Positions 1 through 64,000 of a stretch of DNA of 64,000 nt are shown piece after piece (the stretch's first letter is position 1; each line of letters opens with the position of its first letter). The notes under the pieces are model-generated. The model searched no databases and was not told where the DNA came from. It worked only from the letters and a program-made list of their open reading frames with translations. Position numbers and translations under genes: made by a program. Origin of the DNA: Flavobacterium sp. KACC 22761. GTDB taxonomy: Bacteria; Bacteroidota; Bacteroidia; Flavobacteriales; Flavobacteriaceae. The stretch spans positions 4,774,001-4,838,000 of the forward strand of contig NZ_CP139148.1 of the NCBI RefSeq assembly GCF_034058155.1, written 5' to 3'.

Positions 1-260
1 TCTCATCAAAAAATCCCAATAGATATAACCTCACACTTCACTACCTACCCCCATAGATAGAGATAGATATAGATACCATCCCTCCCTAATATAATAAATT
101 AAAATATACCTCACACACGCGCACCAATACACAACTATACTCTCTCTCACTCTCACTCTCTACTAGCGAGAGCTCTATATCGTATATGTAGGATATCACC
201 CCCAACCATCTAAACAAATTTAACTCTTACTCTCACAACCCTCCCAACCAATAATATACA
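1..260. other. Low-complexity, strand-asymmetric edge sequence
   Basis: The + strand here is almost free of G (12 G in the first 180 bases) and consists of short CT, CA and GATA runs. No open frame, hairpin or promoter is visible. Composition changes abruptly to ordinary flavobacterial DNA after about base 260. It may be an assembly or sequencing artefact at a contig end. Confidence 0.6.
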
Positions 261-280
261 AAACTGGATTACGTAAGGAT

Positions 281-445
281 ATGAATATATCATTAAGTAC
301 CAATTATGCACAATCCACAATAGGAAAATATACTTCTTCAGCAGAGGTAAATTTTAATGTCAAATTTAACAGCACAGTATGTGAATTATTCTTTTCGAGC
401 GAAAAAAATGTTAAAGCAGTTCATGGGTTCAATGTCACAGATTAA
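281..445 (+). CDS. Small hypothetical protein, or 3' end of a truncated gene (54 aa)
   Basis: ATG at 281 opens a 54-codon frame ending TAA at 443. The peptide (starts MNISLSTNYAQ, ends HGFNVTD) has balanced, protein-like composition without a signal peptide or membrane segment. The frame stays open upstream into the odd edge sequence, so this may be the C-terminal tail of a longer gene whose 5' part is missing or corrupted. I recognise no family. Codon use resembles the next gene more than the preceding junk. Confidence 0.3.
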   Translation: MNISLSTNYAQSTIGKYTSSAEVNFNVKFNSTVCELFFSSEKNVKAVHGFNVTD

Positions 446-545
446 AATAATTAAAAATTTCCAACCCAAGCAGCCACTATGCGTCAAAGATGCGAGATAT
501 GCGCTATAGCTTCTTATCTATTAAGCTTCATGGTCATTTATTAAA

Positions 546-1211
546 ATGAATTGCCTTAAAGAAATAACAAAAACATACATATGTACTTTAATGCCAATTG
601 TTAAAACGGATGGCAGCGTCTTAACATACCAAGACACAGTTGCAGTAATTTATTATAAAAATTACACATTATATGAATTCGAAGAAGTTAAAAACTTTTT
701 TACTGATACTATACTTGAAAAAAAAACCATTGAAAATCGCTATTTATTACAATACAAAAAAGAAATATACGGATATTATTATGATTCAATAGACGCTCAA
801 GAAGGCAAAAGAATTAGAGTAGATTCATTATTACGCAAAAGAGCAGGTTATGGGCAAAGTCTCTACTTACCTGCAAAGATGGTATTAATCAATTCTCAAA
901 AAAATAAAGGGGAATATGAATTAATAGAAAAATACAAGTGCAAAGTGAAAAAAGATTTTACATATCCTGATACATTAATTGTTTACTATACAAATAAACT
1001 AAAGCATGTGGATTTTACATTATCTAATATATTGGACTCTGTCAAAAAAATTAAGGTGCAAAAAACGAGGGTTCTTTTTAATCCGCAATTCATTGGTGAT
1101 TATCCAAAAAAATATCCAGCTTATGAATTCAATCGTGAACTAAAAGAAGATACGATTGCTAATCTTGAAAAATACAAACGATTTATAGATGAAAAAAGAA
1201 AAAATAGATAA
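546..1211 (+). CDS. Hypothetical protein (221 aa), unrecognised
   Basis: A 221-residue lysine- and tyrosine-rich protein. An in-frame TAA at 522 leaves ATG 546 as the first start. There is no clear signal peptide, lipobox or transmembrane segment. It has a middle stretch with RKRAGYGQSLYLP (about residues 98-110) and a charged C-terminus ending in DEKRKNR. I do not recognise the family. It is followed on the same strand by two micro-membrane proteins, and the last ~20 bases of this gene plus its downstream spacer recur 180 bp later, so the 3' end took part in a tandem duplication. It could belong to an accessory or conflict-type locus, but nothing in the sequence proves that. Confidence 0.65.
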   Translation: MNCLKEITKTYICTLMPIVKTDGSVLTYQDTVAVIYYKNYTLYEFEEVKNFFTDTILEKKTIENRYLLQYKKEIYGYYYDSIDAQEGKRIRVDSLLRKRAGYGQSLYLPAKMVLINSQKNKGEYELIEKYKCKVKKDFTYPDTLIVYYTNKLKHVDFTLSNILDSVKKIKVQKTRVLFNPQFIGDYPKKYPAYEFNRELKEDTIANLEKYKRFIDEKRKNR

Positions 1212-1400
1212 GCTTAAAAATAAAAGAAAATGGAAAAATATTTCGATAATTTAGAGATTGGATTACTTATTTGGCAAATTATTTTTATTGTGTTTCAGAT
1301 AGCAACCCTATATTTATTATTTCTAGCTATAAAATTTTTAAAAAGAAAATTAAAAGAATAATTTATAGATAAAAAAAACAAAAAAGAGATAAGCCTAAAA
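1181..1400 (+). repeat. Direct repeat, 180-bp period, around the micro-protein genes
   Basis: Bases 1181-1219 and 1361-1400 are near-identical A-rich segments, both starting ATTTATAGAT and ending GATAAGCYTAAAA. They lie exactly 180 bp apart, one before each micro-membrane gene. This marks the tandem duplication that produced the two paralogues. Confidence 0.7.
1230..1361 (+). CDS. Single-pass membrane microprotein, copy 1 (43 aa)
   Basis: ATG 1230 to TAA 1359 encodes 43 residues: a short acidic head (MEKYFDN), one hydrophobic helix from about residue 8 to 34, and a basic tail (KFLKRKLKE). The layout predicts an inner-membrane protein with the tail in the cytoplasm. Aligned without gaps to the next small frame, 18 of 41 positions are identical, including LIWQ at 13-16, LY at 27-28 and KFLK at 35-38. 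Conservation between the two copies with substitutions in between is the main evidence that the frame is translated. Function is unknown. Hydrophobic single-helix peptides occur as toxins, antitoxin-controlled peptides and small regulators, and none of these can be chosen here. Confidence 0.6.
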   Translation: MEKYFDNLEIGLLIWQIIFIVFQIATLYLLFLAIKFLKRKLKE

Positions 1401-1425
1401 TGTCTAATTCTTAAAAAGCAAAATT

Positions 1426-1551
1426 ATGGAAAACTCATTCGACCTATTCTATTTTGTTACATTGATTTGGCAATTTATAGTAATAGGATATCACATGTTT
1501 GTTTTATACGTTTTGTATTTATTGTTCAAATTCTTAAAAAAGAATTCATAA
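1426..1551 (+). CDS. Single-pass membrane microprotein, copy 2 (41 aa)
   Basis: ATG 1426 to TAA 1549 encodes 41 residues that align end to end with the preceding microprotein: head MENSFD, LIWQ at 13-16, a hydrophobic helix to about residue 34, and tail KFLKKNS. It is the paralogue produced by the 180-bp duplication. A strong hairpin terminator follows 30 bases later, so copy 2 closes the transcript that probably begins with the 221-aa gene. Function is unknown. Confidence 0.6.
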   Translation: MENSFDLFYFVTLIWQFIVIGYHMFVLYVLYLLFKFLKKNS

Positions 1552-1582
1552 CAAGAAATAAAAAATTATGGTACTAAATAAA

Positions 1583-1628
1583 TAATCAAAGAAGTTGCTC
1601 AAATCCAGCAATTTCTTTGATTTTTTTG
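1583..1628 (+). terminator. Rho-independent terminator
   Basis: The inverted repeat AATCAAAGAA-TTGCT / AGCAA-TTTCTTTGATT is followed by a run of seven T. It ends the transcript of the two microproteins. Confidence 0.8.
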
Positions 1629-1665
1629 TTCCAAACTTACTCAGCATCCTAAATGATCGATCTTG

Positions 1666-3423
1666 ATGATAAAAAAACTATTTCCTATAAACCTCCATAA
1701 CTTACTTTTTTATTTTTTGCTTTTTCTTCCTTTATTGCATTTCTGGGGTGCAGGCAGAATGTACATAAAACCAATTTTTCTCATTACGGTTAGCCTTACT
1801 GCTATTCTTTTTTTTAATAAAGCGAAATTGTTATTTCCAAATATTTGGACAAGTTTAGTAATTCAGTTGCTTATTTTATTCGCTTTTTCAAAGTTTTATT
1901 TTAATTGGGAAATTCAAATAATTCCTTATGTATACCTTTTGGCATTATTCCTATTTTATAAAATAGCAGTATTTTTTTTATCTTCCAACAAAAGTTCACA
2001 TAAAACTATTTCGATAATTAGGATCTATATACTATTAATTTCAATAGAAATAGGACTTTTTATGTTTTCAGAAAAAATTACTTTTTTAAAGTTTTATCCA
2101 AATGAAAGCATTTTTTCTATTCTACTAGCAACGCATTTACTTTTTATTTTTCCACACTTAAAAAGATATAGCGAGCGTTTTGCAAAAACTAAAAAACTTC
2201 AAAATACATTAATAATTTGTTATTTTCTTTTATGCTATACTCTCCTATTTTACACAAAAGGAAGAGCCGGTATATTAGGTTTTACCATCGCCAATATTGC
2301 TTTAAACTATGGCTACTTGAAATCAAAAATTGGTTACTGGAAAGGAATAATTATTGTCTTATGTTTATTACTGGTATTGTTCAATTATAAAAGCAATTCC
2401 TCGAGCGGTCGTATATTAATCTACAAAGTTATTGCAACTCAATTAGAACCAAATGAAATTATTACAGGAATAGGCTATAGTAAATTTAAAGTGAAATATA
2501 ATCTACTACAGGCAAAATATTTTTCAGACAAATCAATTGATAGTAGTGAGGCTTTATTGGCAAGTAATACAACATATATGTTTAACGACTCGTTGCAGCT
2601 TATAATTGAAATTGGGTTAATAGGTCTCATTATTCTATGCTTTCTAATTATTAAACTTATAATTCTATTAAAACGAAATTATAATTCCCTTGAAGAAAGA
2701 CCAATTTTAAACGGTGCTTATTTAAGTGTTGTTTGTATTGTCATTAGTTCCTTATTTTCTTATCCTTTTCAAATCACGGGCATTTTACTCCATTTTTTGT
2801 TTTGCATTGCTATCATTGTTCATTCAAACCCTTTAGAAAAAACGTTTAAACGTACTATTTTAGCACAAAAATCTAACTTAATTATTGCAGGAACTGCATT
2901 ACTATCAAGTACTTTTTCCCTTTTATTTTTTGGATTAGAATCGTTTAAATTCTATATAAAATTAAATGAAGCAATCAAATATTCAAATTTGGGATTTAGG
3001 AAAAAAGCAATTCAAACCTATCACAAAATATCGAATAACTCCATTGAAGATAGCGATGTTCTATACAACTACGCAGATGAATTATCCAAAGTCAATAAAA
3101 TAGATTCTGCATTGATTGTTCTACATCAATCATCATATTATCTAAATAATGACAAAAGCGCTTTATTGATGGGAAATCTACTTGAAGCAAAAAGAATGTT
3201 TTCAGAAGCTGAGAAAAATTATAAAGAAGCCATTTTTATGAACCCTAAATTATTTATCAATAGAGCTTCATTATTTAAGTTTTACTATGAAACCAAACAA
3301 TATAAAAAAGCACAATATTGGGGAAACTCTATATTAAATATGCCAATAAAAGTTCATTCACAGGCTATTATTGATGTTAAAAATGAAACTAAAAAACTAA
3401 TGTTAGAAATTAAAACCAAATAA
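1666..3423 (+). CDS. O-antigen ligase-like membrane protein with C-terminal TPRs
   Basis: 585 residues from ATG 1666; a TTG three bases earlier is also in frame but less likely. Ten or more hydrophobic helices fill roughly residues 5-425, with a larger loop after helix 8. A short GRAG segment near residue 200 sits where the Wzy_C/O-antigen ligase family has its small-residue/arginine signature. From about residue 436 the protein is soluble and helical, with TPR-like repeats (spacing about 34). This architecture, polytopic Wzy_C domain plus TPR tail, is common in Bacteroidota surface-polysaccharide polymerases or ligases at the inner membrane. No glycosyltransferase genes adjoin it, so the polymer is unknown. 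Hydrophobicity and topology are seen; ligase activity is inferred. Confidence 0.75.
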   Translation: MIKKLFPINLHNLLFYFLLFLPLLHFWGAGRMYIKPIFLITVSLTAILFFNKAKLLFPNIWTSLVIQLLILFAFSKFYFNWEIQIIPYVYLLALFLFYKIAVFFLSSNKSSHKTISIIRIYILLISIEIGLFMFSEKITFLKFYPNESIFSILLATHLLFIFPHLKRYSERFAKTKKLQNTLIICYFLLCYTLLFYTKGRAGILGFTIANIALNYGYLKSKIGYWKGIIIVLCLLLVLFNYKSNSSSGRILIYKVIATQLEPNEIITGIGYSKFKVKYNLLQAKYFSDKSIDSSEALLASNTTYMFNDSLQLIIEIGLIGLIILCFLIIKLIILLKRNYNSLEERPILNGAYLSVVCIVISSLFSYPFQITGILLHFLFCIAIIVHSNPLEKTFKRTILAQKSNLIIAGTALLSSTFSLLFFGLESFKFYIKLNEAIKYSNLGFRKKAIQTYHKISNNSIEDSDVLYNYADELSKVNKIDSALIVLHQSSYYLNNDKSALLMGNLLEAKRMFSEAEKNYKEAIFMNPKLFINRASLFKFYYETKQYKKAQYWGNSILNMPIKVHSQAIIDVKNETKKLMLEIKTK

Positions 3424-3495
3424 CCAATTACAACAAAACCCAACAGTCTTTTTAAAACTGTCGGATTTAATAACAATGAGAAATCAATTCAAAAT

Positions 3496-4959
3496 TTACA
3501 ATTTACTAATATAACTTCCGTACATATCTTTAAACTGATGTCCAGTTGCAAAACGGTCTTTGCTCAGTTTTTTATATTCTACTAAAGCCCATAAAACGAA
3601 CTCTTTTACAAAATATTGATCTTTTTTATCCAACTGGGGCTGATATTTCTTTATTAAAACATCTAATGGAGTTACTTCATCTAAAATTTGTTGATATTCC
3701 TTGTCTGAAGCATCATCCAATAATTCAAAACCGCTTTCGGCAAAAAACCATTCAATCAAATCAGAATAAGGCGTTTTTTCTCCAGGTTTTTCTAATTTTT
3801 CTATTTTTGGAAAATAGGTCGGAAATAAAGTTCGGATTGCAGAACCAATTAAATATTGTGCCACAACTGCCGCTCCCTCCTGCTCGCCTTCATAAACCAA
3901 TTCTACTTTTCCTGTAATAGCCGGAATAATTCCCATAAAATCAGACAATCGCAAAACCGTTTTATCTGATCCTGATTTTAAAGCGCGGCGTTCTGCTGTA
4001 CTAATTAAATTTTCAAAAGCAGTAATACTCATTCTGGCACTCACACCGCTTTTATTGTCAATATATTCACTTTCACGAGCTTCAAAACTAATTTGTTCCA
4101 AAATATCTCTGGCTAAACTTGGTACATAAACCACTTCATTTTGGCTTTCGTCCAATTTTGCTTCTTGTTCTGTAATTGTTCTGGCAATTTCAACAGTTTC
4201 TGGATAATGCGTCAAAATTTGCGAACCAATTCTATCTTTCAAAGGCGTTACAATACTCCCTCTATTTGTATAATCTTCTGGATTTGCAGTAAAAACAAAC
4301 TGCATATCAAGTGGCATTCTTAATTTGAATCCGCGAATTTGAATATCGCCTTCTTGCAGAATATTAAACAATGCAACTTGAATTCTGGCTTGCAAATCGG
4401 GTAATTCGTTGATTACAAAAATAGAACGATTTGCTCTCGGAATCATTCCAAAATGAATAACGCGATCATCAGCATAAGATAATTTTAAATTTGCCGCTTT
4501 TATTGGGTCAACATCTCCAATTAAATCCGCAACGGTAACATCTGGTGTTGCTAATTTTTCGAAGAAACGCTCATTTCTGTGCAACCAAGAAATTGGAGTT
4601 TCATCTCCTTTTTCCTCAATTAAATCTTTTGCAAAACGCGAGATTGGATTTAGCGGATCGTCATTGATTTCTGAACCCGCTACAAACGGAATATATTCAT
4701 CGAGCAATTCGACCATTTTACGCGCCAAACGTGTTTTTGCTTGTCCGCGAAGCCCTAGTAAATTGATGTTATGACGAGAAAGAATAGCACGTTCTAATTC
4801 GGGAATTACAGTATTCTCAAAACCGTGAACGCCTTCAAAAACAGGTTTTCCCGATTTGATTTTTTCACGCAGATTATTTCGCAATTCGTCCTTAATGCTT
4901 ATACTTTTATATCCAGCGGATTTTAATTCGCCTAATGTTTTTATGTTTTTTATTTCCAT
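3496..4959 (-). CDS. MoxR/ChlI-type AAA+ ATPase
   Basis: 487 residues. The Walker A-like loop GLRGQAKT lies at 69-76, the Walker B-like FVINELPDL at 181-189 (Asn-Glu in place of Asp-Glu), and a sensor segment FTANPEDY at 223-230. These fit the magnesium-chelatase I/MoxR clade of AAA+ proteins, which act as hexameric remodelling ATPases in the cytoplasm. The VWA-domain gene immediately upstream on the same strand is the usual partner, as in ChlI/ChlD or MoxR/VWA pairs. No porphyrin pathway genes are near, so a chaperone or metal-insertion role is more likely than chlorophyll chemistry. Target unknown. Confidence 0.85.
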   Translation of the reverse strand: MEIKNIKTLGELKSAGYKSISIKDELRNNLREKIKSGKPVFEGVHGFENTVIPELERAILSRHNINLLGLRGQAKTRLARKMVELLDEYIPFVAGSEINDDPLNPISRFAKDLIEEKGDETPISWLHRNERFFEKLATPDVTVADLIGDVDPIKAANLKLSYADDRVIHFGMIPRANRSIFVINELPDLQARIQVALFNILQEGDIQIRGFKLRMPLDMQFVFTANPEDYTNRGSIVTPLKDRIGSQILTHYPETVEIARTITEQEAKLDESQNEVVYVPSLARDILEQISFEARESEYIDNKSGVSARMSITAFENLISTAERRALKSGSDKTVLRLSDFMGIIPAITGKVELVYEGEQEGAAVVAQYLIGSAIRTLFPTYFPKIEKLEKPGEKTPYSDLIEWFFAESGFELLDDASDKEYQQILDEVTPLDVLIKKYQPQLDKKDQYFVKEFVLWALVEYKKLSKDRFATGHQFKDMYGSYISKL

Positions 4960-5054
4960 ATTGATGATTTAAAAATTGAAAGATTAAATAATTTAAAAAT
5001 TCAATTTGTTTTTATTTTATTTTTTTTAACGGAATTTATTACGGAATTCCTTTG

Positions 5055-5082
5055 CGGAGACGCACTGCTGTGCGCCTCTACG
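5055..5082. repeat. REP-like palindrome
   Basis: GAGACGCAC-TGCT-GTGCGCCTC is a near-perfect inverted repeat between the VWA gene and the ATPase gene. GC-rich palindromes of this type are scattered in flavobacterial intergenic regions. It could stabilise or attenuate the mRNA between the two partner genes. Confidence 0.6.
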
Positions 5083-5159
5083 ATATGCGTTATGTATATA
5101 ATTTAAAATTTGCAGAAAGCCTTTTTCACTTTGAATCTTTGCAACTTTGAACCTAAAAA

Positions 5160-6278
5160 CTAGCGTACGCGTTTTTTCCTATTCGTTTCATAATCTTCAA
5201 AAATCATTTCGCCGAGGCCTTTTATTCCTGTATAAAATGCTTTTCCTTGATTAGCTTCTGTAAAATGGTTGACAAAACGCTGTAAATAAGGATCATTTGC
5301 AATCATAAAAGTCGTAATCGGAATATGCAGTTTTCTGGCTTGTTGCGCCTGAGTATAACATTTGTCAACTATATATTCATCGAGCCCGTTGCTGTTCATA
5401 TAATAGGAACCATCGCGCTCGCGAACGCAACTCGGCTTTCCGTCGGTAATCATGAAAATTTGCTTATTGGTATTCCGCTTTCTTCGCAAAATATCCATTG
5501 CCAATTGAAGTCCAGCAACCGTATTGGTGTGATAAGGTCCAACTTGAAGATAAGGCAAATCTTTAATAGGAATTGTCCAGGCATCATTTCCAAAAACCAG
5601 AATATCTAGTGTATCTTTTGGATAGCGAGTTGTAATTAATTCGGCCAACGCCATTGCTACTTTTTTGGCGGGAGTAATTCGGTCTTCGCCGTATAAAATC
5701 ATGCTGTGGCTGATATCAATCATCAAAACGGTACTCATTTGAGCTTTGTATTGGGTTTCTTCTACTACCAAATCATTTTCGGTCAGCATAAAACTTTCTA
5801 CGCCGTTATTGATTTGAGCGTTACGAAGGCTTTCTGTTAAGGAAATTCGCTCTAATCCATCGCCAAAATTAAACTCACGGAATTCGCCCGTATGTTCATC
5901 GCCATTTCCGGCATGTTTTGTCTTGTGATTTCCGTTTCCGGAACGTTTTAAATTTCCAAAAATCTGGTCTAAAGCCTGCTGGCGAATAGCACGTTCTGTT
6001 TTTGCTGTGATGCCAAAACCGTTCGAGCCGTCCTCTTTTACCTCGTCTTTTATGTAACCTTTCTTTTTTAAATCTTCGATAAAATCATCGATCGTGTAGT
6101 TTTCGTCGGTCAGTTTATATTCTTTGTCCAACTCACGAAGCCAGTTTATTGCTTCATCAAAATCCCCCGAAGTATGGGTGATCAGCTCTTTAAAAATGCC
6201 AAATAGTTTCTCAAACGGAGACTGAAATGGGGCTTCGTACGACTTAAAATAAAAACCTTTTTTAAATTCGTTTTTCAT
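5160..6278 (-). CDS. VWA-domain protein, partner of the AAA+ ATPase
   Basis: 372 residues. The N-terminal half is charged and helical, with a Gly/Asn/His-rich linker near 113-130. From about 180 it forms a von Willebrand A fold: MIDAS residues DISHS at 188-192, a Thr in the HTNT segment near 250, and Asp 279 in ITDGKPS. A complete MIDAS means metal-dependent ligand binding is likely. It lacks a signal peptide, so it acts in the cytoplasm. It precedes the MoxR-like ATPase on the same strand with a 200-bp gap. By analogy with MoxR/VWA systems, the VWA protein probably recruits a substrate to the ATPase. Confidence 0.85.
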   Translation of the reverse strand: MKNEFKKGFYFKSYEAPFQSPFEKLFGIFKELITHTSGDFDEAINWLRELDKEYKLTDENYTIDDFIEDLKKKGYIKDEVKEDGSNGFGITAKTERAIRQQALDQIFGNLKRSGNGNHKTKHAGNGDEHTGEFREFNFGDGLERISLTESLRNAQINNGVESFMLTENDLVVEETQYKAQMSTVLMIDISHSMILYGEDRITPAKKVAMALAELITTRYPKDTLDILVFGNDAWTIPIKDLPYLQVGPYHTNTVAGLQLAMDILRRKRNTNKQIFMITDGKPSCVRERDGSYYMNSNGLDEYIVDKCYTQAQQARKLHIPITTFMIANDPYLQRFVNHFTEANQGKAFYTGIKGLGEMIFEDYETNRKKRVR

Positions 6279-6384
6279 AATTTTAAAATTACGGTTTTTT
6301 AGAATTACGAAAAACGAATCGTTTATTAATTTTTAGTTAAAATATCCAACCAAAATCAGCGACTAACAGTGTTAGATATACTAA

Positions 6385-6783
6385 TTATTCAAACTTTCCG
6401 TCAACATAATACCATGCATCATTTTCAAATTTAAAAGTCGAAAATTCATAGTGCGTCTGTGGTTTTTGATTGGCATCTAAAAAATAAGCTTTGAATTCGA
6501 CTGTGTTTTCAGTAAAACTCAAAATTTCTAATTTTTGCCATTTATTTGCTGTCGCCCATCTCAGGATTTCAGCTTTTGAATAAAATTTTCTTTCAGAAAT
6601 ATAAGTGGTTCCCAAAAGATAATCAGCGTTGTGTGTTGCATATGCCGAATATCGAGAGCGCATCAAAGCTAAAGCTGATGGCGCTTTTTGATTTTGCTGA
6701 AGATATAATCCGCAACAATTTTCAAAAAGCAATCCAGTGTCGCAAAAACATTTACGACTCGTCATCGACTGCTTCTTCGCCAT
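6385..6783 (-). CDS. YchJ-like SEC-C motif protein
   Basis: 132 residues from ATG 6783, or 126 from ATG 6765. The N-terminus holds CFCDTGLLFENCCG (12-25), a SEC-C-type cysteine motif that binds zinc in SecA and YchJ. It is followed by the YchJ-family segment ALMRSRYSAYA (about 39-49), and the C-terminal half has the beta-rich NTF2-like look of that family (YEFSTF, WYYVDG). Length matches YchJ relatives. The start overlaps the 3' end of the upstream 78-aa gene, so the two are probably translationally coupled. Biochemical role is unknown. Confidence 0.85.
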   Translation of the reverse strand: MAKKQSMTSRKCFCDTGLLFENCCGLYLQQNQKAPSALALMRSRYSAYATHNADYLLGTTYISERKFYSKAEILRWATANKWQKLEILSFTENTVEFKAYFLDANQKPQTHYEFSTFKFENDAWYYVDGKFE

Positions 6784-6988
6784 TAATTTTTACATGAAGC
6801 TGATTGAGCAAAACTTGATATCTGCTAATTTCTCTCACTTCTTCATCTTCTTCAGCAAAATCAATCATTTCGTCTAATGTTTCGCTAACTTCAAGCAGTT
6901 TGTTATTTGCTTCTCTGTCGTTTTTTGCAGCAATCAAATCAATGATTTCTTGAACGTTTGCTTTTAAGGTTTCAAATTTACTATTCAT
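6752..6988 (-). CDS. Small acidic helical protein (78 aa)
   Basis: 78 residues, strongly acidic (C-terminus EEAVDDES) and predicted helical, with a Leu/Ile heptad pattern over residues 10-65 that suggests a coiled coil. No known domain. Its last 32 bases overlap the YchJ-like gene in another frame; the stop codon lies just downstream of the second possible YchJ start. It is the third gene of a same-strand cluster (7780 down to 6385). Conserved order with a SEC-C protein suggests co-expression but does not give a function. Confidence 0.75.
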   Translation of the reverse strand: MNSKFETLKANVQEIIDLIAAKNDREANNKLLEVSETLDEMIDFAEEDEEVREISRYQVLLNQLHVKINGEEAVDDES

Positions 6989-6999
6989 CTATTTTATTT

Positions 7000-7085
7000 T
7001 TTCGCCACAAATTGCACAAATTTTCGCAAATTTTTAATCTCCATTGTAAATTAGAATTCGTGCTAATTCTTGAAATTCGTGGCAA
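7000..7085. repeat. Degenerate flavobacterial intergenic repeat
   Basis: The spacer contains repeated CACAAATT/GCAAATTT and AATTCGTG words in both orientations, for example AGAATTCGTG then AAATTCGTGG. Similar words occur beside the palindromes at 58976 and 59609. Non-coding. Confidence 0.45.
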
Positions 7086-7092
7086 CTTATAT

Positions 7093-7233
7093 TTACTCTT
7101 TACTTTCGTTGAACTTTTTCATTATTTCTTTGAGCTTTTCTTTGCGTGAAATCTCGGCCTGTTTTGCTTTGGCTTGGGCTTTGTGCAATTTATCGTTGTG
7201 CTTTTTGATATTTCGTTCGTTATTGCGTCCCAT
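7093..7233 (-). CDS. Basic/acidic helical microprotein (46 aa)
   Basis: ATG 7233 to TAA 7093 on the minus strand encodes 46 residues starting MGRNNERNIKKHND and ending KKFNESKE. Nearly every residue is charged or polar and helix-forming, with 13 lysines. The start overlaps the last 14 bases of the 186-aa gene in a different frame, a typical coupled arrangement. No family is recognised. The short length, compatible overlap and coding-like composition support a genuine gene. Confidence 0.6.
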   Translation of the reverse strand: MGRNNERNIKKHNDKLHKAQAKAKQAEISRKEKLKEIMKKFNESKE

Positions 7234-7780
7234 AAATTTCTCTTTTAATTTCTTCTAAACTTTTCTCTGTAAAAATCAATTCGGTTATGATTTGCTTTCT
7301 TAAATCATCAATATCCTCGTAATCAAAATGTTTTGCCCAAGATGTCAGTTGCTGCAGATTACGAACTTGTTTCAATCTTTTTGTAGTTTCAAAACTTGTT
7401 CTTAAAATCGCTTTTCCATCATATTCGGGATTATTTTTATGCTGATAATTAGCAAGATTTTTATCAAAATCAGCACTAATATAATAGAGTTTTTCTTCGG
7501 CATTATCAGGATAAAACTCGCTCCATTTTGCAAAACCAATTTTCGTTTTCGATTCGGTTTCAGGATCAAGTGCAATCAAGCGCCATTTGCTGTTTGCTAA
7601 TCTTCCCCAATGGTTCGAAACACGGTACATTCCTTCTTCAGTATAATAGTAAGCACTTCCAGCTTTGCTTTCAAATTGTTTTTTCAAACCTTCAATTTTA
7701 TCCGGAAGCACTTCATGAAAAGCACAAAATGTATTTTTAAATGAATTTGGATGTGGCTTAAAATTTTTCTGCATGTGCAA
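7220..7780 (-). CDS. Conserved-looking hypothetical protein (186 aa)
   Basis: 186 residues, or 184 from the second Met. No signal peptide or membrane helix. It is rich in aromatic residues with segments such as YRVSNHWGRLANSKWRL (about 53-69) and a basic C-terminal helix (LRKQIITEL...IKREIYG). It looks like a soluble cytoplasmic protein that may bind nucleic acid or a ligand, but I recognise no domain. It heads a four-gene overlapping cluster that ends with the YchJ-like protein. Confidence 0.7.
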   Translation of the reverse strand: MHMQKNFKPHPNSFKNTFCAFHEVLPDKIEGLKKQFESKAGSAYYYTEEGMYRVSNHWGRLANSKWRLIALDPETESKTKIGFAKWSEFYPDNAEEKLYYISADFDKNLANYQHKNNPEYDGKAILRTSFETTKRLKQVRNLQQLTSWAKHFDYEDIDDLRKQIITELIFTEKSLEEIKREIYGTQ

Positions 7781-7826
7781 ATATACTCAGATTACAGCGA
7801 ACTCCCTAAAACAAACCTAAATTGCT

Positions 7827-7834
7827 TACCTTTG
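7827..7834 (+). promoter_or_regulatory. Bacteroidota -7 element TACCTTTG
   Basis: Exact match to TAnnTTTG, 25 bases before the ATG of the 81-aa gene. Confidence 0.6.
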
Positions 7835-7858
7835 CTTTTTAATTTTAAATAAAAGATC

Positions 7859-8104
7859 ATGTCTAAAGATTCAGAACAAAAAATGCCGCAAAAAGGAGTT
7901 TTTACCGGTATAATAGAAAAAGATGAAAACAATAATTATTTCTGCGGAGAATATCTTTTAGACTATAAAATGGTTCAGAGTAATTTTAAAGTTGGTGACT
8001 GGGTTACGATTAAATCGGTAATTGAAAATCCAAGCGACATTAGCTTCAAACAATATCCAAAAAAATCTAGAAATTTCGATAAGGCGAATCATAAGCCGGA
8101 GTAA
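7859..8104 (+). CDS. Small hypothetical protein (81 aa)
   Basis: 81 residues, with a good promoter upstream. The core (about 14-60) reads as alternating beta strands with a KVGDWVTIKSV segment, reminiscent of a small OB- or SH3-like barrel, and the tail is basic (KKSRNFDKANHKPE). A nucleic-acid-binding cold-shock-like role would fit the shape, but no family motif such as RNP1 is present. Monocistronic: repeats follow immediately. Confidence 0.65.
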   Translation: MSKDSEQKMPQKGVFTGIIEKDENNNYFCGEYLLDYKMVQSNFKVGDWVTIKSVIENPSDISFKQYPKKSRNFDKANHKPE

Positions 8105-8256
8105 GTCTTGTTGGAATGAGTGTTTTTTAACGTTTTAATAAAACCTGAAGCCTGAATAAAGTTTTTGTTTCAGGTTTCAGGTTTTGTTGGAACGTGTAAT
8201 TTTTAACGCAATGAACGCGAAGGTTATTTAATTGGACGCAATACATTGAGAATAAT

Positions 8257-8296
8257 AAGTTCGCAAAGCTTTATCTACAAAAAGCTTTGCGAACTT
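8257..8296. repeat. Perfect 16-bp hairpin in repeat copy 1
   Basis: AAGTTCGCAAAGCTTT at 8257-8272 pairs perfectly with AAAGCTTTGCGAACTT at 8281-8296 around an 8-base loop. No T-tract follows, so it is not a classical terminator. Confidence 0.75.
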
Positions 8297-8556
8297 TATG
8301 TTTTATAAACATTTTGCTTAAAAAATCTTTGTGCTCTTTGCGTAAACCTTTACGAGCTTTGTGTTAGAAAAAAAACTTTGTACTCTTTGCGTAAACCTTC
8401 ACGTACTTTGCGTTAAAAAACATCAGTTAACGATTTAATAAAACTTGAAGCGTGAATAAAGTTTTTATTTCAGGTTTCAGGTTTTGTTGGAACGTGTAAT
8501 TTTTAACGCAAAGAACGCTAAGGTTATTTAATTAGACGCAATACATTGAGAATAAT

Positions 8557-8596
8557 AAGTTCGCAAAGCTTTATCTACAAAAAGCTTTGCGAACTT
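8557..8596. repeat. Perfect 16-bp hairpin in repeat copy 2
   Basis: Identical to the hairpin at 8257-8296, exactly 300 bases on. Both arms and loop are unchanged although surrounding bases differ. Confidence 0.75.
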
Positions 8597-8785
8597 TATG
8601 TTTTATAAACATTTTGCTTAAAAAATCTTTTGTGCTCTTTGCGTAAACCTTTGCGAGCTTTGTGTTAGAAAAAAAAAACTTTGTGCTCTTTGCGTATACC
8701 TTTGTGAACTTTACGGTTAAATAAACTTACAGTTAAGTTTTTTCAATATTTTTTCCATCAAAAGTAAAAAGTTAAAAAAAAGTGT

Positions 8786-8793
8786 ACCTTTGC
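8786..8793 (+). promoter_or_regulatory. Bacteroidota -7 element TACCTTTG
   Basis: Exact TAnnTTTG match 69 bases before the J-domain/KTSC gene. No clear -33 TTTG at the expected distance. Confidence 0.5.
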
Positions 8794-8862
8794 AAAAAAT
8801 TTGTCGATTTGAACTAATTAATATCGATTTCAAACTAATAGACAAGTAGTTACCTTTTATTT

Positions 8863-9303
8863 ATGAAAAAAATAGTTGAATACCGCAAGTTACTAAACGT
8901 AGAAAAAACTGCAGAGCTAAAAGATTTAAAAACAATTTATCGTAATGCGATGAAAGAATCTCATCCAGATAAATTTGTTGGAAACGAGGCAGGTTTAAAA
9001 GAGGCAGAAGAAAAAAGTAAAACAATCATTGAAGCTTACCACTTTTTAGTAAGTATTCACCCTGATACAATCAAACTTAATTTACCTGAGTACACAGAAA
9101 CAATTTCAACTTGCTCTATCACAGATTTTAAATTTGTTGAAGGACGTTTGATTATTGATTTTTCTAACGGAAGTGTTTACGAATACATCAGCGTACCAAA
9201 AGCAACTTACGTGAAAATGGTAAATGCAGATTCTCCTGCAAGATTTGCAAAAAGACATATCTTGAACGCTTTTACTTGGAGAAAGAAAACAAACCAAGAA
9301 TAG
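8863..9303 (+). CDS. J-domain / KTSC-domain fusion protein
   Basis: 146 residues. The first ~65 form a DnaJ-type J-domain: helices around YRKLLNVEKTAELKDLKTIYR, then the diagnostic HPD at 34-36 and a second amphipathic helix. Residues ~80-140 match the KTSC domain pattern (FVEGRLIIDFSNGSVYEYISVP then an ARFAKRHI helix), named for lysyl-tRNA-synthetase C-terminal-like proteins. The J-domain predicts stimulation of an Hsp70 (DnaK) ATPase; KTSC may bind RNA or protein. No signal peptide, so cytoplasmic. A promoter lies upstream and a terminator follows; it is a single-gene unit. Confidence 0.85.
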   Translation: MKKIVEYRKLLNVEKTAELKDLKTIYRNAMKESHPDKFVGNEAGLKEAEEKSKTIIEAYHFLVSIHPDTIKLNLPEYTETISTCSITDFKFVEGRLIIDFSNGSVYEYISVPKATYVKMVNADSPARFAKRHILNAFTWRKKTNQE

Positions 9304-9328
9304 TTTTTACACCAAAAATATACCTAGA

Positions 9329-9357
9329 AGCACTCCTATAACAGAGTGCTTTTTTTA
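9329..9357 (+). terminator. Rho-independent terminator
   Basis: AGCACTC / GAGTGCT stem followed by seven T, 25 bases after the KTSC gene. Confidence 0.8.
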
Positions 9358-9500
9358 TGCCCAAAAAATGCTAAATTGTTTATTTTCATTCAAAATAACG
9401 AAACAATTAATAGTTCTCGATTACATAAAATCACCAAAATACTTGATTTTAAACACTTTATCACTTAAAAAACTATAACAAAATTTTAGGTTACAAAATT

Positions 9501-9530
9501 CTTGATGTTCTATATTTTTAAATACTTTTG
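9501..9530 (+). promoter_or_regulatory. Promoter of the TlpA-type gene
   Basis: The -7 element TACTTTTG is at 9523-9530, with CTTG at 9501-9504 as a one-mismatch -33 element, 18 bases apart. ATG follows 34 bases later. Confidence 0.6.
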
Positions 9531-9564
9531 TTGCACAAATCAATTAACTAATTAATTTTTATAA

Positions 9565-10326
9565 ATGAAAAAAATATTTTTTTTACTTACAGCTTCTGTA
9601 GCAATTATTTCATGCAGCAAAGTTAAAGACGGAGAGTATCTAATTACAGGAACTGCAACTGGAATTGCAAATGGAAAAACAATCATTCTTCAAGGTCAAG
9701 ATCCAGTAACACATATGACAGTTGCCCTTGATACAGTAAAAGTTGAAAACGGAAAATTTGAAATAAAAGGAAAAGTAACTGAACCAGCTTTTCATACTTT
9801 GATTCTTCAAGACGCTAATGCTCCAATTCCATTTATCTTAGAAACAGGAGAAATTGCAATTGCAATTGATAAAGATAGCATCCACAAATCTAAAATTACT
9901 GGAACTTACAACAACGAAGAGTTTGTGAAATTTCAAGACGAACTTAACAAAACTTCTAAAAGGTTAATGGATTTCCAAAAAAACAATACTGCTAAAATGC
10001 AACAAGCTCAACAAGCTCAAGATACAGCAACTATCAACGGTTTGATGAAGCAATATATGGAAATTCAAACAGAGGTTCAAGCAGATACTAAAAAGAAATA
10101 CATTACTTATGCTGAATCTCACCCAAAATCATTCATTTCTGCTTTAATCGTAAAAGGAATGTCTGAAGATCCAACTGCTGACGCTAAAAAAGTGGAAAGC
10201 ATTTACAACTCTCTAGATGAGTCAGTAAAAAACACTACTCCTGGAAAAGAAGCTAAAACAAAAATTGGTCAAGCAAAATTGCCAACTGTAGGTGCATCAG
10301 CAGCTCCAGTAGGTAGCGCTAAATGA
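9565..10326 (+). CDS. DUF4369-type lipoprotein, N-terminal part of an interrupted TlpA protein
   Basis: 253 residues ending at a TGA. Lipoprotein signal peptide with Cys17 in AIISCSK. Residues ~25-130 are the beta-rich DUF4369 domain that precedes thioredoxin domains in many Bacteroidota thiol-disulfide lipoproteins (pattern ITGTATGIANGKTIILQ). A helical linker with Gln/Ala repeats follows (about 130-200). After the TGA the same frame continues directly into a thioredoxin fold, so this product alone would be an anchored domain without its catalytic part. Confidence 0.8.
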   Translation: MKKIFFLLTASVAIISCSKVKDGEYLITGTATGIANGKTIILQGQDPVTHMTVALDTVKVENGKFEIKGKVTEPAFHTLILQDANAPIPFILETGEIAIAIDKDSIHKSKITGTYNNEEFVKFQDELNKTSKRLMDFQKNNTAKMQQAQQAQDTATINGLMKQYMEIQTEVQADTKKKYITYAESHPKSFISALIVKGMSEDPTADAKKVESIYNSLDESVKNTTPGKEAKTKIGQAKLPTVGASAAPVGSAK

Positions 10327-10362
10327 AGAGCAGATTTTTCAGCTCCTAATCCAGAAGGGAAA

Positions 10363-10731
10363 ATGGTTTCGCTTAAAGAAAGTTTAGGCAAAGTAACCAT
10401 CGTTGATTTCTGGGCTTCATGGTGTGGACCATGCCGCAAAGAAAACCCGAATGTAGTAGCAATTTACAAAGAATTACATTCAAAAGGATTAAATATAATT
10501 GGTGTTTCTTTAGACAAAGAAAAAAGCAAGTGGACTGAAGCTATCGCAAAAGATGGTTTAACTTGGACACATGTTTCAAATCTAAAATTTTGGGATGAAC
10601 CAATAGCAAAACAATATCAAGTTGAATCAATTCCAGCAACATTTATTCTTGATGCATCAGGAAAAGTAGTAGCTCAGGATTTAAGAGGTCCAGAATTGAG
10701 AGCAAAAATTTTAGAGCTTTTGGCTAAATAA
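10363..10731 (+). CDS. TlpA/ResA-like thioredoxin domain, C-terminal part of the interrupted gene
   Basis: If translated separately from ATG 10363 it is a 122-residue thioredoxin domain with redox motif WCGPC (20-24), the cis-proline loop SIPATF (about 93-98) and normal C-terminal helix. It would lack its export signal and the first strand (ADFSAPNPEG lies upstream of the ATG). As part of the intact protein it would be a periplasmic, membrane-anchored thiol-disulfide oxidoreductase, the role of TlpA/ResA proteins in cytochrome and stress pathways. A terminator follows. Confidence 0.75.
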   Translation: MVSLKESLGKVTIVDFWASWCGPCRKENPNVVAIYKELHSKGLNIIGVSLDKEKSKWTEAIAKDGLTWTHVSNLKFWDEPIAKQYQVESIPATFILDASGKVVAQDLRGPELRAKILELLAK

Positions 10732-10750
10732 TTTCAATAATAATAGAATA

Positions 10751-10779
10751 AAAAATCTCCCTAGTGGAGATTTTTTTTT
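10751..10779 (+). terminator. Rho-independent terminator
   Basis: AAAAATCTCC-CTAGT-GGAGATTTTT with nine T after the stem. From here to the tRNA promoter at 11041 the sequence is AT-rich with no gene that I can support. Confidence 0.85.
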
Positions 10780-11040
10780 GTTCAGTACCGAAATTTGAAA
10801 GCAAATCAATTTTGCGTCAAAAAAGTGGATGTTATTATTTCATTTTTTTATCAATAAAAGCAATAGTTGCCCACTTTCACAAATGGCAAAGTAGTACTAA
10901 AACCGACAAACCAAACGAAAGAATAATCTTGTTTTTTAAAATAAATAAAAAAAATACAACAGAAGTATATTTTTATTTTATTCAATTCCAACCGATTAAA
11001 AAACAACTTTAAAATAACTTAAAATTAAGTGCTTTTTTTA

Positions 11041-11071
11041 TTTGGAAATGTAGAAAACGTTCCTATCTTTG
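11041..11071 (+). promoter_or_regulatory. Consensus promoter of tRNA-Tyr
   Basis: TTTG at 11041-11044, 19 bases, then TATCTTTG at 11064-11071. This is the full Bacteroidota consensus at ideal spacing, about 40 bases ahead of the tRNA. Confidence 0.85.
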
Positions 11072-11110
11072 CAACCGCTTATAACAACAAAGCGCAACAA
11101 TGCTGAGATC

Positions 11111-11191
11111 GGGGAGATACTCAAGCGGCCAACGAGGGCAGACTGTAAATCTGCTGTGTAAACTTCGCAGGTTCGAATCCTGCTCTCCCCA
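11111..11191 (+). tRNA. tRNA-Tyr (GTA)
   Basis: The acceptor stem GGGGAGA (11111-11117) pairs with TCTCCCC (11184-11190), and A is the discriminator. The anticodon arm CAGACTGTAAATCTG carries GTA, a long variable arm follows as expected for bacterial tRNA-Tyr, and the T arm is GCAGGTTCGAATCCTGC. CCA is not encoded. A truncated integrase gene lies 290 bp downstream, so this tRNA probably served as an integration target. Confidence 0.97.
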
Positions 11192-11260
11192 CGGAAAGGC
11201 CAAAAAGGCGGAAAACTTAAAGTTTTCAATCTTTTCAAAAAGCCACAAAAATATCTGAAG

Positions 11261-11293
11261 ACCTGCAAATTCAACGATTTGCAGGTTTTTTTT
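11261..11293 (+). terminator. Rho-independent terminator after tRNA-Tyr
   Basis: ACCTGCAAAT-TCAACG-ATTTGCAGGT followed by eight T. Confidence 0.85.
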
Positions 11294-11349
11294 ATTTTAG
11301 GCCTGTTTTCAATATTTATAAATCCTCACAAAATTAAAGGTGCAGAATA

Positions 11350-11381
11350 GGTGCACTTTCCGGCGCGCTGAAAAGTGCACC
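11350..11381. repeat. Inverted repeat GGTGCACTTT / AAAGTGCACC
   Basis: A perfect 10-bp dyad separated by 12 GC-rich bases, between the tRNA terminator and the integrase remnant. A second imperfect dyad (CCCTTATATCATAGGGG, about 11397-11413) follows. Position suggests arm-type or regulatory sites of the lost integrative element. Confidence 0.5.
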
Positions 11382-11481
11382 AGAAACAGTAAAAATCCCT
11401 TATATCATAGGGGTTAACGAGATTAACGACTTGATTTGGCAGTAATATTATTCTACATTTATTAATTTAAAAAGTAGGATT

Positions 11482-11541
11482 ATGTTGGAAAGCAGTTTTG
11501 GTTTGGGATTCTTTTTAAAAAGACCCAAAATAGAAAGTAAA
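11482..11541 (+). pseudogene. Tyrosine integrase, 5' remnant (20 codons)
   Basis: ATG 11482 begins MLESSFGLGFFLKRPKIESK, the typical opening of Bacteroidota tyrosine recombinases (arm-binding N-terminal domain, pattern MLE-x-SFGL-x-FFLK-x-P). Codon 21 onward is IS6 sequence, and the hybrid frame stops at 11578. No later integrase domain or catalytic R-H-R-Y region is found on the far side of the IS, so the rest of the gene was deleted. Confidence 0.65.
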
Positions 11542-12323
11542 AGTTCTGTCGCATATGCAAGAATCAAATATAAGAATTGAAGTAATTTAAAAGTTAGCCC
11601 GCCAATTTACAGAATGATTTAAACATAGTTGTACCATGTCCAATCATCTGATTCTTTCTCAGCATATGCACAACTTCAATTCCGCTCAATGTTCGTCTTG
11701 CCGATTCAAAGCTTTTAAAGCCTAACCCATTTTGTATCCTCCATTTTATAAATCGATGGTCCTGTTCTACAATATTGTTGAGATATTTACACTGCCGAAT
11801 TTTAACCTTTGAGAATGAACGCTTGTTATAGACTTTGATAGCGGCAGTATTAAATCCACTTTTATCAATATTTATTACTCTTGGCTTGTAGTTATTACTA
11901 ATTGCTTTAATTAGTAATGACTGAGCACTCATTCTCTGTCTTTTTCTGGTCAAAAGAAAGTCTACTGTATTGCCTAATTTATCTACCGCTTGATATAAAT
12001 AACACCAAATACCTTTTACTTTGATATAGGTTTCATCCAATCTCCAACTCGCCCCTACTCTGACTTTTCTCTTCTTCATCTCTGACTCAAGCAAAGGTGC
12101 AAACTTATAAAACCAGCGCTCAATAGTAGCATGATCAACAGAAACTCCTCGCATTTTCATGATCTCTTCAACATCCCGATAGCTTAATGTAAACCTAAGC
12201 TTAAAATATACTGCCTGCAGTATAATAGACTTCGGATAGCAATGACCTTTAGTATTCATGAGTTTAAGAGTTTAAGAATTTAAAAAGGCAAAGATAAAAC
12301 TTAGCTTTAGATGCGACAGAACC
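11542..12323 (-). mobile_element. IS6-family insertion sequence
   Basis: About 782 bp bounded by AGTTCTGTCGCAT (11542-11554) and its complement ATGCGACAGAACC (12311-12323), one mismatch at the outermost base, of the GGTTCTGT-type usual in IS6 elements. It has one intact transposase gene. I see no 8-bp target duplication (left flank AAAGTAAA, right flank GTTTTCAT), which fits recombination or deletion after insertion. Confidence 0.85.
11594..12259 (-). CDS. IS6-family DDE transposase
   Basis: 221 residues, normal for the family. The N-terminal region has an HTH-like segment (SYRDVEEIMKMRGVSVDHATIERWF, about 26-50). The catalytic triad is visible as Asp75 (RLDETYIKVKG), Asp132 (INIDKSG) and Glu165 (VEQDHRF), a DD33E spacing. 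The frame has no stops, so the element may still be active. Replicative transposition by such elements often causes adjacent deletions, which would explain the missing integrase body. Confidence 0.92.
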   Translation of the reverse strand: MNTKGHCYPKSIILQAVYFKLRFTLSYRDVEEIMKMRGVSVDHATIERWFYKFAPLLESEMKKRKVRVGASWRLDETYIKVKGIWCYLYQAVDKLGNTVDFLLTRKRQRMSAQSLLIKAISNNYKPRVINIDKSGFNTAAIKVYNKRSFSKVKIRQCKYLNNIVEQDHRFIKWRIQNGLGFKSFESARRTLSGIEVVHMLRKNQMIGHGTTMFKSFCKLAG

Positions 12324-12370
12324 GTTTTCATGACTATTTCTATGTTTTTATTATTTAATGTTTTAACAAA

Positions 12371-13228
12371 TTAATTCGTATAAGCTGCTACCCATTTTGC
12401 CTTAATAGTAGCACGAGCTTCTATAAATTCTTTATCAGTTCCTTGAGCAATGGCATCAAGCGGGAAACGAAGGGGTCTCTCCCCTTTTTTCATATTTACC
12501 AATTTTAGAATACCATCAGCAATAGTTTGCGGGTTCATATCAAACTGAGCCATTTTTCCAAATAAGGCAGTTCCTAATGCGTTGAATTTTTCTGTTGCAA
12601 CATCGCCGTATTCTTCAATAATTGCCGTTTTATCGGCGTGAATACCAGCTTTAGAACCGTTATTCATTTCTGTTGGATAAACTCCTGGCTGAATACTAAC
12701 GTTTTCGATTCCGTAATCTGCAAGTTCATCTTGCAATCCTTCAGTAAAACTTTCTACCACTAATTTTGATGCGATATACGGAACCATAAAAGGAAGTGTG
12801 TGTCCGCTTGCTCCGGTCGTAATGTTAATCACAAGTCCGTTTTTTTCTTTTCTCATAGAAGGAAGAACCGCTTGATACATACGGAGTACGCTGTACACGT
12901 TTACATCGAACATTTTGCGAACCTGATCAATAGAGTAACCTTCAAGCAAACCAAAACCGCTTACAGCTGCATTATTAATTAGGACATCAATTTTTCCGTA
13001 TTTAATCAATACTTTTTCAATTGCTTTATTAACCGATGCATCATCTGTAACATCGATATTTACTACTTCAATATTTTCGATTGCTTGTAATTCTTTCGCG
13101 GCAGCGGCATTTTTATCATTTGTGTTGCGCATTCCTGCAATTACTGAGTGACCCGCATTTGCTAATGTAATAGCTGTTAATTTTCCAAAGCCTGTACTTG
13201 TTCCTGTAATAAAAATTGTTTTTGACAT
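12371..13228 (-). CDS. Short-chain dehydrogenase/reductase (SDR)
   Basis: 285 residues, classical SDR. The nucleotide-binding TGTSTGFG is at 8-15, NNAA at 85-88, Ser in the TTGASG segment near 141, and YIASK puts the catalytic Tyr and Lys at 151 and 155. It probably uses NADP(H) to oxidise or reduce a small carbonyl/alcohol. The substrate cannot be read from sequence. An FNR-like palindrome lies 101-114 bases upstream of the start and a Crp/Fnr regulator gene lies just beyond, so the SDR gene is a likely regulatory target. Confidence 0.9.
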   Translation of the reverse strand: MSKTIFITGTSTGFGKLTAITLANAGHSVIAGMRNTNDKNAAAAKELQAIENIEVVNIDVTDDASVNKAIEKVLIKYGKIDVLINNAAVSGFGLLEGYSIDQVRKMFDVNVYSVLRMYQAVLPSMRKEKNGLVINITTGASGHTLPFMVPYIASKLVVESFTEGLQDELADYGIENVSIQPGVYPTEMNNGSKAGIHADKTAIIEEYGDVATEKFNALGTALFGKMAQFDMNPQTIADGILKLVNMKKGERPLRFPLDAIAQGTDKEFIEARATIKAKWVAAYTN

Positions 13229-13276
13229 GATTTCTAATATTTAAATGTTTATAATGTTTGTTTCTTTTGAACATTA

Positions 13277-13284
13277 CAAAGTTG
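13277..13284 (-). promoter_or_regulatory. Probable -7 element of the SDR gene (CAACTTTG)
   Basis: One mismatch from TAnnTTTG on the minus strand. It places the transcription start near 13272, so the palindrome at 13328-13343 would be centred about 63 bases upstream. Confidence 0.4.
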
Positions 13285-13327
13285 CGACGAACACAAGACC
13301 TGAACATTGATTAGAAATAAGTAAAAA

Positions 13328-13343
13328 CTTGATCTAGATCAAG
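13328..13343. promoter_or_regulatory. FNR/Crp-type operator CTTGATCTAGATCAAG
   Basis: A perfect 16-bp palindrome that contains TTGAT-N4-ATCAA, the consensus for FNR-class regulators. It lies between the Crp/Fnr gene and the SDR gene it precedes. Confidence 0.6.
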
Positions 13344-13360
13344 AGTTTTGAAGAGGGCAT

Positions 13361-13386
13361 AAAAAAAGGAGCTCTAAAAGCTCCTT
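13361..13386 (-). terminator. Rho-independent terminator of the Crp/Fnr gene
   Basis: AAGGAGCT-TTTA-AGCTCCTT read on the minus strand followed by seven T, just after the stop of the regulator. Confidence 0.8.
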
Positions 13387-13392
13387 AATAGT

Positions 13393-13971
13393 TTATTTTT
13401 TTGCCGTTTGTTTTCGAATACGGCTTAATGTTTCTGGTGTCATGCCGAGATATGAGGCAATCATAGTTTGAGGAATTCTGGAAGCAAAACCCGGATATTT
13501 GTTTATGAAGTTCAAATACTTTTCTTCGGCAGTCAAAGTCAGTGAAGCCTGAATTCTGTTTTGAGCAGCTATAAAACTTCTTTGCAAAATAGTATTGACC
13601 ATAGTATTAAACGCTGGAATTTCTCTACAGAGCAATTCAAAATTTTCATGAGTAAAAAGCACAAGCTCTGTGTCTTCAATAGCATCAATATTAAAACGCG
13701 ACGGCTGTTGCATCATTAAGCTTTCACGATCTCCTGTCCACCAATTTTCGATGCTGAAGCTATTTACATGTTCGCTTCCTTTTTCATCGACTGTGTAAGT
13801 TCTAACACAGCCCTGAGTGATAAAAGCATCGTATTTCCAAATATCTCCTTCTTGAAGCAGATATTGCCTTTTGCGAAGTTTTTTTATAATGGCAAATGAT
13901 TGTATTCGTTCTGATTCTGCTTGTGTCAGTTCAGCTTTTTCTTCTAGATACTTTTGGAATATTTCATACAT
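13393..13971 (-). CDS. Crp/Fnr-family transcriptional regulator
   Basis: 192 residues. Residues ~20-120 match a cyclic-nucleotide-binding beta roll (YLLQEGDIWKYDAFITQGCVRTY). A connecting helix follows, then a C-terminal winged HTH (MIASYLGMTPETLSRIRKQ, about 166-184). No N-terminal cysteine cluster is present, so it is not an oxygen-sensing Fe-S FNR; the ligand is unknown. It is a short, common Bacteroidota type. The terminator after it and the palindrome ahead of the SDR gene make divergent function clear: separate transcripts, probable control of the SDR gene. Confidence 0.88.
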   Translation of the reverse strand: MYEIFQKYLEEKAELTQAESERIQSFAIIKKLRKRQYLLQEGDIWKYDAFITQGCVRTYTVDEKGSEHVNSFSIENWWTGDRESLMMQQPSRFNIDAIEDTELVLFTHENFELLCREIPAFNTMVNTILQRSFIAAQNRIQASLTLTAEEKYLNFINKYPGFASRIPQTMIASYLGMTPETLSRIRKQTAKK

Positions 13972-14069
13972 ATCATGTAAAATTATACAAAAGACTGTGG
14001 AAGAGCAAATTTTTGAGAGTCTATAAAATTCATGAAATGCACTTTTATTCTCATCGCATTTTAAAGATT

Positions 14070-15026
14070 TTACAAAGATTCAAAAAAATCATAGGCTCTT
14101 TTCTCAGCATACGAATACATGGAGTCACGAAGCGGAAAAGCGCAATGTCCACCATATTTTGGTGTTTCCAGATACACAAATGCACTGTTCTTTGCAATAG
14201 TTCTCGGATAACATCTTTCGCCCAAAAAAGGATCGTCAAGCGAATTGATAATTAAAACCGGAGTCGTAATATTTGGAAGTGAAAATTCGGGAGAAACGCG
14301 CTCATAATAATCTTCCCGACTTGCAAAACCATGAAGTGGCGCTGTAAAATATTGATCAACTTCATCAAAAGAAGAAATTTTGTCGATTTGATCTCGGTTT
14401 ACAAAATCAGGAAATTGAGCCGCTTTGTGTTTCAGTTTTCTTTTAATATCAATGGTAAAATTCTTTAAATAAACGCGGTTGAAACCTTGCTTCAGAACTT
14501 CTGCACTTGTTGCAATGTGTGTTGGCACTGAAATCGAAACCCCAGCTTTTATGCGTTCGTCGATTTTTGTCCATCCTAAATAATTCAAAAGCTGAACGCC
14601 ACCCATTGAATATCCAATCAAATAAACTTCTTTAAATCCTTTTTTTAAAGCAAACTGTACAACCTCATCAAGATCGTCAACAGCACCGTGATGATACAAC
14701 CTTGGCAATCGGTTCATTTCGCCACCACAAGTTCGATTGTTCCATGCAAAAATTGAAAAACCTTTGTTTTGGAAGTAAGCTGCACAACTATTATTGTAGG
14801 TTCTGCGGGAATCGCCTTCTAAACCATGACATAAAATGACTGCTTTTTTAGAATCGTTTATAATGAAATCAACATTGATAAAATCGCCATCATTTAATTC
14901 TAGTTTTTCTCTGGTATATTCAGGAACCTCAAATTTTTTAAACAAAGCGGCATAAATAGTCGAAACATGCCTATTGCGATGAATTACAGAAGGTGAATTG
15001 TATTCTGATTGCTCAATTATTGGCAT
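14070..15026 (-). CDS. YheT-family alpha/beta hydrolase
   Basis: 318 residues. It has an alpha/beta-hydrolase core with oxyanion region CHGLEGDS (66-73), nucleophile Ser140 in GYSMGG, acid Asp in NSLDDPFL (about 258-265) and base His in YGGHCAFP (about 290-297). The HGLEG and NNRTCGGEMNR (96-106) segments are characteristic of the YheT/ABHD1-3 group of esterases or lipases. No signal peptide, so probably cytoplasmic. Substrate unknown; single gene. Confidence 0.88.
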   Translation of the reverse strand: MPIIEQSEYNSPSVIHRNRHVSTIYAALFKKFEVPEYTREKLELNDGDFINVDFIINDSKKAVILCHGLEGDSRRTYNNSCAAYFQNKGFSIFAWNNRTCGGEMNRLPRLYHHGAVDDLDEVVQFALKKGFKEVYLIGYSMGGVQLLNYLGWTKIDERIKAGVSISVPTHIATSAEVLKQGFNRVYLKNFTIDIKRKLKHKAAQFPDFVNRDQIDKISSFDEVDQYFTAPLHGFASREDYYERVSPEFSLPNITTPVLIINSLDDPFLGERCYPRTIAKNSAFVYLETPKYGGHCAFPLRDSMYSYAEKRAYDFFESL

Positions 15027-15161
15027 AATAACTAGTTTTGTGGTACTTATTACAAAGCTAAGAAATCAATCAATATGTAGTGTAATACTGTCAATTTTTA
15101 TTTTGCTTTTTTGGAAAATAGCAATTAAAAGACTTAAAAATAGGAATGTTTACAGTAGAAT

Positions 15162-16184
15162 TTATTTTTTTTCAAAATAAAGATAATTGGAGCCATTGCC
15201 ATCACGCAATCGAACTTGTGAATTATTAAATTCAAACAACTTCCAATTATTATTTAGTTTTTTAAGCGGGTCAGAACTAAAATTCACTTTTAATTCCCTA
15301 ACATTATTCTGCAAACTAGTTTCCCATTGACCAGTTTCTGAAATTGAGCCTTTGGTGGCAACTACAGTTTGATCACTTTTAAAAACAAATGAATAATCAG
15401 TGTACAATGAAGTTTTATCTGAATCGCTAAAAAAGTACGGTATTTTCCAAGTTCCTTTAGTTATTGCTGCAACAAAATCAAGGGTTACGATATTATTTTC
15501 AGGACAATAATCAATCGCATATTTTATGGCATTTTCGAAATCTAAATTATTCGAAATTGTTTTGGTCTGATTATTATAATCGACTATAGAAATTGGATAT
15601 TTCAAAGAAATATACTGACTCGCATTCAGGTTTTTTATGAAATTAAAAAAAGTCTGATCGCTTATAATTGTTGCCGAACTTGCTATTTGGTTTGAAGTAT
15701 TGTAAATATTAATGGTGATTGGATAATTGATATTTAAGCCATTAATTTTAGATAAAAGATCAGGATATTGATTCCAATAATCGATTAGCGAATTAAAATC
15801 GGCTTCATTTGGAATATTTTTCTCGATGTAATTATAATACACCATAGTTACCGGAAAATTTATCTTTACAACATCAGCGTCAGAATTGCTTGCGTTGATA
15901 TTATCAATTACTTTTTGATAATCTGCGGAGCTGTTTATAGCAATTTGCGTGTTGTTCACTGTAACTGTGTACGGAGGTTTTATGGTACAATATGTTGAGC
16001 CGTCGATTACATTATCCTGAACGGTTGGCACCATGGCAACTCTTTGCAAATATGATGTTAGTGGAGACGAATTTGTAATTGTTCCCTGCGTATTACTAGT
16101 CTGTTCGTCCATTTCATTCTGACATGACAACAAGAACACAACAACAACTATTGATAAATATTTTTTAAACGGGAACATACTCAT
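15162..16184 (-). CDS. Exported lipoprotein with internal repeats, ECF-regulon member
   Basis: 340 residues from ATG 16184 (alternative ATG 16178). The lipoprotein signal peptide ends at Cys21 (FLLSCQN). The middle contains three to four repeats of about 65-75 residues, each with a strand of the form (V/I)-x-(I/L)-x-(F/Y)-P-(V/I)-x-(I/M) then YN: INFPVTMVYYN, INYPITINIYN and LKYPISIVDYN. The last ~95 residues look like a lipocalin-type strand set (GTWKIPYFF... WKLF). It is divergent from the sigma factor gene and has the same bipartite promoter motif as fecR and the 20706 operon. A surface or periplasmic binding partner of the TonB receptor is plausible; ligand unknown. Confidence 0.7.
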   Translation of the reverse strand: MSMFPFKKYLSIVVVVFLLSCQNEMDEQTSNTQGTITNSSPLTSYLQRVAMVPTVQDNVIDGSTYCTIKPPYTVTVNNTQIAINSSADYQKVIDNINASNSDADVVKINFPVTMVYYNYIEKNIPNEADFNSLIDYWNQYPDLLSKINGLNINYPITINIYNTSNQIASSATIISDQTFFNFIKNLNASQYISLKYPISIVDYNNQTKTISNNLDFENAIKYAIDYCPENNIVTLDFVAAITKGTWKIPYFFSDSDKTSLYTDYSFVFKSDQTVVATKGSISETGQWETSLQNNVRELKVNFSSDPLKKLNNNWKLFEFNNSQVRLRDGNGSNYLYFEKK

Positions 16185-16302
16185 ATTTTTACAAATGTAA
16201 TAAAATTTAAGAAACTGTTTTTCAATAAATTCGGCATTACGATTTTTCATTTTTCTTTTATAAAGCTCAAATATTGCTCGAAAATAACATTTTAGATATC
16301 TA

Positions 16303-16332
16303 TAGAACAATCGGCTTCACTTTTACCCTACT
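16303..16332 (-). promoter_or_regulatory. ECF-type bipartite promoter, copy C
   Basis: On the minus strand: AGTAGGGTAAA (16332-16322), 12 bases, TGTTCTA (16309-16303). It is directed at the repeat lipoprotein, whose ATG is about 120 bases downstream. Same layout and spacing as the copies at 16898 and 20454. Confidence 0.75.
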
Positions 16333-16347
16333 TAATGTAAAAACAAA

Positions 16348-16355
16348 TACTTTTG
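16348..16355 (+). promoter_or_regulatory. Housekeeping -7 element (TACTTTTG) of the sigma gene
   Basis: Exact TAnnTTTG, 25 bases before the sigma factor ATG. It suggests that the sigma gene itself is transcribed by the primary sigma factor, while its partners use the ECF motif. Confidence 0.6.
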
Positions 16356-16379
16356 TACGATACCAAATTGAAATTCTAA

Positions 16380-16895
16380 ATGCCAACTAAAAACGAATCA
16401 AACACTTGCGATGAGTTTATTTTCTCGTCTTTCTTTAAAAGCCATATTAAAGCGCTTAGAAATTTTCTTTTTTACAAATTTGGCAATCTCGATCAAGCAG
16501 ATGATGTAGCGCAGGAAGCATTTGTAAAACTTTGGCAAAACTGCTCACAAGTGCCACTCGAAAAAGCAAAATCATACATTTATACCATTGCCAATAATAG
16601 CAGCCTCAACCAAATTGCGCATCAAAAAGTTGTTTTGAAATATGAAAAAAATTTCACGGGTTTGGATAAAACCAATGAGAGCCCAGAATATCTTTTAGAA
16701 GAAAAACAATTTCAATCCAAACTTTTGAAAGCTATTGAAAATTTGAATGAAAAACAGCGCGTCGCTTTTTTGATGCATCGAATTGATGGGAAAAAATACA
16801 GTGAAATTGCTGAGGAATTAAACATTAGCGTAAAAGCGGTCGAAAAGCGCATTCATTTAGCTTTATTAAGCTTGCGTAAAGAAATTGATTTATAA
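16380..16895 (+). CDS. ECF RNA polymerase sigma factor (FecI-like)
   Basis: 171 residues, standard ECF length. Region 2 spans about 25-85 with the core contact and -10 recognition helix (NLDQADDVAQEAFVKLW). Region 4 spans about 110-165 with a helix-turn-helix (YSEIAEELNISVKAVEKRIH). It is followed by a fecR-type anti-sigma gene and an STN-containing TonB receptor, the classic cell-surface signalling arrangement: ligand binding outside is relayed through FecR to free the sigma factor. The stop codon abuts an AGTAGGGTAAA motif that starts the next promoter, so the sigma factor probably activates its own partner genes but not itself. Confidence 0.93.
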   Translation: MPTKNESNTCDEFIFSSFFKSHIKALRNFLFYKFGNLDQADDVAQEAFVKLWQNCSQVPLEKAKSYIYTIANNSSLNQIAHQKVVLKYEKNFTGLDKTNESPEYLLEEKQFQSKLLKAIENLNEKQRVAFLMHRIDGKKYSEIAEELNISVKAVEKRIHLALLSLRKEIDL

Positions 16896-16897
16896 AA

Positions 16898-16926
16898 GTA
16901 GGGTAAACGGAGTTCCAATTGTTTTA
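16898..16926 (+). promoter_or_regulatory. ECF-type bipartite promoter, copy A
   Basis: GTAGGGTAAA (16898-16907), 12 bases, TGTTTTA (16920-16926). It starts two bases after the sigma stop codon and ends 18 bases before the FecR ATG, so an internal promoter can raise FecR and receptor independently of the sigma gene. Confidence 0.75.
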
Positions 16927-16944
16927 ATTATACAATACAAGAAA

Positions 16945-17844
16945 ATGAAAAAAAATCGCTTATTAGCAAAATGGCTTAACAATGATTTGTCTCAGGACGA
17001 ATTAGCGGCATTTGAAGCAAGTCCCGATTTTGAAAAATATCAAAAGATTAAAAATTACACAGATCATTTGACAATGGATGATTTGGATGAAAATGCTATG
17101 CTTTCTAACATTCTGAAACAGAAAAAAGCAACTCCAAAAGTAGCTCCATTGCATAAAAAATGGGCTTTTCGAGTGGCTGCAATATTTGTCTTAGCCTTGG
17201 GAGTTACATTTGCATTTAATTTTTTCATGCCTGAAACACACACAGCTGGCTTTGGAGAGAAAACTTCTTTTTCATTACCCGACAATTCTGAAGTAGTATT
17301 AAATTCAGGTTCAGAAATAAATTATAAAAAATGGAACTGGGAGAATCACCGAAGTCTCGACCTAAGCGGGGAAGCCTATTTTAGAGTTTCTAAAGGAAGA
17401 CGTTTTGAAGTGCACACACGTTTGGGAAAAGTTACTGTTTTAGGAACGCAATTTAATGTCAAAGTCAGAAAAAACAGATTTGATGTAGTTTGTTATGAAG
17501 GGCGCGTAAAGGTAAATTACGCAAATTCTCAAATCGTATTGACGCATGGCCAAAGTGTTAGTTTTGAAGATCAAAAACAAACCAACATCAACGTAAATAC
17601 TTTGAAACCGGAATGGATTGACAATCAAATGGCTTTTTATAAAGAGAATATTCGAAGCTTGGTAGACGAAGTTGAAAGACAATACAACATCACGATAGAA
17701 TTAAACACAAAAGACACAACATCATTATTTACAGGAAAATTACCAGCAAAAGACTTAAATGTAGCTTTGCAAATTATTAGTACGACATATCATTTAGAGG
17801 CTAAAAAAGTATCAACTAATAAAATAATATTTGACGAAAAGTAA
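16945..17844 (+). CDS. FecR-type anti-sigma factor
   Basis: 299 residues from ATG 16945; upstream in-frame codons overlap the ECF promoter and are unlikely to be translated. A cytoplasmic N-terminal anti-sigma segment (1-70) has the Trp/Leu/Asp-rich look of this family (LLAKWLNNDLSQDEL). One membrane helix lies near 79-97. The periplasmic FecR domain follows (SFSLPDNSEVVLNSGSEI..., ~115-215) and the C-terminus is the DUF4974-type segment (~230-299, AFYKENIRSLVDEVERQYN) that interacts with the receptor's STN domain. It transmits the ligand signal to the sigma factor encoded upstream. Confidence 0.92.
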   Translation: MKKNRLLAKWLNNDLSQDELAAFEASPDFEKYQKIKNYTDHLTMDDLDENAMLSNILKQKKATPKVAPLHKKWAFRVAAIFVLALGVTFAFNFFMPETHTAGFGEKTSFSLPDNSEVVLNSGSEINYKKWNWENHRSLDLSGEAYFRVSKGRRFEVHTRLGKVTVLGTQFNVKVRKNRFDVVCYEGRVKVNYANSQIVLTHGQSVSFEDQKQTNINVNTLKPEWIDNQMAFYKENIRSLVDEVERQYNITIELNTKDTTSLFTGKLPAKDLNVALQIISTTYHLEAKKVSTNKIIFDEK

Positions 17845-20379
17845 ATGTTGCTCCCCAAACAATTTCGTTTTTTGTTTTTCCACTTTTTTCTGGTCCTCAC
17901 TCTTTTTGCGCAGGACCAAGGAAAAGTTATGCCCATTAAAAAAATCATATTCGAAATTGAGCAGCAACATCAAGTAAGCTTTAATTATACCGAAGACAAT
18001 ATTTCTGGGTTAGAATTAATTCCGCCCAAAAAATCACTTTCGCTGGAGCAAAAACTGGAATATCTTTCTAAAAACACCAATCTTTCTTTTGAAAATATTG
18101 GAAACAAATTCATTAATATTTACAAGAAAAATGAAGAACCACAAATCATTTGTGGCTACGTTTTTTCTAGTGTTGACAAAAAGCCTATTGAAAATGCCAA
18201 TATAAATTTGCCAAATAAAACGCAAACGCGAACAGATTCAAACGGTTATTTTGAATTTAAAAAAGGGCAAGAAAACACTTTTTTAATTTCTCATATTGGT
18301 TTTGGAACCAAAAAAATTATAGTGCCTAATAGTAATTCCAAAAATTGTCCTCAAATATTTTTAGAGCCTGAAATCACTGAACTTCACGAAATTAAAACCA
18401 ACGCTATTTTGGCTTCAGGAATTTCGAAAAATATTGATGGCTCATTTGAAATAAAGCCCAAAAAATTCGGAATTCTTCCTGGGCTTATCGAACCAGATGC
18501 TTTGCAAACCATGCAACAAATTCCGGGTGTAAACAGTATTGATGAAAGTGTTTCGAGCATCAATGTGCGTGGCGGAACGCATGATCAAAATTTGTTTTTA
18601 TGGAATGGAATCCGGATGTATCAAACGGGGCATTTTTTTGGATTAATATCGGTTTTTAATCCAAATTTGGCGCATACCATTTCGATTTATAAAAACGGAA
18701 GTTCTGCTTTTTATGGCGAAAGCGTTTCAAGCGTTGTTGCCATTTCATCAACTCCAGAAACTGCTGAGAAAAACTCTTTTAGCGCCGGAATCAATATGAT
18801 TAATGCTGATATTTATGCCAAATACAATCTTTCTAAAAAAAGCTACATCGAAATTTCAGCACGCAAATCTATTACTGATTTTGTAGAAACGCCAACTTAT
18901 AAAGAGTACTTCAACAAAGTATTTCAAAACACTACCATTACTGATTTTTCAGATAAACAAAACGTCGATTATCGGAGCGACAAGAAATTTGGTTTTTATG
19001 ATGCAACGCTAAAATACGCTCAAAAAATAGGCGAAAAAGATCAAATCATTCTGGATTTAATTACGATTAAAGATAATTTGGAAGTTTTTCAAAATGCCAC
19101 AGTGTATGATATTTTTAGATCAGAAAACAACACTTTACGCCAGCAAAATTATGGAGGAAATCTGGCTTGGAAACGAAATTGGAATCGCTTTAATACGACT
19201 AAAATTAATGTCTATAATTCGGCTTACGAACTTTTGGCGGATCAAAAAACAACTTTTGGAAATCAAATTGTCATTCAGGAAAACAAGGTAAATAATAACG
19301 GAATCAATTTAGAGAACAATCATATTATCAATTCCAAATTCATTTTAAATGATGGCTATCAGTTTAATGAAATTGGAGTTACAAATCTGGAAGATGTTAC
19401 CAATCCTGATTTCTATCGAAAAGTTAAAGATGTTTTGAGAACTCACGCCTTAATTTTGGAAGGAAAATACAACGATACACTTTCAAGAGTCTATTTTAAA
19501 GCAGGAACCCGACTTAATTATATCGAAAAATTCAAGAAATTTATTGCTGAACCTCGAATTCAGTTTGGATATGGCATTACAAAAGATCTAAATTTAGAAT
19601 TGCTTGGTGAATTGAAAAGTCAAAATTCGCAACAAATCATTGACTTACAGAAAGATTATTTTGGAATTGAAAAAAGACGTTGGATTATTTCTAATGACTC
19701 GACAATTCCTATTCAAAAAAGCAAACAACTTTCTTTAAACTTATCTTACGAAAAAAAAGGCTGGCTGTTTGATATTGAAAATTTTTATAAAAGAGTATCA
19801 GGAATTACAACTTCCAGCCAAGGTTTTCAGAATCAATTGGAGTTTGTAAAAATCACCGGCGATTATGAAATTTGGGGCGCAGAAATGCTTGTTCAGAAAA
19901 AAATGAATCATTTTTTGACTTGGTTGAGTTATACCTATAATCATAATAATTATCATTTTATTTCTTATGAATATCCTGTTTTTCCGAACAATTTTGAAGT
20001 CATGCATACGACAACTTGGGCAGGGATTTATGAAAAAAACAATTTTAAAATCGCATTAGGCACAAAATGGACTTCGGGCCGACCAAAAACTTCTCCAGAC
20101 GATTCTCAAATTGACAATACTAATCCTGTATTGATTTACAACAGACCTAATAATACCAATTTGCACACTTTTGCGCAGGTCAATTTTTCCTCAACGTATA
20201 AATGGGAAACCGATGCAGGAATTCAGTACAAATTAGGAATCTCCATTTTAAATATCTTAAATAGAAAAAACGAAATCAGCGAATATTATAGAATAAGTTC
20301 GCTGACAAATTCTATTGAAGAAGTAGAAACTTTTTCACTTCAAAGAACTCCAAATGTGAGCTTTAGAGTTTCATTTTAA
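17845..20379 (+). CDS. TonB-dependent receptor with STN signalling domain
   Basis: 844 residues, starting directly after the fecR stop codon. Signal peptide ~1-23 (ends LFAQ). The STN (secretin/TonB short N-terminal) domain is at ~28-90 (IIFEIEQQHQVSFNYTEDN), a carboxypeptidase-like CNA-type domain at ~100-170 (GYVFSSVDKKPIENANINL), the plug at ~200-310 (MQQIPGVNSIDESVSSINVRGG), then a beta barrel ending in aromatic SFRVSF. The STN domain is the FecA-type contact for FecR, so this receptor both imports a ligand across the outer membrane and reports its presence. Ligand unknown: no peptidase, siderophore or glycan gene adjoins it. Confidence 0.92.
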   Translation: MLLPKQFRFLFFHFFLVLTLFAQDQGKVMPIKKIIFEIEQQHQVSFNYTEDNISGLELIPPKKSLSLEQKLEYLSKNTNLSFENIGNKFINIYKKNEEPQIICGYVFSSVDKKPIENANINLPNKTQTRTDSNGYFEFKKGQENTFLISHIGFGTKKIIVPNSNSKNCPQIFLEPEITELHEIKTNAILASGISKNIDGSFEIKPKKFGILPGLIEPDALQTMQQIPGVNSIDESVSSINVRGGTHDQNLFLWNGIRMYQTGHFFGLISVFNPNLAHTISIYKNGSSAFYGESVSSVVAISSTPETAEKNSFSAGINMINADIYAKYNLSKKSYIEISARKSITDFVETPTYKEYFNKVFQNTTITDFSDKQNVDYRSDKKFGFYDATLKYAQKIGEKDQIILDLITIKDNLEVFQNATVYDIFRSENNTLRQQNYGGNLAWKRNWNRFNTTKINVYNSAYELLADQKTTFGNQIVIQENKVNNNGINLENNHIINSKFILNDGYQFNEIGVTNLEDVTNPDFYRKVKDVLRTHALILEGKYNDTLSRVYFKAGTRLNYIEKFKKFIAEPRIQFGYGITKDLNLELLGELKSQNSQQIIDLQKDYFGIEKRRWIISNDSTIPIQKSKQLSLNLSYEKKGWLFDIENFYKRVSGITTSSQGFQNQLEFVKITGDYEIWGAEMLVQKKMNHFLTWLSYTYNHNNYHFISYEYPVFPNNFEVMHTTTWAGIYEKNNFKIALGTKWTSGRPKTSPDDSQIDNTNPVLIYNRPNNTNLHTFAQVNFSSTYKWETDAGIQYKLGISILNILNRKNEISEYYRISSLTNSIEEVETFSLQRTPNVSFRVSF

Positions 20380-20453
20380 TCTTCTTCCTACTTGTTTCGT
20401 CTGGAAACCATGTATTTTTTTACTTTTTTTTTCAAAAAATATCAATTTTTAAG

Positions 20454-20482
20454 GTAGGGTAAATTACCTCGATGCTGTTTTA
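20454..20482 (+). promoter_or_regulatory. ECF-type bipartite promoter, copy B
   Basis: GTAGGGTAAA (20454-20463), 12 bases, TGTTTTA (20476-20482), in the 326-bp gap between receptor and the six-gene operon. The leader to the first ATG is about 215 bases and shows no other clear element. Confidence 0.75.
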
Positions 20483-20705
20483 CTATTGAATCTTATCAAA
20501 ATAGTAAAATATGAGCCCTTTAAAAAACTTGAAATTATATCCGCTCGGCTATTTTTTTTGCGACAGTTCATAACTCCAAACCATTGAACAAAATGTCCCT
20601 TAAAATCAAGCCCAAACCTTGATGTTGAAAATTTAAACCAAAAAGACTTTACGGTTTTGTAAAGTCTAAAATTTCCATTTTAACATAACTTAAATCAAAA
20701 CAGCA

Positions 20706-21620
20706 ATGAAATTAAAATCAATTAAACTCGCGACAACTGTCCTGGCAATCTCTACATTTTTTTTAAGCTGCAGCAGTGATAATGGCAATGATACCACTAC
20801 GCCTACTCCAACGCCTATTCCCGAAACAAAAACAGAAATCAATCTTTCTACAAGCACTTCACTCGGATCATACCTTTCAGACAAAAGTGGACGATCATTA
20901 TATTTTTTCGCAACTGATGCAAACGGGCAATCTTCATGCACAGGTGGATGCGAAGCTTTTTGGCCTGTTTTTTTTGTGGATAATTTAACCACTGAAAAAT
21001 TAGGAGCTGGATTAACAGTAGCTGATTTTGCAACGATAACTACTCCTTCAGGCAAAAAACAATTAACATACAAAGGATGGCCATTGTACTATTATGCACC
21101 AATGTCATCTAGTGGCGCATATGGCGGTGCTGGTACAAACACACCAGAAGATCCAGGAAAAACATCTGGTGATGGAGTTGATGGCACTTGGTTTATCGCA
21201 AAACCCGATTATTCTATCATGATTGTGAGAAGCCAGCTTGTTGGGCATGACGGAAAAAATTACAAATCAGATTATACTTTAGGCGATGGCGCAACAACTT
21301 ATTTTACAGATGCCAAAGGATTAACTCTATATACTTTCAAAAACGACAATTTCAAGAAAAATAATTTCACAAAACAAGATTTTTCAAATAATGCAGTGTG
21401 GCCAATTTATGAAACCGATAAAGTGGTTGTTCCTTCTATTCTTGATAAATCAAAATTCAGCTCGATTACTGTTTTTGGAAAAGTGCAACTGACTTATAAT
21501 GGATGGCCTCTGTATTATTTTGGACAAGATGCCGGCGTGAGAGGCGCTAACAAGGGAATTAGTTTTCCGAGTCCAGGAATTTGGCCTGTTCCAGTAAAAG
21601 ACATACCGCTTGCGATATAA
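20706..21620 (+). CDS. COG4315/Lipoprotein_15-type lipoprotein
   Basis: 304 residues. Lipoprotein signal with Cys22 (FFLSCSSD), then a Thr/Pro-rich linker. The rest holds repeats of the Yx(F/W/Y)xxD family: SLYFFATDANGQSSCTGGCEAFWPV (first part ~60-85) and LTLYTFKNDN...AVWPIYE (~200-235), each paired with a LTYxGWPLYYY element. In this family two repeats form one domain; the function is not established, though the genes often accompany redox or metal systems. Two close Cys (CTGGC) could bind a metal or form a disulfide. First gene of a six-gene operon under the ECF-type promoter. Confidence 0.88.
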   Translation: MKLKSIKLATTVLAISTFFLSCSSDNGNDTTTPTPTPIPETKTEINLSTSTSLGSYLSDKSGRSLYFFATDANGQSSCTGGCEAFWPVFFVDNLTTEKLGAGLTVADFATITTPSGKKQLTYKGWPLYYYAPMSSSGAYGGAGTNTPEDPGKTSGDGVDGTWFIAKPDYSIMIVRSQLVGHDGKNYKSDYTLGDGATTYFTDAKGLTLYTFKNDNFKKNNFTKQDFSNNAVWPIYETDKVVVPSILDKSKFSSITVFGKVQLTYNGWPLYYFGQDAGVRGANKGISFPSPGIWPVPVKDIPLAI

Positions 21621-21636
21621 ATCATCGAAACGAGAA

Positions 21637-22032
21637 ATGAAAAGAAAAATCAAAATAATCATCTCGATAGTTTTAGCAATTGGGCTAATTGCTTTCTTCG
21701 GTTATAACTATGTTATGCATGGCGGTCCTCGGAATTTGGCAAATGAAAAAACAGATTTCACCACGACCTCAGCATCCATTACAGCCGAATTTATGTCAGA
21801 TTTAGAAGCCGCCAATAAAAAATACCTTGAAAACGCGGTAGCAATAAAAGGAAAAATTACAGCGGTGAATTCAAAAGAGGTGATTCTAGACGGTACCATT
21901 ATCTGCAATTTTAAAAATCAAGATTTATCCATTAAAGAAGGGCAAATCGCTACTGTAAAAGGAAGAATTATTGGATATGATGATTTGATGGGCGAAGTAA
22001 AACTAGATCAATGTTTTATAATCAAAAATTAA
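21637..22032 (+). CDS. tRNA_anti-like OB-fold exported/membrane-anchored protein
   Basis: 131 residues from ATG 21637, 16 bases after the previous stop. One hydrophobic N-terminal helix (~5-24) without a clear cleavage site; the remainder is an OB-like beta barrel (AIKGKITAVNSKEVILDGTIICNF, ~70-95; ATVKGRIIGYDDLMGEVKLDQC, ~105-125). It fits the tRNA_anti-like family in which an OB fold is exported in Bacteroidota, so nucleic-acid binding is not implied. Second gene of the operon; next ATG follows after 4 bases. Confidence 0.75.
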   Translation: MKRKIKIIISIVLAIGLIAFFGYNYVMHGGPRNLANEKTDFTTTSASITAEFMSDLEAANKKYLENAVAIKGKITAVNSKEVILDGTIICNFKNQDLSIKEGQIATVKGRIIGYDDLMGEVKLDQCFIIKN

Positions 22033-22036
22033 TTAA

Positions 22037-22900
22037 ATGAACGTAAAATTATTTTTATCCCTGGCATTTTTTCTTTCAGTCATTGGCCAAATATCGGCGC
22101 AAGATGATTTGCTGAAAGAATTGGATACAATAAAACCAAAGGAAAAACAGACCGAAACTTTAGCTTTTAAAGGACTGCAAATCTGCAATATGCAATCCAC
22201 AAAATTGACAGCAAAAGGCGAATGGTATGTTTTGATTTCTCATCGTTTTGGCGATTTGACGCAAGGTTTTGAGAATTTCTTTGGTTTAGATGATGCTTAC
22301 ACTAAACTGGGAGGAATTTACGGTGTTACAGATTGGCTTTCAGTTGGAGCGTCAAGACAGACCAATAATAAAATTTATGAATTGACCTTAAAATACAGAT
22401 TAAAAACACAAGAAGTTGACGGCTTTCCTGTGACCATCGTAGGTTATAACACCATGGATATCAATACCAATTTAAGTACGGATCAATATCCGTACTTAAA
22501 ATTCAATAATCGATTGGCTTTTACTACACAATTATTAGTGTCAAGACAGTTTTCTGATAAGATTTCACTTGAAGTAAACCCGATTTACATTCATAAAAAT
22601 CTTTATGACGAAACCACTGAGCAAAAAGATCAATTTGTGGTTGGACTTGGTGGACGATATAAATTCACAAAACGATTGAGCATGAATCTTGAGTATGCGC
22701 CTCGAATAAATGCTCCAGAAAATGAGGTCTATCACAACTTGGTTTCATTAGGATTGGATATCGATACTGGAGGACATATTTTTCAAATGGTGTTCTCAAA
22801 CTGCCAAACTATGAATGATGTTTATGTATTCTCAAATGCAACTGGAAAATGGAACGGTGGCAGTATTTACTTCGGATTTAATCTCTACAGAGTTTTTTAA
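22037..22900 (+). CDS. DUF5777-type outer-membrane beta-barrel protein
   Basis: 287 residues. Signal peptide ~1-21 (ends ISAQ). The rest alternates hydrophobic and polar residues every two positions with many aromatic turns, as in outer-membrane barrels, and ends in YFGFNLYRVF with terminal Phe. The region GEWYVLISHRFGDLTQGFENFFGLD (~63-87) is characteristic of the DUF5777 family. Such barrels are found beside cytochrome c and YceI genes in flavobacteria. It may be a channel or a scaffold for the lipoproteins; function is unproven. Confidence 0.82.
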   Translation: MNVKLFLSLAFFLSVIGQISAQDDLLKELDTIKPKEKQTETLAFKGLQICNMQSTKLTAKGEWYVLISHRFGDLTQGFENFFGLDDAYTKLGGIYGVTDWLSVGASRQTNNKIYELTLKYRLKTQEVDGFPVTIVGYNTMDINTNLSTDQYPYLKFNNRLAFTTQLLVSRQFSDKISLEVNPIYIHKNLYDETTEQKDQFVVGLGGRYKFTKRLSMNLEYAPRINAPENEVYHNLVSLGLDIDTGGHIFQMVFSNCQTMNDVYVFSNATGKWNGGSIYFGFNLYRVF

Positions 22901-22917
22901 AATTAATACGAAATTCT

Positions 22918-23265
22918 ATGAAAAAAATAAAAATTTGTCTGATAGCAATCTCTAGCGTGTTCATTACTTCTTGTGAATCCAATACTTACAGCGAAATAAG
23001 TCCGCCGGCCGGAAACCCAACTTATGTAGCAAACATCGAACATATTATGGAACACAATTGCCTTAGTTGTCATTCTGGAACAGCTTCTCAATATCCTAAT
23101 TTAGAAACCTACGAAGGAGTAAAAAATGCATGTACCAATGCTAATTTAATCTGCAGGATAGAATCTGAATCTTGCGGACAAAGAATGCCTTTAGGAGGAA
23201 GTTTGCCTCAAAGCGATATTGATATGATAAAACTTTGGGCAACAAACGGATTTATAAAAGAATAA
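22918..23265 (+). CDS. Single-haem c-type cytochrome lipoprotein
   Basis: 115 residues. Lipoprotein signal peptide with Cys19 (ITSCES). The haem-binding CLSCH (48-52) sits in a short helix, and Met90 in CGQRMPLGG is the likely distal haem ligand. It fits a small class I-type cytochrome c, anchored to the outer or inner membrane and facing the periplasm or surface. It shares its operon with a DUF5777 barrel and YceI, so electron transfer to or from a small lipophilic molecule is plausible. Cytochrome maturation genes are not in this window. Confidence 0.87.
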   Translation: MKKIKICLIAISSVFITSCESNTYSEISPPAGNPTYVANIEHIMEHNCLSCHSGTASQYPNLETYEGVKNACTNANLICRIESESCGQRMPLGGSLPQSDIDMIKLWATNGFIKE

Positions 23266-23274
23266 GTTAATACA

Positions 23275-23817
23275 ATGAAAAAAATAGCATTTTTTGCAGT
23301 ATTTCTTTTTGTGGGAAACTTTGTTTTCTCGCAAAAAGTTATGACCCGAACCGGACAAGTAAAATTTGAAGCTTCAGTGCCTTCGTTTGAGCCTGTTGCG
23401 GCCACAAATAATTCGGTTTCAGCAATTTTTGACAAATCAAATGGTGAATTTGCAGTTTTGGCATTGATAAAAGCATTCAAATTTGAAATTCCGTTGATGG
23501 AAGAACATTTTAATGAAAATTATATGGAATCATCCGTATATCCAAAAGCAACTTTTAAAGGTAAAATCATAAATTTTGATGCTACAAAATTAAGTATCTC
23601 CAAAAAATATGATGTCGAAGGCGATCTGACCATACATGGTGTTACAAAAAAGATTAAAACCAAAATCAGTGTGGTCTTGAAGGAAGGAAAAGTATATCTC
23701 TCCAACAATTTTACTGTTAAAGCACAAGACTTTAATATAAAAATACCAAGTCTTGTAAAAAGTAAAGTTTCAGAAAATGTGAACATTGCTCTGGACCTTA
23801 CACTTGATGAAAAATAA
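23275..23817 (+). CDS. YceI-family protein
   Basis: 180 residues. Signal peptide ~1-19 (NFVFSQ). Lipocalin-like YceI domain: KFEASVPSFEPVAATNNSVSAIFD (~30-53), then MEEHFNENYMESSVYPKATFKG (~75-96) and GDLTIHGVTKKIK (~117-129), the signature segments of the family. Characterised YceI proteins bind isoprenoid lipids or polyprenoid quinones in an internal cavity. Periplasmic. Next to a cytochrome c lipoprotein it may present a quinone-type substrate. Confidence 0.9.
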   Translation: MKKIAFFAVFLFVGNFVFSQKVMTRTGQVKFEASVPSFEPVAATNNSVSAIFDKSNGEFAVLALIKAFKFEIPLMEEHFNENYMESSVYPKATFKGKIINFDATKLSISKKYDVEGDLTIHGVTKKIKTKISVVLKEGKVYLSNNFTVKAQDFNIKIPSLVKSKVSENVNIALDLTLDEK

Positions 23818-23846
23818 TCTTTTTTTAATCCTAAAATTATCAAATT

Positions 23847-24338
23847 ATGAAATCTCTATTCAATTTCTCGGTACCCTTACTATTGTTATTTATTGGAGTT
23901 TCTTGTTCCAGTAATGATGACAATTCTAGCCCTCCCGCTCCTATAATAGTAACGTTCAACGCTACCATGAATGGCGCAAATGAAGTTCCTGCAAATGCTT
24001 CAACAGCAACAGGAACAGCAACTTTGAGTTATAATAAAACTACAAAAATCTTTACCGTTACTGTAACGTATTCCGGTTTAACACCAACTATGGGACATAT
24101 ACATATGGGTGCCGCAGGCACAAATGGTCCTGTAATTTTTCCATTCTCTAGTTTGGCATCTCCTATTAGCTATACTAGTGCAGCACTAACTGCTGCTCAA
24201 GAAACAGATCTTATGGCTAATAATTATTATATAAACTTACATTCTGAAGCTTTTTCAGGAGGCGAAATAAGAGGGCAACTCATTACTTCTAATCCCGCTG
24301 GAAGCCCTGCTGGTGGCGGAGGTGGTGGAGGCTACTAA
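23847..24338 (+). CDS. CHRD-domain lipoprotein
   Basis: 163 residues. Lipoprotein signal with Cys20 (GVSCSSN). A CHRD domain at ~35-145 (FNATMNGANEVPANASTATG; HIHMGAAGTNGPVIFPF; YYINLHSEAFSGGEIRGQL), followed by a Gly-rich tail (GGGGGGGY). The CHRD fold occurs in chordin and in many bacterial exported proteins; the conserved His-x-His and His residues could bind a metal. Function unknown. Last gene of the six-gene operon. Confidence 0.88.
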   Translation: MKSLFNFSVPLLLLFIGVSCSSNDDNSSPPAPIIVTFNATMNGANEVPANASTATGTATLSYNKTTKIFTVTVTYSGLTPTMGHIHMGAAGTNGPVIFPFSSLASPISYTSAALTAAQETDLMANNYYINLHSEAFSGGEIRGQLITSNPAGSPAGGGGGGGY

Positions 24339-24368
24339 CTTTTTTTTATTAAATTTATGTTGATTACA

Positions 24369-24408
24369 AAAAGCCTTACTGTTTAGATAGTAGGGCTTTA
24401 TTTTTTTA
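24369..24408. terminator. Bidirectional terminator
   Basis: AAAGCCTTACT / AGTAGGGCTTT stem (one mismatch) with T and A runs on either side, between convergent genes. Confidence 0.8.
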
Positions 24409-24433
24409 GTAGTTTTATTTTAGAGGAGAACTT

Positions 24434-25591
24434 CTATTGCAACTGACTTTCTAAAAGCTTTTGTAACATAGTCAGGTCTTCGTCGTCATTTAATTCTGTG
24501 TTTTGATAAACAAGCTTGCCTGTTCCATCAATTAAAAAATACTGTGGAAAACTAGTTACATCTAAGATATTCTGTATTTTATCTCCCTGAACATAAGCAG
24601 GAAGATCACATGTTTGCAACCAAGGCATTTGATATTTATTTAAAGAATTCAACCAAATATCAGCTGTAGGATCCGTTGAAATAGAGATTAGCTGCAACCC
24701 TTTTGATTCATATTTTTCATTAAGAATTTTCAACGTTGGGATCTTCCTTATGCATGGCGCGCAACCTTTTGACCAAAAACAAAGAAGTATAAGTTTTTTA
24801 TTTTTAAAAGATAATGGAACTTCAAAATGTTGACCTTTGTCTGTTGAAAAAGAGAAATTAGGCAATATATGACCTACTGTGAGTGACAGCTGTTTCTGAA
24901 TGTATTTATCAACTGATTTTCCTAAATAGGTTTCTTTCAGATTATTGCTTAATTTATTGTAAATACTATTAAGCCTTTCAGGAGAAATTGGATGATTACC
25001 TTTTATTACATCTTTATTAAAAAGATACAATGAGATATAGGCATCAGGATATGATTCAACAAACTTTATTCTTTTGATTAATACTTTTTCTCTCAAACCA
25101 GAAACAATTGTCCATAAGGAATCTTGCTTGCTTAATGGCAAATGTTTGCTTTTCGCATCATAATAAATATTAAAAGCTGCTTTGGCACTGTCAACACTTG
25201 GTTTTGTCAAACGCTCGTATTCCTTTTTTTCTTTTACAAAAGGAACATTGGAAAATTTAAAATCGTTTAAATTATCTTTTTCATTAAGCTTTACGATTTG
25301 AATCTTCATATCTTTTGGGCCAATAAATAAAAAACTCCCTCCAAGATGTTTATTGTCTTTCTGAACATCTAAATAAGCAGGTTCATAACTGTCCGTAATT
25401 TCGCCCGACAAATAGAATTTGCCATTTTTCTCTTTTGCACTTATAGAAGTAAAAGCATTATTTTGTGACGAAAGTATAATATCAACCCCTTTATATTGAG
25501 AAGGAATAGTTCCTGAAATCGAAAATTTATGTTGTGCACTCAACGTGAGACAAAAACATATCATTAAAATAATAATCGCATTTTTTTTCAT
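24434..25591 (-). CDS. TlpA-like thiol-disulfide protein (DUF4369 + thioredoxin)
   Basis: 385 residues. Sec signal peptide ~1-20 (TLSAQ); no lipobox Cys at the junction. The DUF4369-like domain spans ~22-125 and a helical region ~125-240. A thioredoxin fold runs from ~245 (ILPNFSFSTDKGQ) with redox motif KGCAPC, cis-Pro loop TSFPQYFLID, and terminal helix. The Trp usually before CxxC is Gly. It is the intact counterpart of the split gene at 9565. It follows a SusCD pair but is separated by a hairpin terminator, so it may have partial or independent expression. Role: periplasmic redox or folding support for the exported SusCD proteins is possible. Confidence 0.88.
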   Translation of the reverse strand: MKKNAIIILMICFCLTLSAQHKFSISGTIPSQYKGVDIILSSQNNAFTSISAKEKNGKFYLSGEITDSYEPAYLDVQKDNKHLGGSFLFIGPKDMKIQIVKLNEKDNLNDFKFSNVPFVKEKKEYERLTKPSVDSAKAAFNIYYDAKSKHLPLSKQDSLWTIVSGLREKVLIKRIKFVESYPDAYISLYLFNKDVIKGNHPISPERLNSIYNKLSNNLKETYLGKSVDKYIQKQLSLTVGHILPNFSFSTDKGQHFEVPLSFKNKKLILLCFWSKGCAPCIRKIPTLKILNEKYESKGLQLISISTDPTADIWLNSLNKYQMPWLQTCDLPAYVQGDKIQNILDVTSFPQYFLIDGTGKLVYQNTELNDDEDLTMLQKLLESQLQ

Positions 25592-25658
25592 AATTATAAA
25601 AATTAAAATCGTTCTTTGAGTTAATGCTCAGAAACAAGACATTCTAAAATAAAGCAAA

Positions 25659-25689
25659 AAACGAGTTAACTATATAAATTAACTCGTTT
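25659..25689 (-). terminator. Terminator/attenuator after the SusD gene
   Basis: AAACGAGTTAA / TTAACTCGTTT, 9-base loop; on the minus strand the stem is followed by TTTTGCTTTATTTT. It separates susD from the TlpA-like gene and could attenuate the downstream gene. Confidence 0.75.
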
Positions 25690-25762
25690 CTTGGTTTAGC
25701 TTTCTTTGGGGCATCAAGCTACTTTTTCATTTTATATCTCAAATTTTACTTTGAGAAAAAAA

Positions 25763-27766
25763 TTAAATTTTGCTTTCATCTGCAACAGCATCTTCCCATT
25801 TATCCCACATTTTGACACCCGCATCATAACCATCATAACCATAGTTCTGACTTAACTGTCCTTTAATGTTTGGTTCGATAGCAAGTCTATATGGAATTGG
25901 CCAGTAATTATTACGTTTGTCCATAGTATAAAATTTCACACCCGGCTTAATCGAAATACCATTTGGATATTTATTGTAAAGCGTGTAATGTACAATACGC
26001 TGCCACCAGTAACTTCCTCCAGTTGCATCTTTCCCAGATTGTTTGTCCCAATTTGCGACACTATAAGTATTACCCCATTCATCTGGTTTTCCACTCATAG
26101 CCAAACAGTGCGAAATACGTTTTAATTCTACATTTCTCCATTCTTCCATATAAAGCTCTCTTCCTCTTTCTGCGCAAATATCACCAATTGTTACAGTAGT
26201 GTACATTTGTGTCGCTTTTGCTCTTGCTCTAACAACATTCACATCCTGCGCAGCTCCAGTAACATTACCTTGATAAAAACGAGCTTCCGCACGTAAAAGA
26301 TACGTTTCAGCTAAACGATAAATGTACATATGCGCACTTGCACCTGCAGTAGCTCCTTGAAAATCATTTGCTGCCGGATTAGCTTCAGCTACCACATCAT
26401 GATAAAAGATTTTATAATGAGGGAAATCAAACCAATCACGAATAGAATCTTGTGCCAACAGTTTTCCTGCCGCATCTTTCATTCTAAAGTTTTGTCCCGC
26501 CCATGTAGCACTTCCGCCTGCGCCAGGAGCATATTTAAGATCTTCCATATTCACCCAGTTACCTACAGTACTGTTATGTCTAAGATCTTGTTTGTCTTCA
26601 ACACCATTTACAACCCACATAGGATGTTGTGAATAATATGAACCACTGATTGTACCAATACCACGTCCTATTGCTCTTTGGTAATCATATTTTGCATTAT
26701 AATTTGTTTTGTCAGTTAATGGAAAACGCGGTGCAGCAGTTTTACCATCAGGAGTAATTAAGTTGGCGTCATTCCAGTTAGGACCAAAAATTCTCATTGA
26801 AGCAAACGCTAAAAATGATTGTGCTCCTCCGTTTGGTGCAACTAAAATCGCTTCAGTATTAGCCGTGATTACTTTGTTTTCTGGTCTGTGTAAATCCCAG
26901 ATAACATTTCTTGTAATTGGCCATGCAGTCGGATTTCCTCCTGGATCAAAAATTCCTAAATTACCTTGTACCAAAGAGTAACCTGATCCATTAATTAAGA
27001 GATTGGCTTGTGCCTCAGCATCAGCAAATCTACCAGATGCTAAATAACATTTTATCAATAATTGACGACAAGCACCTTTGCTAACCATCCCAACATAACC
27101 AATTTTTGACTGTTCCGGAACCCATTGTACAGCTTTCTCCATATCTGCTGTAATCATTTGTATAATAGCTTCTTTTTTAGTAGAATAGTAACTCTGCTTT
27201 GGAACCTCCAGAATCTTAGTAATCAACGGTATATCACCAAATTCATATACTAGGTTAAGATAACGATATGCTCTATGGAAATAAGCTTGACCGATATATT
27301 TGTTTTTAACTTCCTCAGACAAACTTTTTACACTACCAATATACGTTAATACCGTATTTGCATTCTTGATACCTGTATAAGCTTCTGTCCAAAGGAATCC
27401 AAGATAAAGCGATTCACCACTTGGATCTCTTCTAAAATCCCCAGTAGGAACGATAGTAGCAGCATAGTCAGCAATATTGCTTCCTGTATCTGTTTTCCCA
27501 TATTGTGCCATATCTGAGAAAAGATATTCTGTCCCGATAGGCACGCTTACACCTGAAAAGCCGTAGTGAATATAGTTATTACGCAACTGTTTATCACATA
27601 ATGCTAAAGTTGCTTGCAAACCAGCTTCTGTAGAAAATGTCGTTTCTGGCTCATAAAACGAAAGTGGATCAGATTCTAGAAAATCTTTCGAACAAGAACT
27701 AGCTAAAACCGCTAATACAGCAATAGGTACCAGTCTTGTAATTTTATTTTTTATATATTTTTTCAT
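25763..27766 (-). CDS. SusD/RagB-family outer-membrane lipoprotein
   Basis: 667 residues, larger than the usual 500-600. Lipoprotein signal with Cys25 (LASSCSKDF). The SusD-like N-terminal helices include EAGLQATLALCDKQLRN (~47-63) and a TPR-like pair (YFHRAYRYLNLVYEFGDIPL, ~163-182); the C-terminal RagB region contains RLAETYLLRAEARFYQGN (~475-492) and ICAERGRELYMEEWRNVELKR. SusD proteins form the lid over the SusC pore and bind oligosaccharide or peptide ligands on the cell surface. No glycosidase is adjacent, so the ligand is unknown. Confidence 0.93.
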   Translation of the reverse strand: MKKYIKNKITRLVPIAVLAVLASSCSKDFLESDPLSFYEPETTFSTEAGLQATLALCDKQLRNNYIHYGFSGVSVPIGTEYLFSDMAQYGKTDTGSNIADYAATIVPTGDFRRDPSGESLYLGFLWTEAYTGIKNANTVLTYIGSVKSLSEEVKNKYIGQAYFHRAYRYLNLVYEFGDIPLITKILEVPKQSYYSTKKEAIIQMITADMEKAVQWVPEQSKIGYVGMVSKGACRQLLIKCYLASGRFADAEAQANLLINGSGYSLVQGNLGIFDPGGNPTAWPITRNVIWDLHRPENKVITANTEAILVAPNGGAQSFLAFASMRIFGPNWNDANLITPDGKTAAPRFPLTDKTNYNAKYDYQRAIGRGIGTISGSYYSQHPMWVVNGVEDKQDLRHNSTVGNWVNMEDLKYAPGAGGSATWAGQNFRMKDAAGKLLAQDSIRDWFDFPHYKIFYHDVVAEANPAANDFQGATAGASAHMYIYRLAETYLLRAEARFYQGNVTGAAQDVNVVRARAKATQMYTTVTIGDICAERGRELYMEEWRNVELKRISHCLAMSGKPDEWGNTYSVANWDKQSGKDATGGSYWWQRIVHYTLYNKYPNGISIKPGVKFYTMDKRNNYWPIPYRLAIEPNIKGQLSQNYGYDGYDAGVKMWDKWEDAVADESKI

Positions 27767-27778
27767 TGTTGAATAATT

Positions 27779-30700
27779 TTAAAGTTGGAAATTAAAACCT
27801 AAATTAAACTGTCTTGTAGCCAATCCTCCTGTCTCTGGATCTCCAAAATATTTCCATTCTTTAGAAGCAGACCATGTTGCAGCATTTTGTACTGAAGCAT
27901 AAATCTTTATATTCTTAATGTGCGCACGATCTAAAAGATCTCTTGGAAGCGTATAAGCTATAGAAATGTTGTCTAAACGAACAAAACTACGGTCATATAA
28001 TCTTCCTGGTGCAACTGGAGTTCCTGCTGGCCCTTTAGCATCAAGACGCGCCCACTCATTTGTTGGGTTGTCAAGTGTCCAATACGGATTTACATATGGA
28101 TTGAAGTTGAATTTATACAAACTGGCATCGTTGAAAGTGTTCATATAAATTGAACTAAGTGATTTTCCTCCTGCATAAGAATACATACTGATACCTAAAT
28201 CCCAATTTTTATAAATTTTAAAATCATTACGCATCGACCATTGAACTGGAGGATTTGAATTTCCTAAAAACTGCTTATCTTTTTCATTATAAACCGCTTT
28301 TTTATACGCAACACCATCTGCATCTACTGCATCTACATCATCTGCTGTATAACTGTTTTGAACTTTTGGATCTCCAGGACGTTGTCCATATCTTTGAGCT
28401 TCTTTCCACTCATCTTTTTGCCAAATTCCTGTTACTTTATAATCCCAAATTTGAGAAATCGGTCTTCCGATAAACCATCCATTTGCTGAATCATCACCTT
28501 CTTTTTTCCCAATTACATTACCATTGGCATCTTTAATGTCTACCATATTGCCATATAATGAAATGATTTTATTTTCGTTATAAGACACTCCTAATGAAGT
28601 ACGCCATTCAAAGTTTGGTTTTTTAATATTCAGTGTGCTAATGCTCAATTCAAAACCTTTATTTTGCACCTCTCCAAGGTTGGTTGCAATTGATGAAAAT
28701 CCGGTGAAACCAGGTAATGATTGACTCATAATCATATCATGAGTAGATGCTTTGTAAAAATCTAAAGTAGCAGTGATACGATCATGCAAGAAACCTAAGT
28801 CAAGACCAATATTATTTGATGTCGTTTTTTCCCATTCCAAATTAGGATTTGCCATACGATCAAGCGCTAAATACTTAAGCTCAAGTGCTTTTCCTGACGG
28901 ATCTAAATACCCCATAGTTCCAGTATTTACTAAGTTTGCTAAAGAAATGTACGGATCAGCAAGCGATCTGTTTCCGTTTTTACCCCAAGACAAACGCAAT
29001 TTACCAGTACTCATAGCATCCCATGTAAACCAATTTTCATTTTTAAAGGTCCAAGCCACTCCAAAGGAAGGGAAAACTGCATAAGGGTTTGAAGCTCCAA
29101 AAGCTGAATATCCATCACGACGTACAGTTGCTGTCAACATATAGCGGTTATCATACGAGTAGAAAAGTCTTCCCATTAATGCATCTGCAGTTTCATGCGA
29201 GTCATAAGATCTAATTGCACTGTTTGCCATTGTTGCTGTGTTCACAAGATGGAAACCTAAAGCATCTGAAGGCTGAATGTTATAAGCATCCATTCCATCT
29301 GACCAATAACGACGTTCTTCAGCTTCTTGAACAAAAGTTGCCACGATATGATGTTTTTCTGCAATTGTATAATCCCACGCTAATGTATTATTCAAGTTGT
29401 AATCAAATCTTATAGCACTATTTCTATTTGCTCCTGTAGTAGCGGCAGGCCAGTTTGGATTCTGTGTTGATCTGAAATAACGATCGTGGAAAAATTGATA
29501 ACGAGGAGCAATGTTAAATGAATATGTAATTCCCAAAGGCAATGTTACCTTTGTATTGAAAATAGCATTTAACGTTGTATATCCTGTCTCTTTTTCAATA
29601 AATTGACGCTCGTAGTAGTAATTATAATTCTGCCCAGAAACATTTTTTCCCATTGGCTGTCTTTCATAGTTTCCATTTGCATCTATAAAAGTTCCAAATG
29701 GACTGGTTCTCATCATGTTGTTATCACCAGCATTGGTACCTAAAGAAGGAGTAACATCTCCATCTGTACGATCTTGGAAATTAACGTTTGCACCAAAGTC
29801 AAGCCAATCTGTAATTTTAGCATCAACTTTCATATTAGAACGAGCTGATTTATAATCATTTCCAACAATAGCTCCTTCTGAAGTTAGATAACCAAAAGAC
29901 ATATAATAGTTAACTTTATCTCCTGCTCCAGAAATGCTTAAATTATTGTCATGATTAATTCCGGTTCTAAAAGAACTGTCGCTCCAATCATGCGTTTTAT
30001 CTGCTAAGAAATTAGCCATTAACGAAGGATCAAAATTCAATCCTAAACGTGTTCCCCATACTTCTTTACTGCTTTTTCCTGCTGTTTGAGTAGCTGGCTG
30101 ATATGCTAACCATTGCGCTTCAGTAATACCCCATTTCGCTAAATCATTTGGATTTGAAAAATATCCAGGTTTGCCATTAGCCACGGTTCCTGCTATCCAT
30201 GCTTCGTACTGTTTAGTTGTTGGATTGACACCATAAGTTTGGGCAGTTTCCCAATCTTCACGATATTTTAAGTATCCTTCTGGAGAATACACACCACGAT
30301 AAGCGCTCTTATTGCTAATTGTTGTGTTTGTAGTAAAGCTAACAATAGGCTTACCTGTTTTTCCTTTTTTAGTTGAAATCAAAATAACCCCTGCAGCCGC
30401 TCTCGATCCATATACAGATGCTGCCGAAGCATCTTTTAAAATATCAAGCTGCTGAATATCATCTGGATTTATTTCTGATAATTCACCATAAAACTGCATC
30501 CCGTCTAAAATAATAAGCGGTGAATTATGACTTCCTCCCGTATAAACTGAAGTCTGCCCACGAATCTGAATACTTCCCCCTCCTTTTGCTGAAGGGTCAT
30601 ATCCAACTCTTACACCAGGCGTACCTCTTAATACATCTTGAACTGTCTGCGGATTTTGATTTGCAAGCCTCTCAGGCGTTACCTGAACAACTGCTCCCGT

Positions 30701-31147
30701 TAAATCCTTTTTCTTCATTTTACCATAACCTACTACAACAACCTCTTCTAATGAAGTAGTTGCTTTTTTCATTTTTACAGTAATTGAAGCTTCACCTTTT
30801 ACAGCAACTTCTGCAGTCACATAACCTAAATAAGACACAACGATCACTGCATTATCGCTATCTACCTTTAAAGTAAATTTTCCGTCAAAATCTGTTGAAG
30901 TACCGTTTTTACTTCCTTTTTCTAAAACTGAAACTCCCGGCATCGGCATACCGCTTTCATCGATAACAAGTCCTTTGATGCTTTTTTGTGGAACTGCATC
31001 ATAAGACTCTGTTGTACTTTTAGAACTAACAGCGTAACCTTGAACTTGAGATAAAGAAAACAATACACAAAGTATCAACATTTTCTTTTTCAAATTAAAT
31101 CCAGATACACCATTAGGACTTTTTTTAATCCTAATAAAATTTGTCAT
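27779..31147 (-). CDS. SusC/RagA-family TonB-linked outer-membrane receptor
   Basis: 1122 residues. Signal peptide ~20-42 (QGYAVSS), carboxypeptidase-like CNA domain ~53-135 (GLVIDESGMPMPGVSVLEKG), the TonB-box-like EEVVVVGYGK (~134-143), and a plug with DVLRGTPGVRVGYDPSAKGGGSIQIRGQ and SAASVYGSRAAAGVILISTK; the barrel follows and ends in RQFNLGFNFQL. These are hallmarks of SusC. It exports TonB-driven nutrient uptake for the SusD protein encoded 12 bases downstream. No STN domain, hence no direct FecR-type signalling from this receptor. Upstream, 31148-31538 contains the promoter region and a terminator for the next gene. Confidence 0.95.
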   Translation of the reverse strand: MTNFIRIKKSPNGVSGFNLKKKMLILCVLFSLSQVQGYAVSSKSTTESYDAVPQKSIKGLVIDESGMPMPGVSVLEKGSKNGTSTDFDGKFTLKVDSDNAVIVVSYLGYVTAEVAVKGEASITVKMKKATTSLEEVVVVGYGKMKKKDLTGAVVQVTPERLANQNPQTVQDVLRGTPGVRVGYDPSAKGGGSIQIRGQTSVYTGGSHNSPLIILDGMQFYGELSEINPDDIQQLDILKDASAASVYGSRAAAGVILISTKKGKTGKPIVSFTTNTTISNKSAYRGVYSPEGYLKYREDWETAQTYGVNPTTKQYEAWIAGTVANGKPGYFSNPNDLAKWGITEAQWLAYQPATQTAGKSSKEVWGTRLGLNFDPSLMANFLADKTHDWSDSSFRTGINHDNNLSISGAGDKVNYYMSFGYLTSEGAIVGNDYKSARSNMKVDAKITDWLDFGANVNFQDRTDGDVTPSLGTNAGDNNMMRTSPFGTFIDANGNYERQPMGKNVSGQNYNYYYERQFIEKETGYTTLNAIFNTKVTLPLGITYSFNIAPRYQFFHDRYFRSTQNPNWPAATTGANRNSAIRFDYNLNNTLAWDYTIAEKHHIVATFVQEAEERRYWSDGMDAYNIQPSDALGFHLVNTATMANSAIRSYDSHETADALMGRLFYSYDNRYMLTATVRRDGYSAFGASNPYAVFPSFGVAWTFKNENWFTWDAMSTGKLRLSWGKNGNRSLADPYISLANLVNTGTMGYLDPSGKALELKYLALDRMANPNLEWEKTTSNNIGLDLGFLHDRITATLDFYKASTHDMIMSQSLPGFTGFSSIATNLGEVQNKGFELSISTLNIKKPNFEWRTSLGVSYNENKIISLYGNMVDIKDANGNVIGKKEGDDSANGWFIGRPISQIWDYKVTGIWQKDEWKEAQRYGQRPGDPKVQNSYTADDVDAVDADGVAYKKAVYNEKDKQFLGNSNPPVQWSMRNDFKIYKNWDLGISMYSYAGGKSLSSIYMNTFNDASLYKFNFNPYVNPYWTLDNPTNEWARLDAKGPAGTPVAPGRLYDRSFVRLDNISIAYTLPRDLLDRAHIKNIKIYASVQNAATWSASKEWKYFGDPETGGLATRQFNLGFNFQL

Positions 31148-31469
31148 TTTTGGTTAGTAATTTGTTGGTTAATTAATTAGTTAGTTTGAAAAAATCATTG
31201 CAGCGATACTCGAATCGCAAGAATGATTTTACAGAGGCAAATTTGACTAATTAATGGTTTTCACAGGGAGCAATAAAATCCGATTTTGGGTATACTATAG
31301 TCTTGTGTCTATATTTTACCCGTGTTTTGTAACCAAAAAATGACATTATTTCAAAAAACTAACACAAAAATTAAATAACCTATAATTATTACTTTGACAA
31401 TTTCAAGGTTTCAGGTTTCAGGTTTCTAAAATCACCAATCGTGATTTTCGTAAATCATAAAACAAAAAA

Positions 31470-31506
31470 AAATCCAAATCCCAATTTGAATTGGAATTTG
31501 GATTTT
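31470..31506 (-). terminator. Terminator of the SIMPL gene
   Basis: AAATCCAAAT...ATTTGGATTT stem; on the minus strand it runs into a nine-base T tract. The adjacent palindrome CCCGAAGCTTCGGG (31509-31522) is a common flavobacterial intergenic word. Confidence 0.75.
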
Positions 31507-31538
31507 GTCCCGAAGCTTCGGGATTGGAATTTAAAAAT

Positions 31539-32231
31539 TTAGTCTAGAACAAAACTCACGCTTACATTAGCTGTAATTTCGATTTCTCCGATTGCTAAAG
31601 TTTCATTTGAAGCCCCCATTGAATCTGCAGATTCTTTCATTCTCATTGCAGCATAGACTGGTTGCGGATGATAAACTTGTGAATTATCAGAAATTGTAAA
31701 AGCTTTTCCGATTTTTTGACCTAAAACTGATACATAATCTTCTGCTTTTGCTTTAGCATCTTTCATCGCTAATTTTCTTGCTTCGGCTTGTAGTTGTGCT
31801 TCTTTAGATGATTCAAAAGAAACACGGTCAATTCTGTTTATTCCTTGTTGCACCAAACCTTCCATCAGTTCATCATATTTAGATAAATCTTTTACGACGA
31901 TTTCTACAGTTTGAGTAGCATTGTAACTCGTTTTCTTTTTCTCATAATCATATTGAGGATTCAAGGCAACTTGTTTTGTTTTAAAATCTGCTGTTGGGAT
32001 GTTCATCTTTTTAATGAATTTTAAAACAGCATCCATTTTTTCGTCGTTTTGTTTTTTGACGTCCTTAGCATTATTCCCTTTTGTTTCAACCGTAGCTGAA
32101 ATACAAACTTGATCAGGCGCTACTTTTACTTTACCTTCGCCATTAACATTTATAAGAGGTATTTGTTTGATTTCTTGGCCGTAAGACATAGTCATAAACA
32201 TAATTGTTAAAAATAATACTAGTTTTTTCAT
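31539..32231 (-). CDS. SIMPL-domain (DUF541) exported protein
   Basis: 230 residues. Signal peptide ~1-18 (TMSYGQ), then a SIMPL/DUF541 domain over the rest: INVNGEGKVKVAPDQVCISATVETKG (~25-50), repeats of (A/V)x-Kx-D-A, and the C-terminal LAIGEIEITANVSVSF. The family is known from mouse SIMPL and bacterial periplasmic BP26-type proteins that can form ring oligomers. Function in bacteria is not settled; linked in some species to oxidative stress. Periplasmic. Confidence 0.88.
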   Translation of the reverse strand: MKKLVLFLTIMFMTMSYGQEIKQIPLINVNGEGKVKVAPDQVCISATVETKGNNAKDVKKQNDEKMDAVLKFIKKMNIPTADFKTKQVALNPQYDYEKKKTSYNATQTVEIVVKDLSKYDELMEGLVQQGINRIDRVSFESSKEAQLQAEARKLAMKDAKAKAEDYVSVLGQKIGKAFTISDNSQVYHPQPVYAAMRMKESADSMGASNETLAIGEIEITANVSVSFVLD

Positions 32232-32283
32232 TTTTGTTATATTTTAAATTATTGATAAGGGCATTCCAAAAGTTATGCCAACC

Positions 32284-32931
32284 TTACAATTTTCCCAATT
32301 TTGCCATTCCAAAAAGTATAATAATTGGGATTGCTAACAGAATCGTCATTAGAGTATGATCTGCAAAAAGTGATGGCATTTTTATCAAAGTGATCAAATA
32401 ACCGCCTATAGCACCTCCAAAGTGTGCTGTATGCCCAATGTTATCATTTTTGGCTTTCATTCCATAAATCGAATACAATAAATATAAGATTCCAAAAAGA
32501 TAGGCCGGCATCGGAAGCACAAAGAAAATTCCTAATGTCATGTCAGGATATAATAAGATTGCCGAATACAAAATTCCGGTCACTGCACCCGAAGCGCCAA
32601 CTGCACGATAACTATAATCGTTTTTATGAAAAAACATGGTAAGCAGGTTTCCAAAAATCAAGCTTCCAAAATAAATCATCGCAAAAGAAATGGTTCCAAG
32701 CGTATCGATCACCACTGGAGCAAAAATCCAAAGTGTATACATATTAAGTACTAAATGCATTATATCAACATGCAAAAAACCCGAAGAAAGCATTCTTATT
32801 TGTTCTCCCGAACGAATGCTTCCAATATGAAATTCATATTTTCTAAAAAAAGCATAATCATTAAAACCTTTATAACTAAAAAGAACATTAGCCACTATAA
32901 TTCCAACCAAAACAGTATTGAAGGTACCCAT
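32284..32931 (-). CDS. Rhomboid-family intramembrane serine protease
   Basis: 215 residues with six hydrophobic helices. Catalytic Ser114 lies in GASGAVTG (112-119) and catalytic His170 in HTAHFGG; the helix-1/loop HVDIMHLVLNMYTLW (54-68) supplies the usual His/Asn of the oxyanion region. The catalytic dyad is complete, so the enzyme should cleave single-pass membrane substrates. Substrate unknown. The spacing to the SIMPL gene (52 bases, same strand) suggests one transcript. Confidence 0.92.
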   Translation of the reverse strand: MGTFNTVLVGIIVANVLFSYKGFNDYAFFRKYEFHIGSIRSGEQIRMLSSGFLHVDIMHLVLNMYTLWIFAPVVIDTLGTISFAMIYFGSLIFGNLLTMFFHKNDYSYRAVGASGAVTGILYSAILLYPDMTLGIFFVLPMPAYLFGILYLLYSIYGMKAKNDNIGHTAHFGGAIGGYLITLIKMPSLFADHTLMTILLAIPIIILFGMAKLGKL

Positions 32932-33021
32932 AAAAATTATTTAATTTGAAGTGTAAATATAATCATTCCCAAACACAACTCCGCCCCAAAGCAAAATATC
33001 GCCATCTAATCATTTTTCCTG

Positions 33022-33029
33022 TATATTTG
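33022..33029 (+). promoter_or_regulatory. Bacteroidota -7 element TATATTTG
   Basis: Exact TAnnTTTG 13 bases before the acyltransferase ATG. Confidence 0.6.
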
Positions 33030-33042
33030 TAAAAAAAATTAC

Positions 33043-33918
33043 ATGCAATTTCTTGTCTATATTTTAGCCTATCCTTTGCTTTGGCTTATCTCTATACTTC
33101 CATTTCGCTTATTTTACTGGTTTTCAGATTTCGTCTATTTTCTGGTCTATCATGTTATTGGCTATCGCCGAAAAGTAGTTCGCGAAAACCTAGCATTGGC
33201 TTTGCCTCATTTGAATGATTCTGAAAGAAAAGTCATTGAGAAAAAATTCTACAGCCATATGTGTGATATGTTTTTGGAAATGATCAAAACCATGAGCATT
33301 TCTCCTGAAGAGATGGAAAGACGATTCAAAGTGACTAATCTTGATTTGGTTTTGGATTATGCAAAAAAAGGAAAAAGTGTGATTCTTGTCGCTTCTCATT
33401 ATGCAAGTTATGAATGGTTGATGACAATCAATCCAAAAATTGGTTTTCAAGGTGTTGCAGTTTACAAAAAGTTGGCAAATCCTTATTTTGACAAATTAGT
33501 TCGAAAAATTCGTTCAAAATACAAAACCGAAATGATCGAAACCAGAAAAGCAATTCCAACTATGGCACAAAATCAGCGTGATGGAATTTTAAGCATGTAT
33601 GGTTTGGCAAGCGATCAATCTCCAAAATTAGATCGTATTTTTCACTCAATGAAGTTTATGGGAGTTGAAGTTCCCGCACATACCGGAGCCGAAATGTTGG
33701 CAAAAAAATACAATCTGAGCGTCATATTTGCAGAAGTTAAAAAAACAGGAAGAGGATTTTATGAAGCTACCTTTATCCCGATTGCTGATAATCCAAAAGA
33801 TTTTCCAGATTTTGAAATCACAGAAATGTATTTAAGAGAAGTTGAAAAACAAATTCTCGAAAAACCAGAATACTATTTATGGACGCACAAAAGATGGAAA
33901 CATAGAGTTCAGTCTTAA
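33043..33918 (+). CDS. LpxL/HtrB-type lipid A acyltransferase
   Basis: 291 residues. An N-terminal membrane anchor (~2-40) is followed by the LPLAT fold: HYASYE gives the HX4E active-site motif (His119, Glu124), then RKIRSKYKTEMIE and a conserved GLASDQSPK segment (~185-193) that binds acyl-ACP. This matches the late acyltransferases that add secondary fatty acids to lipid A at the inner membrane. Donor and acceptor specificity are not readable. A strong terminator follows. Confidence 0.9.
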   Translation: MQFLVYILAYPLLWLISILPFRLFYWFSDFVYFLVYHVIGYRRKVVRENLALALPHLNDSERKVIEKKFYSHMCDMFLEMIKTMSISPEEMERRFKVTNLDLVLDYAKKGKSVILVASHYASYEWLMTINPKIGFQGVAVYKKLANPYFDKLVRKIRSKYKTEMIETRKAIPTMAQNQRDGILSMYGLASDQSPKLDRIFHSMKFMGVEVPAHTGAEMLAKKYNLSVIFAEVKKTGRGFYEATFIPIADNPKDFPDFEITEMYLREVEKQILEKPEYYLWTHKRWKHRVQS

Positions 33919-33935
33919 ATCTTGCAAAAAAAATC

Positions 33936-33972
33936 ATAGCCCAAAAAGAGAAAAACTTTTTGGGCTATTTTA
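33936..33972 (+). terminator. Rho-independent terminator
   Basis: ATAGCCCAAAAAG / CTTTTTGGGCTAT stem with a short T-rich tail. Confidence 0.8.
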
Positions 33973-34090
33973 TTTGATGTAAGTTTCAAAAATTCAAAAA
34001 CTACGTTTTAAGACCTTAAAACAGAATTTTGATGTGTTTTTGTAATGATTTTTCTTGACTTAAAACAAATGCATTTTTAGACAAACAATT

Positions 34091-34098
34091 TACATTTG
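34091..34098 (+). promoter_or_regulatory. Bacteroidota -7 element TACATTTG
   Basis: Exact TAnnTTTG 45 bases before the glucanase ATG. The TTG inside it is not a start codon. Confidence 0.55.
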
Positions 34099-34143
34099 AA
34101 GCTTGCTAAACTATCCAAAAAAACCATTACAAAATTAATATCC

Positions 34144-35631
34144 ATGATCAAAAAATTACTTTTTACTTTTTTAATAATCTGCATTTCAAAACCCGTTATC
34201 GCACAAAAAAGCCCAAAACGAGGAATTGCTTACGGACAAAATAGTACCGCTGACTTAATGGCTTTAAAACCGGGAATTTCATGGTGGTACAATTGGGGAA
34301 GAATTCCTGAAAACGATACAAATGACAATTACGCATCTATTGGTGTTGAATATGTGCCAATGGCTTGGGGCAAATTGAACGACAGTGAAGTACAGACTTT
34401 TATTAACAATATAAAACCAGGTGCGAAATACTTGCTTGCGTTTAACGAACCAAACTTTAATGACGGAGCACGCTTAACGCCACAAGAAGCGGTAAATGCT
34501 TGGGCAAATGTTGAAAAAGTCGCTGCCGCAAAAAACCTAGAAATTGTTAGTGCATCTCCAGCGTACAATGGTCCAAATAATTATGGTGGCTACAGCGATC
34601 CTGTTGCATGGCACAATCAGTTTTTTCTTTTATGTCCTAACTGCAAAGTTGATTACATCGCTTTTCATACTTATGATGCTACTGCAAGTTCTGTTGTTGG
34701 TGTTACAGGAAATTTGAAAACTTTTAATCGCCCAATTTGGGTTACCGAGTTTGCAAACCGAGTTATTCAAAGTGAAGCCGACAAAATCAATTTTATGAAA
34801 AATGTGGTGAGCAGTTTTGAAAACGATCCCGATATTTACAGATATTCTTGGTTTACAGGCCGTGTTCCTGCAGATTGGACTGATATGCAAGAAGGACAAT
34901 TATTAAGCCCAACAAGCGGCGTTTTGAAACCAATTGGCACTGCATACATCAACGAAAGTTATACTGCAAAAAAAATGGACGTTCCCGGAAAAGTGCCTGC
35001 AAATAAACATTACCGCAGAAAAGGAACAGGGCTACAAGCTTCAGGCGATGTTGGCGGTGGCGAGCACGTATCCTCTATTCAAGTTGGTGATTGGAACGAA
35101 TTTCTATTAAATGTTGCTGATGCTGGAAATTACAACATTACTTTTAGAGTTGCGGCACCTGTAAATAATGGGAAATTTGATATTCTTGTAAACGAAGTTG
35201 TGGTTAAAACCGACGAAACTTTCCCTGCAACTGGCGATTGGCAAACCTTTACCAATAAAGATGTAAACGGAGTTTATTTGCCAAAAGGAGAAGTGTATAT
35301 GAAAATCAAATTCAAATCTGATGGGATGAATTTTAATTATATGAATTTTTCGTTGGCCAATCTTAGCGTAAACGATCCTATTGCTGAAAAAGATTCATTT
35401 ACGATTTACCCAAATCCGGTCAAGAATCAATCCACGCTTCATGTAAAATCAGTCAATATTGAGCCTTTATTGATACAAATTATTGACATGAAAGGAATTG
35501 TTTGTTACCAATCAAAAGATCATTTCACAAACGAAGACATTAAAATTGGCGACAGACTTGCATCTGGAGTTTATATTGTAAAAGCCTCTTATGGAAAAAT
35601 TCGAAAATCAATTAAAATCATTAAATATTAG
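34144..35631 (+). CDS. Secreted GH128-type glycoside hydrolase with CBM and T9SS tail
   Basis: 495 residues from ATG 34144. Signal peptide ~1-20 (KPVIAQ). The catalytic domain ~25-285 resembles GH128 (Asl1-like) beta-1,3-glucanases: acid/base Glu102 in AFNEPNFND, nucleophile Glu202 in WVTEFAN, plus WWYNWG (47-52). A jelly-roll CBM6-like domain spans ~290-415 (GDWNEFLLNVADAGNYNITFRVA). The C-terminal ~75 residues are a type IX secretion sorting domain (IYPNPVKNQ... GVYIVKASYGK... IKIIKY). Likely degrades extracellular beta-1,3-glucan such as laminarin or fungal wall. Single gene; its terminator was later split by an IS. Confidence 0.88.
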   Translation: MIKKLLFTFLIICISKPVIAQKSPKRGIAYGQNSTADLMALKPGISWWYNWGRIPENDTNDNYASIGVEYVPMAWGKLNDSEVQTFINNIKPGAKYLLAFNEPNFNDGARLTPQEAVNAWANVEKVAAAKNLEIVSASPAYNGPNNYGGYSDPVAWHNQFFLLCPNCKVDYIAFHTYDATASSVVGVTGNLKTFNRPIWVTEFANRVIQSEADKINFMKNVVSSFENDPDIYRYSWFTGRVPADWTDMQEGQLLSPTSGVLKPIGTAYINESYTAKKMDVPGKVPANKHYRRKGTGLQASGDVGGGEHVSSIQVGDWNEFLLNVADAGNYNITFRVAAPVNNGKFDILVNEVVVKTDETFPATGDWQTFTNKDVNGVYLPKGEVYMKIKFKSDGMNFNYMNFSLANLSVNDPIAEKDSFTIYPNPVKNQSTLHVKSVNIEPLLIQIIDMKGIVCYQSKDHFTNEDIKIGDRLASGVYIVKASYGKIRKSIKIIKY

Positions 35632-35700
35632 AACCTCATAACACCAAAAAAGCCTCTTTTGAAAATTAGACTGCACCCAAAATTTTAGACAAATTTATAA

Positions 35701-36510
35701 TTAAGTTTGATAATGATGAGCTCGATATTTTATCGGGCTCATTTTGTTTAAATTTGATTTAATTCTTTGGTTATTATAATAGATTATATATCTATTGATT
35801 TCTTTTTTTAATTGTTCTATTGATTTGAATTTTTGGGTATAAAACATTTCGGATTTTAATATTCCAAAGAAGTTTTCAATAATTGCATTATCCAAGCAGT
35901 TTCCTTTTCTTGACATGCTTTGTTTGATTCCTTTTTGTTCTAATAGATGTTGGTAATGTTTCATTTGGTATTGCCAGCCTTGGTCAGAATGAAGTATCAA
36001 ATTTGTATTGTTTGGTATTTTCCTAAAGGCTTTTTTCAGCATCATAACTACTTGATTGAACACTGGCCTCTCTGTGAGTTCATAGCTGATTATTTCCCCG
36101 TTAAACAAGTCGATTATCGGTGACAAATACAACTTGTTTCCAGCTACATTGAACTCTGTTATATCAGTTGCCCATTTTTGATTTGGGGCTTGTGCTTTAA
36201 AATTTCTCTCTAGTATATTTGGGGCTATTTTGCCATTTTCACCTCTATAAGATTTATACTTTTTTACTCTAATAATACTCTTCAGCCCCAATAGATTCAT
36301 TAACCTGAGAACTGTTTTATGATTGATAATCAATCCCCTGTTTTGCAGTTCATCGGTTATCCTTCTATAGCCATAACGCCCTTTATGCTTTTGATAAATG
36401 ACTTTAATCAGCTCTTTGGCTTCTTTGTATTTATCAGGTGACTTGCTTTGTTTTTGATGATAATAAAAACTGCTGCGTGCCATATTTGCTAGGTTGAGAA
36501 GTAATTCCAA
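35701..36510 (-). CDS. IS3-family transposase OrfB (DDE integrase)
   Basis: 269 residues from the first ATG; the frame continues upstream to ELRHKFGLELL, consistent with OrfAB being made by -1 frameshifting at the A-run (36547-36551) near the orfA stop. HTH_21-like segment YGYRRITDEL (~46-55), then an rve domain: Asp in TDITEF (~115), Asp in HSDQGW (~175), Glu in ENFFG (~211), the DD(35)E triad of IS3. Complete and probably active. Confidence 0.95.
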   Translation of the reverse strand: MELLLNLANMARSSFYYHQKQSKSPDKYKEAKELIKVIYQKHKGRYGYRRITDELQNRGLIINHKTVLRLMNLLGLKSIIRVKKYKSYRGENGKIAPNILERNFKAQAPNQKWATDITEFNVAGNKLYLSPIIDLFNGEIISYELTERPVFNQVVMMLKKAFRKIPNNTNLILHSDQGWQYQMKHYQHLLEQKGIKQSMSRKGNCLDNAIIENFFGILKSEMFYTQKFKSIEQLKKEINRYIIYYNNQRIKSNLNKMSPIKYRAHHYQT

Positions 36511-36533
36511 ACCAAATTTATGCCTTAATTCGT

Positions 36534-37052
36534 TTATGGCTTTGGATTTTTCCTGGCTTGAATTAAGGCTTGAAGCTTTTTTAGCAATTCATTCTCACAA
36601 CGAAGTCTTTCGTTCTCTTTTAGCAGTTCTTGCTCTCTTGTCAAGGGCCTGTCTGATTTGCGGTTTTTGCCTTTATTATCACTCATCGATATGGGTCTGC
36701 CTCTTTGTTTTGGTTTTAATCCTGTCAGTCCAAAGTTAGCAAAATCTTTTTTCCATTTTAAAATCATGGAAACATTGGGAATATTGAATCTTATGCCAGC
36801 CTGCATCAGGGAAAGAGATTCCTTTTCTATGCGTTTGAGTACTTTCAGCTTAAATTCGGCTGAATAGCTTTGGTTGATTCGTGGCAATAAACCAATTTCA
36901 CCATATGTCTTATAAAAACTGACCCACTTACGAATATTCCATCTTGCAGTCTGCTTCAATTTTGAAACATATCCAGCTGAATATTTTTTCTTTAAAACCA
37001 ATTCTACACATTCTAATCTAAATGCATAGTCATACTTTGCTTTTCTTTCCAT
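36534..37052 (-). CDS. IS3-family transposase OrfA (HTH protein)
   Basis: 172 residues. Two HTH segments (RLECVELVLKKKYSAGYVSKL, ~13-33, and LKVLKRIEKESLSLMQAGIRFN, ~69-90) followed by a leucine-rich coiled coil (LTREQELLKENERLRCENELLKKL, ~136-159) used to dimerise and to bind OrfB. Standard orfA of the IS150 group, 24 bases ahead of orfB and in the other frame. Confidence 0.93.
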   Translation of the reverse strand: MERKAKYDYAFRLECVELVLKKKYSAGYVSKLKQTARWNIRKWVSFYKTYGEIGLLPRINQSYSAEFKLKVLKRIEKESLSLMQAGIRFNIPNVSMILKWKKDFANFGLTGLKPKQRGRPISMSDNKGKNRKSDRPLTREQELLKENERLRCENELLKKLQALIQARKNPKP

Positions 37053-37134
37053 AAAAAATGCCCCGAATAGTGTCTAACTTTTTGGGGCATGTTCAAATTT
37101 CAAAAGAGGCTTTTTTTATACTAAAATCAAAGAA

Positions 37135-38523
37135 TTATAATCCTGCAATTACTTTTATTTCATCAATAATTCTCAATGCTAATTTATCAGCTGCTTCTTG
37201 CGAAGATGATTCTGTATAAATACGAATAATTGGCTCTGTATTAGATTTTCTTAAATGAACCCATTCTGATGCAAAATCAATCTTAACACCATCAATTGTA
37301 GAAATATCTTCGTTTTTATATTTCTCTGTCATTTGAGTTAAAATTGCATCAACATCAATTTGAGGTGTCAATTCAATTTTGTTTTTGCTCATATAATATT
37401 CTGGATAAGAAGCTCTCAAAGCAGAAACCGACATTTTTTTATTTGCCAAATGCGTCAAGAATAATGCAACTCCTACCAAACTATCTCTTCCATAGTGCAA
37501 TTCTGGATAGATGATTCCTCCGTTTCCTTCTCCACCAATAACCGCATTGTTTTTCTTCATTAATTCAACTACATTCACTTCTCCTACAGCGCTCGCCTCA
37601 TAACTACCGCCGTTGGCTTTTGTAACATCTCTTAACGCACGAGAAGATGACATATTCGAAACAGTGTTTCCAGGAGTTTTGCTTAAAACATAATCTGCGC
37701 AAGCAACCAAAGTATATTCTTCACCAAACATTTCGCCGTCTTCACTGATGAAAGCCAAACGATCTACATCTGGATCAACCACGATTCCGAAATCCGCTTT
37801 TTCTTTAACAACTAATTCAGAAATATCAGTCAAATGCTCTTTTAATGGTTCTGGATTGTGAGGAAAATGCCCGTTTGGTTCACAATACAATTCTACAACT
37901 TCAACTCCCATTAATTTTAGAAGTTTCGGAATAATAATTCCCCCTGAAGAATTTACTCCGTCAACAACTACTTTGAATTTGGCTTCTTTAACCGCTTCAG
38001 CATCAACTAAAGGCAAGTTTAAAACCTCATCAATATGTATATCCATGTAAGCGTCATTCGAAATAATTTCGCCTAAACTATCTACATCAGAAAAATCAAA
38101 AGCTTCAGCTTCGGCAATTTCAAGAATTTTTGCACCATCGGCACCGCTCAAAAATTCGCCTTTTTCATTCAATAATTTTAAAGCATTCCATTGTTTTGGA
38201 TTGTGAGAAGCCGTCAAAATTATGCCACCATCAGCCTTTTCAAGAGGAACGGCAACTTCTACAGTTGGCGTAGTTGAAAGCCCAAGATCAATTACATCAA
38301 TTCCTAGACCTATTAAAGTATTCACTACCAAATTATGAATCATTGGCCCAGAAATTCGAGCATCACGGCCAATTACAACGGTTAATTTTTCTTTTGAAGT
38401 ATTATTTTTCAGAAACGTTCCGTATGCCGATGCAAATTTTACGGCATCAACAGGAGTTAGGTTATCCCCAACTTTGCCTCCTATTGTTCCGCGAATTCCG
38501 GATATCGATTTTATTAAAGTCAT
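37135..38523 (-). CDS. glmM: Phosphoglucosamine mutase
   Basis: 462 residues, standard length. Phosphoserine loop TASHNPK with Ser106, metal-binding DPDVDRLAF (~246-254), sugar-binding GEGNGG (~335-340) and phosphate-binding RKSNTEPIIRIYTES near the C-terminus. It converts glucosamine-6-phosphate to glucosamine-1-phosphate for UDP-GlcNAc, the precursor of peptidoglycan and lipid A. Cytoplasmic. The TATATTTG element at 38551-38558 on the minus strand is 28 bases upstream. Some Bacteroidota phosphohexomutases have broad specificity, so the sugar may not be exclusive. Confidence 0.92.
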   Translation of the reverse strand: MTLIKSISGIRGTIGGKVGDNLTPVDAVKFASAYGTFLKNNTSKEKLTVVIGRDARISGPMIHNLVVNTLIGLGIDVIDLGLSTTPTVEVAVPLEKADGGIILTASHNPKQWNALKLLNEKGEFLSGADGAKILEIAEAEAFDFSDVDSLGEIISNDAYMDIHIDEVLNLPLVDAEAVKEAKFKVVVDGVNSSGGIIIPKLLKLMGVEVVELYCEPNGHFPHNPEPLKEHLTDISELVVKEKADFGIVVDPDVDRLAFISEDGEMFGEEYTLVACADYVLSKTPGNTVSNMSSSRALRDVTKANGGSYEASAVGEVNVVELMKKNNAVIGGEGNGGIIYPELHYGRDSLVGVALFLTHLANKKMSVSALRASYPEYYMSKNKIELTPQIDVDAILTQMTEKYKNEDISTIDGVKIDFASEWVHLRKSNTEPIIRIYTESSSQEAADKLALRIIDEIKVIAGL

Positions 38524-38550
38524 TTTTACGAGTTAAGGTTATTTTTATTA

Positions 38551-38558
38551 CAAATATA
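38551..38558 (-). promoter_or_regulatory. Bacteroidota -7 element of glmM
   Basis: TATATTTG on the minus strand, 27 bases ahead of the ATG. Confidence 0.55.
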
Positions 38559-38609
38559 GAAAAGTTCCTAAGGTTCTAAGTTGCTAAGACAGTAAGATTT
38601 TTTAAAAAA

Positions 38610-38753
38610 GTTGCTAAGTTACTAAGATGCTAAGGTTCTAAGATTTAAATACTAAATTTAGAAGCTAAATATCATTGAGCAAAACGAAATGAAAATCTTT
38701 TCATACTTTTACTAAAACAACTTAGTTTCTTAGTAACTTAGTAACTTAGCAAC
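38610..38753. repeat. Inverted CTAAGTT-type repeat arms
   Basis: The left arm 38610-38642 (repeats of the form TTGCTAAG/TTACTAAG) is the near-complement of the right arm 38721-38753 (CTTAGT... CTTAGCAAC): the first 17 bases pair perfectly. More degenerate CTAAG words continue left to about 38573. They lie between the divergent glmM and ACP phosphodiesterase genes. Confidence 0.65.
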
Positions 38754-38765
38754 TCAAAATAAAAA

Positions 38766-39350
38766 ATGAATTTCCTTGCCCACATATATCTTTCAGGTGA
38801 TAACGATTTAATCAAAATTGGCAATTTTATGGCCGACGGAATCCGTGGAAAGCAATTTGAAAATTTCCCACAAGATGTTCAAAAAGGAATTCTTTTGCAC
38901 CGATTTATAGACACTTATACAGATTCTCACGACATTTTCAGGCAAAGCACCAAGCGTTTACACGAAAAATACCATCATTATGCTGGTGTAATTGTCGATA
39001 TTGTTTACGATCATTTTTTAGCCAAAAACTGGACAAAATATTCCGATGAAAATCTGGAAAGTTTCATTGATCGATTTTATAAATCTTTAGGAGATAATTA
39101 TTCTATTTTGACTGAAAAAATACAAGGCTTAATGCCTTATATGATCGAACGAAATTGGCTCTTAAGCTATAGAACAGTTGAAGGAATTCATCAAATCCTG
39201 ACACAAATGGACCGACGATCTAAAAATGTTTCTAAAATGCAATATGCAAGCGAAGAACTAATAGAATTTTACAACGAATTTGAAGACGAATTCACTTTGT
39301 TTTTTGAAGATCTTCGACTAAATGCACAAAAAAAATTAATCTCATTATAA
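38766..39350 (+). CDS. acpH: Acyl carrier protein phosphodiesterase
   Basis: 194 residues, cytoplasmic. It begins MNFLAHIYLSG and contains NFMADGIRG (22-30), LLHRFIDTYTDSH (~44-56) and VIVDIVYDHFLAKNW (~76-90), the metal-binding HD-type pattern of AcpH. The enzyme removes 4'-phosphopantetheine from holo-ACP, controlling fatty-acid synthesis capacity. Many flavobacterial genomes carry a copy. Starts 8 bases after the end of the repeat arm; 27 bases separate it from the next gene, with which it may be co-transcribed. Confidence 0.88.
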   Translation: MNFLAHIYLSGDNDLIKIGNFMADGIRGKQFENFPQDVQKGILLHRFIDTYTDSHDIFRQSTKRLHEKYHHYAGVIVDIVYDHFLAKNWTKYSDENLESFIDRFYKSLGDNYSILTEKIQGLMPYMIERNWLLSYRTVEGIHQILTQMDRRSKNVSKMQYASEELIEFYNEFEDEFTLFFEDLRLNAQKKLISL

Positions 39351-39377
39351 ACCAAACCGATTTAATATTCTCCAACC

Positions 39378-41060
39378 ATGAAAAAAATTTCGCTTTTATT
39401 CTTTTTTATATCCATTTGCGGCTTTAGTCAGCAAGCAGTTCATCCAACCGGTTTTATAGCCTCAAAAGCGATGGTAGTTTCGGCTCGAGAGGAAGCTTCA
39501 AAAATTGGTGCCGAAATTATGAAAAAAGGTGGAAACGCATTTGACGCAATGGTCGCTACAGAACTTGCATTAGCAGTTGCGTATCCATACGCGGGAAATC
39601 TTGGCGGTGGCGGATTTATGGTTTACAGAAAAGCAAATGGCGAAGTAGGAAGTTTGGATTATCGAGAAAAAGCACCTTTGGCCGCTTCAAAAAATATGTT
39701 TTTGGACAAAGATGGAAATGTCATAAAAGGAAAAAGCACAGAAACGGCTTTGGCAATTGGTGTTCCGGGAACTATTGCCGGAGTTTTTGCAGTTCATAAA
39801 AAATTAGGATCATTGCCAATGTCTGAAATTTTAAAACCTGTAATTGCACTTGCTGAAAGAGGTGTTATTGTAACCAAAAAACAGCAAAAACAACTGGAAA
39901 ATTATCATGATGCAATTGTAAAAGCAAATGGTCCAAATACACTTATGGCCAAAGAATTCAAAGAAAATGACACTATTAAATATCCTGCTCTAGCCAATAC
40001 TTTGAAAAGAATTTTGAAAAATGGAAGAGATGAATTTTACAAAGGCAAAACTGCTCAAATTTTAGTGGATTATTTAAAGAAAAAAGGCGGTATTGTAACC
40101 TTAAAAGATTTGGCGCTTTATGAAGCAAAATGGAGAAAACCGCTTCAATTTGATTATAAAGATTTAAAAATAACTTCAATGGCGCCTCCAAGCAGTGGCG
40201 GAATCTGTCTGGCACAAATCATGAAAATGGTTGCGCCATTTTATCTTTCAAAAATGGGACATAATTCCGAACAATCCATCCAAGTTATTGTCGAAGCCGA
40301 AAGAAGAGCTTATGCTGATAGAAGTCAGTTTTTAGGCGATCCTGATTTTGTTAAAATTCCGATTGCTGGTCTTTTGTCTGATAGCTATTTAAAAGAAAGA
40401 ATGTCAAATTTTGATTCAGAGAAAGCGACTTTATCATCTGATATAAAAGAAGGAAAAGTGACTTATAGCGAAAGTACCGAAACCACCCATTACTCGATTG
40501 TTGATGCACAAGGCAATGCTGTTGCGGCCACAACAACAATCAACGACGGATTTGGGTCAAAATATTACTGTGATGAATTGGGCTTTTTCTTAAACAATGA
40601 AATGGACGATTTTAGTGCAAAACCAGGATCTCCAAATATGTTTGGATTGGTTGGAAACGAAGCCAACAGCATTGCGCCACAAAAAAGAATGCTTAGCTCT
40701 ATGACGCCAACGATTGTCGAAAAAAATGGAAAACTTTACATGGTTGTTGGCTCGCCGGGTGGCTCTACAATTATCACATCTGTATTGCAGACAATTTTAA
40801 ATGTTTACGAATACAATTTGAGCATGCAGGAAGCGGTAAATGCACCTCGTTTTCATCATCAATGGTTGCCTGATTTGATTACTTTTGAGCCTAAAGCTTT
40901 TAGTGACAAAACATTATCAAGTTTAAAAGCAAAAGGATATTTGATTAACGAAAACACAACGCCAGTAATTGGAAAAGTAGACGCGATCTTGGTTCTTCCT
41001 GATAATACTCTTGAAGGAGGTGCCGATTTTAGGGGTGATGACAAAGCTGCAGGATTTTAA
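39378..41060 (+). CDS. ggt: Gamma-glutamyltransferase
   Basis: 560 residues. Signal peptide ~1-17 (CGFSQQ). The proenzyme self-cleaves before the Thr in TTHYS (369-373); the small-subunit part carries GFGSKYYCDELGFFLNNEMDDF and the Gly-rich SPGGSTI near the active site. The large-subunit part contains YAGNLGGGGFM and SLDYREKAP. Periplasmic; it hydrolyses or transfers the gamma-glutamyl group of glutathione and related peptides. All key residues are present. No neighbouring glutathione gene. Confidence 0.93.
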   Translation: MKKISLLFFFISICGFSQQAVHPTGFIASKAMVVSAREEASKIGAEIMKKGGNAFDAMVATELALAVAYPYAGNLGGGGFMVYRKANGEVGSLDYREKAPLAASKNMFLDKDGNVIKGKSTETALAIGVPGTIAGVFAVHKKLGSLPMSEILKPVIALAERGVIVTKKQQKQLENYHDAIVKANGPNTLMAKEFKENDTIKYPALANTLKRILKNGRDEFYKGKTAQILVDYLKKKGGIVTLKDLALYEAKWRKPLQFDYKDLKITSMAPPSSGGICLAQIMKMVAPFYLSKMGHNSEQSIQVIVEAERRAYADRSQFLGDPDFVKIPIAGLLSDSYLKERMSNFDSEKATLSSDIKEGKVTYSESTETTHYSIVDAQGNAVAATTTINDGFGSKYYCDELGFFLNNEMDDFSAKPGSPNMFGLVGNEANSIAPQKRMLSSMTPTIVEKNGKLYMVVGSPGGSTIITSVLQTILNVYEYNLSMQEAVNAPRFHHQWLPDLITFEPKAFSDKTLSSLKAKGYLINENTTPVIGKVDAILVLPDNTLEGGADFRGDDKAAGF

Positions 41061-41127
41061 ATCAAAAAGATTTACATCAAAAAATTGTACAAAATTGAAT
41101 GTTTAGAACTAAATTTGTATTCCCCAG

Positions 41128-41135
41128 TAACTTTG
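41128..41135 (+). promoter_or_regulatory. Bacteroidota -7 element TAACTTTG
   Basis: Exact TAnnTTTG 10 bases before the ClC ATG, implying a very short leader. Confidence 0.55.
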
Positions 41136-41145
41136 TAAAAAAACT

Positions 41146-42930
41146 ATGATAAAACGACTTTTTCGAAAATTAGAAAGCATTATTGCCTTAGCTCAATCTT
41201 TACTGACGCCAAAGCAGTTTATATTTTTATCTAGCGTATTAGTCGGTATTTCATGTGCATTTGCTGTAATTGTTTTAAAAACTTTTGCACACAGCGTTTT
41301 TTCTTTTGCAACTTACATCAATGGAGTTTTAAAATTGAGTTTCATCAACAGTATCTTGCCGATAATTGGTATCTTATTGACTGTTTTTGTTATCAAAAAA
41401 GTTTTAAACGGAACGATTCAAAAAGGGACTTCGCAGATTTTATATGCTGTTGCCAAGAAAGCAAGCATCATTCCGAAAAAACAAATGTATGCGCAGATTG
41501 TGACAAGCTCTTTGACTGTGGGTTTGGGAGGTTCTGCCGGATTAGAAAGTCCAATTGTAATTACAGGAGCGGCATTTGGATCCAACTATGCTCAAAACTA
41601 TAAATTAGCCTATAAAGATCGAACTTTGCTTATTGGTTGCGGTGTTGCCGCCGGAATTGCAGCTGCTTTTAACGCTCCTATTGCCGGAGTCCTTTTTGCG
41701 ATTGAAGTTTTATTGGTTGATGTAAGCATTTCTGCTTTTACACCAATCATGATTTCTGCCGCTACAGGTGCATTGGTTTCGGCCATTGTTTTAGATGAAA
41801 CAATCCTTTTGTCTTTTAAAAAACAGGAAGCATTCAATTACCACAATATTCCTCTTTATGTCGTTTTAGGCGTTTTGACGGGTTTTGCGGCAGTTTACTA
41901 TGCTCGAAATTTTCAGCGCGTTGAACATTATTTTGCTAAAATGGAAATCGGTCCATACAAAAAAGCTTTAATTGGTTCATCACTTTTGGCTCTGCTGATT
42001 TTCGTTTTCCCGACTTTATTTGGTGAAGGATATGAAAGCATCAAAACGTTATCTGAAAGTGATCCTGGAAAATTATTAGACAACACTTTATTTGCCGATT
42101 TTAGAAACAATCAATGGGTTTTGCTTTTGTTTGTTGGATGTACGATGATGGTAAAAGTCTTCGCATCAGGACTTACACTTGGAAGTGGCGGAAATGGAGG
42201 TAATTTTGCTCCTTCCCTATTTTTAGGGTCTTATTTGGGATATTTTTTCTCCAAATTAGTTAGCCTTACCGGTATATCACATTTGCCAATCAGCAACTTT
42301 ACTATGGTTGGAATGGCTGGAATTTTGAGCGGATTATTTCATGCGCCATTGACCGCGATATTCCTTATTGCCGAAATCACTGGAGGTTACGGACTTATGA
42401 TTCCGCTTATGATCGTTTCATCCATCAGTTTTGCGATATCAAAACGATTTGAAAAATATTCGCTTGACGTAAAAAATCTTGCCAAAAAAGGTCATGCCTT
42501 CACCAGCAATAAAGATTCTAATATTTTATCCACTTTAGATATTGATAGCATTATTCAATGCGATTATCTTACGGTTCATCCAGATGAAAATTTAAGCAAA
42601 CTGGTTGATCTAATTTCGCATTCAAATCAAGTTGTTTTCCCTGTTGTGAATAATGAAAAAGATTTAGTCGGAATTGTACATTTTAATGATATTCGTGAGA
42701 TTATTTTCAACGCTTATCGCGTAAAATACACTCAGATTAAAGATGTAATGAAAATTCCAGTTGCAACAATTTCATCTTATGACAGCATGGAAATTGTAAT
42801 GACAAAATTTGAAAACTCAAAATCCGCATTTTTGCCAGTGCTTCGAAATGAAAAATACTACGGAATCATTTCTAAATCAATCGCACTTGAAGCTTACCGA
42901 ATGAAATTGCGTTCTATGACAATTGAATAA
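41146..42930 (+). CDS. ClC-type chloride channel/antiporter with CBS pair
   Basis: 594 residues. About ten to eleven membrane helices. Pore motifs: GLGGSAGLESP (~125-135, equivalent to GSGIP/GREGP regions, with the gating Glu kept), GSGGNGGNFAPSLFLG (~346-361), and a matching helix end at GMAGILSGLFHAPLTAIF. Two CBS domains follow at ~465-590 (VHPDENLSKLVDLI... and SSYDSMEIVMTKF), which usually sense adenosine nucleotides. It moves Cl- or other anions, possibly fluoride-independent. Which ion and whether it is proton-coupled cannot be read here. Single gene. Confidence 0.92.
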   Translation: MIKRLFRKLESIIALAQSLLTPKQFIFLSSVLVGISCAFAVIVLKTFAHSVFSFATYINGVLKLSFINSILPIIGILLTVFVIKKVLNGTIQKGTSQILYAVAKKASIIPKKQMYAQIVTSSLTVGLGGSAGLESPIVITGAAFGSNYAQNYKLAYKDRTLLIGCGVAAGIAAAFNAPIAGVLFAIEVLLVDVSISAFTPIMISAATGALVSAIVLDETILLSFKKQEAFNYHNIPLYVVLGVLTGFAAVYYARNFQRVEHYFAKMEIGPYKKALIGSSLLALLIFVFPTLFGEGYESIKTLSESDPGKLLDNTLFADFRNNQWVLLLFVGCTMMVKVFASGLTLGSGGNGGNFAPSLFLGSYLGYFFSKLVSLTGISHLPISNFTMVGMAGILSGLFHAPLTAIFLIAEITGGYGLMIPLMIVSSISFAISKRFEKYSLDVKNLAKKGHAFTSNKDSNILSTLDIDSIIQCDYLTVHPDENLSKLVDLISHSNQVVFPVVNNEKDLVGIVHFNDIREIIFNAYRVKYTQIKDVMKIPVATISSYDSMEIVMTKFENSKSAFLPVLRNEKYYGIISKSIALEAYRMKLRSMTIE

Positions 42931-42932
42931 CC

Positions 42933-42976
42933 CTTAATATCGGATACGTTAAAAATTTTTATTATCCGATATTAAG
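42933..42976. promoter_or_regulatory. Perfect 14-bp inverted repeat, probable Fic operator
   Basis: CTTAATATCGGATA (42933-42946) and TATCCGATATTAAG (42963-42976) around 16 bases. Each arm contains the 9-mer TATCGGATA or its complement. It ends four bases before the -7 element of the Fic gene, so bound protein would block RNA polymerase. Confidence 0.7.
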
Positions 42977-42979
42977 AAG

Positions 42980-42987
42980 TATCTTTG
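42980..42987 (+). promoter_or_regulatory. -7 element TATCTTTG of the Fic gene
   Basis: Exact TAnnTTTG match, seven bases before the ATG. Confidence 0.6.
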
Positions 42988-42994
42988 TAGGATT

Positions 42995-43948
42995 ATGTTT
43001 AATCTTGAGCTGACATACAGAGAAGAATTTCAATCAACCTTTGATCGATTGTACCAAAAAAGGCAGGAACTGCAAAACAGCAGACCATTGCCTAATATCG
43101 CCTTGAACAAAATCCGAGAAAGTCTTTCTTTAGAATGGACTTATAATTCCAATAGCATCGAAGGAAATACACTTAGTTTGAGAGAAACCCAAATGGTTAT
43201 TCAAGAAGGAATTACCATTAAAGGAAAATCACTGCGAGAACATTTTGAAACTCATAATCATGATAAAGCCATTGATTATCTTTACTCCATTGTAGATGAA
43301 AATTACAAACTAAGAAGTATTGACATTCTCTCTATTCATGGTTTGGTCATGCGCTCTATTGAAGAAGATTTTGCAGGAAGAATTCGCAATGGAGGTGTTC
43401 GCATTTCTGGAGCTAATTTTATGCCTCCAAACGCCAATAAAGTTTCAGATTATTTAGACGAGTTAATCGATTTTATTAATACAAATCCGTTAGGATTAAA
43501 CGATATTGAACTTGCCACAATTTATCATCATAAACTAGTCTGGATTCATCCTTTTTTTGATGGAAATGGTCGCACCGTTCGTTTAAGCATGAATTTATTA
43601 TTGATGCGATGTGGTTTTCCACCAGCCATTGTTCTTAAAAACGACAGAAAAAAATATTACGAAGCGCTTAATCAAGCTAATAACGGTAATTATCAAAAAT
43701 TGACACTTTTAATGTGTCAAGCGCTCGAAAGAACACTCAATATTTATCTAGGTGCGATGCCAGGAAGTACGTATGACTATCAATCTATTCAAAATATTGT
43801 TAGCGAGCCCGATACACCTTACGGCCAAGAATATGTCAGTTTGCTGGCTAGAACAGGAAAAATAGATGCTTACAAAGAAGGCAGAAACTGGTACACCACC
43901 AAAGAAGCCATCGAAAACTATATGGCAACCCGAAAAAGAAAACGCTGA
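42995..43948 (+). CDS. Fic-family protein with C-terminal DNA-binding domain
   Basis: 317 residues. Active-site motif HPFFDGNGR (185-193) is intact, so AMP transfer to a protein hydroxyl is likely. N-terminal inhibitory motif SNSIEG (52-57) has the S-x-x-x-E-G of class II Fic, which self-represses by obstructing ATP. The C-terminal ~50 residues (YGQEYVSLLARTGKIDAYKEGRNWYTT) resemble a MerR/excisionase HTH, suggesting DNA binding. A perfect inverted repeat sits over the promoter. It may therefore autoregulate. Target proteins are unknown. Confidence 0.92.
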   Translation: MFNLELTYREEFQSTFDRLYQKRQELQNSRPLPNIALNKIRESLSLEWTYNSNSIEGNTLSLRETQMVIQEGITIKGKSLREHFETHNHDKAIDYLYSIVDENYKLRSIDILSIHGLVMRSIEEDFAGRIRNGGVRISGANFMPPNANKVSDYLDELIDFINTNPLGLNDIELATIYHHKLVWIHPFFDGNGRTVRLSMNLLLMRCGFPPAIVLKNDRKKYYEALNQANNGNYQKLTLLMCQALERTLNIYLGAMPGSTYDYQSIQNIVSEPDTPYGQEYVSLLARTGKIDAYKEGRNWYTTKEAIENYMATRKRKR

Positions 43949-43967
43949 TTTATAATCAGCGTTTTTT
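43941..43967 (+). terminator. Rho-independent terminator overlapping the Fic stop codon
   Basis: AACGCTGATT / AATCAGCGTT stem with six T; the stem begins inside the last codons of the gene. Confidence 0.8.
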
Positions 43968-44025
43968 GTTACTATTTGTAACATAAACTTTTGCTATCGA
44001 GCACTAAAAGAACAAATCAAAGTGG

Positions 44026-44033
44026 TAACTTTG
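44026..44033 (+). promoter_or_regulatory. -7 element TAACTTTG of uvrA
   Basis: Exact TAnnTTTG, 16 bases before ATG 44050; an in-frame TTG at 44038 lies too close to be the start. Confidence 0.55.
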
Positions 44034-44049
44034 CGTTTTGCTCAAAATT

Positions 44050-46881
44050 ATGTTAGACAAAGACAATACTATTGAAGTTCTTGGTGCAAGGGTTCATAAT
44101 CTAAAAAATATCGATATATCTATTCCCCGTGAAAAACTGGTTGTCATTACTGGTTTATCAGGTTCGGGAAAATCTTCTTTGGCATTTGATACTATTTATG
44201 CTGAAGGTCAGCGTCGTTATGTTGAAACTTTTTCAGCTTACGCCAGACAATTCCTTGGCGGATTGGAACGTCCGGATGTTGATAAAATCGACGGACTTTC
44301 TCCTGTAATTGCGATTGAACAAAAAACAACCAGTAAAAGTCCGCGTTCTACAGTTGGAACTATTACTGAAATTTACGATTTCCTAAGGCTTTTGTACGCA
44401 CGTGGCGCAGATGCCTATAGTTATAACACAGGGGAAAAAATGGTTTCGTATTCTGATGAACAAATTAAAGATCTGATTATTCAGGATTATAACGGAAAAC
44501 GAATCAATATTCTAGCGCCGGTAATTAAAGCCAGAAAAGGTCATTATGCCGAATTATTCCAACAAATTACCAAACAAGGATTCTTGAAAGTTCGTGTAAA
44601 TGGCGACGTTCAAGATCTGGTTGCTGGAATGAAACTGGATCGTTACAAAACACACGATATCGAAATTGTTGTGGATAGAATGGTAATCGAAGATAATCCG
44701 GACACGCAAAAGAGATTATCAGAAAGCATCAATACGGCAATGCATCACGGTGAGGATGTCTTGATGATTTTAGATCAGGATTCTAATGAAGTTCGTTATT
44801 TCAGTAGAAACTTAATGTGTCCTACAACAGGAATATCGTATCAAAATCCAGAACCGAATTTATTTTCGTTCAATTCTCCAAAAGGAGCTTGTCCACATTG
44901 TAACGGATTGGGAACCGTTCATGAAATCAACGTTAAAAAGATTATTCCGAATCCGAAATTATCTATAAAAGCTGGCGGTTTTGCTCCTCTAGGCGAATAC
45001 AAATCTTCATGGATTTTCAAACAATTGGAAACCATTGGAGAAAAATTCGGATTTAAAATAACCGATCCAATTGAGAAAATTCCAGAAGAAGCGATGCAAA
45101 TGATTTTGTATGGCGGAAAAGATAAATTTTCTATCAACTCAAAAGATCTTGGCGTAACAAGAGAATATAAAATCGATTTTGAAGGGATTTCTAATTTCAT
45201 CAAAAACCAATACGATGAAAGCGCCACAACCAGCATAAAACGTTGGGCAAAAGACTTCATGGACGAAATCAATTGTCCTGTTTGCGATGGCTCACGTCTT
45301 AAAAAAGAAGCATTATTTTTTAGGGTAAATGAAAAAAATATCACCGAGTTGTGTGATATGGATATTTCAGATTTGACGGCATGGTTTAAAGACTTAGAAA
45401 ATCATTTAACTGACAAACAGCTTTTAATCGCTTCTGAAGTGGTGAAAGAAATCAAAGACCGTTTGAACTTCCTGATGAATGTTGGTTTGAATTATTTGGC
45501 TTTAAGCCGAAGTTCAAAATCACTTTCTGGTGGAGAAGCACAACGTATCAGATTAGCAACCCAAATTGGTTCCCAGTTGGTTGGAGTTCTTTATATTTTA
45601 GATGAGCCAAGTATTGGTTTACATCAAAGAGATAACGAAAAACTGATTCATTCTTTGGAACAGTTACGCGATATCGGAAACTCAGTTATTGTTGTTGAAC
45701 ACGACAAAGACATGATTGAAACTGCTGATTATGTTATTGATATTGGTCCGAAAGCTGGAAAATACGGAGGAGAAATTATTAGTATAGGAACTCCAAAAGA
45801 AACTTTAGCTTCGGACACTATTACCGCTCAATATTTGAATGGTAAAATGAAATTTGATATTCCGAAGAAAAGAAGAAAAGGAAACGGTAAATTCTTGAAA
45901 CTTACAGGTGCAACAGGAAATAATCTTAAAAATGTTTCGATTGAAATTCCTTTAGGACAATTAACTTGTGTTACGGGAGTTTCTGGAAGCGGTAAATCAA
46001 CTTTGATTAATGAAACGCTTTATCCGATTTTAAATGCGTATTATTTTAATGGCGTAAAAAAACCACAACCGTATAAAAAGATTGAAGGTTTAGAACATAT
46101 TGACAAAGTAATTGATATTGACCAAAGTCCGATTGGAAGAACACCACGTTCAAATCCGGCGACTTATACCGAAGTTTTTACAGAAATCCGAAATCTGTTT
46201 ACCATGACTTCTGAAAGTATGATTCGCGGTTACAAAGCGGGACGTTTTAGTTTTAACGTAAAAGGCGGACGTTGCGAAACCTGTGAAGGTTCAGGTGTTA
46301 GAACAATCGAAATGAACTTTTTACCAGACGTTTATGTAGAATGCGAAGCTTGTCAAGGAAAACGTTTCAACAGAGAGACTTTAGAAATTAGATATAAAGG
46401 AAAATCAATTTCCGATGTTTTAGATATGACGGTTGATGAAGCGGTTCCGTTTTTTGAAAATATTCCGAAGATTCACAGAAAAATCAAAACCATTCAGGAT
46501 GTTGGTTTAGGTTATATTACACTTGGACAACAAAGCACAACGCTTTCTGGTGGTGAAGCGCAACGCATTAAACTAGCAGGAGAATTGTCTAAAAAAGATA
46601 CTGGAAATACATTTTATATTCTAGATGAACCAACTACTGGTTTGCACTTTGAAGACATTCGCGTTTTGATGGAAGTAATCAATAAATTGGTTGACAAAGG
46701 AAACACCATTCTAGTGATCGAACATAATATGGATGTTATTAAACTAGCCGATTATATTATTGATATCGGCCCAGAAGGCGGAAAAGGCGGTGGACAATTG
46801 GTTGCCAAAGGAACTCCCGAAGAAGTGGCCCAGAATAAAAAAAGTTATACAGCTAAATTTTTGAAGAAAGAATTAGCCTAA
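44050..46881 (+). CDS. uvrA: Excinuclease ABC subunit A
   Basis: 943 residues from ATG 44050. Two ABC modules: Walker [10 protein letters not shown] (~31-39) and [11 protein letters not shown] (~645-655), two LSGGEAQRI signatures, and ILDEPSIGL / ILDEPTTGL Walker B/D-loops. Zinc-binding pairs: [15 protein letters not shown] and CETCEGSG...CEACQGK. The protein recognises bulky DNA lesions and loads UvrB in nucleotide-excision repair. No UvrB or UvrC gene here. Complete, ordinary gene. Confidence 0.98.
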
Positions 46882-46933
46882 AGACTATTTCTTGAAAAAT
46901 GAATGGACCAAACTCTATTCATATCGAAAGGTC

Positions 46934-46960
46934 TGACGGATTTCAATCCGTCATTTTTTT
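46934..46960 (+). terminator. Rho-independent terminator of uvrA
   Basis: TGACGGATT / AATCCGTCA, two-base loop, seven T. Confidence 0.8.
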
Positions 46961-47139
46961 GATAATTGCCTAAAAATGAAATCTTAAGTAATAACTCAAC
47001 ATTATCTCTGGATTACTTTTAGATTATAACCCCTCCTTTTTGTAACAATTCTAATAAAAAGTGTTAATTTAGCATCCGCCTTTTTTCAAAATTTTGAGCT
47101 TTGAACGAGAATGTTTCAAATAAACCAATTATTGAATTG

Positions 47140-47232
47140 AAACCGATTGCCCTAGCCCTGATGGAAGCGGCATCATTTTGTGGCGGGGTTCGCCACAAAA
47201 GATATAGCGGACAGCAGGATTAAGCTCCTTCC
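47140..47232 (+). ncRNA. Probable structured intergenic RNA (flavobacterial)
   Basis: Bases from about 47140 contain CCCTAGCCCTGATGGAAGCG, then a perfect 10-bp hairpin TTTTGTGGCG / CGCCACAAAA with a five-base loop (47176-47200), then GATATAGCGGACAGCAGGAT and AAGCTCC. GGAAGC and CAGGA could pair around the stem. No frame spans it, and its GC content stands out from the AT-rich gap. From memory, near-identical sequence recurs in flavobacterial intergenic regions and may be the Flavo-1 RNA motif, but I could not confirm the family name. Confidence 0.55.
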
Positions 47233-47286
47233 TTCGACTATTCCAAAAACGTAAATTGAATAACAAAATAAATTAAAATACCTAAA

Positions 47287-48015
47287 ATGAGATTAGAAGA
47301 TTTTGATAACGATGAAGATAAAGTAATCCAAGATAGTTTAAAACAAAAGACTTGGAATGAAATTAGAACCAATGACAGCTGGGCAATTTTTAAAATTATG
47401 TCGGAGTTTGTGAATGGTTATGAAAGCATGGGACGTATTGGTCCGTGTGTTTCTATTTTTGGATCGGCAAGAACGAAACCAGATGATAAATATTATCAAT
47501 TGGCTGAAAAAATTGCCTTCAAAATCAGTAAAGCTGGCTACGGCGTAATTACGGGAGGAGGCCCGGGAATTATGGAAGCTGGAAACAAAGGAGCACATTT
47601 AGGAGGCGGAACTTCGGTAGGCTTGAACATCGAATTGCCTTTTGAACAGCATTTTAATCCTTATATCGATCACGATAAAAACCTGAATTTCGATTATTTC
47701 TTTGTGAGAAAAGTTATGTTCGTTAAGTATTCACAAGGTTTTGTGGTTATGCCGGGAGGTTTTGGAACTTTGGACGAAATGTTTGAAGCGATTACGCTAA
47801 TTCAAACAAAAAAAATTGGAAAATTCCCAATTATATTAGTTGGTGTTGAATTCTGGTCCGGATTGATTGACTGGGTAAAAACCGTTTTGGTAGAAAAAAT
47901 GCATACCGTTAGTCCTGAAGATTTGAACTTGTTTAAGATTGTTGACACTGAAGATGAAGTCGTTGACGTTTTGGATAAATTCTATAAGAAATACGATTTG
48001 AGTCCAAATTTCTAA
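47287..48015 (+). CDS. LOG-family protein
   Basis: 242 residues. Rossmann-like lysine-decarboxylase/LOG fold with GGGPGIMEAGNKGA (~86-99) and PGGFGTLDEMFE (~156-167), the two nucleotide-binding signatures of LOG proteins. Many members are phosphoribohydrolases that release a free base from nucleotide 5'-monophosphates (cytokinin-type activity); others bind nucleotides only. Cytoplasmic. Single gene after the probable structured RNA. Confidence 0.9.
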   Translation: MRLEDFDNDEDKVIQDSLKQKTWNEIRTNDSWAIFKIMSEFVNGYESMGRIGPCVSIFGSARTKPDDKYYQLAEKIAFKISKAGYGVITGGGPGIMEAGNKGAHLGGGTSVGLNIELPFEQHFNPYIDHDKNLNFDYFFVRKVMFVKYSQGFVVMPGGFGTLDEMFEAITLIQTKKIGKFPIILVGVEFWSGLIDWVKTVLVEKMHTVSPEDLNLFKIVDTEDEVVDVLDKFYKKYDLSPNF

Positions 48016-48103
48016 AATATTTTTTTTACCATATAAATCAGAAAGCAATTTGAGTAATCGCTTTAATGCCAACTTATTTTGCTTATAATATGATTAAATT
48101 TTA

Positions 48104-48131
48104 AGAGCTGTTTTTTAAAACAGCTTTTTTT
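48104..48131 (+). terminator. Rho-independent terminator
   Basis: AGCTGTTTT / AAAACAGCT followed by a T run, after the LOG gene. Confidence 0.75.
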
Positions 48132-48191
48132 ATGCTATTTTTACAAAAATCCGAAAAATCTTGATATACGTAACTTAAGACATATTCATAA

Positions 48192-48199
48192 TATTTTTG
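48192..48199 (+). promoter_or_regulatory. -7 element TATTTTTG
   Basis: Exact TAnnTTTG match just before the M1-like gene. An in-frame TTG at 48197 lies inside it, so translation more likely begins at TTG 48209. Confidence 0.5.
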
Positions 48200-48208
48200 C
48201 GCCACTAC

Positions 48209-51040
48209 TTGAAATCATTATATAAAATTTTTATCCTCATTTTTGTTTTATTGAGCTCAGTAAAACAATATGCACAACATCAATCTAAGATGGAAGTGGC
48301 GGTTAATCTTGACCTTAAAACACTTAATGTCAAGCAAGACCTCACCTACTACAATACTTCAAACGATTCTTTGGATACAATTGTACTGAACGACTGGAAC
48401 AACGCTTTTTCGGATAAAAACACGCCTTTGGCACGACGTTTTTCGGATGAATTTTATAGAGGTTTTCACGTTGCTAAACCTGAAGAAAGAGGAAATACAA
48501 CTATTTTGAATCTTACCGATTCTGATGATTTGGCACTTGAATGGCAAAGAACAGACAAAAACCCAGATTTTATTGTTGTCAAACTAAACAAAAAACTGTA
48601 CCCAGGAGAGAAAATTGATTTGCATCTTATTTACATTTCAAAAATTCCGAGTGCAAAATTCACGCATTATGGTTTTGAGCAAAATGGTGGGATGATTTTG
48701 AAAAACTGGTTTTTAAGCCCTGCCCGATTTGAAAATCATTATTTTGTGAAAAACAATAATTTCAATCTTGATGATATTGCAAATGCTACAGTTGATTATC
48801 AGCTTGAAATAAAACTTCCAGCAAATTATTTTATCAGTACTGATTTGGATTCGGTTTCAAAAGACGACTCCAATCCATCTTTTACAAATTATATTTTTTC
48901 TGGAAAAAACAGAACTGATTTCAATGTTTTTATTGAAAAACAAAACAGTTTCAGAAGCTATACCAATGGCGATTTAGAAATCGTTTCCGATTTAAAAACA
49001 AAGAAATTGAACGAAATTCAAAGAGCGATTATCATCAACCGAGTTGCACATTTTGCAAATGAATTTATTGGGAAATATCCGCATTCAAAAATTGCAGTTT
49101 CGCAGGCAGATTATGACCGAAATCCGTTTTACGGACTAAATCAGTTGCCTTCCTTTATCAGTCCGTTTTCAGATGAATTTATCTTCGAAATTACTTTTCT
49201 GAAAACCTATTTGAGCAATTATTTGAAAAATTCCTTAAAACTAGATCCAAGAAAAGACAATTGGATTTATGACGGAATCCAAATTTATGCTATGATGAAA
49301 TACATGGAAGAGCATCATTTAGATCAAAAAATGCTTGGAAGACTTTCGGATATGAAACTTTTTGACAGCTACAATATTACCAATCTGACATTTAACGAGC
49401 AATACAGTTATTATTATATGCTGATGGCTCGAAAAAATCTAGATCAGCCACTTGGAGATCCAAAAAATACACTGATAAAATTCAACGAACAGATTGCCAG
49501 CAAATACCGCGCTGGTTTAAGTTTAAGCTATTTAGACGATTATTTGAATCATAATATTGTGCCAGAGAGTGTACAAAAATTTTATGCTTTGAATAAAACC
49601 CAACAAACAAACCGATATGATTTTGAAAAAATTCTGACCGAAAATAGTCCAAAAAAAATCGACTGGTTTTTTAGAACTATTATCGAATCGCGCGATATTA
49701 TCGATTATAAATTTACTGATGTTTCACGAACAAAAGACAGCGTTCAATTTTCAGTAAAAAATAAAACGGGAGTTTTTGCTCCTATTCCGGTTTACGGAAT
49801 CAAAAAAAATGAAGTTGTTTTTAAAGAATGGATTGAACCCAAAAACAATGATTCGATTTATCATTTCAGCCGAAAAAATGCTGATAAAATTGTCTTGAAT
49901 TACGATAATGAAGTTCCTGAATACAATCAGCGAAATAATTGGAAATCATTAAAAACAATTGCGATAACAAATCGTCCGATCAAATTCAATTTTGCAAAAG
50001 ATTTAGAAGATCCGTACTATAATCAGATTTTATATATCCCCACTTTAACTTACAATTATTATGACGGTATAACGCCGGGAATTCGCTTTCATAACAAAAC
50101 CATTTTAGACAAGCCGTTCTTGTTTGATATTAATCCGGCTTATTCCATCAAAGCACAAACCATATCAGGTTCTTCGGCATTTTCTTGGAATCAATATTAC
50201 CGAAACAGCACTCTGTATAATGTACGCTATTCTATCAGTCAGAATTATTTTCATTATGCCCCAGATGCAACGTATTTGCGATTAAATCCTATGGTGCAAT
50301 TTCGCATACGCGAAGAAAATTTTAGAGATAATAGAAAGCAACTTATTATGTTTCGACAAGTTATCGTAAACCGTGAAGCAAGTGAATACATTACCGATAA
50401 TTCAAAACCAAATTACTCGATTTTTAATGCTCGATATTCAAATACTAAAACAGAACTTGTCAATCATTTCAGTTATATGAATGACATTCAATTTTCGGGA
50501 GATTTTGGAAAACTGTCTGGAGAAGTAGAATACAGACGTTTATTTGAAAATAATCATAAATTAAATTTGCGATTGTATGCTGGAACATTTTTGTATAACA
50601 CAACAAATTCAGATTATTTCAGTTTTGGTTTAGACAGGCCGACAGATTATTTATTTGATTATAATTTGTTTGGAAGATCAGAATCAACAGGATTTTTTAG
50701 TCAGCAATATGTAATTGCTGAAGGTGGATTTAAATCGCAATTAGAACCTTCTTACGCCAATCAATGGATGACAACTTTAAATGCAAGTTATGCCATTTGG
50801 AACTGGGTTGAAGTGTATGGAGATATTGGATTTTTGAAGAATAAGCATGAAAAAGAGTTCTTTGCATACGATAGCGGTATCCGTTTAAACTTGGTTCCAG
50901 ATTATTTTGAACTCTATTTTCCAGTCTATTCGAATAATGGATGGGAAATTTCTCAAAGTAAATACAACGAAAAAATACGATTTGTGATAACTTTTTCTCC
51001 AAAAACATTAGTCAATCTTTTCACTAGAAAATGGTTCTAA
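48209..51040 (+). CDS. Inactive M1-peptidase-like / outer-membrane barrel fusion
   Basis: 943 residues from TTG 48209 (MKSLYKIF...). Signal peptide to about KQYAQ. Residues ~20-420 follow an M1-aminopeptidase layout (beta-sandwich, then a helical catalytic-type region), but the HExxH zinc motif is absent: the corresponding helix reads FIFEITFLKTYL, and the ENxWLxEG analogue is WIYDGIQIYAM. So no metalloprotease activity is expected. The last ~330 residues are aromatic-rich strands ending RKWF, as in outer-membrane barrels. It could be a surface-anchored peptide- or protein-binding platform. Start codon uncertain. Confidence 0.75.
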   Translation: MKSLYKIFILIFVLLSSVKQYAQHQSKMEVAVNLDLKTLNVKQDLTYYNTSNDSLDTIVLNDWNNAFSDKNTPLARRFSDEFYRGFHVAKPEERGNTTILNLTDSDDLALEWQRTDKNPDFIVVKLNKKLYPGEKIDLHLIYISKIPSAKFTHYGFEQNGGMILKNWFLSPARFENHYFVKNNNFNLDDIANATVDYQLEIKLPANYFISTDLDSVSKDDSNPSFTNYIFSGKNRTDFNVFIEKQNSFRSYTNGDLEIVSDLKTKKLNEIQRAIIINRVAHFANEFIGKYPHSKIAVSQADYDRNPFYGLNQLPSFISPFSDEFIFEITFLKTYLSNYLKNSLKLDPRKDNWIYDGIQIYAMMKYMEEHHLDQKMLGRLSDMKLFDSYNITNLTFNEQYSYYYMLMARKNLDQPLGDPKNTLIKFNEQIASKYRAGLSLSYLDDYLNHNIVPESVQKFYALNKTQQTNRYDFEKILTENSPKKIDWFFRTIIESRDIIDYKFTDVSRTKDSVQFSVKNKTGVFAPIPVYGIKKNEVVFKEWIEPKNNDSIYHFSRKNADKIVLNYDNEVPEYNQRNNWKSLKTIAITNRPIKFNFAKDLEDPYYNQILYIPTLTYNYYDGITPGIRFHNKTILDKPFLFDINPAYSIKAQTISGSSAFSWNQYYRNSTLYNVRYSISQNYFHYAPDATYLRLNPMVQFRIREENFRDNRKQLIMFRQVIVNREASEYITDNSKPNYSIFNARYSNTKTELVNHFSYMNDIQFSGDFGKLSGEVEYRRLFENNHKLNLRLYAGTFLYNTTNSDYFSFGLDRPTDYLFDYNLFGRSESTGFFSQQYVIAEGGFKSQLEPSYANQWMTTLNASYAIWNWVEVYGDIGFLKNKHEKEFFAYDSGIRLNLVPDYFELYFPVYSNNGWEISQSKYNEKIRFVITFSPKTLVNLFTRKWF

Positions 51041-51228
51041 TCAAATAAATTTTAAACAAAATGTTGTGTTATTTTTAAATAAATTGATTTTTTACTAAAA
51101 ATTACATAAATAAAATACGTAGTTTTTTGATTTTAAATACAAATAATTAAATTATATTTATTTTAAAGAATTATGATTATTGATTGTTTTTAAGTAATTT
51201 CGCAGTCTCAACATGACCATTAAAGATT

Positions 51229-53640
51229 ATGATAAAAGAAATGAACAATACTACATTGACATTTGAAGATTTCAAAACTGAGGTATTGAACGACTACAAA
51301 ATTGCAGTAACTAGCCGTGAATGTAGTCTTTTAGGTCGTAAAGAAGTATTAACTGGAAAAGCCAAATTTGGGATATTTGGAGACGGAAAAGAAGTACCAC
51401 AGCTTGCGATGGCAAAAGCCTTCAAAAATGGTGATTTTCGTTCTGGATACTACCGCGATCAAACTTTTATGATGGCAATTGGCGAATTGACTCCTAAACA
51501 ATTCTTTGCCGGTTTATACGGTCACACCGATTTAGATTTTGATCCAATGTCTGCCGGAAGGCAAATGGGCGGGCACTTTGTAACGCACAGTTTAAACGAA
51601 GACGGATCTTGGAAAGACTTAACAAAACAAAAAAACTCAAGTTCAGATATATCGCCTACCGCTGGGCAAATGCCGAGATTGCTAGGTTTAGCTCAAGCTT
51701 CTAAAATTTACAGAAATGTTGACGGAATCACCATCAAAGACAAATTTACTGTAAATGGAAACGAAGTAGCTTGGGGAACTATTGGAAACGCAAGCACATC
51801 TGAAGGTTTGTTTTTTGAAACCATAAATGCTGCTGGAGTTTTACAAGTTCCAATGGTAATGAGTGTTTGGGATGATGAATACGGAATTTCGGTTCACGCC
51901 AAACATCAAACTACAAAAGAAAACATTTCTGAAATTCTAAAAGGATATCAACGCGACGAAGATTCTAAAGGTTATGATATTTTTAGAGTTAAAGGCTGGG
52001 ATTATGCTGAATTAGTTTCAACATACGAAAGAGCTGGCAAGATTGCTCGTGAAGAACATATTCCAGTTTTGATCCACGTAAATGAGTTGACGCAACCTCA
52101 AGGACACTCTACTTCTGGTTCACACGAACGTTACAAAAGCGGAGAAAGACTGGCTTGGGAAAGAGATTTTGACTGTATTCGTCAAATGCGTTTATGGATG
52201 ATTGCCATTAATATTGCATCGCCTGAAGAACTTTCTGAAATTGATTTCCAATTGAAAAAAGAAGTTCTTGAAGCTAAAAAAGAGGCTTGGAACTCCTTCA
52301 TCAATCCGATTATTGAAGAACAAAACAATCTTTTGGCTTTGTTGGAACAAATTGCTGAAGCAAGCGTTAACCATAAAGACAGAATCAAAAAATATATTTC
52401 GGAGTTACGTGCTATTAAAGCACCTTTGAAAAAAGAACTTTTAGTTTATGCTAGAAAAATTCTTCGTTTTATTGAAGTTCCAAATAGCAAAGTGCTTTTA
52501 TCAAACTGGATTACTCGATTTTTGAATGAAACTCAGGAAAAATTCAGCAGCAATTTATATTCTGATTCAGATAAGAATGTTTTTTCAGTTGAAAAAGTGC
52601 TTCCTAAATATGCAGAAAATGCTAAAGCAGATATTGACGGAAGAATGCTTTTGCGTGATAACTTTGATGCTTTATTTGCCAAATATCCAGAAACTCTAAT
52701 TTTTGGAGAAGATGTTGGAAACATTGGCGACGTAAATCAAGGTTTAGAAGGCATGCAGGAAAAATACGGAGAACTTCGTGTTGCAGATGTAGGAATTCGT
52801 GAAGCTACAATTATCGGGCAAGGAATTGGAATGGCTTTAAGAGGACTCCGCCCAATTGCTGAAATTCAATATTTAGATTATTTATTATATGCCATCCAAA
52901 TCATGAGTGATGATTTGGCTACATTACAATATAGAACGGTTGGAAAACAAAAAGCACCATTAATCATCAGAACTCGCGGGCACCGTTTAGAAGGTATCTG
53001 GCATTCTGGTTCTCCAATGGGAATGATTATTAATGCAATTCGCGGTATTCATGTTTTGGTTCCAAGAGACATGACGCAGGCGGCAGGATTTTACAACACG
53101 CTTTTAGAATGTGACGAGCCTGCATTAGTAATTGAATGCTTGAATGGATATAGACTAAAAGAAAAAGCGCCATTGAACTTTGGTGAATTCAAAACGCCAA
53201 TTGGTGTGGTTGAAACCATGAAAGAAGGTTCAGACATTACTTTAGTTTCTTATGGATCAACTTTAAGACTGGTTCAGCAAGCTGCAACAGAATTATTAGA
53301 TTTAGGAATTGATTGTGAAGTGATCGATATTCAATCATTGCTTCCATTTGATGTGAATAAGGATATTGTAAAAAGTATTGCAAAAACAAATCGTTTGTTA
53401 GTGATTGATGAAGATGTTCCTGGTGGAGCTTCAGCATTTATTTTACAGCAAATTCTAGAAGAGCAAGATGCTTATAAATATCTTGACAGCAAACCACAAA
53501 CGCTTGCTGCAAAAGCACACAGACCGGCATACGGAACTGATGGCGATTACTTCTCTAAACCGTCTGCAGAAGATATTTTCGAGAAAGTATACAACATGAT
53601 GAATGAAGTTAATCCTTCTAAATTTCCTAGTTTGTACTAA
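51229..53640 (+). CDS. Fused 2-oxoacid dehydrogenase E1 (alpha + beta)
   Basis: 803 residues, about twice an alpha subunit. The N-terminal half is E1-alpha-like with the TPP-binding GTIGNASTSEGLFFE (~182-196, the GDG-like loop) and HERYKSG phosphorylation-type loop; the C-terminal half (~475-803) is E1-beta-like: FGEDVGNIGDVNQG, GIREATIIGQGIGMAL, IRTRGH, SGSPMGM and a transketolase-C-like end. Fused branched-chain or pyruvate-type E1 is usual in Bacteroidota. It decarboxylates a 2-oxoacid and passes the acyl group to E2. Substrate not certain; E2 and E3 are elsewhere. ATG 51229 used, alternative 51241. Confidence 0.92.
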   Translation: MIKEMNNTTLTFEDFKTEVLNDYKIAVTSRECSLLGRKEVLTGKAKFGIFGDGKEVPQLAMAKAFKNGDFRSGYYRDQTFMMAIGELTPKQFFAGLYGHTDLDFDPMSAGRQMGGHFVTHSLNEDGSWKDLTKQKNSSSDISPTAGQMPRLLGLAQASKIYRNVDGITIKDKFTVNGNEVAWGTIGNASTSEGLFFETINAAGVLQVPMVMSVWDDEYGISVHAKHQTTKENISEILKGYQRDEDSKGYDIFRVKGWDYAELVSTYERAGKIAREEHIPVLIHVNELTQPQGHSTSGSHERYKSGERLAWERDFDCIRQMRLWMIAINIASPEELSEIDFQLKKEVLEAKKEAWNSFINPIIEEQNNLLALLEQIAEASVNHKDRIKKYISELRAIKAPLKKELLVYARKILRFIEVPNSKVLLSNWITRFLNETQEKFSSNLYSDSDKNVFSVEKVLPKYAENAKADIDGRMLLRDNFDALFAKYPETLIFGEDVGNIGDVNQGLEGMQEKYGELRVADVGIREATIIGQGIGMALRGLRPIAEIQYLDYLLYAIQIMSDDLATLQYRTVGKQKAPLIIRTRGHRLEGIWHSGSPMGMIINAIRGIHVLVPRDMTQAAGFYNTLLECDEPALVIECLNGYRLKEKAPLNFGEFKTPIGVVETMKEGSDITLVSYGSTLRLVQQAATELLDLGIDCEVIDIQSLLPFDVNKDIVKSIAKTNRLLVIDEDVPGGASAFILQQILEEQDAYKYLDSKPQTLAAKAHRPAYGTDGDYFSKPSAEDIFEKVYNMMNEVNPSKFPSLY

Positions 53641-53666
53641 GAGTTTAGAATGTTTTAGATAAAAGA

Positions 53667-53695
53667 AAAGCTCCAAAATTTTGGAGCTTTTTTTA
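53667..53695 (+). terminator. Rho-independent terminator
   Basis: AAAGCTCCAAAA / TTTTGGAGCTTT stem directly followed by a T tract. Confidence 0.85.
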
Positions 53696-53720
53696 TGTTT
53701 TTATGTAATTACCCACAAAG

Positions 53721-53826
53721 CTTGTCATTCCGACGAACGAGGAATCTCCGCAAAAAACTCCGTACAGTTAATCGCCAATCTTTGTCGAGCTACTCGTGGA
53801 GATCCCTCGTTCCTCGGGATGACAAG
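53721..53826. repeat. 106-bp interspersed repeat with inverted ends
   Basis: It starts CTTGTCATTCCGACGAACGA and ends with the near complement TCGTTCCTCGGGATGACAAG. The middle is ordinary. The ends and GC content resemble MITE-like repeats common in flavobacterial genomes. It lies downstream of the E1 terminator and belongs to no gene. Confidence 0.6.
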
Positions 53827-53888
53827 ATTGTCGATAAAGATCGAAAGAATTAAACAATTATTAATTTCAATTACAAACTATCAACTAA

Positions 53889-54623
53889 TTAAATATCCTT
53901 TAACATCATTCTCGCCTTCTCTAAATCCTCTGCCGTATCAATTCCAATTCCCACATGCGTTGTTTCAACCATTTTAATACGTTTTCCGAATTCCAAATAA
54001 CGTAATTGTTCTAGTTTTTCAGAAGCTTCTAAAGATTTCATCGGAAGACTGTAAAAATCCAGTAAAGCCTGTTTTCTAAAAGCATAAATTCCGATGTGTT
54101 GAAAATAGCGTACTCCAACATTTTTCTCTCTCGGATACGGAATTACTGATCTTGAAAAATACAGCGCAAACTGCGATTGATCTACCACAACTTTTACATT
54201 GTTCGGGTTATTGATTTCTTCTTCCTCTGTAATTTCACGCATTAATGAAGCCAAATCAATTTTTCTGTCGGGATCATTTTTAAAAACAGATAACACTTGA
54301 GCCAGAGGCTCTGCTTCAGTAAAAGGTTCATCGCCTTGCACATTTACCACAATATCTACATCAAGATTCGCAACGGCTTCAGCAATTCGATCGCTTCCTG
54401 ATTCGTGCTCTTTGATGCTCATAATTGCTTTTCCGCCATTGGAAACTATTTCGTCAAAAATCAAATTTGAGTCGGTTACTACAAAAACATCATCAAATAA
54501 TTTTGTAGAAACTGCCGCTTCGTAGGTTCTTAGAATTACTGTTTTTCCACCTAAATCCTGCATCAATTTTGCAGGAAAGCGTGTTGAAGCATATCTGGCT
54601 GGAATTACCGCTATTATTTTCAT
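53889..54623 (-). CDS. kdsB: CMP-Kdo synthetase
   Basis: 244 residues. Nucleotide-binding [15 protein letters not shown] (6-20), [10 protein letters not shown] (~91-100) with the catalytic Asp, and the Kdo-family segment [13 protein letters not shown]. It activates Kdo with CTP for lipopolysaccharide inner-core assembly. Cytoplasmic and complete. The sugar specificity could extend to 8-amino-Kdo in some bacteria. No other Kdo gene adjoins it. Confidence 0.95.
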
Positions 54624-54833
54624 TCTTTTATTTTACTGAGTTTAAACAACTCAAAATTTAGTAATTTATTTTTCACCTGTTTTTAAGTGATTACAAATAT
54701 GCAAAAATTACTTTTAAATTTTCTGTTTTTCTATTGCTGTAAAGGATGAAAGTCACATTCAAGAATTTTCCGTCTATCAACAAACAATACATTGATTATT
54801 ACTAACAACTTTCTTATTTACCAAAACAAAAAA

Positions 54834-55646
54834 TTAAACCGAAACCGTAACGCGAAGGTAAGTTGCGGGAATTAATGTAGAATTTGCGTCATTACTTTGG
54901 TTTTGGCTATTAACTAACCCTTCAAGTTTAGCATACAAATCCGAAGTTTTGCCATTTTGTTCAGCAGCTTCAAAAGCATTCATAGTTGGGCCATAGTAAG
55001 TTTTTAATCGATTTAACCACTCCGAAGGTGGGAATGCTGCTTTAAATGTAAAGGTATCTCTCTCAAAAGAAATATTTTCTTTAGGAACGCCAGCATCTGT
55101 GAATCTTTCAATTACATTATCCTCAATCCCCCAAAGCATTGGGCTTACAAAACCCTCAGGTGGTGGTGGCGTAAATTCCGCACTAATTTTCAAGATTTGC
55201 GCAATCAACGTTGGATCTCCCGGTATCCAATTACCCATAATAACTTTACCGCCAGGTTTTGTGACACGAACCATTTCTTTAGCAACATCAAAAGGTTTTG
55301 GAGCAAACATTGCTCCAAAAATGCTCATTGTAACATCATAAGATTGATCTTTCAATTCATTCAAATTAGTTGCGTCACCTTCTTGGAATACAATATTAGC
55401 CAATCCTTCCTTTTTTGCCCGAAGATTGCCAGCTTCAACTAAATTTCTTGCTATATCAACACCTAAAACATTGGCTCCTAATTTTGCCGAAGGTATTGCG
55501 GTAGTACCATCTCCACAACCGAGATCTAAAACGTTACTATTTTCTTTAATTCCAATTTTGGCAACCAATTCCGCACCACTTTCTCTCATAGATTCTGCAA
55601 CGCGTGTGAAATCGCCTTTTTCCCATAATGCTTTGTTTGGATTCAT
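54834..55646 (-). CDS. Class I SAM-dependent methyltransferase
   Basis: 270 residues. SAM-binding motif I VLDLGCGDG (39-47), acidic motif II VLGVDIARN (~57-65), and VTKPGGKVIMGNW (~128-140) as the post-III strand. UbiE/Methyltransf_11-type fold. The substrate is not readable: the C-terminal ~100 residues are unlike UbiE and contain a Pro-rich segment FTPPPPEGF. Not clustered with quinone or other biosynthetic genes. Followed by 320 bases without a gene or clear signal. Confidence 0.88.
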   Translation of the reverse strand: MNPNKALWEKGDFTRVAESMRESGAELVAKIGIKENSNVLDLGCGDGTTAIPSAKLGANVLGVDIARNLVEAGNLRAKKEGLANIVFQEGDATNLNELKDQSYDVTMSIFGAMFAPKPFDVAKEMVRVTKPGGKVIMGNWIPGDPTLIAQILKISAEFTPPPPEGFVSPMLWGIEDNVIERFTDAGVPKENISFERDTFTFKAAFPPSEWLNRLKTYYGPTMNAFEAAEQNGKTSDLYAKLEGLVNSQNQSNDANSTLIPATYLRVTVSV

Positions 55647-56058
55647 CTTAGTTTTATCAGTGATTATAGTGCTGATGCCGCACTTTTACTTAATTTGTAA
55701 ACATCCTCTATCCTTTTTTAAATCATCACCAGTTAATCACAAAAGGCATTTAAAAAACTACTTAAAAAAGAAGATATAAAACAAATAATCAACTGACAAA
55801 CAATTACTTACGCAAAAATAAACAAATTTTGATGAAACATTTTATTATCTCACAAAATTTATTTTTTAAAACAAATTCTGTGAATTACAACTTTCAGATC
55901 ATTATCACCTAATTGGAAAAGTTTGATGAGTTCTTTCGGTATTTCCATATAAAAACAAAATACTATTGACAAAGATCTTTCTAAAATATTTTTATAACAT
56001 TTTCATTAAAGCATTGCTATTTAATTTCTTAGAATATTTTTATTTTTATATAAAAAAC
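55647..56058. other. Intergenic region without recognised content
   Basis: AT-rich 412-bp gap between divergent genes. No open frame, strong hairpin or consensus promoter was found; any promoters for the methyltransferase and PQQ-propeller genes are degenerate. Confidence 0.5.
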
Positions 56059-57390
56059 ATGAAAAGAACTTTTACTTCTATCCTGCTCTATTTCTTTTTA
56101 ATTTTTACTTCCAATGCTTTTTCTCAGAATAAAACCGTCAATGCATTTACAAATCGAATTTTTAATGGAAAAGGTTATCGGCCATTGGCAGATTTAAAAT
56201 GGAAATTTAAAACAGATGGAAAAATCTTTTCCTCGCCAATTGTTAAAAACGGAGCAATTTATATAGGAAGTGAAGATGTTTTTTTATACTGCATCAATGA
56301 AAAATCAGGAAACCTCAACTGGAAATTCAAAACCAATGGCGCAGTTCACAGTTCGGCTAGCATCTATAATAATATTGTTTATTTTGGAAGTTTCGACGGG
56401 TATTATTATGCCGTAAATGCAACATCAGGAAAAGAAATATGGAAATTTCAAACTAAAGGCGAACATTGGTACCAAGAAATTGGAATGTGGGGAATGAAGC
56501 CAAACGACATGCTGATGAACGATTTATGGGATTTTTATTTATCATCTCCGGTTGTTTATAAAGACAAAAATAATGCTTTAGTAATTTTCGGAAGCAGTGA
56601 TGGAAATATGTACGCTGTCGACCCAAAAAACGGCACTTTAAAATGGACATTCAAAACAAATGATCCTATCCACAGTACTCCTGTTATCGAAAAAGAGAAT
56701 TTGTATTTTGGAGGATGGGATGGAAATTTCTACGCCTTAGACTGTAAAACCGGAAAAGAGAAATGGCATTTTTCAACTGAAGTCAAAACTGGATTTAAAG
56801 GTATTCAGGCTTCTGCTATTGTTGCAAATGGATTGGTTTATTTTGGCGCCAGAGATCCTTTTTTGTTTGCACTTGACGTAGAAACCGGAAAATTAGTTTG
56901 GAAATATAATGCCGAAAATTCATGGATTTTGAGTTCGGCTGTTGTTCAAGACAATATACTTTACGTTGGAACTTCTGATACTTATGCATTATTGGCGCTT
57001 GACGCGAAAACAGGTCAGGAAAAGTACCGATTTAAAGGAAATGGATATATTTATTCTTCGCCAGCTATTTCAGGAAACACGGCTTATTTTGGTGATTTTA
57101 GCGGTAATTTTTTCGCTTTAAACTTGCTTTCCAACGGAAAAGAATCTGATTTTGTGAGTACGGAAAACAGAAAAAAATATGCTCCTGAAATTCTCAATAA
57201 CAATCATCTTGATTTTGGATATGCTTCCCAACAAGCTGATTTATCCGTTTATGCGGAAAACTTAAAAGTTATGGATGAATTCTATAAAATTGGCCCAATT
57301 GTTTCATCGCCATTCATAAACAACAATACCATTTATTTTGGAAGCGCAGATGGTTACTTATATGCTTATAATTCGAGAAAGGAAAAATAA
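56059..57390 (+). CDS. Exported PQQ-type beta-propeller protein
   Basis: 443 residues from ATG 56059. Signal peptide ~1-23 (NAFSQ). Eight or so propeller blades of ~40 residues, each with the form LxWKFKT...(S/H)S(S/T)P...(V/I)YFGS.DG.(F/Y)YALD..TGKE.W; aromatic/Gly blade motifs appear at ~37, 78, 155, 195, 245, 290. This is the PQQ-like repeat fold of PQQ_2 family proteins such as BamB; PQQ cofactor residues are not obvious. Periplasmic or outer-membrane scaffold or assembly factor; no quinoprotein partner is nearby. Confidence 0.88.
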   Translation: MKRTFTSILLYFFLIFTSNAFSQNKTVNAFTNRIFNGKGYRPLADLKWKFKTDGKIFSSPIVKNGAIYIGSEDVFLYCINEKSGNLNWKFKTNGAVHSSASIYNNIVYFGSFDGYYYAVNATSGKEIWKFQTKGEHWYQEIGMWGMKPNDMLMNDLWDFYLSSPVVYKDKNNALVIFGSSDGNMYAVDPKNGTLKWTFKTNDPIHSTPVIEKENLYFGGWDGNFYALDCKTGKEKWHFSTEVKTGFKGIQASAIVANGLVYFGARDPFLFALDVETGKLVWKYNAENSWILSSAVVQDNILYVGTSDTYALLALDAKTGQEKYRFKGNGYIYSSPAISGNTAYFGDFSGNFFALNLLSNGKESDFVSTENRKKYAPEILNNNHLDFGYASQQADLSVYAENLKVMDEFYKIGPIVSSPFINNNTIYFGSADGYLYAYNSRKEK

Positions 57391-57404
57391 TTTCCTTTCT
57401 CGAA
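57372..57404. terminator. Hairpin overlapping the propeller stop codon
   Basis: TTCGAGAAAGGAAA / TTTCCTTTCTCGAA, 14-bp perfect stem with a five-base loop. It sits between convergent genes; T-tract is weak on the + strand. Confidence 0.6.
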
Positions 57405-57420
57405 CCTTTAATTATCATAC

Positions 57421-57984
57421 TTATTTCACTATTCTTATAAAATTCGGATATGCCCTGCTTGTTGTTTCTCTGCTTATTTTAATCGCAAAAAAAACGGGTA
57501 AAACTACATTTAAAATATAAAATGAAATAAAAACATAAAACGGTACCAAATATTGACCGTAATGCATAATTTTTAAAACAAAAAATACTGCCAGTGAAAT
57601 GAAAGTAAAAATCGACCAAACTATTTGATAGTTGAGCAGATTTGCTCCGATTTCTTTCAGTCCGATAATTTTATCTTTTTTCGCAATCCATAAAATAAGA
57701 GGCAAAATAATATTTCCGACAGGAATTACTAGAAAAACTAATACTGAAAGATGAAAAACAATTAAATAGCTTTTGTCTTCATACTTTCCGTAATCTAAAA
57801 TATCTTCAGTATTTATATCTAAAACTTCACAAATCAGATTCAAGGTTTTTCCGCGTGGTTCATTTTCGTCATTTTCAATACGCTGAATCGTTCTTAAATT
57901 TACTTTTGAAGACTCGGCTAATTCTTCTTGAGAAAGACCTTTTTTCTTTCTTATTTCTTTTATTTTTTTTCCAATTTCGTTCAT
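57421..57984 (-). CDS. HTH protein with membrane anchor
   Basis: 187 residues. An N-terminal XRE-type HTH (~5-60; IKEIRKKKGLSQEELAESSKVNLRTIQRIE) is followed by four hydrophobic helices (~75-175). The second half resembles a DUF4870-type membrane region. A membrane-tied transcription factor would bind DNA next to the inner membrane and may respond to a lipid or membrane signal. No partner gene adjoins it. Family placement of the membrane part is tentative. Confidence 0.82.
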   Translation of the reverse strand: MNEIGKKIKEIRKKKGLSQEELAESSKVNLRTIQRIENDENEPRGKTLNLICEVLDINTEDILDYGKYEDKSYLIVFHLSVLVFLVIPVGNIILPLILWIAKKDKIIGLKEIGANLLNYQIVWSIFTFISLAVFFVLKIMHYGQYLVPFYVFISFYILNVVLPVFFAIKISRETTSRAYPNFIRIVK

Positions 57985-58122
57985 GATCGATTTCGATTTA
58001 TTATTTCGACAAAACTACTTTTGAAAAGTTTATTTTGATAACGGTTTGTTTGCGACATTTTAGCGACATTCTTGTCAAAATACTGATTTACTTAATTATA
58101 AAAATTAATTTCATAATGCTGA

Positions 58123-58953
58123 TTACATAATTTTAACCGAAGTCATACTCAACGAACCTGCCAAAAGTTTATCATTGAAAAGTTCCAGTTCATCAGTTTT
58201 GCCTTTTAAGCCTAAAGTATAAAGCAAAGGCAAATAATGATCTGGAGTAGGAATCGCCAATTGAACGGCCTTATTCATTTTTTCGAAGTCAATCAAAGGC
58301 TGAAAATTCCCATCTAACAAATAATTATTTACGATTTCACGAGCTTCAATAGCCCAGTCATAACCGTAGTTGTCTTTATCAAAATTTCTGAAATCAACCA
58401 TTCGAAGGTTGTGGACAATATTCCCGCTTCCGATGATTAAAACACCTTTATAACGAAGTTGTTGCAGTTTCTGCGCCAATTCAAAATGATATTGCCCTGA
58501 TTTTGTATAATCAATACTTAATTGAATCACAGGAACATCCGCACTTGGATATAAATGCTTTATTACGCTCCATGCGCCATGATCTAAACCCCAATGTTCA
58601 TCTAATTCAACCTGAACCGGATCTAATATTTTCTTAGTTTCAACCGCTAATTCCGGACTTCCTTTTGCTGGATATTGCACATCAAAAAGCGCCTGCGGAA
58701 AACCTCCAAAATCATGAATCGTTCTTGGCATTTCCATTGAAGTTACTTTTGTTCCTTTGGTAAACCAATGTGCCGAAACACATAAAATAGCATTTGGCTG
58801 TGGCAATGTTTTTGCCAGATTACGAAAACCAGTCACAAACTGATTTTCTTCAATTGCATTCATTGGACTTCCGTGTCCTAAAAACAGAACTGGCATTTTA
58901 TCTGTATTCGAAAACGTAGATGAAATCGAATGTAAGTCGCTTAGTGTTGTCAT
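58123..58953 (-). CDS. ygiD: YgiD-type extradiol ring-cleavage dioxygenase
   Basis: 276 residues; an alternative start at Met20 gives the normal family N-terminus (MPVLFLGHGSPMN). Zinc ligands: His27 in GHGSPM, His in SAHWF (~62), and His in GSGNIVHNLR (~182); these match the LigB-like 4,5-DOPA extradiol dioxygenase fold. The enzyme opens catechol-type rings such as DOPA in vitro; the natural substrate is unknown. Single gene. Confidence 0.9.
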   Translation of the reverse strand: MTTLSDLHSISSTFSNTDKMPVLFLGHGSPMNAIEENQFVTGFRNLAKTLPQPNAILCVSAHWFTKGTKVTSMEMPRTIHDFGGFPQALFDVQYPAKGSPELAVETKKILDPVQVELDEHWGLDHGAWSVIKHLYPSADVPVIQLSIDYTKSGQYHFELAQKLQQLRYKGVLIIGSGNIVHNLRMVDFRNFDKDNYGYDWAIEAREIVNNYLLDGNFQPLIDFEKMNKAVQLAIPTPDHYLPLLYTLGLKGKTDELELFNDKLLAGSLSMTSVKIM

Positions 58954-58975
58954 TGCTTAGATTTTTTTTCTTTTG

Positions 58976-59020
58976 CCACTCCCGATAGCTATCGGGATCA
59001 CGAATTAACACTAATTATTT
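58976..59020. repeat. Palindromic repeat, left copy
   Basis: It contains ACTCCCGATAGCTATCGGGA (18-bp near palindrome) followed by CACGAATTAACACTAATT. It is the inverted counterpart of the element at 59563-59612, so the lipoprotein gene between them is flanked by inverted copies. Confidence 0.6.
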
Positions 59021-59560
59021 TTGTAAAAGTTTTAATTCATCTAATAATTGATTATAACTTTTCAAATTTTTAGAATTATAATCATAAACCTTAATTACTA
59101 AAGTTGAATCGGCATTTATTATCGAAAATGAATTACCTGCATTTCCTGGGAACCTTTCCGCAACTTTAGATTCAACCATTCTTTTAATATATGAAATTAT
59201 AGTTTTTTTATCTGAATCAGTAAGTTTAATTGTTTTCTTAGCCACTATAGTTTCTAAGTTTCTTCCTTTTGAATCACGCTTATCACAATCAATACTTGTC
59301 TTAGTATAATTCAAGAAATAATCTTTATAGTTGCTTTCTTTAGCAAATATTTTTAACTCTTCATAATGCCCTCCCCATTCTCCACATTCACTAAAAAAAG
59401 CATTAATCTTTAAATTAGAATCAACTCCTGTACTTCCTAAAGTAATCGGATCAAAAAAATCAACTGGCTTATCTTCTGATTTAACCTTAGTAACCTCTTG
59501 TTTTTTTGAACAACTAAAAATGAGCAATAAAAATAACAAACCTAGTTTTCTCATCTGCAA
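59015..59560 (-). CDS. Hypothetical lipoprotein (181 aa)
   Basis: 181 residues. Lipoprotein signal with Cys17 (LLLIFSCSKK). The mature part is charged, with a KTSIDCDKRDSKGR segment around 95-108 and a long C-terminal helix (TVIKVYDYNSKNLKSYNQLLDELKLL). No known domain. Flanked on both sides by inverted copies of a palindromic repeat. Could be a recently acquired cassette or an ordinary gene between common repeats. Confidence 0.7.
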   Translation of the reverse strand: MQMRKLGLLFLLLIFSCSKKQEVTKVKSEDKPVDFFDPITLGSTGVDSNLKINAFFSECGEWGGHYEELKIFAKESNYKDYFLNYTKTSIDCDKRDSKGRNLETIVAKKTIKLTDSDKKTIISYIKRMVESKVAERFPGNAGNSFSIINADSTLVIKVYDYNSKNLKSYNQLLDELKLLQK

Positions 59561-59562
59561 TT

Positions 59563-59612
59563 AAATAAAAATTCATGTGAATTCGAGATCCCAATAGCTA
59601 TCGGGAGTGACA
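59563..59612. repeat. Palindromic repeat, right copy (inverted)
   Basis: It reads ATGTGAATTCGAGATCCCAA... CTATCGGGAGTGACAA. Its reverse complement matches the left copy beyond the palindrome core (CACTCCCGATAGCTAT, then GGGAT, then CGAATT). Confidence 0.6.
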
Positions 59613-59618
59613 AACTAA

Positions 59619-61028
59619 TTACTCCTCAAAACTCTCGTCTTTAAATCCTATCAAATATAGCTTATTTTTGGCACGCGTCATAGCGGTATAAAGCCATCTG
59701 ATATAATCGCGATCGATTCCGTCTGGTAAATAAGGCTGTTCGATAAAAACAGTATTCCATTGCCCACCTTGCGATTTGTGACAGGTGATTGCGTAGGAGA
59801 ACTTCACTTGCAATCCGTTGAAATATTCATTTTCCTTAACTTTTTGAAATCTCTTGTATTTCGTTGGCTCATCTTCATAATCTTTCATTACTTCTTCATA
59901 CAAACGATTCGATTCTTCATAAGTTAATGATGGCGATTCGCTTTTTATAGTATCCAAAATCAAAACCGTCTCAAAAGGAATTTGGTTCGGATAATCGACC
60001 ATTCTGATTTTGACTTTCGCAAAAGTAAATCCATATAATTCTTTGATTCCGAACATTTCCAAAACTTCAATAATATCACCATTGGCAATAAAACCAGCTT
60101 CGTCGGTTTCTTTCAACCAGAAATAATTGTTTTTTACAACCATCAAAAAATCACCAACAGAAAGTTCGCTTTCTTTAAATAAAATTCGGCTTCTGATTTG
60201 CTCATTATACTGATTTGCTCTTTTATTTGATCGCACAATAAAAGCCGTATCTTCAATACTATAATTGCTGTAAGCTGTATTTATCGCGTCCTGAATGTCA
60301 TAACCATCTGTCAAACGAACGATATCTTTAAACTTTTTTACGTTGAATCTGAATTCGGTTATAAAACTTTCTTTCAGTAATTCTCGCAATTCGGTTGCGT
60401 TGAATAAAATTCCTGAATTTTCTTCTTGACGCATAACTTCGTCCAACTCGATATGTTCAATTTCTTTATCATAATGAACACCCAAAGTCTGAATGTCTAG
60501 CGCTGGAGAAATATCTAAATTTACCGGTGGCAACTGTGCTGTATCTCCTAAAAGAATCATTTTGCAATTGTTTCCTGAATAAACATAATTGATCAAATCA
60601 TCCAGAAGCGATCCGCTATCGAGCGTACTATCTGAAATCATCGAAGCTTCATCGACGATAAAAACGGTGTTTTTATGTTTATTGACTTGTTTAGTAAAAG
60701 CAACTCCTCCACCCGATGATTTTTTCGGGAAATATATTTTTTTATGAATTGTAAAAGCCGATTTATTTGAGTAATTCGAAATCACTTTTGCTGCGCGACC
60801 TGTTGGTGCCAGCAAAACAAATTTTTTATTGATTTCTCCCAGATTATTTACAATCGTTGAAATCACCGTTGTTTTTCCAGTTCCGGCATATCCTTTCAGC
60901 ACAAAAATGGTGTCATTTTTAGGTTCGGTTAGGAAAATCGCGATTTTCTGAAAAAAAATATCTTGTTTGTATGTAGGCGCAAAAGGGAATCTTTTTTGTA
61001 AAACGCTGTAAAACAATGTTGAATTCAT
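59619..61028 (-). CDS. RecD-like AAA ATPase / helicase
   Basis: 469 residues. Superfamily 1 helicase: Walker A GYAGTGKTT (46-54), Walker B FIVDEASM (~123-130), helicase motif III-like GDTAQLPPV (~160-168), UvrD-type C-terminal motif SYAITCHKSQGGQWNTVF (~408-425) and YTAMTRAKNKLYLIG (~446-460). It matches short RecD2/Pif1-like helicases without an N-terminal domain. Likely 5'-3' DNA unwinding in repair. Single gene; 220 bases upstream is the divergent DUF3822 gene. Confidence 0.9.
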   Translation of the reverse strand: MNSTLFYSVLQKRFPFAPTYKQDIFFQKIAIFLTEPKNDTIFVLKGYAGTGKTTVISTIVNNLGEINKKFVLLAPTGRAAKVISNYSNKSAFTIHKKIYFPKKSSGGGVAFTKQVNKHKNTVFIVDEASMISDSTLDSGSLLDDLINYVYSGNNCKMILLGDTAQLPPVNLDISPALDIQTLGVHYDKEIEHIELDEVMRQEENSGILFNATELRELLKESFITEFRFNVKKFKDIVRLTDGYDIQDAINTAYSNYSIEDTAFIVRSNKRANQYNEQIRSRILFKESELSVGDFLMVVKNNYFWLKETDEAGFIANGDIIEVLEMFGIKELYGFTFAKVKIRMVDYPNQIPFETVLILDTIKSESPSLTYEESNRLYEEVMKDYEDEPTKYKRFQKVKENEYFNGLQVKFSYAITCHKSQGGQWNTVFIEQPYLPDGIDRDYIRWLYTAMTRAKNKLYLIGFKDESFEE

Positions 61029-61206
61029 AAGGTAAATTTGTCATACAAAGTTCGGCTTTTTTAATGGCAATTTCAACTTTAAATGTTTTAAACCATATAA
61101 GTGATATAAGTTCATTTAAAAAAAATAATACTACCATAACGTCTACCTAACTTTTCTTTAAAATTGTTTTTTGAAATTGCAATTATAATTGTTGCTTTTT
61201 AATTTG

Positions 61207-61214
61207 TAAGTTTG
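61207..61214 (+). promoter_or_regulatory. -7 element TAAGTTTG
   Basis: Exact TAnnTTTG 56 bases upstream of the DUF3822 start. Confidence 0.45.
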
Positions 61215-61269
61215 TGGTCGCCTAAATTCTTTCTTGATTCAAAAACAGGTAACGAATTGTAAATCAGAT

Positions 61270-62091
61270 ATGTCATTACAAAACACTAACATTACTTCTA
61301 AAAATTATAAAAAACTTTCTATTCAGGTTTCTCTGACTGGGTTTTCCTATTGCTGTTTCGATACTTTAAATAATGTCATTACATCGTTTAAAGAAATCAA
61401 GTTTGATACTTCAAACAAAAGCACAAAAATTGAAGATCTTTTTACTGAAGCTTTCAAAAATAATTTGGAATTGAAGGACACTTATGATGAAGTAATGGTG
61501 ATTCACAACAACAACCTTTCGACTTTTGTCCCAACGGCTTTATTTGATGAAGATTATCTAGGAAGTTATCTACAATACACAACAAAAGTTTTTGAAACCG
61601 ACTTTTTTACATTTGACGAAATTTCAAATTATCACATGAATTCGGTTTACATTCCGTATGTGAATATCAACAACTTTTTGATTGATAATGTTGGTTCTTT
61701 TGACTACAAACATGCAAATAGTATTTTGGTCGAAAAAATTTTAGACAATTCAAGAAACAACGACGAAAAGAAAATGGTGGTCAACTTTAATCCTGGCCAT
61801 TTTGAAGTAATTGTGGTTCAAAACCAAAAGCTTCTGTTTTTCAATTCATTTGAATACCAAACCCCTGAAGATTTCATATATTACCTACTATTTACTGCCG
61901 AACAATCGAACTTAAATCCGGAAATTTTTCCGCTCGAATTATTGGGCACGATAGACAAAAACGATCCGTTTTATGCCATTGCGTATAAATACATTCGTAA
62001 TATATCCTTTATGGATGTAAGCACTTTACAGCAAAAAAACAGCTTCTCTTTAACAGAAAATCAAAAACATTATATTTTATTCCAATCATGA
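61270..62091 (+). CDS. DUF3822-family protein
   Basis: 273 residues from ATG 61270; an upstream in-frame TTG at 61234 is less likely. The N-terminal strand pattern LSIQVSLTGFSYCCFDTLNN (~16-35) and the repeated FFTFDEISNYHMNSVYIPYVNINNF (~105-130) fit DUF3822, a Bacteroidota family with an actin-like (ASKHA) look that is usually encoded directly ahead of rsmD. Here its stop overlaps the rsmD start by four bases (ATGA). Function unknown; coupling to rRNA methylation is only positional. Confidence 0.87.
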   Translation: MSLQNTNITSKNYKKLSIQVSLTGFSYCCFDTLNNVITSFKEIKFDTSNKSTKIEDLFTEAFKNNLELKDTYDEVMVIHNNNLSTFVPTALFDEDYLGSYLQYTTKVFETDFFTFDEISNYHMNSVYIPYVNINNFLIDNVGSFDYKHANSILVEKILDNSRNNDEKKMVVNFNPGHFEVIVVQNQKLLFFNSFEYQTPEDFIYYLLFTAEQSNLNPEIFPLELLGTIDKNDPFYAIAYKYIRNISFMDVSTLQQKNSFSLTENQKHYILFQS

Positions 62092-62693
62092 GAATCATTT
62101 CAGGAAAACACAAAGGACGTCGAATTTCTCCCCCAAAAAACCTTCCTGTAAGACCCACAACTGATATGAGCAAAGAGGCATTATTTAATGTCTTGAACAA
62201 TCATTTTAGTTTTGACAGCTTAAAGGTTTTGGATCTATTTTCAGGAACCGGAAACATCAGTTATGAATTTGCGTCGCGCGGCAGTGCGCCCATAACTTCT
62301 GTTGACGGTGATTTTGGATGCGTAAAATTCATCAAACAGGTTTCATCAGAATATGATTTTGATATTGCGGCTACAAAAAGCGATGTTTTCAAATTTTTGG
62401 AAAACTGCAAAACGTCATACGATATTGTTTTTGCCGATCCTCCTTATGGTTTAGATCAAGCAACTTTTGAAAAAATTGTAATGACGGTTTTTGAAAGAGA
62501 TTTGCTTCATGAAGATGGAATGATGATAATTGAACATTCAAAATATACAAAACTGGATCATTTGAGTAATTTTTCTTTTCAAAAAAGCTACGGAGGTTCA
62601 TACTTCAGTTTCTTCGAATTAAATTCAACTGATGATGATGAAGAGCTTCCTGGAGATTCTCCAATAAAAATAACTGAGGAAGACGAAGGATAG
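62088..62693 (+). CDS. rsmD: 16S rRNA (guanine966-N2)-methyltransferase
   Basis: 201 residues. N-terminal RIISGKHKGRRI and RPTTDMSKEALFNVL (~22-36), SAM-binding LDLFSGTGNISYEFASRG (~50-67), and catalytic DPPYGL (~118-123; NPPY/DPPY motif for base amine methylation). It methylates G966 of 16S rRNA in the small subunit. The C-terminus is acidic (DDDEELPGDS). Translationally coupled to DUF3822. A bidirectional hairpin follows. Confidence 0.95.
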   Translation: MRIISGKHKGRRISPPKNLPVRPTTDMSKEALFNVLNNHFSFDSLKVLDLFSGTGNISYEFASRGSAPITSVDGDFGCVKFIKQVSSEYDFDIAATKSDVFKFLENCKTSYDIVFADPPYGLDQATFEKIVMTVFERDLLHEDGMMIIEHSKYTKLDHLSNFSFQKSYGGSYFSFFELNSTDDDEELPGDSPIKITEEDEG

Positions 62694-62718
62694 TCTATTT
62701 CAATATTTAAAATTTTAG

Positions 62719-62760
62719 AAATCCCAAATTCCAATTTAAAGTTTGGAATTTGGGATTTTA
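62719..62760. terminator. Bidirectional terminator
   Basis: AAATCCCAAATTCCAA / TTGGAATTTGGGATTT stem between convergent genes, T/A-rich on both sides. Confidence 0.8.
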
Positions 62761-62772
62761 ATTTTGGAATTT

Positions 62773-64000
62773 CTATCTAATTCTGTTTTCATTTTCATCA
62801 ACCGTTTTTTCTTTGTATTTCGAATCTTTTATTTTTCCGAAAGAATAACGAACAGCAATCGAAATCTCATGTGCATCAACCAAATATCTCGATTTTGAAC
62901 TTATATTATTAATAGCAAAACTTTCAGTGTAAATTGTTTGCTTAAAAACATCGTTGAAATTTAAAGCGCAATTCCAATTTTTGCCAAATGTTTTGGCCAA
63001 CGACATATCTAAAACAAAATTGGCTTTTCTTTCAAAAACGCCGTCATTTTGCGCCGTTGTTCCCCAAAAAGAAAAAACATAATTAAAGTTCTTTGGCAAC
63101 TTAAAGGAATTATTTGAGTAATAATACAAATACGGTTTTGATGAATGCATTTGTGCCGAGTTGTCTTCAACTTTGCTTTTTATAAAAATTAAGGAATTTG
63201 TTGTTGTCCAGAATTTGTACGTAAACGGAAGCGTAAAATCAATTGTAAAACCAGTTTCTCGTTTAAAATTAACATCCGTGATCGTCAATATATTGGTTTC
63301 TTCATTAAATAAAAAAGTAGAATTTACAGTGTTTTTAGTTTGGTAAAAACTCATTTTAACCGATTTGTCCAAATATTGAAAAGTACCCGTAATTTCGTCT
63401 GTAAATGCTGGTCCTAATTTAATACTGCTTCCATATAAAAAATATGGATTTATATACGTTGCAATTTGGCTTAATGAGGAATATTTTGGCCTCACTATAT
63501 TTTTCGCATAATTTAAATTGACGCTTTTTGTGCTATCGATCGCAAATGAAAATTGTGCTTTAGGAAACAAATTGGTATAATTTCTATCAATTGAAGGCGA
63601 CAAATCTGCCTTGTATTTTGCATAAACATTTGTGTTTTCAGCTCGTAATCCAACAGAAAAATCAATCTTTTTCAGTTTTCCAGAAAACTGAATATATGCT
63701 GCCAAATTTTCTTCTTTAAAATCATAATTTAAAGTCTCATTTTTATTTTTCTCAAAATCAAAAATGTCTGAATCCGAATACGATTTTGCTTTTAAATACA
63801 AACCTCCATATTCTAAATTCATTTCATTTTTAAACTTTTTTTCTAAATCAATTCTTCCCGAAAAAACATCGACATTAAATTTCTGATCTCTGTTTTGCGA
63901 GAATTCAAATTCGGTTTCATTAAAGTTATTCTGCACCAAACTCCATAAATGCTGATTGAAATTGGAATATTGAAAACCAGCAAAAAGTTGTGTATCGATA
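62773..64000 (-). CDS. Outer-membrane beta-barrel (TonB-receptor-like) protein, 5' end outside window
   Basis: The frame is open from 62773 to the window edge: about 408 codons, so the N-terminal plug and any signal peptide lie beyond 64000. The visible part is all transmembrane-strand-like: AAYIQFSGKLKKIDFSVGLRAENTNVYAKY, a YTNLFPKAQFSFAID turn, LNYAKNIVRPKYSSLSQ, and a C-terminus AVRYSFGKIKDSKYKEKTVDENENRIR. Pattern fits the outer-membrane beta-barrel family 3 found in TonB-dependent receptors with a carboxypeptidase-like N-terminus. Partial; family call tentative until the rest is seen. Confidence 0.75.
   Translation of the reverse strand, partial: IDTQLFAGFQYSNFNQHLWSLVQNNFNETEFEFSQNRDQKFNVDVFSGRIDLEKKFKNEMNLEYGGLYLKAKSYSDSDIFDFEKNKNETLNYDFKEENLAAYIQFSGKLKKIDFSVGLRAENTNVYAKYKADLSPSIDRNYTNLFPKAQFSFAIDSTKSVNLNYAKNIVRPKYSSLSQIATYINPYFLYGSSIKLGPAFTDEITGTFQYLDKSVKMSFYQTKNTVNSTFLFNEETNILTITDVNFKRETGFTIDFTLPFTYKFWTTTNSLIFIKSKVEDNSAQMHSSKPYLYYYSNNSFKLPKNFNYVFSFWGTTAQNDGVFERKANFVLDMSLAKTFGKNWNCALNFNDVFKQTIYTESFAINNISSKSRYLVDAHEISIAVRYSFGKIKDSKYKEKTVDENENRIR

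Follow-up and report, generated by a model that had tools for sequence, protein, structure and literature searches.

The question raised by this locus is which transcription factor reads three copies of one bipartite motif that lie around an ECF sigma factor gene in the window (the whole stretch of 64,000 nucleotides from Flavobacterium sp. KACC 22761 that has been analysed). The best explanation, in which we place high confidence on the grounds of sequence comparison, is that the locus would be a FecI/FecR/TonB-receptor surface-signalling module of Flavobacterium with its own promoter code and three sigma-driven promoters.

The genes of the locus begin with a divergent lipoprotein gene (LPP, 15162..16184, minus strand), whose product of 340 amino acids has a lipobox cysteine, repeats and a C-terminal lipocalin-like barrel. 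No Pfam or NCBIfam family matched this protein; its lipobox cysteine is invariant in 27 orthologs, and the fold matches to the lipocalin-like barrel cover mainly residues 232-340, the part C-terminal of the repeats. The sigma factor gene (16380..16895, plus strand) encodes 171 amino acids and, in a Pfam domain scan, ECF regions 2 and 4 only (Sigma70_r2, residues 19-83; Sigma70_r4_2, residues 114-164). The best of 101 NCBIfam families for this protein was TIGR02985 (Sig70_bacteroi1), at 123.5 bits, which is below the curated cut-off of 126.4. A gene for a FecR-type regulator (16945..17844, plus strand, 299 amino acids, FecR and FecR_C domains above cut-off) starts 49 nt behind the sigma gene, and it is adjoined by the gene of a TonB-dependent receptor of 844 amino acids (17845..20379, plus strand) with an N-terminal extension followed by CarbopepD_reg and Plug domains, the Plug domain above cut-off. 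A Pfam scan of the window's receptor and of four orthologs gave no match at the N-terminal position of an STN domain in four of the five; the exception, ortholog L116, has a FecR_C match at residues 25-90 (E 7.5e-6), where STN would sit. Six genes of an effector operon come next on the plus strand (20706..24338): Lipoprotein_15 (20706-21620), an OB-fold protein (tRNA_anti-like, 21637-22032), a DUF5777 barrel (22037-22900), a CxxCH (heme-c) lipoprotein (22918-23265), YceI (23275-23817) and CHRD (23847-24338). Their spacing suggests that they are cotranscribed, and the expectation of a six-gene operon after the third motif copy has been confirmed as to six same-strand genes following 20454-20482.

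The three sites agree with the motif GTAGGGTAAA-N12-TGTTYTA at 0 mismatches each and with an identical 12-base spacer, exactly as the original prediction had described them. The promoter-like site directed toward LPP occupies 16303..16331 on the minus strand (-35 block GTAGGGTAAA at 16331-16322, -10 block TGTTCTA at 16309-16303). The site before fecR is found at 16898..16926 on the plus strand (-35 at 16898-16907, -10 at 16920-16926), with the start codon 18 nt further on, and the site before the effector operon at 20454..20482 on the plus strand (-35 at 20454-20463, -10 at 20476-20482). The coordinates first given for the two plus-strand sites stand, and the minus-strand site starts at 16331, not at 16332, so it had been placed one base off.

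The genome-wide scan that had been proposed as a check has been carried out on the single contig of 5,044,592 bases with spacers of 11-13, and it found the exact motif at these three sites only, with 0 exact sites for the reversed-pattern control. Chance repetition in an A+T-rich genome is favoured by the fact that the pattern is common at 3 mismatches, but 3 exact sites are set against an expectation of 0.0016 under a first-order Markov model, and the conservation in genus and family described below refutes this explanation, whose probability is practically negligible. Near matches are uninformative, being at background level in this genome: 3 sites were found at 2 mismatches, and with up to 3 mismatches there were 47 motif sites versus 72 for the reversed control. 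A loose-scan tally of 233 out of 249 genus genomes was set aside as evidence because the motif with 2-3 mismatches is near background in single genomes. Seven FecR genes are present in the genome, this locus included, and the six other FecR loci lack the motif; GTAGGG does not occur in the 3.3 kb examined at each of them.

Within Flavobacterium, a relative of the sigma factor (E up to 1e-20) is present in 133 of 249 genomes. Among 60 loci chosen from the matches listed so that they span the identity range, and with TGTT or TGTC allowed, the LPP-side site was found in 57, the junction site between sigma gene and fecR in 50 and both in 49 at up to 2 mismatches. One or both flanking sites are missing in the other 11 (L099, L104, L106, L107, L108, L109, L111, L112, L113, L129 and L130), and L129 has neither of them even at 4 mismatches. 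A second set consisted of the best 80 named records, all of them Flavobacterium by title apart from [Flexibacter] sp. ATCC 35103 and a single Flavobacteriaceae bacterium. As these records are close kin, their counts are not independent: the LPP gene is present and divergent in 77/80, the LPP-side site in 78/80, the junction site in 80/80 and the operon site in 77/77 of those with DUF5777 in the stretch. Only 2 motif sites lie elsewhere in the 1,591,235 bases of these loci, versus 5 matches of the reversed pattern. The named loci have 244 sites, selected at up to 2 mismatches; all of them keep TGTT and all but one keep GTAGGG intact, while the spacers differ from one of the three positions to another. 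In F. johnsoniae strain CI04 (L223) all three sites have 0 mismatches to GTAGGGTAA-N13-TGTTTTA.

The same arrangement appears to extend through the family, where relatives of the sigma factor at E up to 1e-38 occur in 208 of 299 sampled genomes, many of them with several. A set of 40 sigma loci from the top of the match list, belonging to 35 genera other than Flavobacterium, has been analysed. LPP was recognised in 36 of these loci and is always divergent. The pattern GTAGGR-N16-TGTY is found on at least one side of the sigma gene in 38 loci and on both sides in 34, with no occurrence of the reversed pattern or of the pattern on the wrong strand. An unguided count in the same loci gave GTAGGGT as the most enriched 7-mer (28/40 junction regions, 32/40 upstream regions and 0 background pieces). 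When 247 genomes of the class were searched with an LPP profile, 24 had matches, and seven matches were near full length, six in the genus or family and one outside (L291, where the four genes are kept with one variant site). Full-length LPP relatives thus appear nearly confined to Flavobacteriaceae.

The sites also move, multiply and decay with the genes that they precede. Where the operon has been moved or split, the site has moved along or has been doubled (L072, L084, L086, L090, L096 and L097). Where the LPP gene is absent (L241 and L242), the LPP-side site has decayed to 3 mismatches, two of them within the -35 block, and the remaining sites are intact; in F. cupreum and F. circumlabens each of these loci is a second copy, the first copy having retained the LPP gene and its site, and the two decays look like one event. 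One of the two extra sites in the named loci precedes an additional Lipoprotein_15 gene (L226). The other has counterparts in L134 and L135 and precedes a gene, opposite the operon, for a cytochrome lipoprotein with two CxxCH motifs, so the wider regulon would be made up of envelope proteins (c-type heme, Lipoprotein_15, DUF5777 and YceI). DUF5777 itself has relatives in 167 of the 249 genus genomes.

Remote operons link the site to the presence of the sigma factor. Operons of 20 genomes with a sigma match but the operon elsewhere have been compared with those of 20 genomes in which no sigma match reached E 1e-20, leaving out L138 and L152, which end before the operon start (19 versus 19). When correctly oriented sites upstream are counted at up to 3 mismatches, 11 of 19 operons with sigma have one and 0 of 19 without (Fisher p 1.3e-4); at up to 2 mismatches, 9 of the 19 with sigma have the site (p 1.1e-3). 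Eight of the 19 operons with sigma have no site, several of them being more distant operon versions. The site lies 0.8-2.4 kb before DUF5777 in L131, L132, L141, L143 and L144, and some remote sites do not adjoin the known first gene of the operon, which counts against the assignment, as do the eight operons lacking a site and the 11 genus loci in which one or both flanking sites are missing. In the sigma-less L167 a site was seen 3.8 kb off, on the opposite strand.

These results bear on the idea that the sites are ECF promoters read by another sigma factor, or several, of the genome. ECF regulons may overlap, as considered for the SM6 motif in the available text of PMC9723704, but here the exact motif is restricted to the locus, the six other FecR loci being without it, and the same operon has no site in any of the 19 genomes lacking this sigma, so this idea is regarded as improbable. 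The assignment of the sites to the adjacent ECF sigma factor, originally offered as inference, is supported in silico by their conserved position and orientation, by the lack of the motif at the other FecR loci, by the way in which the site tracks both the moved operon and the presence of the sigma gene, and by the covariation of the sigma recognition loop with the -10 base, which is described next.

Two sigma lineages have sites with TGTC instead of TGTT at -10, and a tree of 99 sigma proteins, through its well-supported branches, forces at least two changes between the two sequences. In the 80 proteins with TGTT sites, position 62 of the region-2 loop is K in 79 and position 63 is A in 79. 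The first TGTC lineage (3 proteins) has residues 59-60 deleted and P at position 63; in the second (14 proteins), position 59 is D and position 65 is T in all, with V at position 63 in 13. We take the region-2 loop of this sigma factor to be L3, the loop of ECF factors that reads the -10 region. A single residue as the -10 switch was considered and rejected, as none separates the groups perfectly and L128 has A63 with TGTC sites. The claim is limited to a change of the whole sigma2 loop together with the -10 base, and this covariation is suggestive, not proof, because it comprises two events only. The -35 variant GTAGGA occurs with the sigma4 changes K139R, H159Y and S164K in 6 loci that form one group in the tree, a covariation that proves little.

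The change of the -10 base together with the sigma loop also speaks against reading the motif not as a sigma promoter but as an operator, to which a DNA-binding regulator other than sigma would bind and thereby co-control the module. Such a regulator would likewise leave conserved DNA before co-regulated genes; however, the motif is non-palindromic, has a fixed spacer, is always directed at the following gene (0/40 on the wrong strand) and in most loci stands both before and behind the sigma gene. The probability of an operator is judged to be low, and the motif very probably marks genes that would be switched on by this surface-sensing sigma factor.

The promoter of the sigma gene itself is of another kind. 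A probable housekeeping promoter is located at 16326..16355 on the plus strand, with TACTTTTG at 16348-16355 and a -33 region that occupies the same bases as the GTAGGG box in reverse complement (16326-16331); the two promoters thus stand back to back on shared DNA. Of the 60 genus loci, the 28 closest to the window have TAnnTTTG shortly before the sigma gene in 22 cases, and the 32 more distant ones in 1. The housekeeping element predicted for this gene was found at 16348-16355 and in most close relatives, but rarely in distant ones, and since it fades there, the constitutive synthesis of sigma that had been deduced from it is plausible only. None of the 40 family loci has a site pointing at the sigma gene. 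FecI-like systems are named as an exception to ECF autoregulation in the available part of PMC8103513, and the lack of sigma-directed sites agrees with this exception. From the overlap of the sites, RNA polymerase with this sigma factor at the LPP promoter may hinder the sigma promoter, and active sigma could thereby limit its own gene by promoter occlusion. A precedent for such occlusion is HrpL of Pseudomonas syringae, an ECF factor whose holoenzyme blocks transcription of the HrpL gene at its promoter (PMC8999054, in part), with the difference that the promoter blocked by HrpL is sigma-54 dependent, whereas in the window occlusion is suggested by overlapping sites only.

The module is apparently of a known signalling kind, with a promoter code that is distinct and seems family-wide. 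The order of genes for ECF sigma, FecR and TonB-dependent receptor is shared with the FecI/FecR/FecA system for ferric citrate in E. coli (available text of PMC9249621), and so is a sigma factor that stands outside its own loop (PMC8103513, in part). The module differs from that system in a divergent lipocalin-type lipoprotein under its own site, in a sigma site that precedes fecR as well as the receptor gene, in its GTAGGG and TGTY boxes and in its effector, which is an envelope operon and not an uptake system. Canonical ECF promoters carry AAC as -35 and CGT as -10 element, and deviation of the -10 from consensus drastically lowers ECF transcription (both from the available part of PMC8103513); the sites in the window have GTAGGGTAAA and TGTTYTA instead, which weighs against the promoter reading. 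For F. psychrophilum, the accessible text of PMC9723704 reports six promoter motifs, only one of which (SM6) is of the ECF type, for seven ECF factors, and adds that further ECF starts may await discovery. SM6 and the window motif are both flavobacterial ECF-type promoter motifs, but SM6 has CGT in the -10 region and belongs to type IX secretion genes, the two features that the comparison covers. Non-canonical promoters of Bacteroides thetaiotaomicron, with ECF SigW-1 and SigH-1 as proposed readers, share TGTT near -10 with the window sites; as far as the available text of PMC12596196 goes, they differ in that the motif was not significant for SigW-1, in having no GTAGGG -35 and in belonging to other sigma groups. 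A 2020 study of B. thetaiotaomicron states, in its available part, that motifs of the alternative ECF factors of the species were at that time not known in a single case (PMC7366714). No earlier report of the present motif was found in the literature searched, which covered few subscription journals, and the 2021 ECF re-classification may hold a predicted motif; the name DUF5777 was not found in the same literature.

In the proposed mechanism, a housekeeping promoter would make sigma, and FecR would control it. A ligand on the TonB-dependent receptor would send a signal through FecR that gives active sigma, which would start transcription at the three GTAGGGTAAW-N12-TGTTTTA promoters, those of LPP, of fecR with the receptor gene and of the envelope operon; the lipoprotein may help the receptor at the surface. 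As no site is directed toward sigma, the loop would amplify receptor, regulator and effectors, not sigma. A wider reading is offered tentatively, with the balance slightly on the side of doubt: throughout Flavobacteriaceae, GTAGGR-N16-TGTY could be the promoter code of a surface-sensing module of four genes, those for the lipocalin-type lipoprotein, sigma, FecR and the receptor. Many genomes have several sigma copies, each of which would mark a separate regulon; the fourth base of the -10 would be recognised by the sigma2 loop and the sixth of the -35 by sigma4, the lipoprotein would serve the receptor as a dedicated partner, and occlusion between the divergent overlapping promoters would keep the supply of sigma limited.

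If the code is true, the regulons of a large sigma group (the one found in 208 of 299 sampled family genomes) would become readable from sequence, and its recurrence in many related bacteria would make the targets of a large, little-studied class of switches predictable. The natural TGTT/TGTC pairs would provide a direct test of the choice of the -10 base by ECF factors, and the envelope operon, with its genes for a heme-c lipoprotein, YceI and DUF5777, would be tied to a surface signal.

The -35 block of the promoter-like motif is GTAGGA instead of GTAGGG in six of the 40 family loci from other genera (L255, L273, L279, L281, L283 and L286), and the sigma factors of these six loci have in common the sigma4 changes K139R, H159Y and S164K. 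In the genus locus L100, three motif sites were located around the sigma gene (positions -233, 551 and 1300 relative to sigma) and the receptor start is found about 0.8 kb further on than usual, as if a stretch carrying its own motif site had been inserted.

A second copy of the module that does not include the lipoprotein gene is present in both F. cupreum (L241, in addition to L212) and F. circumlabens (L242, in addition to L209). These two copies are nearly identical, and they have perhaps been transferred between both species.

In the window, a leader of about 215 nt (20483-20705) precedes the Lipoprotein_15 gene and includes a 20-codon reading frame at 20511, spotted by eye; this leader is just about 60 nt in some relatives (L084, L087). 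A putative SusD/SusC-like pair (25763-31147, minus strand) and a putative transposase-like reading frame (11594-12259, minus strand) were recognized in the window by the appearance of their translations.

Genes encoding cytochrome lipoproteins with two CxxCH motifs, each preceded by a motif site, lie opposite the OB-DUF5777 operon in three relatives' loci (L134, 1829-2413, plus strand; L135, 1888-2562, plus strand; L249, 14714-15796, minus strand). These genes are likely to be additional members of the regulon.
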